From IMG/VR virus record IMGVR_UViG_3300047560_001944, positions 1-25,412 of that record: a stretch of 25,412 bases of DNA; one strand, written 5' to 3'. This document shows positions 1-25,412 of this stretch, piece after piece (position 1 is the stretch's first letter; every line of letters begins with the position of its first letter). The translations under genes and the position numbers were made by a program. The notes below the pieces were generated by a model. The model had not been told where the DNA came from. It was given only the letters and a program-made list of their open reading frames with translations, and ran no database searches. Source of the stretch: a virus.

Positions 1-66
1 GACTTTATCGACCCCTCGAAAGAGGAGATTGCGCACGAAAGAGCGCTTGCAAAGGCTGAATCATGA
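1..66 (+). CDS. 3' end of a gene cut by the window edge
   Basis: The frame is open from base 1 and stops at TGA 64-66. The last 21 residues are visible and are charged and helical, ending in ALAKAES. The stop overlaps the ATG of the spanin gene (ATGA at 63-66), the coupling used throughout this genome, so this is very probably a real gene end. The product cannot be identified. Being upstream of Rz it could be a holin or a structural protein, but nothing visible decides this. Confidence 0.6.
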   Translation, partial: DFIDPSKEEIAHERALAKAES

Positions 67-560
67 GGTTCCTGAACCCTTGGGTTATCTTGGGCATTTT
101 GATCGCTCTGGGATCGTTTTATGGCTACGGGCACCACAAGGGATGGACCGCCCGGGATGCCGAGATGCAGGTCGAGATTGCCAAAAAGAACGCCGAGGCT
201 CGGCAAAAAGAGCAGGAACTGAACACAAAGCTCAACCAGACATCCACCCAGTTGCAGGAGGCAAACAATGTCGTCACTCAAAAACAGTCTGCTCTTGACC
301 GTGCTATTCGTGCTGGCAGGGTGCGGCTCCCGTCCCCAGGTTGTGTACCAACCCCCGCAAGTACCCCCGCTCCCACCGGAGATAGCAACCAAGCGCGAAG
401 TGAACCTGACCGAGCGGTTGACCAACCTTCTGATGCCGAAAGAGCAACCCTCCTCGCCATCGCAGAAATAGTCGCCCAAGGGGACAGGAATACCGCTCAA
501 CTGAACGCATGCATCGATGCCTACACAAAGGTGATGGAGACCCTGAATGCCACGCGCTGA
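63..560 (+). CDS. Rz: Rz-like inner-membrane spanin (i-spanin)
   Basis: 165 residues. An N-terminal signal anchor (about residues 6-22, hydrophobic WVILGILIALGSFYGYG) is followed by a charged, Gln/Lys/Glu-rich coiled-coil stretch (about 35-75), then a Pro/Thr-rich linker and a helical C-terminus. This is the i-spanin topology: the protein sits in the inner membrane, reaches across the periplasm and, with Rz1, disrupts the outer membrane at the last lysis step. Identification rests on topology plus the embedded lipoprotein gene and the adjacent endolysin, since Rz proteins diverge strongly in sequence. The start overlaps the preceding stop (ATGA), and the 3' end overlaps the endolysin by 14 bp. 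Confidence 0.82.
   Translation: MRFLNPWVILGILIALGSFYGYGHHKGWTARDAEMQVEIAKKNAEARQKEQELNTKLNQTSTQLQEANNVVTQKQSALDRAIRAGRVRLPSPGCVPTPASTPAPTGDSNQARSEPDRAVDQPSDAERATLLAIAEIVAQGDRNTAQLNACIDAYTKVMETLNATR
268..471 (+). CDS. Rz1: Rz1-like outer-membrane lipoprotein spanin, nested in Rz
   Basis: 67 residues in the +1 frame entirely inside Rz. It has a short basic N-terminus, a hydrophobic core (LLLTVLFVL) and a lipobox LAGC at residues 16-19, so the mature lipoprotein would start at Cys19. The mature part is Pro-rich (PPQVPPLPPE), the hallmark of Rz1 o-spanins. The start is preceded by GCAGGAGGC, a good ribosome site, at about 255-263. The nested arrangement matches lambda Rz/Rz1. The product would be sorted to the outer membrane and bind the Rz C-terminus. 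Confidence 0.85.
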   Translation: MSSLKNSLLLTVLFVLAGCGSRPQVVYQPPQVPPLPPEIATKREVNLTERLTNLLMPKEQPSSPSQK

Positions 561-1146
561 CCAACTTCAAAAACTGCACATTGGGCAGGAATGGCTGGAG
601 CCTTTGAACCAGACGTTCGAGAAATTCAACATTGCCAGCGTCCGACAGCAAGCGGCATTCATTGGTCAATGTAGCCATGAATGTGGAAACTTCCGCATCC
701 TCGAGGAAAACCTCAACTACCGCGCCGCCACCCTGATGAAGTTGTGGCCAAAGCGCTTTCCAACCCAAGAAATTGCCAATGCTTACGCCGGAAACCCCAA
801 AAAGATCGCCAATATGGTTTATGCCAGCCGCATGGGCAATCGTGACGAAGCCTCTGGTGATGGGTATCGTTTTCGCGGCCGCGGTTGCATTCAACTTACC
901 GGGCATTCAGGTTATTACCATGCTGGGCAAGGTCTGGGAGTCGATTTTGTATCTCAGCCCGATCTGGTCGCAACTCCTCAGTATGCCGCGCTGACCGCTG
1001 GCTGGTTTTGGTCAACCCACAACTGCAATGCCCTGTCGGAGGCTCAGGACTGGATTGCTTTAACAAAGAAGATCAATGGCGGCACAATTGGCTTGCAAGG
1101 CCGAATCAAACACATCAACGAGGCTTATGAGGCGCTCAAGTCCTGA
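547..1146 (+). CDS. Endolysin, glycoside hydrolase family 19 (chitinase-like lysozyme)
   Basis: 199 residues, close to the usual size of single-domain phage GH19 endolysins. It should cleave the glycan strands of peptidoglycan. Visible family motifs are HEC at 44-46 with the likely catalytic Glu45, EENLNY at 53-58, and the G-D-G-Y-R-F-R-G-R-G-C-I-Q-L-T-G block at 104-119. Acidic residues just before this block (Asp100, Glu101) include the expected second catalytic position. There is no signal peptide or SAR-type N-terminus, so export would need a holin, and none is identified inside the window. It overlaps Rz by 14 bp. The lysis genes lie before the tail genes rather than at the end of the late block. 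Confidence 0.9.
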   Translation: MPRADQLQKLHIGQEWLEPLNQTFEKFNIASVRQQAAFIGQCSHECGNFRILEENLNYRAATLMKLWPKRFPTQEIANAYAGNPKKIANMVYASRMGNRDEASGDGYRFRGRGCIQLTGHSGYYHAGQGLGVDFVSQPDLVATPQYAALTAGWFWSTHNCNALSEAQDWIALTKKINGGTIGLQGRIKHINEAYEALKS

Positions 1147-1181
1147 GCCACGCCTTGTCTAACATAGGAAGGAAGCCTACA

Positions 1182-1214
1182 ATGCGACATACAAAATGGG
1201 GGTACTGGCTATGA
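1182..1214 (+). other. Possible 10-codon leader ORF before the adaptor gene
   Basis: The only well-placed ribosome site in this gap (GGAAGG, 1167-1172) fits the ATG at 1182, which opens a 10-codon frame MRHTKWGYWL. Its TGA (1212-1214) overlaps the ATG at 1211 of the adaptor frame as ATGA. It may be a coupling leader peptide, or a chance result of the adaptor start having weak initiation signals. No conservation evidence is available. Confidence 0.3.
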
Positions 1215-1846
1215 CAGCGGCAGTGGTCATGACTTACGATTCGCTGGTTGAGAATATCCAGAGCTATTTGGAGCGTTCTGACGCAGCAACCATTAACAAG
1301 ATCCCCTTGTTCATCATGCTGGCTGAGCAGATCATCGCCAGCCAGATCAAGTTTTTGGGCAACCTGACTGTCAACACCTCGACCATGGTCACCGGTGAAA
1401 ACGTCATCAACAAGCCCGCTCGGTGGCACAAAACAGTCTCCATGAACATCACTGTTGCCGGTAAGCGCCAGCCTGTGTTGCTCCGAAAGCCTGAGTACCT
1501 GCGCGAATACTGGCCCAATCCCGCCTTGGAGGATGTGCCCAAGTTCTACGCAGACTACGACTACACCCACTGGCTGATCGCCCCCACCCCTGACGCTGAC
1601 TACAACTTCGAGGTGCTGTACTACGAGCGCCTCCAGCCCTTGGATTCCAGCAACCAGACCAACTGGTTCACCCAGTACGCCCCCCAGGCTTTGCTGTATG
1701 GCTCCCTCTTGCAAGCCATGCCGTTCCTCAAGAACGATGACCGAGTCCAGTTGTGGCAGACGCTTTATGGTCAAGCCATGGAAATCTTGAAGGCTGAAGA
1801 CCAATTGCGGGTGGCAGACCGTCAGGCTGTTGCTGTGGATAGTTAA
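1211..1846 (+). CDS. Head-to-tail adaptor/connector protein
   Basis: About 211 residues. It has a helical N-terminal part (TYDSLVENIQSYLER, then an IPLFIMLAEQ helix) and a mixed middle with WxxAPxPDxxYxFEVLYYERL, followed by a C-terminal helix (YGQAMEILKAEDQ). This pattern matches the phage adaptor proteins of SU10/P22-like podoviruses that sit between portal and nozzle. That assignment is from recalled family features rather than a search. Start choice is uncertain: ATG 1196, 1211 and 1229 are in frame. 1211 is chosen because it overlaps the stop of the leader ORF as ATGA, while 1229 gives the most family-like N-terminus (MTYDS). The homing endonuclease follows after 11 bp. Confidence 0.7.
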   Translation: MTAAVVMTYDSLVENIQSYLERSDAATINKIPLFIMLAEQIIASQIKFLGNLTVNTSTMVTGENVINKPARWHKTVSMNITVAGKRQPVLLRKPEYLREYWPNPALEDVPKFYADYDYTHWLIAPTPDADYNFEVLYYERLQPLDSSNQTNWFTQYAPQALLYGSLLQAMPFLKNDDRVQLWQTLYGQAMEILKAEDQLRVADRQAVAVDS

Positions 1847-1857
1847 AGGAATACCAG

Positions 1858-2592
1858 ATGACTATTTGGGCTGTCTACATCATTACAAACAAAGCAAATG
1901 GCAAACAGTATGTTGGCATTGCTAAAAATTTGAAGCGTCGTTGGCATCAACATATTTCTGCCAATGGAAGTGCTCCTGCCTTGCATGCGGCTATAAAAAT
2001 GTATGGTGCAGATGGTTTTGTTTTCAGTCATATTTGTAATGCTTTTGACTTTGAAGCCGCTTGCGATATTGAGAGAATGTTTATTCAACAACACAATACC
2101 AAGTCGCCAAATGGTTACAACTTGACCGATGGTGGTGAAGGGGTTGTTGGACGACCGATGACAGATGAAGACAAAGATGTTCGCAGAAAAGCAAGCAACG
2201 CATTTATCAACTCTTTGTCTCCAGAAGAACGCTCTAAAAAGTATGGCGTAAAAGGCCGAAAGCTCACTTCAGAACAGATTGAAAAAATCAAAGTTTCAAA
2301 CAAGGGGAAAAACCTTGGGAAAAAGCATTCCGAAGAAACTTTACAGAAAATGTCTGCCGCTCATAAGGCTCGTCCTCGTAAACCCATGAGCGAAGATACT
2401 AAAGAAAAGATCAGACAGTCTTTGCTTGGTCGTAAGATGCCAGAGTCAGAAAAACAAAAACATGCAAGTTTTTTGGGTTGTAAACATACCGAAGAAACTA
2501 AAGCAAAAATTCGTGCTTCAAACATAGCCACCAAAGCCTTAAACAAGGCAAAACGCCTTGCAAAAGAAAGGGTCGAAAATGACCAGCTATAA
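1858..2592 (+). CDS. GIY-YIG homing endonuclease with NUMOD3 repeats
   Basis: 244 residues. The N-terminal GIY-YIG nuclease domain carries VYI at 6-8 and YVG at 18-20, the expected basic segment KRRW (about 26-29) and a Glu in the DIERMF helix near 70. The second half has about four NUMOD3-type DNA-binding units of the form GRKLTSEQIEKIK / GKKHSEETLQKM / RKPMSEDTKEKIR / GCKHTEETKAKIR. Such free-standing enzymes cut phage DNA lacking the gene and spread by repair. Base use is distinctly A/T-richer than in the flanking genes, consistent with recent arrival. The ribosome site AAAGGAA precedes the start. Its last 14 bp overlap the next gene, so the fibre gene's ribosome site lies inside it. Confidence 0.93.
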   Translation: MTIWAVYIITNKANGKQYVGIAKNLKRRWHQHISANGSAPALHAAIKMYGADGFVFSHICNAFDFEAACDIERMFIQQHNTKSPNGYNLTDGGEGVVGRPMTDEDKDVRRKASNAFINSLSPEERSKKYGVKGRKLTSEQIEKIKVSNKGKNLGKKHSEETLQKMSAAHKARPRKPMSEDTKEKIRQSLLGRKMPESEKQKHASFLGCKHTEETKAKIRASNIATKALNKAKRLAKERVENDQL

Positions 2593-3811
2593 CAGTCCGT
2601 TCGACGGTCAGGTGATCCAGCCGACCGATGTCTCCTATCGTGCCATCACGCTGAGCGCAAACACGACGCTGTCTTGGCCTATCAACGGCAACGCCACCGA
2701 CAACTATGCCGCCCGGATCATGGATGTCACGGCGACCGCGGGAAGCCTCGAGCTGGCTATGCCGCCGGCAAACCAAACTTCGGTGGGTACGGACGCCCTG
2801 ATCCGAAACGTTGGCGCCACCAGCTTTGAGGTGACCGATTTTGACGGCAACAGCATCGCTGTCATCGCCGCCGGCAAAGCCGAATACATCTACATCACTG
2901 ACAACCCCGACACCGCTGGAACATGGGGGATCATTGCGTTTGGCACCGGTTCCTCGAGCGCTGATGCCGTCTCTTTGGCTGGGTTTGGTTTGCTTGCCAG
3001 CAGCGGCAAGTTGAATCAATCTCACCCAATTTCTGGTTTGTCTGATGGAATCACATTTTCGACTGTTGACCTTGCGCAGGGCAAGGTTTGGAACGGTGGC
3101 GCCGGTGAGGTTTTCTTGCCCCCTGCGACCTCTTTGGGTACAAGCTGGTTTACTCTGCTGAAGAACAATGGAACCGGCACTTTGACGGTGACTTGCAATG
3201 GCATTGAAACGCTTGATGGTTCTGTCAGTAAGAACTTTGCTCCTAATGAGTCGGCATTTATCCTTTGCACCGGGTCTTCATACATCACGGTTGGATATGG
3301 CGTCAGCAACTTGTTCAACTTTACCGCTTTGGTCAAACCCATTTCAAGCGGTACATACAACCTGACAGCAAATGAAATTTCCAACACCATTCAAGAGTTT
3401 GTTGGAACTTTGACGGGAAATGTCACAGTAGTTTATCCGCCTGTGGTGAACTTGTATGTTGTCAGTAACCAGACAATTGCCTCGGGTTATTCTTTAACAT
3501 TGACCACCGGTAGCGGTGCTGTTGCTGTTGTTCCTTCGGGTAACCAAGCAACGGTTTTCTGCGATGGAACCAATTTCTACAATGCCAACACCGTGCAAGC
3601 TGGCGCCTCGTCGCTTTCTTTGGTTGATGGAACAGTCAGCACTCCTCCGTTGAACTTTGCCTTAGAGACGAACACAGGTATCTATCGAATTGGTGCTGGT
3701 CAAATGGGTATTACGGTGCTGGGTAACCAAATTGTTGCTTTCACAGCAAATGGTATCAACGTTACTGGAACCGGGAACTTCTCAAATGGAGTGCCTGGAG
3801 GTAGTTTCTAA
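2579..3811 (+). CDS. Beta-rich virion protein, probable tail fibre or decoration protein
   Basis: 410 residues, rich in Gly, Ser, Thr, Asn and Val with few charges, typical of fibre and virion surface proteins. The N-terminal ~130 residues form a compact unit ending with IYITDNPDTAGTWGIIAFG. The middle has short beta-type repeats (GTGTLTV, ESAFILCTGSSY, then TLTGNVTVVYPP), and the C-terminus reads GIYRIGAGQMGITVLGN. A similar closing motif (GIYR-G...) is common in phage fibre proteins that depend on a chaperone or sit at a particle apex, but I cannot name a family. ATG 2579 is preferred over the upstream in-frame 2558 because GAAAGG lies just before it. Its TAA overlaps the next ATG (TAATG). 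Confidence 0.6.
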   Translation: MTSYNSPFDGQVIQPTDVSYRAITLSANTTLSWPINGNATDNYAARIMDVTATAGSLELAMPPANQTSVGTDALIRNVGATSFEVTDFDGNSIAVIAAGKAEYIYITDNPDTAGTWGIIAFGTGSSSADAVSLAGFGLLASSGKLNQSHPISGLSDGITFSTVDLAQGKVWNGGAGEVFLPPATSLGTSWFTLLKNNGTGTLTVTCNGIETLDGSVSKNFAPNESAFILCTGSSYITVGYGVSNLFNFTALVKPISSGTYNLTANEISNTIQEFVGTLTGNVTVVYPPVVNLYVVSNQTIASGYSLTLTTGSGAVAVVPSGNQATVFCDGTNFYNANTVQAGASSLSLVDGTVSTPPLNFALETNTGIYRIGAGQMGITVLGNQIVAFTANGINVTGTGNFSNGVPGGSF

Positions 3812-6078
3812 TGACAGAAAAAGTTTATGCCCTTGATACCAAGCCTGGAGTCCAGCGCGACGGCACGGACTTTGACAAAAACTTTTACAACAGCGGTCGC
3901 TGGGTTCGTTTCCAGCGTGGGCGCCCCAGAAAAGTAGGCGGGTATCGAGAAATTTCAGGCACTTTGGCAGGTCCAAGCCGCGGGATCTATGTCAACCCCC
4001 AGAACGCCTTCACAAATGTCTTCAGCGGCTATTCTGATGGCTTGCAAGTGCTCCCGATCGATAACAATGGGGTTGGTTCTGGTGTTACAGACTTTACTCT
4101 GTCTAATTTTGACCCGAGCGACTTAAATCTTTGGCAGTTTGACACCTTTAGTGATGTCACAGGTTCCAACAATAACCTGCTCATAGCTCATCCTGGGCAA
4201 AATTTGGCTCAAATTGACAACTCAGAAAATACGCCAGTGCTTGGTGGACCTCTTACCGGTACAACGTTGTCTCAAATTGGGTCATTTCAGGACTCAAATG
4301 CGTTTTTGAACAGTACAACCTCGGTCACAATCTCCCAAGCAGATTACAAAATTGGGGCTGGTCAAACAGTCACCGGTACTGGTATCCCTGCAAACACGAC
4401 TGTTGTTTCTGTGGTGTCTGAGGCGCCAAACCTGAGTGGAACTTCTGTCACAGGAATCGCTGGACAGATGGCTTGCACAGCCACCTCGGGTTTGTTTGTC
4501 GGTCAATCGGTGACTATTTCAGGCACTTTGACTGGCACGGCTACCGGTTTGGTGAGCGGCGTGACGTACTACATCATCGCCACCAATTACTCGACCACTT
4601 TCACCCTTTCAGCCACGGCTGGAGGCTCTGCCATTACAACGACTGCTGGAACCACCACCGGGCTTGTGTTTACGCTGGGTCTGTACACCAAGGTGGTTTT
4701 GAACAACGCTGCCACAACAACTGGCAACTCCACCTTGACTTTCAACAACAACATTTCTGTGTCTGGCGGCATTGTTTCGCTCCACCCATATCTGTTTGTT
4801 TATGGAAATAACGGGCTGATCAAGAACTGTTCTTCAGGAAACCTGGAAGACTGGGTCTCCACGGACGCCAATGAGGTCAACATTGCCACCGGCAAGATTG
4901 TCCAAGGGCTACCCGTTCGAGGTGGTTCAAACGCGCCTTCTGGTTTGTTTTGGAGCCTGGATAGCCTGATTCGCGTGTCCTACAACCCCACCACCATCAA
5001 CGTGGGCACAACGGCTGTTACTCAGTATTGGCGGTATGACATCATCTCCAGCCAATCATCCATTCTGTCAAGCCAGTGCGTCATTGAGTATGACGGCATC
5101 TACTACTGGATTGGTGTTGACCGATTCCTCTTGTACAACGGCGTTGTCAAAGAAATCGAAAACGACATGAACCAGAACTACTTCTTTGACAACCTGAACT
5201 ATGCTCAGCGTCAAAAAATATGGGCGACCAAGGTTCCCAGGTATGGCGAGATTTGGTGGTTCTACCCCCGCGGTGATGCCACGGAATGCACAGATGCCAT
5301 CATCTTCAACGTGCGTGAGCAGTGCTGGTATGACGCAGGGGAGGCTCTTGGCGCTCGTCGATCTGCGGGATATTTCTCTCAGGTCTTTCACTACCCAATC
5401 AATGCTTCTTGGGAAAAGAACCTTGATGGCGCAATTCAAACATCATCAATCACCGATGCAGGGTCTTCCTACACCAATGGTACTTATAGCTACATCAGCT
5501 TGAGTGGTGGAACCGGAACTGGAGCAACAGCAACAATCACAGTTTCTGGTGGTATTGTGACGGATGCCGTCATTGAGAACAAAGGGCAAAATTATGTGAT
5601 TGGCGACGCTTTGAGCGCCAGCATCCCTGGGGGAGCCAACTTTGAATTGACTGTTGACAGTATTGAGTCATACATCAGCCTATACCAACATGAATTTGGT
5701 ACTGATGCAATCAAGAGTGGATTGGCAACAGCTATTGAATCATATTTTGAGACCAATGACTTGGGGTGGGTGTCTGGTGGTCCTTCTCAACCTTCTATGG
5801 AAGGCATGAATCGATGGATCCATTTGGAGAGGGTTGAGCCTGATTTTATTCAATCCGGAGAGATGGAGTTGTATGTCACCGGACCGCCCTATGCTGATGA
5901 GTCAAGCAAAAAATCTGGACCTTATGTGTTCCAGTCAAATACCGGAAAGATTGACTTGCGTGAGCAACGTCGTGAGATGCGTTTGATTTTCCGAAGCAAC
6001 GTTCAAGGTGGAGATTACCAACTTGGTAAGGTTCTTCTGAATGCCAACATTGGTGACAAGCGAGGCTATTCGACATGA
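3811..6078 (+). CDS. Tail nozzle / stabilisation-type protein with inserted beta modules
   Basis: 755 residues. The N-terminus contains FQRGRPRKVGGY (about 35-46), the motif seen at the start of podovirus tail-nozzle/packaged-DNA stabilisation proteins, followed by propeller-like segments rich in aromatic residues (YWRYDI, YYWIGVDRFLLYNG, EIWWFYPRG). The C-terminus ends in beta strands with paired basic residues (REQRREMRLIF). Two segments look like inserts: about 169-315, a GQTVTGTGIPANTTV module with a second FVGQSVTISG / YYIIATN module inside it (about 217-290), and about 545-617, a GTGTGATATITVSGG module. In a podovirus this ring closes the tail and holds packaged DNA. The family assignment is an inference from motif and gene position. 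Confidence 0.65.
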   Translation: MTEKVYALDTKPGVQRDGTDFDKNFYNSGRWVRFQRGRPRKVGGYREISGTLAGPSRGIYVNPQNAFTNVFSGYSDGLQVLPIDNNGVGSGVTDFTLSNFDPSDLNLWQFDTFSDVTGSNNNLLIAHPGQNLAQIDNSENTPVLGGPLTGTTLSQIGSFQDSNAFLNSTTSVTISQADYKIGAGQTVTGTGIPANTTVVSVVSEAPNLSGTSVTGIAGQMACTATSGLFVGQSVTISGTLTGTATGLVSGVTYYIIATNYSTTFTLSATAGGSAITTTAGTTTGLVFTLGLYTKVVLNNAATTTGNSTLTFNNNISVSGGIVSLHPYLFVYGNNGLIKNCSSGNLEDWVSTDANEVNIATGKIVQGLPVRGGSNAPSGLFWSLDSLIRVSYNPTTINVGTTAVTQYWRYDIISSQSSILSSQCVIEYDGIYYWIGVDRFLLYNGVVKEIENDMNQNYFFDNLNYAQRQKIWATKVPRYGEIWWFYPRGDATECTDAIIFNVREQCWYDAGEALGARRSAGYFSQVFHYPINASWEKNLDGAIQTSSITDAGSSYTNGTYSYISLSGGTGTGATATITVSGGIVTDAVIENKGQNYVIGDALSASIPGGANFELTVDSIESYISLYQHEFGTDAIKSGLATAIESYFETNDLGWVSGGPSQPSMEGMNRWIHLERVEPDFIQSGEMELYVTGPPYADESSKKSGPYVFQSNTGKIDLREQRREMRLIFRSNVQGGDYQLGKVLLNANIGDKRGYST

Positions 6079-6326
6079 GTAATGTTGCGCTTGTCTATGA
6101 TCCTCGGTATCATGATTTCCAGTCATGGGCGTGTCTCATGGTGGAGCTTTATGGCGCGCAAAACTTGATTATTCCGGACAACTCAACCGATTGGGTTGAG
6201 TGGGCTGAGGGTTTGAAAGCGATTGATGTATTCACAAATGAAGGCATCCCTGGTCCGCGTGGATTTGCCGATTGGCAATTGTGGGCGCAAGAGCTTGTGA
6301 ATGCTGTGAACCCGGGAAGTAATTGA
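6075..6326 (+). CDS. Small protein of unknown function in the tail block
   Basis: 83 residues, not recognised. It is acidic and Trp-rich (six Trp), with two related segments, FQSWACLMVELYG and FADWQLWAQELVNAV, suggesting an internal repeat of an F-x-x-W-A/Q-x-x-x-V-x-x-L helix. Its ATG overlaps the nozzle stop (ATGA) and it ends just before the 1387-residue protein, so it is surely co-expressed with virion genes. It could be a minor virion component or assembly factor. Confidence 0.75.
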   Translation: MSNVALVYDPRYHDFQSWACLMVELYGAQNLIIPDNSTDWVEWAEGLKAIDVFTNEGIPGPRGFADWQLWAQELVNAVNPGSN

Positions 6327-6327
6327 C

Positions 6328-9300
6328 ATGACAACCCCACTAGAGCAAGCACAATCTGACGTCCACAATGCGATGCAGATTTATCTGGGCAAAGCAAACT
6401 TTGACCCGGCATACGATGCCAACAAAGATGGCAAGATAAACTATGAGGACGTGACCGCCTTGAACAGGCAGTACGTTCAAATGTTGGATGATCGGGTTGC
6501 TGAAACAAACTCCATCTTGAAGGCTGGAGAGGGCAACAGGAACTTCTTCCAAGTCACCCGACGGGACGTAGATCTAAATCCTGAACTATCAGCTCAACAG
6601 CTTGCAAACAACACAGTAGTCAATTACTGGAGCCAGCAGTCTGAGCCTTACTCCCGTGTGATGTCGGCTATAAATAACGGCACGGCAAAATTTTCTCAAA
6701 TGCAAGTTGGCGAAAATGAAGGCGGTAGTCCTATTACAGAGCTTGTATTGACTACTGACCCAAAGAATCCTGATTGGCGCAACTCGCTCACGCTAAAACC
6801 TACGGGGACGCCAAATGTCTATCAGTTTTCTGTTTACAACCAAGTCGCTGCTGGCAATATCTCTGGCGTGTTGGTCGGAAATCCTGAGACTGGGTTTGTT
6901 GCTCCAATATTGAATGCCTCGACGCAATTTGCCTATACGCCGGGAAGCCCTGGCGGTGTGATCCGCAACATCGTCAGCGGCATCACAAGTGGTGTCAGCA
7001 GTCTTGGTCCTTTGGGTGCCGTTGCCTTAGCGTATGCCACAAGCGGTTTGAGTGCAGAGCTTGGCGCCGCTATGGGTCTTGAAGGCGCTGCCGCAACGCT
7101 TGTGGGCAATACGCTCTTGCAGACAACCCTGAATGGTGGTGATGTTGGCAAGGCTCTGACCAACTCTTTGATCTCATACGCTGGCGCCAGTGCTGGCGGT
7201 CTTGCTGGTCAGTTTGCCAAGGGTGGTGAACTGGGTGAGTTTTTGCAACAGAACCCTCAGTATGCCGCTACGATTGCCAACACGGCGACCAGAGCCGCTT
7301 TGACCGGTCAGAGTCTGGAAGATGCGGTGAAAGCCGCCACCATCTCTGTTGGGACTGATGCCGCTCTGAGTAAGATTGATGCGTTCAATGGTCTTGATAA
7401 GCAGACCCAGAACGTGATCCGCAACGCTGTTGCCGCAGAGCTTCAGGGCAAGGATGTCAACCTTCCTGGCTTGCTGACAAACGCCGCCATCAATGGTGTG
7501 ACGTCATACGCCCTGAACCAGAACGAAGACTTCAAGAAACTTGATCCGACTCTCAAGAGCCTTTTGGTGACTGAGCTTTCTGCTGGTTTGCAGGGCAGAC
7601 CTCTGGATCAAGCCGCCATCAACTGGGCGATGAATCAAGGAACTCAGGCTATCAACAAAGCCGTGATGTTCCCGAATGCAAGCGCATATGCTCAGTACAG
7701 CGGTGACATCAATGCATACACAGCCGCTGAAAACAACAGCATGGCGATTGATGCTGGTTTTCCTGACTACAAGACATACCAAGAGTACGGCGGCGACAGG
7801 GATTTGTTCACTGCCACGCAAGCTGGATTTCCTGATGTCAAAACCTTCCAGCAGTATGAGGGTGACACGCAGAGATACCAGTTGGACAAGAGGAACGAAA
7901 AGGCTGTCACTCTTGGTTTTCCTGATGATGAAACCCTGCAACGTTATAACGGCGACGTAAATCTTTACAAGAAAGACCTTGTTGCTGAGCAGAACCATCA
8001 GACCATTCTGGACACATTCCGTTCTGTGTTGGGTCGTGATCCCACGCCAGAGGAATATCAAAGATTTGCTGGTGAGAATGCAATCAACATCAAGCAAAAC
8101 TTGGTTCCATCTGACTTGTCAGAACAAGGCAAGCAGAACTACCTTGATCTGATCAAACAAGGCACTGATGCCACCAATGCGTATTCTTTGGCGAAGGCGT
8201 TTGACACAAACTACTCTCGTTGGTCTGAGGCGGATCAATATGCCAAGTTAACGCCTGAGAACACAGCGTTGCTTGATGTTCTTCAGCCTGGATCTGAAGG
8301 CTTTATGACCAAGTTCAATGACATCATTGAGAAAGAAATTTCTCTTGGTGACAAAGGGAACATGATTCCTTTGGGCAATGGCATGTACCTGAACAACGAA
8401 GTTCTTTGGAAAAAAGATGCCAATGGCGATTGGAATGGAGAGGTTCTTTCCCAAGATCAAGTTAAAGAATACAGTGATTGGGCGGACCAATACAAAAAAA
8501 CACTTGCCACCACTGATACTGGAACCAAGACCACAGATAGCGTGACTGGTGGAACTGGACAAGACACTGTCTCCGGAGGATCATCAACAGTAACAACTCC
8601 GGCTGGTGATATTTCTTCTGCTGAAGGATCAAGGCTCAAAGAAATTGGCGCTTTGCTTGGCTTGGGGACTAATGTTCCTGACGCCATCAAGAGCGCATTG
8701 TTTGGCAGTGGATCTATTGGCGCCGCCGATGGCGGGTTTTCTTTGATTACTGTTGACGCTCCTTTACGAGAGCAGGTTTTGACTTTTATTGTCAACGATC
8801 TGAACAACCCAAACTCCCCTCTCACGCCAGAAGAAAAAGAAACGTTCAAGACGATTGCCGAAAACATTCAGACGTCTCTTGACCAAACAAAAGCAGCCGA
8901 GACTACTGACACCACGAAGACGACTGTTGACGTCACCAAGACACCGGCAGACGTCACAAAAGTAACGCCAAGTACATCAAGCACCACCTCAAGCACTTCA
9001 AGCACATCAACTGCCACAAGTGATGGCGGTAGCAGTGTTGTCGGTGGAGGCGGAGGAGAGGGCGGTGGTGAAGGCGGTGGTGGTGGAACAGATGGTCAGT
9101 CTGGAGTAAGCACAGTCATTGGGGCAACCAATGGCACTGGAACCACTTCTGCGACAGGCTCTACCGGCTCTACCGGCTCTACGGGGTTTTCTGGGGTTAC
9201 CACCATCACTGGCGAGTCTGGTCGCTCAGGCTATTCAGGGCTTTCTGGAACCTCGGGTTTGTCTGGCTACTCGGGCTTGTCTGGCTACTCGGGTTTGTCT

Positions 9301-10491
9301 GGCGATTCAGGCTACTCAGGTCGTTCTGGCTATTCAGGTCTATCCGGTGAATCAGGGTATTCGGGCTTGTCAGGGTACTCAGGTTTATCTGGCGACTCAG
9401 GTTACTCTGGGCGTTCAGGGTATTCGGGTGAATCAGGCTACTCCGGAATTTCAGGTATCTCGGGCTACTCAGGCATCTCGGGCATCTCTGGGATCTCAGG
9501 TTACTCCGGCATCTCGGGTATCTCAGGTTACTCAGGAATTTCAGGTATCTCAGGTTACTCAGGAATTTCAGGTATCTCAGGTTACTCAGGCATTTCAGGT
9601 ATCTCAGGTTACTCAGGAATTTCAGGTATCTCAGGTTACTCAGGCATTTCAGGTATCTCAGGCTACTCAGGAATCTCTGGAATCTCGGGTTACTCAGGCA
9701 TTTCAGGTATCTCAGGTTACTCAGGAATCTCTGGCATTTCAGGGGTTAGCGGCTATTCTGGTCTAGTTGGTAGACCCGGTCTTGATGCTACCTCTACCGC
9801 TTTTGGCGCACAGTTTGGATCTGCCGGCACTGGCACTGGTTCGACGCCCCCTCCCCTTCAGGCTCAATTTTTAACATCAAAACAAACCCCATACCACTTT
9901 ACAAGCCCTCTGGCGGCGGTCCTTGCCTTGTCAAAAGCCATGGATACAGAGGAAAATCGGGCATCGCAGGGTGAAAATACAATGCAAACACCACATTACA
10001 GTTATGGCAACGTCAGCTCAATTGATGAAATTCTGGGTCTACCCGGCAATTTCTCTGCGCTTGATGGAAACGGAGAGACCCCCGCTGACGTTGAGGCGGC
10101 TACCGGCGGTTTGATGGCGTCTCCGTTGATGGCCGCGGCTGGTGGTACGACTGGCACCAGATACGGCAAATACGCCGCTGGAGGGCTTCCTGGCAACGTC
10201 ATTCACCACTCGGGTAAGGCTCGGGTTGACTTCCGCCGTGGAGACGCTGTAACGGGCGCTGGAGATGGTCAGAGTGATGACATCCCCGCTATGCTTGCCG
10301 ATGGGGAGTTTGTGTTCCCTGCGGACGTTGTGGCGGCTATTGGCAACGGGTCGACCAAGGCTGGAAGCGACAAGTTGTATGACATGATGCACGGCATTCG
10401 CGCGCATGTCCGTTCGGCAAAACCCAAAGATTTGCCCCCTGAAATCAAATCGCCCTTGGATTTCCTGGGCAAAAAACATAGAAAGGCTTGA
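6328..10491 (+). CDS. Very large mosaic virion protein with EF-hand-like loop and collagen-like Gly-X-Ser tract
   Basis: 1387 residues, the largest gene here. In order: a near-perfect EF-hand/dockerin-type calcium loop at 30-41 (D30, N32, D34, G35, I37, D41); a hydrophobic Ala/Gly-rich region about 225-300; four FPxxxxYxxYxGDxxxY repeats about 449-555; a LGRDPTPEEY segment near 570 resembling DUF4214; Ser/Thr-rich and Gly-rich linkers about 850-930; a Gly-X-Ser tract about 962-1147; and a C-terminal DDIPAMLADGEFVFPADVV motif near 1310. That C-terminal motif is known from many environmental phage tail and tape-measure-like proteins. It is probably a tail-tip or internal virion protein. The exact role is not determinable from sequence alone. 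It begins 1 bp after the preceding stop. Confidence 0.8.
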   Translation: MTTPLEQAQSDVHNAMQIYLGKANFDPAYDANKDGKINYEDVTALNRQYVQMLDDRVAETNSILKAGEGNRNFFQVTRRDVDLNPELSAQQLANNTVVNYWSQQSEPYSRVMSAINNGTAKFSQMQVGENEGGSPITELVLTTDPKNPDWRNSLTLKPTGTPNVYQFSVYNQVAAGNISGVLVGNPETGFVAPILNASTQFAYTPGSPGGVIRNIVSGITSGVSSLGPLGAVALAYATSGLSAELGAAMGLEGAAATLVGNTLLQTTLNGGDVGKALTNSLISYAGASAGGLAGQFAKGGELGEFLQQNPQYAATIANTATRAALTGQSLEDAVKAATISVGTDAALSKIDAFNGLDKQTQNVIRNAVAAELQGKDVNLPGLLTNAAINGVTSYALNQNEDFKKLDPTLKSLLVTELSAGLQGRPLDQAAINWAMNQGTQAINKAVMFPNASAYAQYSGDINAYTAAENNSMAIDAGFPDYKTYQEYGGDRDLFTATQAGFPDVKTFQQYEGDTQRYQLDKRNEKAVTLGFPDDETLQRYNGDVNLYKKDLVAEQNHQTILDTFRSVLGRDPTPEEYQRFAGENAINIKQNLVPSDLSEQGKQNYLDLIKQGTDATNAYSLAKAFDTNYSRWSEADQYAKLTPENTALLDVLQPGSEGFMTKFNDIIEKEISLGDKGNMIPLGNGMYLNNEVLWKKDANGDWNGEVLSQDQVKEYSDWADQYKKTLATTDTGTKTTDSVTGGTGQDTVSGGSSTVTTPAGDISSAEGSRLKEIGALLGLGTNVPDAIKSALFGSGSIGAADGGFSLITVDAPLREQVLTFIVNDLNNPNSPLTPEEKETFKTIAENIQTSLDQTKAAETTDTTKTTVDVTKTPADVTKVTPSTSSTTSSTSSTSTATSDGGSSVVGGGGGEGGGEGGGGGTDGQSGVSTVIGATNGTGTTSATGSTGSTGSTGFSGVTTITGESGRSGYSGLSGTSGLSGYSGLSGYSGLSGDSGYSGRSGYSGLSGESGYSGLSGYSGLSGDSGYSGRSGYSGESGYSGISGISGYSGISGISGISGYSGISGISGYSGISGISGYSGISGISGYSGISGISGYSGISGISGYSGISGISGYSGISGISGYSGISGISGYSGISGISGVSGYSGLVGRPGLDATSTAFGAQFGSAGTGTGSTPPPLQAQFLTSKQTPYHFTSPLAAVLALSKAMDTEENRASQGENTMQTPHYSYGNVSSIDEILGLPGNFSALDGNGETPADVEAATGGLMASPLMAAAGGTTGTRYGKYAAGGLPGNVIHHSGKARVDFRRGDAVTGAGDGQSDDIPAMLADGEFVFPADVVAAIGNGSTKAGSDKLYDMMHGIRAHVRSAKPKDLPPEIKSPLDFLGKKHRKA
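9211..9766 (+). repeat. Tandem repeat tract encoding Gly-X-Ser triplets
   Basis: About 60 consecutive G-X-S triplets, where X is mainly Tyr, Ile or Leu and the third place is almost always Ser. From about 9440 to 9740 the order becomes regular, roughly eleven copies of a 27-bp unit encoding GYSGISGIS. Neighbouring units are nearly identical at DNA level and differ mostly by third-base changes (GGAATTTCA versus GGCATTTCA). One extra GIS triplet near 9489 shows the unit can change length. The tract leaves a second frame open as a by-product. Confidence 0.92.
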
Positions 10492-10493
10492 TC

Positions 10494-11513
10494 ATGCCGG
10501 ATATTTTTCAAGGCGTTGCCGCACCAGACGTAAACACATCCAAGACTGTTGGCACTGAGGCGCCAAAGTATTACGGCGACTACCTCTCCGGTATTGCCGC
10601 TACTGGAACTTCGATGCTCGGGAAATCGGGGACAGATCTTGTTGCTGGCATGACGCCTCTACAGTTGGCGGGCATCTCTGGTACGAGTGGCGCCGCCATG
10701 GCTTATCAGCCTGGACTGTCTGGAGCCGCCGCCGCCGCTTCTACTGCCGCTGGTGGTCTGACGCCAGAGAACATCCAAGCCATGATGAACCCGTTCCAGG
10801 CGAACGTGGTCAATGAGATGGAGCGTCTGTCCAACCAGCAGATGCAACGCAACCTGTTGCCGGCATTGAAGGGCGCCTTTACCTCCACTGGAGGTTTGGG
10901 TAGCCAGCGCATGATGGGCGCTCTGGGTCAGATGGGTGCTGATGTTTCGGCAAACCTGACTGGATTGCAAACCAAAGAGATGGAGACTGGATACCAGAAT
11001 GCAGTGACCAACGCTTTGCGCAATCTGGAGGCTCAACGTACCGGTGCCGCTACGGAAGCCGATATTGCAGGCAAGGCGCAAGAGCTGGGACTGACGGGGC
11101 AGAATGCCATGATCAAGGCTGGCGCGCTGGAGCAAGCGCAAAACCAAGCCGTGCTTGATGCGCCGACCAAGCGTGCCGCAGACGTTGCCGCTCTAATGAA
11201 GGGCTACAACGTGCCGGTGACCACAACAGAGACCTACCATGGTCCTATGGCAGGCGTATATGGCACATCTCCGCTGGCTCAATTGACAGGCTTGGGCACC
11301 TTGATTGGCGCCTTGAATACTGCTGGCACAGGCTCCAGTGGTATCACGCCTTGGCAAAACATCATGCGTGGCTTTTCTGGCATAAATTGGTCAGATCCAT
11401 CTTCTTGGTTTGGCTCGAATAACTCTTCCAGTTCTTCTTCCGGAAACGATTTCAATGTAAATCAAACCGTGCAACAAGAAAACGCCAACAATAACAACAA
11501 TACATATGAATGA
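10494..11513 (+). CDS. Probable internal virion / DNA-ejection protein
   Basis: 339 residues, Ala/Gly/Gln-rich and largely helical. The segment MMNPFQANVVNEMERL followed by QRNLLPALKGAFTSTGGLGSQRM (about 98-142) resembles proteins placed after the tail genes in environmental podoviruses. The C-terminus is a low-complexity Ser then Asn tail (SSSSSSG, then NNNNNTYE). ATG 10494 is chosen over TTG 10488 because GAAAGG at 10481-10486 is well spaced from it. It is the first of three consecutive large proteins matching the usual trio of ejection proteins in position and size. The role is inferred, not shown. Confidence 0.6.
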   Translation: MPDIFQGVAAPDVNTSKTVGTEAPKYYGDYLSGIAATGTSMLGKSGTDLVAGMTPLQLAGISGTSGAAMAYQPGLSGAAAAASTAAGGLTPENIQAMMNPFQANVVNEMERLSNQQMQRNLLPALKGAFTSTGGLGSQRMMGALGQMGADVSANLTGLQTKEMETGYQNAVTNALRNLEAQRTGAATEADIAGKAQELGLTGQNAMIKAGALEQAQNQAVLDAPTKRAADVAALMKGYNVPVTTTETYHGPMAGVYGTSPLAQLTGLGTLIGALNTAGTGSSGITPWQNIMRGFSGINWSDPSSWFGSNNSSSSSSGNDFNVNQTVQQENANNNNNTYE

Positions 11514-13057
11514 TTGGATCTAATATGGATGGCCCACTATCTCAATCTAACGCCGGCAAAATTGACACATCCCGGTTTGATGCCTCCCAAGACGCTTTGA
11601 CCAAGGCTTATGAAAATTTAACGTCTGCGCTTGGAGCAAGAAACGAGGGTGACAAAACAAGAGAATTGCTTTTGGCAATCTCTCAAGGAATGTTGACGCC
11701 CGGACCTACTGGCTCTTTTGGCGAAAGCCTTGGTCAAGCCGCCGGTAATGTCATGAAGGTTCAACGATCACAAGAAGCCGATGCTCTTGAGAACGCCAAG
11801 ATGCGTCTTGAGATGGCGAAAGCTGGTCGTGGTATTGCTCAAGAGCAGGCTGTCTCTCAAGCCATTCCGCAGATTTACAGACAGACAGAAGCCGGCATGG
11901 AGGTCAACCCCGAGGCTCTGCAAACTTTGGCTCGAGTGACTGGCGATCCAAAGTATGTGGAAATGCTGTATCAGCACGATAAGACAAAGAGACTTCGTGA
12001 AGCTGGTCAAAACGTCTTTACTCAGATTGTTACCAAAGGTGAAAACGGAGAAGAAAAAACATCATATCAATTCAATCCAAACTCTGTGTTTGCTCTTGCC
12101 AAAGCGTCTGACAATCCGATGGAGACGATTGCCAAGTATGCCGACATGGTGCCAAAGCTACGCAAGGCTGGCATGTTGAAAGACCTGTCTGGTGACATCT
12201 CTACCCCGTTTGATGCGATTGCCCTAATGGCGGCAAATTTGGGATCTGCTGGTCCTGCTTATGCTGAACAAGCAAGGCGTCTTGCCAAGCAATATCAAAC
12301 CGGCATGATTGATGACGACAAAGCCAACACGCTTGCCACTCAGATGATGCAAACCTTGGTTGCATCTATGGATCGTCAGTCTCAATTGCAAAACACCAAA
12401 GTCATGCAAGAGTTCCAACGCATGATGTCTTTGCAAAATTTTGAGATGAATCAACAAAAGCTTGAAGACAAGCGCAAAGAGCAAGAAGGCAAGTTGACCG
12501 ATGAACAAAAAGAGACCTACAAAAAGATCATCATTCCGATTGTCAATGAGGGCGTAAAAGGAAACACCGCATTGATGCAAGTTGAGCGTCTTTCCAACGT
12601 AATTCAAAATGCTCCAAGCGGAACTTTGCAAGGTTTGTATGCGTCATCTATTGGTCGTTTGTTTGGCACGGATGACAACACCGCACTGCGTGAACTTCAA
12701 GGTCTAAGCAAGGGTTTGATCCCAATGATTCCTCGTTTGCCGGGGTCTGCGTCTAACCTTGACTCAAATAATCTTGAAAAATCTGTCATGCAGTTGTCTG
12801 ACCCGACGCTTACCAATAAGCAACGGGCTGATTTGATTGTTCAGATTAAAGATGGATTTAAGGCATTGACCGACAGAGCTGAGTCTGTTCAAACCCATTG
12901 GGATTCCTACAAAAAATTTGATCCCAAGATTTTGAACCCTGAACCCGCAAAGCCTGCCGCACCAAAATCGGGTACTCCTGCGGCTTCTGTAACGCCACCT
13001 GCCTCTGCGGCGCCAGTACTTCGATGGAATCCGGCAACAAAACAATTTGAACAATGA
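11510..13057 (+). CDS. Probable internal virion / DNA-ejection protein
   Basis: 515 residues, predicted almost wholly helical, with Gln/Lys/Glu-rich coiled-coil stretches (about 80-125 and 285-345). A Pro/Ala-rich linker (PAKPAAPKSGTPAASVTPPAS) leads to the short C-terminal motif RWNPATKQFEQ, a closing motif I recall from other phage internal proteins. ATG 11510 overlaps the preceding stop (ATGA). An in-frame ATG at 11525 (MDGPLSQS) is an alternative start. Second of the three large proteins at the end of the late block, it is likely packaged in the capsid and ejected with DNA. Confidence 0.58.
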   Translation: MIGSNMDGPLSQSNAGKIDTSRFDASQDALTKAYENLTSALGARNEGDKTRELLLAISQGMLTPGPTGSFGESLGQAAGNVMKVQRSQEADALENAKMRLEMAKAGRGIAQEQAVSQAIPQIYRQTEAGMEVNPEALQTLARVTGDPKYVEMLYQHDKTKRLREAGQNVFTQIVTKGENGEEKTSYQFNPNSVFALAKASDNPMETIAKYADMVPKLRKAGMLKDLSGDISTPFDAIALMAANLGSAGPAYAEQARRLAKQYQTGMIDDDKANTLATQMMQTLVASMDRQSQLQNTKVMQEFQRMMSLQNFEMNQQKLEDKRKEQEGKLTDEQKETYKKIIIPIVNEGVKGNTALMQVERLSNVIQNAPSGTLQGLYASSIGRLFGTDDNTALRELQGLSKGLIPMIPRLPGSASNLDSNNLEKSVMQLSDPTLTNKQRADLIVQIKDGFKALTDRAESVQTHWDSYKKFDPKILNPEPAKPAAPKSGTPAASVTPPASAAPVLRWNPATKQFEQ

Positions 13058-13065
13058 GGTGACGT

Positions 13066-14841
13066 ATGCCGCAAGTCGTTGACGTTGTTGGATATGGAAA
13101 CATTGAGTTCCCTGATGGCATGAGCAAAGCCGATATGGCTGATGCTCTCAAAAAGTTGCCGCCTAAGGAACCCGAGAAGAAGAAGGTAGAAGTATCCGAA
13201 GCGGATATGCGCAAGCAGACAAACCCGTTTGCAGATTCTGAGACCGTCTACGACCCCGTGAGCGGCGCACCGATGGGGACTGGTGCTGGTGCTGGCGCTA
13301 CCCTGTTGGCGGGCGCCACGGGCGTTCTGAACCCGATTGCTGGCGCTTTGCAGTTCGCTGGTATCAACAAGCCCGCTCAGAAGCTTGCTGAAATCAGCAA
13401 GACAGCCAAGGAAATTGGTGGAACCCCCGCCAAAGTAGCCGAGTTTGCTGGTGAGGTTGGAAGCCCTTTGCCTATCAAGGGCGGGAATGTTGTTGAGGGT
13501 CTGCTCAAGAAGACGCCTTTGGCTGGTTCCGTGATGGCTCGCACTGGCGCTCAAGGCGCTGTCCAGGGCGCCCTCAGCCCCACCGAAGTGACGCCGGATA
13601 TGTCTTATGCCGACATGCTAACCGAGAAGGCTAAACAGGCTGGTACGGGCGCTGGCTTTGGTGCTGTGGCTGGTAAGGCTGTGCAAGCCGCCATGGCGCC
13701 TCAAGTGTCCGACAAGTTGCAAATGCTCAAAGACATGGGCATGAAGTATTTCACTCCCGGGCAGTTGTCAAGCCAGATCCCAATTGTCGGCAAGGGCATG
13801 CAAATGTTTGAGCAGGGCTTGACCAGCTTACCGTTCTCTGGTGCCATGATCCGTCATGGTCTTGATGTCAGCGCTCAGGACTTCAACCGCGCCATGGCAA
13901 ACCAAGTCCTAAAGCCCTTGAATGACAAAGTTCCCAAGGACATCAAGGCTGGCAACGACATGGTGGATTACATTCAAAACGCAGTCTCTGACGCCTACCG
14001 CGGCATTGAAAAGAAGATCGACTTCCGCAACGTCATGAACCCCAAGACCAAGCAAGACACTGTTGGGTTCTTGCGGGACAAGTTTACTGATGTTGCTCAG
14101 GACAAGCCCATTGAGCATCAGAAGGTGATCTTTGATGAGCTAAAGTCCGCTTTGTTGGATAGCTTAGAGCGCAAGGGTCGTTTGAGTGGAGAAGAGTTCA
14201 GGATTGCCGAGAAAAACTTGGGCGCCAAAGCCAACGCCTACATGAAAGACCCCAAGACGCAAGACATCGGTATTGCCCTGCGTCAGATGCAAGATTCTTT
14301 GCGCAACGAGTTGACCATGCAGAACCCGAAGGTTGGCAACGAGCTTCGTGCCATTCATGACGCATTCAAGCGTTATCTGCGGGTTGAGCGTGCCGCCGCC
14401 TATCGTGGTGCGGCGGAGGGCGTTTTCTCCCCCCAACAGTTCCAGTCCGCAACCGAGGCTCTGGCTGGTCGCCGTGGAGCCGCTACGGGGCGTGGAATGA
14501 TGATGCCTGAAGCTCAGGCTGGCGTGGATGTGCTTGGCAAGACGATGCCCTCTAGCGGCACCGCAGAGCGCCTCCTGACCGCCTCACAAGCCGGCAAAAT
14601 GGTTGGCATGGGTGGAGCAGAGGCGGCGGTTGGATATACGGCGCCACAGGTCATGGTGCCCTTGGCTTTGACCGGTATGCTGTACAACCGACCTGCCATG
14701 AACTTGATGACCAAGCTGGCAACAGATCGTCCGCAGGTTATGAAACAAATGGCTGGACCACTGTCCACCTTGGCGGCAAAGAGTGCTGGCGTTCAACAGC
14801 CTCCTCAACCAGTGGTGCCAGCCACAACGCCGCTTGATTGA
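13066..14841 (+). CDS. Probable internal virion / DNA-ejection protein with Gly/Ala-rich hydrophobic segments
   Basis: 591 residues. The N-terminus contains IEFPDGMSKADMADALKK, a short FPDGMS motif seen at the start of many large phage internal proteins. Residues about 65-90 (GTGAGAGATLLAGATGVLNP), 150-220 and 510-550 are Gly/Ala-rich and hydrophobic, able to interact with membrane, and the middle is helical and charged. No lysozyme or transglycosylase motif is visible. It is last in the late operon and is followed by an intrinsic terminator. Ribosome site: GAGGTGA before ATG 13066. Confidence 0.6.
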   Translation: MPQVVDVVGYGNIEFPDGMSKADMADALKKLPPKEPEKKKVEVSEADMRKQTNPFADSETVYDPVSGAPMGTGAGAGATLLAGATGVLNPIAGALQFAGINKPAQKLAEISKTAKEIGGTPAKVAEFAGEVGSPLPIKGGNVVEGLLKKTPLAGSVMARTGAQGAVQGALSPTEVTPDMSYADMLTEKAKQAGTGAGFGAVAGKAVQAAMAPQVSDKLQMLKDMGMKYFTPGQLSSQIPIVGKGMQMFEQGLTSLPFSGAMIRHGLDVSAQDFNRAMANQVLKPLNDKVPKDIKAGNDMVDYIQNAVSDAYRGIEKKIDFRNVMNPKTKQDTVGFLRDKFTDVAQDKPIEHQKVIFDELKSALLDSLERKGRLSGEEFRIAEKNLGAKANAYMKDPKTQDIGIALRQMQDSLRNELTMQNPKVGNELRAIHDAFKRYLRVERAAAYRGAAEGVFSPQQFQSATEALAGRRGAATGRGMMMPEAQAGVDVLGKTMPSSGTAERLLTASQAGKMVGMGGAEAAVGYTAPQVMVPLALTGMLYNRPAMNLMTKLATDRPQVMKQMAGPLSTLAAKSAGVQQPPQPVVPATTPLD

Positions 14842-14864
14842 ACATGCCGTGTCTCCCGGCGTGT

Positions 14865-14893
14865 ACCGAGTGCAGTTGCCACTTTTACTCGGT
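14865..14893 (+). other. Inverted repeat between last late gene and terminator
   Basis: ACCGAGT (14865-14871) and ACTCGGT (14887-14893) can form a 7-bp stem with a 15-nt loop just upstream of the terminator hairpin. No U-tract follows it. It may protect the 3' end of the late mRNA or serve as a weak terminator on the opposite strand. Function unknown. Confidence 0.45.
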
Positions 14894-14900
14894 CTGTTCG

Positions 14901-14930
14901 CCCCCAGGTTCATCGCCTGGGGGTCTTTTT
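14901..14930 (+). terminator. Rho-independent terminator of the late operon
   Basis: A perfect 8-bp stem CCCCCAGG / CCTGGGGG (14901-14908 with 14916-14923) with the 7-nt loop TTCATCG is followed by TCTTTTT. It ends the rightward late transcript. On the other strand the hairpin is not followed by a T-run, so it acts mainly rightward. Its T-tract touches the stop codon of the convergent minus-strand gene. Confidence 0.92.
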
Positions 14931-15153
14931 AAGCGTGTCCTCCAACGCATCCAAACAAAAGCATGGTCTTCTCTTGCATGTCTTGCATGTCGTCCATGGC
15001 ATGTGTGTAGCCCTGCTCCCAGATCAAACGGATGACCTTGGCTTTGTACGCCTCCTCGGACTTACATCCGCGGTCGTACAAATCCGACAGAGTCTTGATC
15101 TCCTCAAGATTCCATTCGAGTTCGCCATTGTCATTGATCTTTAACAGGATCAT
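14929..15153 (-). CDS. Small acidic protein of unknown function
   Basis: 74 residues, not recognised. The N-terminus reads ILLKINDNGELEWNLEEI, followed by a helix with YDRGCKSEEAYKAKVIRLIWEQGY and a Met-rich end (HAMDDMQDMQEKTM). It is the last gene of the leftward operon, and its TAA abuts the T-tract of the convergent late terminator. It starts 16 bp after the preceding gene's stop. Confidence 0.7.
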   Translation of the reverse strand: MILLKINDNGELEWNLEEIKTLSDLYDRGCKSEEAYKAKVIRLIWEQGYTHAMDDMQDMQEKTMLLFGCVGGHA

Positions 15154-15169
15154 AAAAACCTGTGGATAG

Positions 15170-15391
15170 TTAAATTAACCCCAATTGTCGAGCCGCATCC
15201 ACTTCCATGTCAATCTGACGCAAATCTGACTGACTGCCTGGGAAACCATAGTTGCATGCTATTTGGTCACGAACAAGGTGGTATCTCTTGGCGTCTTCCT
15301 GTGCCTGCCGAAGCATTTCAAGAAAGACTGGAAGTTGAGAGTGGGTCCAGCCATCGCCAAAAAGCTCGGTGATGAACTGGACTGGGGTCAT
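15170..15391 (-). CDS. Small phage protein of the A-x-R-Y-x-x-x-R-D type
   Basis: 73 residues. A helical N-terminus (FITELFGDGW, then LPVFLEMLRQAQEDAKRYHLVRDQ) is followed by a C-terminal IDMEVDAARQLGLI. The arrangement KRYHLVRD...(M)EVDAA resembles a widespread family of tiny phage early proteins with AxRYRWLRD and a C-terminal DAAIDAA motif. Their function is unknown, and the resemblance is from memory. Its ATG overlaps the upstream stop (ATGA, 15388-15391). Confidence 0.72.
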   Translation of the reverse strand: MTPVQFITELFGDGWTHSQLPVFLEMLRQAQEDAKRYHLVRDQIACNYGFPGSQSDLRQIDMEVDAARQLGLI

Positions 15392-15615
15392 AGTTTGCCC
15401 CGGACTTCTTGTAGCTTATCAGCCACATGGGAGTTGAGGGAGCGGACAAACTTGATGCACATCTCACGCTCGAGCTTCACGATAGCTGGAGCCGCCGCCA
15501 TGATGAAGGCGTCTGCCAGCTTTTGGAGGTCTTCCTCAAGGAAGTTGTGGTTCTCCTCAAGGTGGGCGTCTCTGAACGCCTCCTTGATGCCTTTGAGGTC
15601 GAGGAACGGGTTCAT
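15388..15615 (-). CDS. Small helical protein of unknown function
   Basis: 75 residues, strongly helical and acidic in the first half (LEENHNFLEEDLQKLADAF), with an Ala-rich middle (IMAAAPAIVKLE) and a basic C-terminus. No family is recognised. It is coupled at both ends by ATGA overlaps (15612-15615 upstream and 15388-15391 downstream), so it is translated as part of the leftward operon. Confidence 0.75.
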   Translation of the reverse strand: MNPFLDLKGIKEAFRDAHLEENHNFLEEDLQKLADAFIMAAAPAIVKLEREMCIKFVRSLNSHVADKLQEVRGKL

Positions 15616-15779
15616 TCTGGGTACTTCTTGTATTCTTGTTGGACGATGCTGGGCAGGCTTCCAAGGCGCTTGACGTACTGTCGCAACCCCTTGGGCATGC
15701 CGCCCTCCTTGGCGATTTGCTTCTCGCGCTTGTTCATGTACTCGCGTTGCATGGCGCGAACTTGTTTGCGGTTACTCAT
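15612..15779 (-). CDS. Small basic protein of unknown function
   Basis: 55 residues, very rich in Lys, Arg and Gln (MSNRKQVRAMQREYMNKRE, then KRLGSLPSIVQQEYKKYPE). The frame is open further upstream, but ATG 15779 is chosen because it overlaps the stop of the N4 gp49-family gene as ATGA (15776-15779). The high positive charge suggests nucleic-acid contact. That is a guess. Confidence 0.72.
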   Translation of the reverse strand: MSNRKQVRAMQREYMNKREKQIAKEGGMPKGLRQYVKRLGSLPSIVQQEYKKYPE

Positions 15780-16228
15780 GCCGGTTTCCTTCCTGGACGT
15801 TGCTTGGGTGTTCCATCTTTTTTCAAACCCCATGGAGCCTTCTTGGATTTGCGCTTGGGAACTTTCACAACTTCGGCGCTCCAGGTCTTGTGTACCTCAT
15901 CAAACTCAGCGTTGATTTGTTCCATAACATTTTGAGCCACTATTTTTTTGGGGTTGGTGGCAACAGGCAACGCTCGATCCCAGTACAGCTTCTCAGCCAA
16001 CAAATAGCCCTCCAGCACCCAGATCTGGCGGAAGGCATCTTCAAACGCAATGTCTCGACCCATGATCAGGTCAAAGTTGTCGATGTCAACGCATGCGCTG
16101 AAACCTTTGACAGTGAAGCCATTTTGAAGCGTCAAGATGCACAAAGTCGATCGACCATCGGGCAACACGATGTATTGCTGATCAACGATCTTTTCCTGAA
16201 TGCCCATTTTTGTGACTTTGTTCTCCAT
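15776..16228 (-). CDS. N4 gp49 / Sf6 gene 66 family protein
   Basis: 150 residues. The core IVLPDGRSTLCILTLQNGFTV, then SACVDIDNFDLIMGRDIAFEDAFRQIWVLEGYLLAE (about 22-75) matches the family known from phage N4 gp49 and Sf6 gene 66, whose role is not established. A C-terminal extension after about residue 115 is highly basic (KVPKRKSKKAPWGLKKDG, ending QRPGRKPA), like an AT-hook-type DNA-binding tail. ATG 16228 is chosen over the much longer open frame because AGGAGA (16235-16240) is ideally spaced and the family's N-terminus starts here. Confidence 0.88.
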   Translation of the reverse strand: MENKVTKMGIQEKIVDQQYIVLPDGRSTLCILTLQNGFTVKGFSACVDIDNFDLIMGRDIAFEDAFRQIWVLEGYLLAEKLYWDRALPVATNPKKIVAQNVMEQINAEFDEVHKTWSAEVVKVPKRKSKKAPWGLKKDGTPKQRPGRKPA

Positions 16229-16239
16229 TTTTTCTCTCC

Positions 16240-16407
16240 TTAAAACCAACCAAACCAAAGACCGGTTCCGTGGACACAGCCAACCGGGAAGAAGATTGCC
16301 CCTGCCAACAGGAACAACCACGATGCTGTCTTGATGCAAGCGATGACATGGGTGAGCCACGCACCGATTACCCAGACCACGACAATGAAGGGAAACATTT
16401 CGCTCAT
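16240..16407 (-). CDS. 55-residue membrane protein, too short for usual ORF cut-offs
   Basis: The reading frame begins ATG 16407 and stops TAA 16240-16242. The product is MSEMFPFIVVVWVIGAW, then LTHVIACIKTASWLFLLAG, then AIFFPVGCVHGTGLWFGWF. It has two hydrophobic segments (about 6-24 and 29-46) and a Trp/Phe/Gly-rich end, so it is probably a two-pass inner-membrane protein. The ATG overlaps the nuclease stop as ATGA (16404-16407), and its stop lies just before the ribosome site of the next gene, so the spacing fits a real operon member exactly. The function is unknown. Similar HG-x-G-x-WFGW endings occur in other phage small membrane proteins, as far as I recall. Confidence 0.8.
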   Translation of the reverse strand: MSEMFPFIVVVWVIGAWLTHVIACIKTASWLFLLAGAIFFPVGCVHGTGLWFGWF

Positions 16408-17174
16408 GCTTTGATCTCCAAACCGCTCTTTGCAAACCAGAACATGCGCAGAGCATTGAACATTTCCCAGCCACGCTTCAGCTCAGCTTGGGTCCACTCT
16501 TTCACCACCACCATTCCTGGGACAGTCACAGAGACAAAGACGTTGGCGCACCGAGCCTCGGGGATGCCAAGCCCCAAGCGGTATGCCGCCAACTGCATGC
16601 AATGCTCATCAAAGGCGTCAACCTTTGCCGGATCGCTGAATTCCTTGGTTTTGAAGTCAATCACCACGCCGTTGCCATCCTTGGAGTGCAGGTCAACCTT
16701 GCCGCCAAAGCCAAGCTTGTGGGCAAAGGACTTCTCGGTTGCCCAATTCAGATCGCCAAAGACGTTCTTGACCTCTTCTGCCGTGCCCATTTGGTGCTCG
16801 ACATAGTCAGCATGCATGACGCCCTCATACCAGCTCTCAAGGGCTGTATGGACGTTTGTGCCACGCTCAGCCGCTTGTTTTGCCTGTTCCTTGGAATCAG
16901 CAATGATGCGCTGGACGTAGGCGCTCTCAGGCTCGTCAGGCGCCCGGGGTAGAGTCAGAGCCGCCAGAAGCATCTGATTGAGCTTCCAAGCCTCTAAACC
17001 GGGCTTGGCGGCGCAGGACATGATGGTGGTAACCGAGGGAACCAAACTCATCTTGCGTGCGTCACGCAGAGTTGTAGACCGCTGTGAGCCATCCTTGGCT
17101 GTCACGGTGTATTGGGGGGAGCCATCAAGGTTGTACCAATGAAGGCTCTCTGCGGCTCTAACTACCATTGTCAT
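16404..17174 (-). CDS. PD-(D/E)XK nuclease, RecB/Cas4-like
   Basis: 256 residues. The motifs fit the RecB-type exonuclease fold: RGTNVHTALE (104-113, with His109 and Glu113), then WATEKSF (Glu147), then FGGKVDLH (catalytic Asp161) and VVIDFKTK (Asp173 and Lys175), with a QLAAYRLGL helix after it (about 194-202). It is probably a 5'-3' exonuclease or DNA-end-processing enzyme for phage recombination or replication. No Cys cluster for an iron-sulphur centre is visible. GGAG precedes the start, and its ATG overlaps the upstream winged-helix gene stop. The SSB-like gene lies two genes upstream, a pairing expected for a recombination module. Confidence 0.88.
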   Translation of the reverse strand: MTMVVRAAESLHWYNLDGSPQYTVTAKDGSQRSTTLRDARKMSLVPSVTTIMSCAAKPGLEAWKLNQMLLAALTLPRAPDEPESAYVQRIIADSKEQAKQAAERGTNVHTALESWYEGVMHADYVEHQMGTAEEVKNVFGDLNWATEKSFAHKLGFGGKVDLHSKDGNGVVIDFKTKEFSDPAKVDAFDEHCMQLAAYRLGLGIPEARCANVFVSVTVPGMVVVKEWTQAELKRGWEMFNALRMFWFAKSGLEIKA

Positions 17175-17518
17175 ATGTGCTCCTTTTTCCTCAAAACTCT
17201 TTGTTGTTTGCCAGACCTTCCCGCTCGGCGTTCTCCGGTATCTTCAATCAAACCCTTGTCTAATAATGCCCTGTACCGAGCGGTGACGCTTGAGTACGGA
17301 AGATGACTAAACTGGAACAGGATTTGGTCGCTGATACAGCCCTCTTGCCCATAAGCCGCTATGGCTTCAAAAACCATTCGCTCAAGGCTTGTTGTGTTGA
17401 CTGATGCCGCCGCCGCATGGCTGGTGTCTGGATCGTTTCTACGAACCAGCTTTTGGGAGCTTGTCCCAAAAACCGGTTGCGCAAACAGATCCATGGTGGA
17501 GGTATCTGTTGTGTTCAT
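17171..17518 (-). CDS. Winged-helix-like DNA-binding protein
   Basis: 115 residues. The N-terminus has the common phage motif VRRNDPDTSHAAA (about 25-37). Residues about 44-95 read as a winged helix: LERMVFEAIAAYG, GCISDQILFQF, PYSSVTARYRALLDKGLIED, then a basic wing and tail (RRAGRSGKQQRVLRKKE). It may be a regulator or replication accessory factor. It starts 2 bp after the SSB-like gene ends and overlaps the nuclease by 4 bp. Confidence 0.7.
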   Translation of the reverse strand: MNTTDTSTMDLFAQPVFGTSSQKLVRRNDPDTSHAAAASVNTTSLERMVFEAIAAYGQEGCISDQILFQFSHLPYSSVTARYRALLDKGLIEDTGERRAGRSGKQQRVLRKKEHI

Positions 17519-17520
17519 GA

Positions 17521-18156
17521 TCAGAAGGGCAAATCATCGTCCATGTCATCAAATCCAGAGGTGGTGGACTTGGTGGGCTTGTTGCCATGGGCTTGCCACT
17601 CGGGGCTGGCTTCAATGGTCTTCTTCAGGTAGTCGCCAAACGTGGAGAACATCTCCATGTCAGGTTCGCTGATGACGAACATCTCGCACTTGTTGTGTCC
17701 TTGAGGAATTCCCGCTGATTTGACAACTGATGGAACCGGTGTAACGGCGGTCACGTTGGCATACACGCCACCCTTTTGACGAGGCTTGTGTTGTACGGTG
17801 ACCATGCACCACTTGTCCAACACGGTTTCAATGTTAAAACGTCTCTGTTCCTCTTCGCTGAAAGGTTTGTTGCGCCACCGCTCCAAATCCCTGCGTAGAT
17901 TGGCTTTCTCACCCCAAGATAGGGTGTAGTCTTTGGTGATAACCATGGGTTCACCCTTTTCGGTGACCATGGGTGTGCCATCGCTGTCATCTCCGTGGAC
18001 TTCCCACACAAACTTTACTTTGCGTAAGAAGTTGACTTTGCCTTCGTACTCGGACTTTTGGGTGCCAAGGTCGATGATGCGGTACAAACGGGCGAGATGC
18101 GTCCCTGCGGGAACGGGTTTGAAATTAGATTCACTTGCTTCTACGATAAAACTCAT
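17521..18156 (-). CDS. Probable ssDNA-binding protein with SSB-like acidic C-terminal tip
   Basis: 211 residues. The body begins SFIVEASESNFKPVPAGTH and contains beta-rich stretches (LARLYRIIDLG, FLRKVKFVWEV, KWCMVTVQHKP, YANVTAVTPV). The last residues are GFDDMDDDLPF, almost the DDDIPF tip by which bacterial SSB recruits partner proteins. Similar beta-barrel-type proteins in phages are annotated as unknown or ssDNA-binding. ATG 18156 is chosen over an upstream extension because GGAG sits before it and the extension is unlike protein. Being next to the winged-helix and PD-(D/E)XK genes it likely serves recombination or replication. Confidence 0.7.
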   Translation of the reverse strand: MSFIVEASESNFKPVPAGTHLARLYRIIDLGTQKSEYEGKVNFLRKVKFVWEVHGDDSDGTPMVTEKGEPMVITKDYTLSWGEKANLRRDLERWRNKPFSEEEQRRFNIETVLDKWCMVTVQHKPRQKGGVYANVTAVTPVPSVVKSAGIPQGHNKCEMFVISEPDMEMFSTFGDYLKKTIEASPEWQAHGNKPTKSTTSGFDDMDDDLPF

Positions 18157-18202
18157 TTTGTAACTCCAGTTGAAAAAAAGATGTGATGGTTTGTATATGT
18201 GA

Positions 18203-18424
18203 TTACTTGGTTGATTCCTCCCAGTTCCCAAAAAAGATTGCAACACCAGCCTCAGCGGGAAGCTCGTAGCCTCCAGCAAAGATGTGATTGATGTCGATGC
18301 GCTCGTTCAAGCCCTCACCGATGCCGGCGTAGTAATGCAGACGCTCCTCTATGGGGTCATAGCACATGACAAATCCGAGCTTGCCTTTTGTGGTTTCGTG
18401 CCACACCACGGATTCAAAATTCAT
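18203..18424 (-). CDS. Small protein of unknown function
   Basis: 73 residues, not recognised. Probably a small alpha/beta protein: KLGFVMCYDPIEERLHYYAG, then IDINHIFAGGYELPAEAGVAIFFG. The start ATG 18424 follows directly after the TGA of the 32-residue membrane peptide with no gap. It ends about 46 bp before the SSB-like gene. Confidence 0.7.
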   Translation of the reverse strand: MNFESVVWHETTKGKLGFVMCYDPIEERLHYYAGIGEGLNERIDINHIFAGGYELPAEAGVAIFFGNWEESTK

Positions 18425-18523
18425 TCAGGGTCTCCATACAAAAACATCAAGTGCCAAGACGACGGCGGCAACGACGAGCATGAACACATGCCAGCGGACT
18501 TGCTTGAAATCTTCTTCGCTCAT
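18425..18523 (-). CDS. 32-residue single-span membrane peptide
   Basis: ATG 18523 to TGA 18425-18427. The product begins MSEEDFKQVRWHV and continues FMLVVAAVVLALDVFVWRP, a charged cytoplasmic start followed by one membrane span. It lies in the exact gap between two longer genes: its ATG overlaps the upstream stop (ATGA, 18520-18523) and its stop touches the next ATG. This positional fit is the main support. No family is known to me. Confidence 0.68.
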   Translation of the reverse strand: MSEEDFKQVRWHVFMLVVAAVVLALDVFVWRP

Positions 18524-18732
18524 TCCAGCCCCTTGATGACAGCGCAGGCAATCACGAACACCGTGGCAACGGCGGCGATGATGTATGCAATGGTTTCGGA
18601 GATGTCACCCTGACGTTCACCCAGCAGAACAGACTGAATGCTGATCTCTTCGGGAGTGGGGGTGTGGGGAGGAGGTGTGTACCTGCACCCAATTTGCAGA
18701 CCGGACTCGGTCGTGTACGGCGTTATCTTCAT
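18520..18732 (-). CDS. Small membrane protein, first gene of the leftward operon
   Basis: 70 residues. The N-terminus SGLQIGCRYTPPPHTPTPEE is followed by a polar stretch with IQSVLLGERQG and one C-terminal membrane span (IAYIIAAVATVFVIACAVI). The GLQIGCxYxPPP start followed by a QSxLL segment resembles small early proteins I recall from other phages of Burkholderiales. Function unknown. A GGAAC ribosome site lies before ATG 18732, and a consensus -10 element is 39 bp upstream. Confidence 0.75.
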   Translation of the reverse strand: MKITPYTTESGLQIGCRYTPPPHTPTPEEISIQSVLLGERQGDISETIAYIIAAVATVFVIACAVIKGLE

Positions 18733-18770
18733 ATCGTTCCTTTCATGAGCGTGCTATCGACGCAGAATCG

Positions 18771-18799
18771 ATTATATGACAGTGTTAAACACCAATATT
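18771..18799 (-). promoter_or_regulatory. Leftward early promoter (PL-like)
   Basis: On the minus strand there is a perfect TATAAT at 18776-18771. The -35 region 17 bp away (AATATT, 18799-18794) is poor, so activity may depend on a protein or the -10 alone. The palindrome GTGTTTAACAC lies in the spacer, well placed for repression. Transcription would start near 18764, 30 nt before ATG 18732. Confidence 0.6.
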
Positions 18800-18853
18800 A
18801 GGACAAACCCTTGTTTTATGAAAATAAATTGCATTGTGTTGTTTTAACACTGT
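18779..18853. promoter_or_regulatory. Paired operator-like inverted repeats in the divergent region
   Basis: ACAGTGTTAA (18779-18788) and TTAACACTGT (18844-18853) are perfect 10-bp inverted copies 55 bp apart. Each also lies in a local palindrome: GTGTT-A-AACAC at 18782-18792 in the leftward promoter and GTGTT-GTTTT-AACAC at 18836-18850 in the rightward promoter. The likely binder is the YdaS/Cro-like protein encoded at 19195. The segment between is AT-rich. Confidence 0.55.
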
Positions 18854-18861
18854 GATATAGT
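18834..18861 (+). promoter_or_regulatory. Rightward early promoter (PR-like)
   Basis: TTGTGT (18834-18839), a 16-bp spacer and TATAGT (18856-18861) give a start near 18868. The operator-like repeat GTGTT-N5-AACAC overlaps the -35 and spacer. Transcription would make a ~330-nt leader carrying the two structured elements before the regulator gene. Confidence 0.5.
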
Positions 18862-18883
18862 TTCACTCGTACCCGATAGGGTT

Positions 18884-18958
18884 CAACACGCATGGGGATT
18901 GGGTGAAGCTCTGAAAGCCTTAGCAAGTAGGGTAGTAGCTCAGTCTCCAGTCGTGTTG
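18884..18958 (+). ncRNA. Structured leader element, copy 1
   Basis: The 75-nt element opens with CAACACG and closes with CGTGTTG (7-bp stem). A second stem pairs TGGGGATTGGG (18893-18903) with CTCAGTCTCCA (18940-18950), using G-U pairs. Inside it, after TGAAAG, is a 5-bp hairpin CCTTA-GCAAG-TAGGG (18918-18932). It starts about 16 nt after the predicted rightward transcription start. Compared with copy 2, the 5' 19 nt are identical while the hairpin differs with pairing kept, which argues for a folded RNA. It could instead be a DNA-level operator or origin element. Confidence 0.6.
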
Positions 18959-18976
18959 GTGAAAAGGGTGAGCGCC

Positions 18977-19006
18977 GCCGCATAGGCTCTAATCATGGAT
19001 TGCGGC
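18977..19006 (+). other. Stem-loop between the two structured elements
   Basis: GCCGCA (18977-18982) pairs with TGCGGC (19001-19006) around an 18-nt loop. It lies between the two leader elements and may be part of the same folded leader. No separate function can be stated. Confidence 0.4.
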
Positions 19007-19017
19007 ACACCAACAAC

Positions 19018-19090
19018 CAACACGCATGGGGATTGGCGGTATCGCCCGTGAAAGCCAACATCCGTTGGATACCAGTCCCCAGCCGTGTTG
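19018..19090 (+). ncRNA. Structured leader element, copy 2
   Basis: 73 nt with the same outer stem CAACACG/CGTGTTG and a better second stem TGGGGATTGG (19027-19036) with CCAGTCCCCA (19072-19081). A small CGG/CCG or GGCG/CGCC hairpin follows, then the conserved TGAAAG and a 5-bp hairpin CCAAC-ATCC-GTTGG. Differences from copy 1 keep pairing (G-U to G-C in the long stem, and three exchanged pairs in the hairpin). About 104 nt separate it from the ATG of the YdaS/Cro-like gene. Confidence 0.6.
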
Positions 19091-19194
19091 GGTGTTAAGC
19101 CAGCATTCGAGGATGTTGACGCAGGCGGTTTTCTGGCTTTCCCGTCTGCCCTGTTGAAGACCAAATCGAATCCAACAAAAAACTGAGAGACAAC

Positions 19195-19419
19195 ATGACA
19201 TTGACCGAATATTTCAGCACAGAACCTCGAGGCGCCAAGGTGGAGATGGCACAGTTCCTTGGCATCACCATGACGTACATGAGCCTTCTGATCCACAACA
19301 AACGCCGTCCCAGCCTGCCTATGGCTCTCAGCATTGAGCGCGCAACCCAGGGCTTGGTCACTACAAAAGATTTGCGCCCCGATCTGGTTTCTGTTGACAT
19401 GGAGAAACTGGCGGCATAA
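19195..19419 (+). CDS. YdaS/Cro-like helix-turn-helix regulator
   Basis: 74 residues. An HTH lies at about 16-45 (GAKVEMAQFLGITMTYMSLLIHNKRRPSL), followed by ALSIERATQGLVTTKDLRPDL, the typical end of YdaS/Cro-type proteins in prophages and phages. As first gene of the rightward operon behind the divergent promoters it is the best candidate to bind the GTGTT/AACAC repeats and shut down early transcription. GAGAGACAAC precedes the ATG. It could act as antitoxin-like YdaS, but no YdaT partner is seen. Confidence 0.85.
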   Translation: MTLTEYFSTEPRGAKVEMAQFLGITMTYMSLLIHNKRRPSLPMALSIERATQGLVTTKDLRPDLVSVDMEKLAA

Positions 19420-19523
19420 GATAAAGTTTTGAAACCGGCTAGGTTGGAAGTCATGAGCCAACCGAAAAGCGAACCCACCCCGCCTGCCGTAGTTTCTTTA
19501 AGGGTGGTATTGAAGGCGTGGGA

Positions 19524-20306
19524 ATGCACTATTACCAATTCAACATTGGTGACTATCAGTCACATACATCCCATCTCACTGAGATGGAAGACCTTGCCTA
19601 CAGGCGTTTGCTTGATTGGGCATACCTTCACGAAGCACCGATCCCCTTGGATATCGAGCAGATCTCTCGTTTGATCCGCATGCGTTCGTATAGCGATTGC
19701 ATTGCGTCCGTTCTGCAAGAGTTCTTCGTTCGCACAGATAGCGGATGGATATCGCATCGTGTTCAGCAAGAAATTGAGGCTGTTGGTACTAAAAAAGAGA
19801 AGGCAAGAGCCTCTGCCAATGCAAGATGGAATGCGAAAGGAATGCGATCGCATAGCGAAGGCAATGCTCCCATAACCCATAACACAGTACCCAATACCCA
19901 AGACCCAGATTTAACAGGTACTAACGTACCTGTACGTCCGGCTGATGCCGAACCAGCCCAGAAACTGCCGGAGTGTGACCATCAAGCCGTCAGAGAGCTG
20001 TACCACCAGATCCTGCCAAACCTCCCCGCCTGCGAAGTCTGGAACGAGACCCGTGCTGGTTACCTGCGACAGCGTTGGCGCGAGGTGGGCATGGACATGA
20101 TCAAAGACAACCCCGAGCAGTTGGTCACCAAGGAAATGATGCTGGACTTTTGGAGACGGTATTTCATCCATGTCGGCAAGTCCAAGTTTTTGACGGGCAG
20201 GGCGCCCGCAGGGAAGGATAGGAAGCCGTTCCTGGCTGACCTCGAGTGGATCATTCGCCCCACCAACTTTGCAAAAATCATTGAGAAGCGTTATCACGGA
20301 GACTGA
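19524..20306 (+). CDS. DUF1376 protein, probable replication initiator-like protein
   Basis: 260 residues. The N-terminal DUF1376 domain (about 1-90) starts MHYYQFNIGDYQSHTSHLT and continues MEDLAYRRLLDWAYLHEAPIPLD, then a winged-helix-like part (VLQEFFVRTDSGWISHRVQQEI). A charged, Asn/Thr-rich linker (about 95-130) leads to a C-terminal domain with RAGYLRQRWREVG, FWRRYFIHVGKSKFLTGR and FLADLEWIIRPTNFAKI. That C-terminal pattern is common in phage replication proteins and likely binds DNA or recruits helicase. ATG 19524 is preferred over GTG 19518 since DUF1376 proteins normally begin MHYY. About 100 bp before it holds no convincing gene. Confidence 0.85.
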   Translation: MHYYQFNIGDYQSHTSHLTEMEDLAYRRLLDWAYLHEAPIPLDIEQISRLIRMRSYSDCIASVLQEFFVRTDSGWISHRVQQEIEAVGTKKEKARASANARWNAKGMRSHSEGNAPITHNTVPNTQDPDLTGTNVPVRPADAEPAQKLPECDHQAVRELYHQILPNLPACEVWNETRAGYLRQRWREVGMDMIKDNPEQLVTKEMMLDFWRRYFIHVGKSKFLTGRAPAGKDRKPFLADLEWIIRPTNFAKIIEKRYHGD

Positions 20307-20308
20307 CC

Positions 20309-20752
20309 ATGGCAATCACAAAATTTGACTCATACGCAAACGAAGTTCAAAAAGAAAACGAGGAGTACAACCGCCTGCTGTGTACCGCAAACGGTTGTCC
20401 AATGGAATGGACTATAGACGCCGGCAAACGTTTGTGCAGTTTCCACGCATGGTCTGACCCGCACAAGTGGCCGCGCATCACTGATGAGCTGATCACCAAA
20501 CAAGCCCTGGGCAACCTGCCGACCTTCCAAAAGGTTCAGGACGCCGTCAAGAAGCCTGACTTCAACGCCAAAACCCTGACCATCGCTGAGAAGCAAGCCA
20601 TCCTGCTGGAGCTGAAAAAAGTTGTGCAGGGCTTTGCGACCAGAGACCCCAAGGAATGGGCAAGGCGCCTGAAAGCCAAGGAACTTGCCGGCGAACGCCT
20701 GAACAAAATCCAGCGTGATGCGTGGAGGGATGCCCTGGGAGAGCGTGCATGA
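20309..20752 (+). CDS. Zinc-binding replication-associated protein of unknown function
   Basis: 147 residues. Cys25, Cys30, Cys43 and His46 (LLCTANGCPMEW, then RLCSFHAW) form a likely zinc site, followed by DPHKWPRITDELI. Small phage proteins with this C-C...C-H / WPxIT layout often lie between initiator-like and helicase-loader or methylase genes. The rest is helical and basic (about 60-147). It starts 2 bp after the DUF1376 gene, and its stop overlaps the methyltransferase ATG. Confidence 0.72.
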   Translation: MAITKFDSYANEVQKENEEYNRLLCTANGCPMEWTIDAGKRLCSFHAWSDPHKWPRITDELITKQALGNLPTFQKVQDAVKKPDFNAKTLTIAEKQAILLELKKVVQGFATRDPKEWARRLKAKELAGERLNKIQRDAWRDALGERA

Positions 20753-21648
20753 ACAAGATCGAATTTGGAGACTGCCGGGAAACCATGCGCCGTTGGGCGT
20801 CAGAGGGCATCAAGGCGCAGACCTGTGTGACCAGCCCTCCCTACTTCGGGTTGCGAGACTATGGGCACGATGGACAGATCGGAATGGAGGAAACGCCCGA
20901 GGAGTACATCACAGCCATGGTCGAGGTGTTCCGGTGCGTCTGGGATGTTCTCGATGATGACGGAACGCTTTGGCTCAACATTGGCGACAGCTACAACGGT
21001 TCTGGTGGTCAAGGGACAAAACCAAACATCATGTCGAAAGAGGCGGCAGAGGGTCGAGGAGGGAAAGCAATCAAGGTTGATGGAATCAAATCTAAAGACC
21101 TGATTGGCATCCCCTGGATGTTGGCGTTTGCCCTTCGTGCCGATGGTTGGTATCTGCGTCAAGACATCATCTGGCACAAACCCAACCCTATGCCTGAGAG
21201 CGTTCAAGATCGTTGCACCAAGGCGCATGAGTACATCTTTTTGTTGAGCAAGTCTCAAAAATATTATTACGACATTGAGTCTATTCAAGAACCTGCAATC
21301 TATGCCGGAGATGACAGAGGATCAAGGGGAGACTCACGTCGAGGTACTGAAGCAAACTCGATGTCTGGAAAAACTGGTGAATTTAGAAACAAGCGAAGCG
21401 TTTGGACTGTAACCACAAAGCCATACGATGGCGCACACTTTGCTGTATTCCCGCAAGACCTGATCGAACCATGCATCATGGCTGGCGCACCTGTTGGAGG
21501 GGTTGTGCTTGATCCGTTCATGGGTAGCGGAACCACAGCTCAGGTTGCACAGAACCTTGGTCGCAAGTACCTTGGCTGTGAATTGAACCCTGAATACAAA
21601 CCCTTGCAATACAAGCGCTTGCGTCAACTGTCACTGGAGCTGGAATGA
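20749..21648 (+). CDS. DNA methyltransferase, beta class (N4-cytosine or N6-adenine)
   Basis: 299 residues. Catalytic motif IV TSPPYF is at 28-33 and the SAM-binding motif I DPFMGSGTT at 255-263, so the order IV-then-I marks the beta class. SPPY is commoner in N4-cytosine enzymes, but N6-adenine specificity cannot be excluded. The middle has LWLNIGDSYNG, DIIWHKPNPMPES and CTKAHEYIFLLSKS, all usual for phage orphan methylases. No cognate restriction gene is seen, so it probably protects phage DNA or changes its regulation. ATG 20749 overlaps the preceding stop (ATGA). Confidence 0.93.
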   Translation: MNKIEFGDCRETMRRWASEGIKAQTCVTSPPYFGLRDYGHDGQIGMEETPEEYITAMVEVFRCVWDVLDDDGTLWLNIGDSYNGSGGQGTKPNIMSKEAAEGRGGKAIKVDGIKSKDLIGIPWMLAFALRADGWYLRQDIIWHKPNPMPESVQDRCTKAHEYIFLLSKSQKYYYDIESIQEPAIYAGDDRGSRGDSRRGTEANSMSGKTGEFRNKRSVWTVTTKPYDGAHFAVFPQDLIEPCIMAGAPVGGVVLDPFMGSGTTAQVAQNLGRKYLGCELNPEYKPLQYKRLRQLSLELE

Positions 21649-21863
21649 ACTATGAGCAAGCCACGAAAGTCCTCGACCAAGTTCGTGCTGGTCAAGGGTC
21701 CGGCTTTGGAGAAGCCGAAATACTTCTCGCCCTTTGGCACACCGGAGATCTTAGACCACCTGAAACAGTGCGAGGCGCGCGAGTGGATCAGGAGATACCG
21801 GGCGAAGATTGGAGAGCTAGGGTCCGTGCAAGGGCGATCATGGTGGGAGAAAGTCAAAGATGA
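21645..21863 (+). CDS. Alternative 72-residue frame overlapping the next gene
   Basis: ATG 21645 overlaps the methyltransferase stop (ATGA) and its own TGA (21861-21863) overlaps another ATG at 21860. The N-terminus NYEQATKVLDQVRAGQG, then ILLALWHTGDL, resembles short phage proteins with VLDxVRxG...ALxxTGDL. The second half is Arg-rich and looks like a shadow of the other frame. Either this or the frame from 21652 is the main gene, or both are used. Confidence 0.4.
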   Translation: MNYEQATKVLDQVRAGQGSGFGEAEILLALWHTGDLRPPETVRGARVDQEIPGEDWRARVRARAIMVGESQR

Positions 21864-22122
21864 CATCGGTAAAAAACGAGGCAAAGAAGGTCTTGATGAC
21901 CTCATTGGGCGAATGGAGCGGGAGCGAAAAGAAGGTAATAGTGCTGGACTTCCCTCCCAAAGACCTGTTCCCCAACCGCGCCAGCGGGAAGCATTGGGCG
22001 AGCCTGTACAAGATCAAGTCGGACTACCGGGAGTCGAGCACATGGCTGGCGAAGAGCCAACTGGGGGACTGGAAGCACAACGGCAACCCCCTCAAGCTGA
22101 CTTTGACTTTTCACATGCCTGA
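21652..22122 (+). CDS. Small phage protein, CEAREW / WW...DI..RG type
   Basis: 156 residues in the frame with the stronger third-base G/C bias from 21652 to about 21935. The segment QCEAREWIRRYRAKIGELG, then RSWWEKVKDDIGKKRGKEGLDDLIGRME (about 39-90), resembles small early phage proteins with a C-E-A-R...RG...L core (I recall the DUF7696 type). After about residue 95 it becomes Pro/Gln-rich and is probably non-native, because the RusA-like gene is read in another frame there. A mutated stop codon, a frameshift or true overlap could explain the long tail. Confidence 0.55.
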   Translation: MSKPRKSSTKFVLVKGPALEKPKYFSPFGTPEILDHLKQCEAREWIRRYRAKIGELGSVQGRSWWEKVKDDIGKKRGKEGLDDLIGRMERERKEGNSAGLPSQRPVPQPRQREALGEPVQDQVGLPGVEHMAGEEPTGGLEAQRQPPQADFDFSHA

Positions 22123-22288
22123 CAAGCGCTGGAGAGATGCGGATAACTGCCTTGCCGCGGCAAAGGCGGGGATGGATGGGTTGGCTGATGCATTGATGGT
22201 CAACGACCGCATGTTCAACCCGATCATGGTCATTCGCATGCTTGGAGAAAAACCTGGAAAACTCATCATCACACTGGAGACAACATGA
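21941..22288 (+). CDS. rusA: RusA-like Holliday junction resolvase
   Basis: About 115 residues from GTG 21941. RusA features are visible: FPPKDLFPNRASGKHW near the start, then KLTLTFHMPDKRWRDADNCLAAAKAGMDGLADALMVNDRMF, with the Asp residues of RDADN, the Lys of KAG and the later Asp of MDG and NDR making the metal-binding site. It resolves branched DNA made in phage recombination and replication. Start choice: GTG 21941 has AAGAAGG 5 bp upstream and gives a RusA-like N-terminus. ATG 21860 and 21896 are in frame, but the extra residues look like a shadow of the neighbouring frame. Its stop overlaps the next ATG. Confidence 0.88.
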   Translation: MLDFPPKDLFPNRASGKHWASLYKIKSDYRESSTWLAKSQLGDWKHNGNPLKLTLTFHMPDKRWRDADNCLAAAKAGMDGLADALMVNDRMFNPIMVIRMLGEKPGKLIITLETT

Positions 22289-22683
22289 TTTCAAAATTCA
22301 CAAAGAACAGCAAGATTCATCAGGCGCTTGACTGCCTGTACCGCATGCCCATGGGTCCGACCGAACTCAAGCGCGCAATCAACTTCACTGACTCAACGCC
22401 GAAGTTCGATGCGGCAATCATCAACCCCTTGATCAACGAGCGTTTCGCTGTGCGCAAGGACTTGAAATACTTCATCACCCCCAGCGGCTTGGACAAGTTG
22501 ATGGACCTGGGTCAGATCAAGCAACGCATCCCGAACTCGAGCAAGGTGATTGGCAACGGCATCTATGACGGGGCTGAGCTGAGGAAGAGCGTGGAGCGCC
22601 CGGGGGCAGATGACCATCTGAAGTACCCCAGCCGGCAGAACGACCGCCTGCACTATCGTGACGGGAGAATCGAGCATGTCTGA
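22285..22683 (+). CDS. Probable winged-helix protein of unknown function
   Basis: 132 residues. The first ~75 (SKIHQALDCLYRMPMGPTELKRA, then KFDAAIINPLINERFAVRKDLKYFITPSGLDKLMDLG) read as a winged helix with the usual strand at the end. The rest is polar and basic, with no recognisable domain. The ATG overlaps the RusA stop (ATGA). Its last 8 bp overlap the HNH endonuclease start, so the insertion of that gene left this one intact or slightly changed its end. Confidence 0.68.
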   Translation: MISKFTKNSKIHQALDCLYRMPMGPTELKRAINFTDSTPKFDAAIINPLINERFAVRKDLKYFITPSGLDKLMDLGQIKQRIPNSSKVIGNGIYDGAELRKSVERPGADDHLKYPSRQNDRLHYRDGRIEHV

Positions 22684-23206
22684 GAAGTTGATGCAAAACT
22701 TTTATCCAATTCCTGGGTGGGAAAACTATGGCATCTCAAAAAATGGTGATGTGTCCCGCATAAAAGCAGGTGTGCGAGGAGCAACTGCCGGACTTGTATT
22801 AAGTCAATCAATCCATAAAAAAAGAGGATATTTAACGGTTCGTCTGTACGACAAAGACAGACAAAAAACATTTGACGTTCATCGTTTAATGGCAATCACA
22901 TTTTTAGGAGGCGTTCCCAAAGGTATGAACGTATGCCACAACAATGGAATCAAAACAGATTGCAGGCTTGAAAATCTTAGAATTGACACACAGTCTGCAA
23001 ATTGCGCAGACAAATTGATGCATGGAACAGACAATCGGGGGCAAAAAAATGGGAAAAACAAATACACCAACGAATTTATTTTGTTGTTGAAACAAAAGCT
23101 GGCTGACGGTCAAAAATCAATTGATATTTCTCGTGAATTTGGTGTTCCTTATTCTCACGTTAGAAACATTAAAAATGGATACAAGTGGAAATGGTTGGAG
23201 GTATAA
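22676..23206 (+). CDS. HNH homing endonuclease with NUMOD4
   Basis: 176 residues. A NUMOD4 motif at the start (FYPIPGWENYGISKNGDVSR) is followed by the HNH_3 core: VHRLMAITFLG, then CHNNGIKTDCRLENLRIDT (about 80-105), with the His and Asn positions intact. The C-terminus has a helix-turn-helix-like end (KSIDISREFGVPYSHVRNIKNG). A/T-rich base use differs clearly from the genes on both sides, as for the GIY-YIG gene at 1858, so it is probably a late insertion. ATG 22676 follows GGGAG; an upstream GTG at 22658 is less likely. Confidence 0.92.
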   Translation: MSEKLMQNFYPIPGWENYGISKNGDVSRIKAGVRGATAGLVLSQSIHKKRGYLTVRLYDKDRQKTFDVHRLMAITFLGGVPKGMNVCHNNGIKTDCRLENLRIDTQSANCADKLMHGTDNRGQKNGKNKYTNEFILLLKQKLADGQKSIDISREFGVPYSHVRNIKNGYKWKWLEV

Positions 23207-23539
23207 ATGGAGACACCTTACAAAGCAGTTGACTTCATCATAAAAAACTCACCGCTTTATGCGAAGGCTAAAGCCGATCGAATTTTGCTTGAAGAATTTA
23301 GAAAATCAAAAAAAGCGTTGCTGATGAAGGATGCCTTAAAAAATGGAATAGAGGCGGCTAACGCACAAGAACGAGAGGCATACGCAGATCAAGAGTACAT
23401 TGATCTTTTGCATGGTCTTGCCGCCGCCATTGAGAAAGAAGAGTTGCTCAAGTGGCAGATGGAGGCGGCTCGAATGAAGACCGATATTTGGCGCACAGAA
23501 CAAGCAAATGCCCGCCTTGAAACAAAGGTAACGGTCTGA
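23207..23539 (+). CDS. Small helical phage protein of unknown function
   Basis: 110 residues, nearly all helix. The pattern SPLYAKAKADRILLEEFRKSKKALLM, then EREAYADQEYIDLLHGLAAAIEKEELLKWQM ending in DIWRTEQANAR, is a family I recall from many phages near recombination genes, without an assigned role. Its ATG follows the HNH stop directly, and its TGA overlaps the ATG of the Ref-like gene (TGATG). Confidence 0.75.
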   Translation: METPYKAVDFIIKNSPLYAKAKADRILLEEFRKSKKALLMKDALKNGIEAANAQEREAYADQEYIDLLHGLAAAIEKEELLKWQMEAARMKTDIWRTEQANARLETKVTV

Positions 23540-23805
23540 TGAACAACAAGCTCACCGCAGATGAGCGCAAGCACCTTGCTTTGGTCAAGGAGTTGCCATG
23601 CTCTGTTTGTGATGCGCCCCCACCATCAGATGCCCACCACATCAAACAGCATCGGCAGTACACCTGCGTAGCCCTGTGCAAGTCCTGCCACCAAGGGGCG
23701 CTCATGGGATGGCACGGGCAGAAACGGGCTTGGGCCATTGCCAAGATGGATGAATTGGACGCCCTGAACGTCACAATTCAACGTTTGTTGCAAAAAACAC
23801 CATAG
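23539..23805 (+). CDS. Ref-like HNH-type nuclease (RecA-dependent nuclease family)
   Basis: 88 residues. The zinc/HNH-like frame is Cys21-x-x-Cys24, then AHHI at 32-35, Cys47-x-x-Cys50-His51 and the GWHG...W end (57-65). This matches the C-terminal half of phage P1 Ref, a RecA-dependent nuclease that cuts at displaced loops, but this protein lacks the long basic N-terminus of P1 Ref. It likely works with host RecA and the neighbouring RusA-like resolvase in recombination. It is last in this operon segment before a new promoter. Confidence 0.8.
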   Translation: MNNKLTADERKHLALVKELPCSVCDAPPPSDAHHIKQHRQYTCVALCKSCHQGALMGWHGQKRAWAIAKMDELDALNVTIQRLLQKTP

Positions 23806-23842
23806 ATTAGGGTAAGTCCCTACAAAATAGTCTGAATACTTA

Positions 23843-23870
23843 TTGCCGGTACGTTTAACTCAGTTACAAT
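23843..23870 (+). promoter_or_regulatory. Promoter for the downstream small-gene operon
   Basis: TTGCCG (23843-23848), 16 bp, TACAAT (23865-23870); start expected near 23877. A 5-bp hairpin CGATC-AGCAA-GATCG (23878-23892) lies at the very 5' end of the transcript. AAAGGAACTGAC then precedes the next gene's ATG. The 112-bp gap has no gene. Confidence 0.62.
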
Positions 23871-23917
23871 AGAGGCACGATCAGCAAGATCGGAACGATA
23901 AACCGAAAGGAACTGAC

Positions 23918-24211
23918 ATGAACGCAAACGACATCTCCCTGACCCAAGTTGACACCCTGGGCATGCTCCTGGCTCAAATCGCTGAGCTGACCGCCAAGGC
24001 TGACGCCATCAAGGACAGCCTCAAGGATGCCGCTACTGCTGGTGGCGCCAAGGTCGTTGAGGGCAACCTCTTCAAGGCAACTGTGGTCGAGTCCAACCGC
24101 AAGGTCACTGACTGGAAAGAAATCGCCAAGATCTGCAACATCCCCGAGGATGTGATCATCGCCAACACCAGCATCACTGCTGTGTTCTCCGTCAAAACCA
24201 CCAGCCGTTAA
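23918..24211 (+). CDS. Small coiled-coil phage protein of unknown function
   Basis: 97 residues. The N-terminal half is a helix with heptad character (VDTLGMLLAQIAELTAKADAIKDSLKDAA), followed by a beta part VVEGNLFKATVVESNRKVTDW and a short helix. Many phages have such LxxLLAxIAxLxxxAxxLKD...GxxYxATV proteins; no function is established. It is first in the operon after the 23843 promoter and has an AAAGGA ribosome site. Codon use is more biased than in neighbours (many GCC, AAG, ATC), which may mean high expression. Confidence 0.75.
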   Translation: MNANDISLTQVDTLGMLLAQIAELTAKADAIKDSLKDAATAGGAKVVEGNLFKATVVESNRKVTDWKEIAKICNIPEDVIIANTSITAVFSVKTTSR

Positions 24212-24221
24212 GGAGACCAAC

Positions 24222-24377
24222 ATGGATGAGCAAACCAAAATAGAGGTGGTGGTCATCCACCTTCCTCAAGAGGCGCTGGAGTGGCTTGAGCGGGCGCTTC
24301 AGTGGCCCGAAGACCTTGAGGCGTATGACAGGCTCAACGCGCCGATCAAGGCAACGCTAGAAGGTTGGATCATTTAA
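24222..24377 (+). CDS. 51-residue protein, too short for usual ORF cut-offs
   Basis: ATG 24222 to TAA 24375-24377. The product begins MDEQTKIEVVVIHLPQEALE and ends in LNAPIKATLEGWII; it is acidic and amphipathic. AAGGAG (24210-24215) is ideally spaced from the ATG, the strongest ribosome site in this part, and overlaps the stop of the gene before. Function unknown. Confidence 0.75.
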   Translation: MDEQTKIEVVVIHLPQEALEWLERALQWPEDLEAYDRLNAPIKATLEGWII

Positions 24378-24382
24378 CAAAC

Positions 24383-24397
24383 GGGGGTATAGCCCCC
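24383..24397 (+). other. Short GC hairpin before the next gene
   Basis: GGGGG (24383-24387) pairs with CCCCC (24393-24397) around TATAG. There is no T-run after it, and the ribosome site CAGGAGAAC follows 5 bp later, so it may act on translation or mRNA stability rather than termination. Confidence 0.45.
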
Positions 24398-24414
24398 CTC
24401 CTCAGGAGAACATC

Positions 24415-24603
24415 ATGGAATTTTCAATCTCAGTTAAAGATGACGGATACGCTCGTGTTTTTATCGATGCTTATGACGACGACAAGGTTTGGCTGTCGGT
24501 CTTCGGTCGCCGTGGGAGCATGGCGGTTGTTTTGAACAAGGACGAAGCCAAGCAAGTGCTCGAGGCTTTCCAGCAACTGGTTGGTGAGAAGGAGGCGGCA
24601 TGA
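24415..24603 (+). CDS. Small protein of unknown function
   Basis: 62 residues, one likely beta-beta-alpha unit: EFSISVKDDGYARVFIDAYDD, then KVWLSVFGRRGSMAVVLNKDEAKQVLEAFQQL. It starts with a clear AGGAGA ribosome site and its stop overlaps the next ATG (ATGA, 24600-24603). No family is recognised. Confidence 0.75.
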   Translation: MEFSISVKDDGYARVFIDAYDDDKVWLSVFGRRGSMAVVLNKDEAKQVLEAFQQLVGEKEAA

Positions 24604-24815
24604 CTAAGATGACCGAATACATCGCTGGCTTCAACGACGGCTATGCCTTCGTGATGCATGAGATCGAGATGCTCATGGTCAAGGAAACGCCAGAAGGGCG
24701 TAGAGCGCTTTCTGACCTTCTGGACCACCTTGGGTATGCCGAAGCCCAAAAAACGCCCCAAACGCCCGTTTTGATGGCACAGCGGGGACGTAAGGTAGCC
24801 AATGACAAAGCTTGA
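24600..24815 (+). CDS. Small protein of unknown function
   Basis: 71 residues. N-terminal helix TEYIAGFNDGYAFVMHEIEML, then ETPEGRRALSDLLDHLGY and a basic, Gln/Thr/Pro-rich tail. Only the YxxGFxDGYxFxxxEIE pattern stands out; I recall it in other small phage proteins but not a function. It is coupled to both neighbours by overlaps of 4 bp upstream and 14 bp downstream. Confidence 0.72.
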   Translation: MTKMTEYIAGFNDGYAFVMHEIEMLMVKETPEGRRALSDLLDHLGYAEAQKTPQTPVLMAQRGRKVANDKA

Positions 24816-25005
24816 GCAACAAATCCGCGAAGCCCAGAAGCTCATGAGGGCGGGCTACTGGGATGCCGCGGATGACCTGCTCGATCAAATGTTGAGCAAA
24901 GTCCTCCACTTGGAGAATCAGGTGGAGGAGCTGAAAGCTCAGGTCAAACAGCAGAAGATGACCATCAAGCAGATGGACCGCCGGATCATGGCAAACGACC
25001 GGTAG
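24802..25005 (+). CDS. Small coiled-coil protein of unknown function
   Basis: 67 residues. Two helices: LEQQIREAQKLMRAGYWDAADDLLDQML, then a clear coiled coil VLHLENQVEELKAQVKQQKMTI with regular Leu/Val spacing, and a basic end (KQMDRRIMANDR). It overlaps the gene before by 14 bp. It may form a dimer; the role is unknown. Confidence 0.72.
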   Translation: MTKLEQQIREAQKLMRAGYWDAADDLLDQMLSKVLHLENQVEELKAQVKQQKMTIKQMDRRIMANDR

Positions 25006-25063
25006 AAGGGGAAAAAACGACATGAAACAGGAATGTGTCGCAAAACCACAAGGAAACGAACAC

Positions 25064-25396
25064 ATGAGCATCACCGCAATGAAACAGGCGTTGGAGGCGT
25101 TGAATGGTTTGATAAAGCGAACAAGTGGGCAAGCAATTTATTCGTTTATGGAAACTGAACGGCGAATTGCGATTGCCGCGTGTGTTGGTCTACGCCAAAC
25201 CATAGAGCAGGCTGAGAAGCAGGAGCCGGTGGCGTGGATGCATACAAAGATAGAGGGCGTTACTGTTCCACATCGACCCGCTGATTTGGATAAGCATCCT
25301 GATAGGTGGGAAGCCTTGTATAAAACACCACCACCGTGCCCAACTTGTGAAGCATTGGCAAGAACTGTAATGATGGATCAAACAGGGAGAGACTAA
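25064..25396 (+). CDS. Phage protein of the MKQALEAL...AIEQAEKQEPVAW type
   Basis: 110 residues. Starts MSITAMKQALEALNGL, then LRQTIEQAEKQEPVAWMHT and the end RWEALYKTPP. This arrangement is a common but uncharacterised family in phages of Burkholderiales and enterobacteria, with a modular tail after EPVAW. ATG 25064 (AAGGA upstream) is preferred; ATG 25022 in frame would add 14 residues. A CPTCEALA segment near the C-terminus may bind zinc. Its TAA overlaps a further ATG at 25396 (TAATG). Confidence 0.75.
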   Translation: MSITAMKQALEALNGLIKRTSGQAIYSFMETERRIAIAACVGLRQTIEQAEKQEPVAWMHTKIEGVTVPHRPADLDKHPDRWEALYKTPPPCPTCEALARTVMMDQTGRD

Positions 25397-25412
25397 TGAG
25401 GTCAGATTACTG
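25396..25412 (+). CDS. 5' start of a further gene cut by the window edge
   Basis: ATG at 25396 overlaps the preceding stop as TAATG and opens MRSDY before the sequence ends. Only five codons are visible, so it is listed on the basis of the coupling pattern alone. Confidence 0.4.

Follow-up and report, generated by a model that had tools for sequence, protein, structure and literature searches.

The window, by which we mean the whole stretch of DNA that was analysed, is a single IMG/VR record of 25,412 bases. Between an inverted repeat that is a candidate operator and the first gene of the early operon lies a noncoding chain, A1-B1-A2-B2, which occupies 18884-19176 and ends 18 nt before the ATG at 19195. 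In the A frame, our name for the unit, an exchangeable centre is enclosed by an imperfect stem that stays constant, CAACACGCATGGGGATTGG / CAGTCCCCAGCCGTGTTG, and that is modelled with an internal loop. The features are as follows.

18773..18859: 17-nt near-perfect inverted repeat, TATATGACAGTGTTAAA / TTTAACACTGTGATATA, with 53 nt between the arms, upstream of the leader
18884..18958, + strand: A1 frame, arms at 18884-18902 and 18941-18958 around an exchangeable centre (covariance model, 60.6 bits)
18955..19014, + strand: B1 domain, read from the sequence by analogy with K1
18955-18961/19008-19014: putative B1 closing stem, GTTGGTG/CACCAAC
18966-18976: putative K1-like hairpin of B1, GG-GTGAGCG-CC
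18977-18981/19002-19006: putative B1 stem, GCCGC/GCGGC
19018..19090, + strand: A2 frame, arms as in A1, centre different (covariance model, 64.8 bits)
19087..19176, + strand: B2 domain, with covariation in relatives
19087-19093/19170-19176: B2 closing stem, GTTGGGT/ATCCAAC
19098-19103/19133-19138: B2 pseudoknot stem S1, AGCCAG/CTGGCT
19121-19128/19142-19149: B2 pseudoknot stem S2, GCAGGCGG/CCGTCTGC
19195..19419, + strand: YdaS/Cro-like gene (PF15943, phrog_35), first of the operon
19518..20306, + strand: replication (primosomal, DUF1376) protein, second gene

The 17-nt inverted repeat is likely an operator pair; the nearest relative, L122, retains its right copy, and there, too, the chain precedes a YdaS-like gene. 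An initial sequence-only reading had placed a structured element in an early leader, and this position was upheld; the promoter that it assumed just upstream was unsupported, in that a consensus scan found no sigma-70 promoter near the window leader. The assumed promoter region, TTTAACACTGTGATATAGTTT, is kept in L122. BLAST of the entire leader against phages gave no match. Elsewhere in the window, a 1387-aa protein with collagen-like repeats is encoded among the structural genes (6328-10491), a GIY-YIG-type homing endonuclease adjoins virion protein genes (1858-2592), and an N6/N4 DNA methyltransferase lies within the early operon (20722-21648).

The same reading had described two copies of a 74-nt element, at 18884-18958 and 19018-19090, and their identical 5' 19-mer, TGAAAGCC block and 3' arm were all verified. 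The two copies are real, but they are not a tandem duplicate of one element: they are the two frames of A1-B1-A2-B2, and what lies between and after them is not spacer but second domains closed by GTTGG and a downstream CCAAC. Measured against dinucleotide shuffles, the + strand folds with z = -6.1 for copy 1 and -4.4 for copy 2, and the reverse strand of the two copies folds less well (z = -2.5 and -2.9). The proposed common fold stands for the outer and second stems, which are present in both minimum-energy structures, but not for the 5-bp hairpin after TGAAAG, which appears in copy 2 only; it can be drawn in copy 1, but outside the minimum-energy fold. The G-U to G-C differences between the copies are genuine and also general, as relatives repeatedly show right-arm C-to-T changes that leave a G-U pair in place. 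The A1 centre recurs in L035 between other flanks, and a centre related to that of A2 is found in L069. By eye, B1 resembles the K1 domain described below, and its loops may pair with each other (GAGC/GCTC, 18970-18973/18986-18989).

The A-B chain of folded RNA domains lies in untranslated leaders of hundreds of phages, and related forms perhaps occur in lambda too. The exact 19-mer of the A frame was found in at least 119 IMG/VR viral stretches, and nearly all matches are followed, after a variable stretch, by the complementary right arm. The reversed pattern gave no match in 24 records, and the element is therefore more than chance. Among 84,980 bacterial and archaeal genomes (GTDB) there was a single match, in the Pirellulales MAG L148, where no right arm follows, and it was dismissed as a chance match. 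Most records searched carry one to three A frames at a single site. What fills the frame is far less constant: 122 A frames hold 45 unrelated centres of 3-103 nt, the smallest (3 nt) in L021 and L062, and in related phages centres have been swapped while the flanks were kept (L015, L017, L019 and L035; likewise L023, L053 and L085). In several phage groups, A frames or the chain stand in a leader or at the head of an operon. Around freshwater A frames, the large and small terminase subunits are the commonest families, and all 16 individually scanned terminases or close relatives share the strand of the frame; some precede it and others follow.

The RNA-level structure of the chain is under selection. 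A covariance model built from 42 A frames was run on loci fetched independently, via the K1 motif or the YdaS-like protein, and found more copies with paired changes, which bears out the earlier claim of selection on RNA folding. Once antisense duplicates had been taken out, covariation in the arms was counted over 53 frames, which hold 50 distinct arm pairs: 96% of cells are standard pairs, and two-sided changes number 40, where 2000 right-arm reshufflings gave 8.7 on average and at most 19, a comparison in which kinship is not controlled. The chief exchanges are C-G to A-U at position 6 and G-C to A-U at position 12. G-U pairs are frequent, which indicates that the + strand is the folded RNA strand, and since the arms both covary and use G-U pairs, their conservation is not merely that of DNA sites. 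B2, with relatives in 98 viral stretches, is an H-type pseudoknot. In S2, 47 of 49 distinct combinations pair at 6 of 6 positions (shuffled mean 10.9, maximum 20), and all 43 of 43 closing stems pair (14 on average and at most 21 after shuffling); the letters TCGAGGATG and GAAGACC are strictly kept. B2 follows an A right arm in 18 of 58 copies. In L187 (5797-5893), L442 and L468, the B2 closing stem is followed by a T-run, resembling an intrinsic terminator around a folded domain. The fold energy of the centres and B regions alone is only weakly below that of random windows, so the evidence for them is covariation, not energy.

K1 and K2, each present in at least 120 viral stretches, are two-hairpin B domains whose loops could pair. 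The closing stem of K2 exists in 47 distinct forms and is 99.3% paired, compared with 61% in shuffled sequences. The K2 loops, AGGCTGAT and AGATCAGCA, hardly vary and contain complementary CTGAT and ATCAG, which could form a loop-loop pairing. Covariation between the K1 loops is not claimed, as a single variant lies behind it. In L299, L314, L334 and L337, K2 follows freshwater A frames, and it also stands behind a different, enteric A frame, CACAACAGGTAAGAGCA / TGCTCTTTCCGTTGTG. The enteric frame and K2 are found in late leaders, between Q and holin, in three phages: in HK620 between pR'/qut and the late terminator, in phiEt88 after Q, and in HK629 after pR' and before holin; in PAJU2, K2 is at the same late-leader place. 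In mEp460 they come after the repressor, a site that we read as the pL-side leader, and the element of ST64B is likewise in the pL-side leader after the repressor. The freshwater A-arm model did not detect the enteric A frames, and for that reason the tie between the two rests on the shared K2, the layout and the position. In lambda DE3 (L420, 2441-2600), an A-like frame with the enteric arms, unannotated in the record, directly follows a terminator-like hairpin with a T-run, which we take to be tR', and precedes holin S. In a P1-like phage (L419, 1760-2900), several enteric A frames are interleaved with tRNA genes, and some centres contain pieces like a tRNA T-arm, such as GGGTTCGAATCCC. Chain modules in L020 (6178-6281) and L046 (4860-4931) match the Rfam tRNA model at 44-45 bits, are uncalled by ARAGORN, and are probably tRNA-like domains. 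In L149 (MW202484, 2800-3019), a tRNA-like gene immediately precedes an A frame and its GCCA end runs into the frame.

The K2 plan appears not to be new. By comparison, the model line of STnc100 seems to share it (closing stem, AAU, hairpin a, variable stretch, hairpin b, closing stem), and STnc100 and PasD, like K2, are located in prophages. STnc100 copies are transcribed in the EHEC EDL933 prophages, one of them verified by northern blot (PMC5331693), PasD is related to STnc100 (PMC13192938), and no function has been established for either (PMC5331693, PMC13192938). The STnc100 covariance model (RF02076, 47-bit bar) finds nothing in the window at E-values up to 10, nor in the freshwater loci or K2 records tested; matches below threshold occur in the P1-like phage and ST64B. 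Because the model misses the window and the K2 records, membership of STnc100 is not claimed. B1 and B2 of the window are domain types other than the STnc100/K2 plan, and neither the A frame nor the B2 pseudoknot is described for STnc100 or PasD.

What could such a chain do in an untranslated leader? We lean, tentatively and at something short of even confidence, to a role in cis, in which the chain keeps the transcript intact and elongating. From position and structure we infer transcription at this locus, action in cis, and an effect on elongation, Rho or decay. The chain would fold as RNA polymerase leaves the promoter, with each B domain folding compactly and closed by a stem of its own, and would then protect the operon and the long untranslated stretch ahead of it from termination or degradation. 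The early, pL-side and late leader positions, the transcribed strand and the exchange of unrelated centres favour this role, and the covariation of arms, B2 and K2 also counts for it, as does the fact that the exchanged domains share a compact fold rather than sequence. Sites upstream that resemble promoters are enriched, yet only in a minority of frames: a sigma-70-like promoter (at least 10/12, within 150 nt upstream) precedes 11 of 139 frames, compared with 0.9% in shuffles. On the other side, most frames have no recognisable promoter nearby, the window lacks a sigma-70 consensus promoter there, some are off operon heads, lying 3-13 nt after terL or among tRNA genes, and lambda and HK620 already have Q. 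Exact conservation of the 19-mer suggests a specific partner, and the T-run directly after 15 of 58 B2 copies is a better fit to a terminated small RNA or an attenuator.

The cis-acting role would be put-like, reached with an RNA apparently unrelated to put. HK022 put binds the beta' zinc domain and so suppresses termination with no phage protein involved. As appears true of the units of the chain, it is a structured RNA of about 70 nt in early leaders, but it has a two-stem fold and other letters, and descriptions of it mention no chain with exchangeable centres. The analogy with put drawn in the sequence-only reading holds as a possible role, but a motif scan of the HK022 immunity region found no recognisable A, K1 or K2 motif, and that no similarity to put was found counts against the cis-acting role. 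In HK022, putL lies just after PL and putR about 270 nt after PR (PMC9378689).

The main rival is a trans-acting RNA or decoy. Cleavage or termination of the chain could release stable RNAs, which would either base-pair with host mRNAs or, in the manner of decoys, divert tRNA nucleases, sRNAs or other defence; the exchanged centres would then represent changing specificity. We regard this as unlikely, although it has real points in its favour: the transcription of STnc100, with its K2-like core plan, in an EHEC prophage and the existence of its relative PasD, the exchange of centres at one genomic site, the tRNA-like modules and T-arm pieces, and the T-runs that end B2 copies. However, target pairing would hardly explain the constant arms, and antisense matches of A-frame centres, searched in the phage's own sequence, show no clear enrichment, at 8.9 nt compared with 8.6 nt in other phages. 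The latter result, together with the lack of a C4 (RF01695) Rfam match in the window, also leaves without support the earlier suggestion of a C4-type antisense RNA. No terminator was found in the window leader, which counts against trans-acting RNAs and equally against an attenuating or ligand-sensing switch, in which the GTTG of the A right arm would pair either with the left-arm CAAC or with the CCAAC at the end of B and so control the operon. A CCAAC partner 25-200 nt downstream does follow 104 of 140 A frames where 25 are expected, the left-arm letters are lost more often than GTTG, and B2 with its T-run resembles an attenuator; the downstream genes, unrelated across phages, suggest no ligand, and we consider a switch quite improbable.

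Could the chain instead be structural filler, any compact RNA shielding the untranslated leader from Rho and RNases without being recognised by a partner? The replacement of unrelated centres by one another and the existence of 3-nt centres would fit, but 19-nt arm identity across many phages and the strictly kept letters of B2 exceed what stability needs, making filler improbable. Less probable again is a DNA element whose arms would be recombination sites that swap cassettes like integron attC. Neisseria intergenic mosaic elements and integron attC are both short constant inverted repeats around variable inserts, and the A frame, a constant imperfect inverted repeat around variable DNA with different centres behind the same flank, has this appearance. 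Unlike them, it lies in phage leaders and covaries at the RNA level, and no recombinase was found: no integrase is among the neighbour families listed, and by eye the arms fit the attC boxes RYYYAAC/GTTRRRY poorly. Where checked, a frame and its neighbouring gene share one strand, and the G-U pairs favour RNA; given G-U covariation, DNA recombination alone is insufficient.

If the cis-acting role is correct, it would be common for phages, lambda included, to control transcript fate by RNA alone, a mode that to our knowledge is known mainly from HK022 put; in lambda the role is directly testable. Should the chain act in trans, phages would possess a large pool of RNAs whose specificity can be exchanged. 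In both cases, no fewer than three RNA domains (A frame, K2 and B2) covary strongly and have no Rfam match, and STnc100 and PasD gain structural context. It is conceivable, if somewhat doubtful, that exchangeable-domain chains in constant frames, shared by freshwater phages and by lambda, P1 and Pseudomonas phages, make up one unrecognised phage RNA class. Its single function would be elongation control or RNA counter-defence, and STnc100 would be its sole catalogued fragment.

Overall, the sequence-only interpretation was partly supported, and its failure to recognise a known family was confirmed: Rfam, at gathering and relaxed thresholds, gave no fitting family in the window or its relatives. 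The output consisted of the tRNA-like modules, C4/isrK elsewhere, unrelated or chance matches, and sub-threshold STnc100. Neither the A frame with its changing centres nor the B2 pseudoknot corresponds to any Rfam family, and we found no description of an A-frame/B2 element in the open-access literature; the K2 plan resembles that of STnc100, and the proposed role that of put. The candidate svsR (PMC12803456) was dropped, being a hairpin inside cI. GOLLD, ROOL and other ornate RNAs are comparable in being large RNAs of phages or metagenomes that have kissing loops (PMC12286853), such as the chain may also form; the chain differs in consisting of short exchangeable domains and in having no Rfam match. 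C4 antisense RNA and isrK are, like the chain, phage noncoding RNAs near immunity genes, and both are present in mEp460, on the opposite strand (L414, 1-168) and apart from the K2 leader element.
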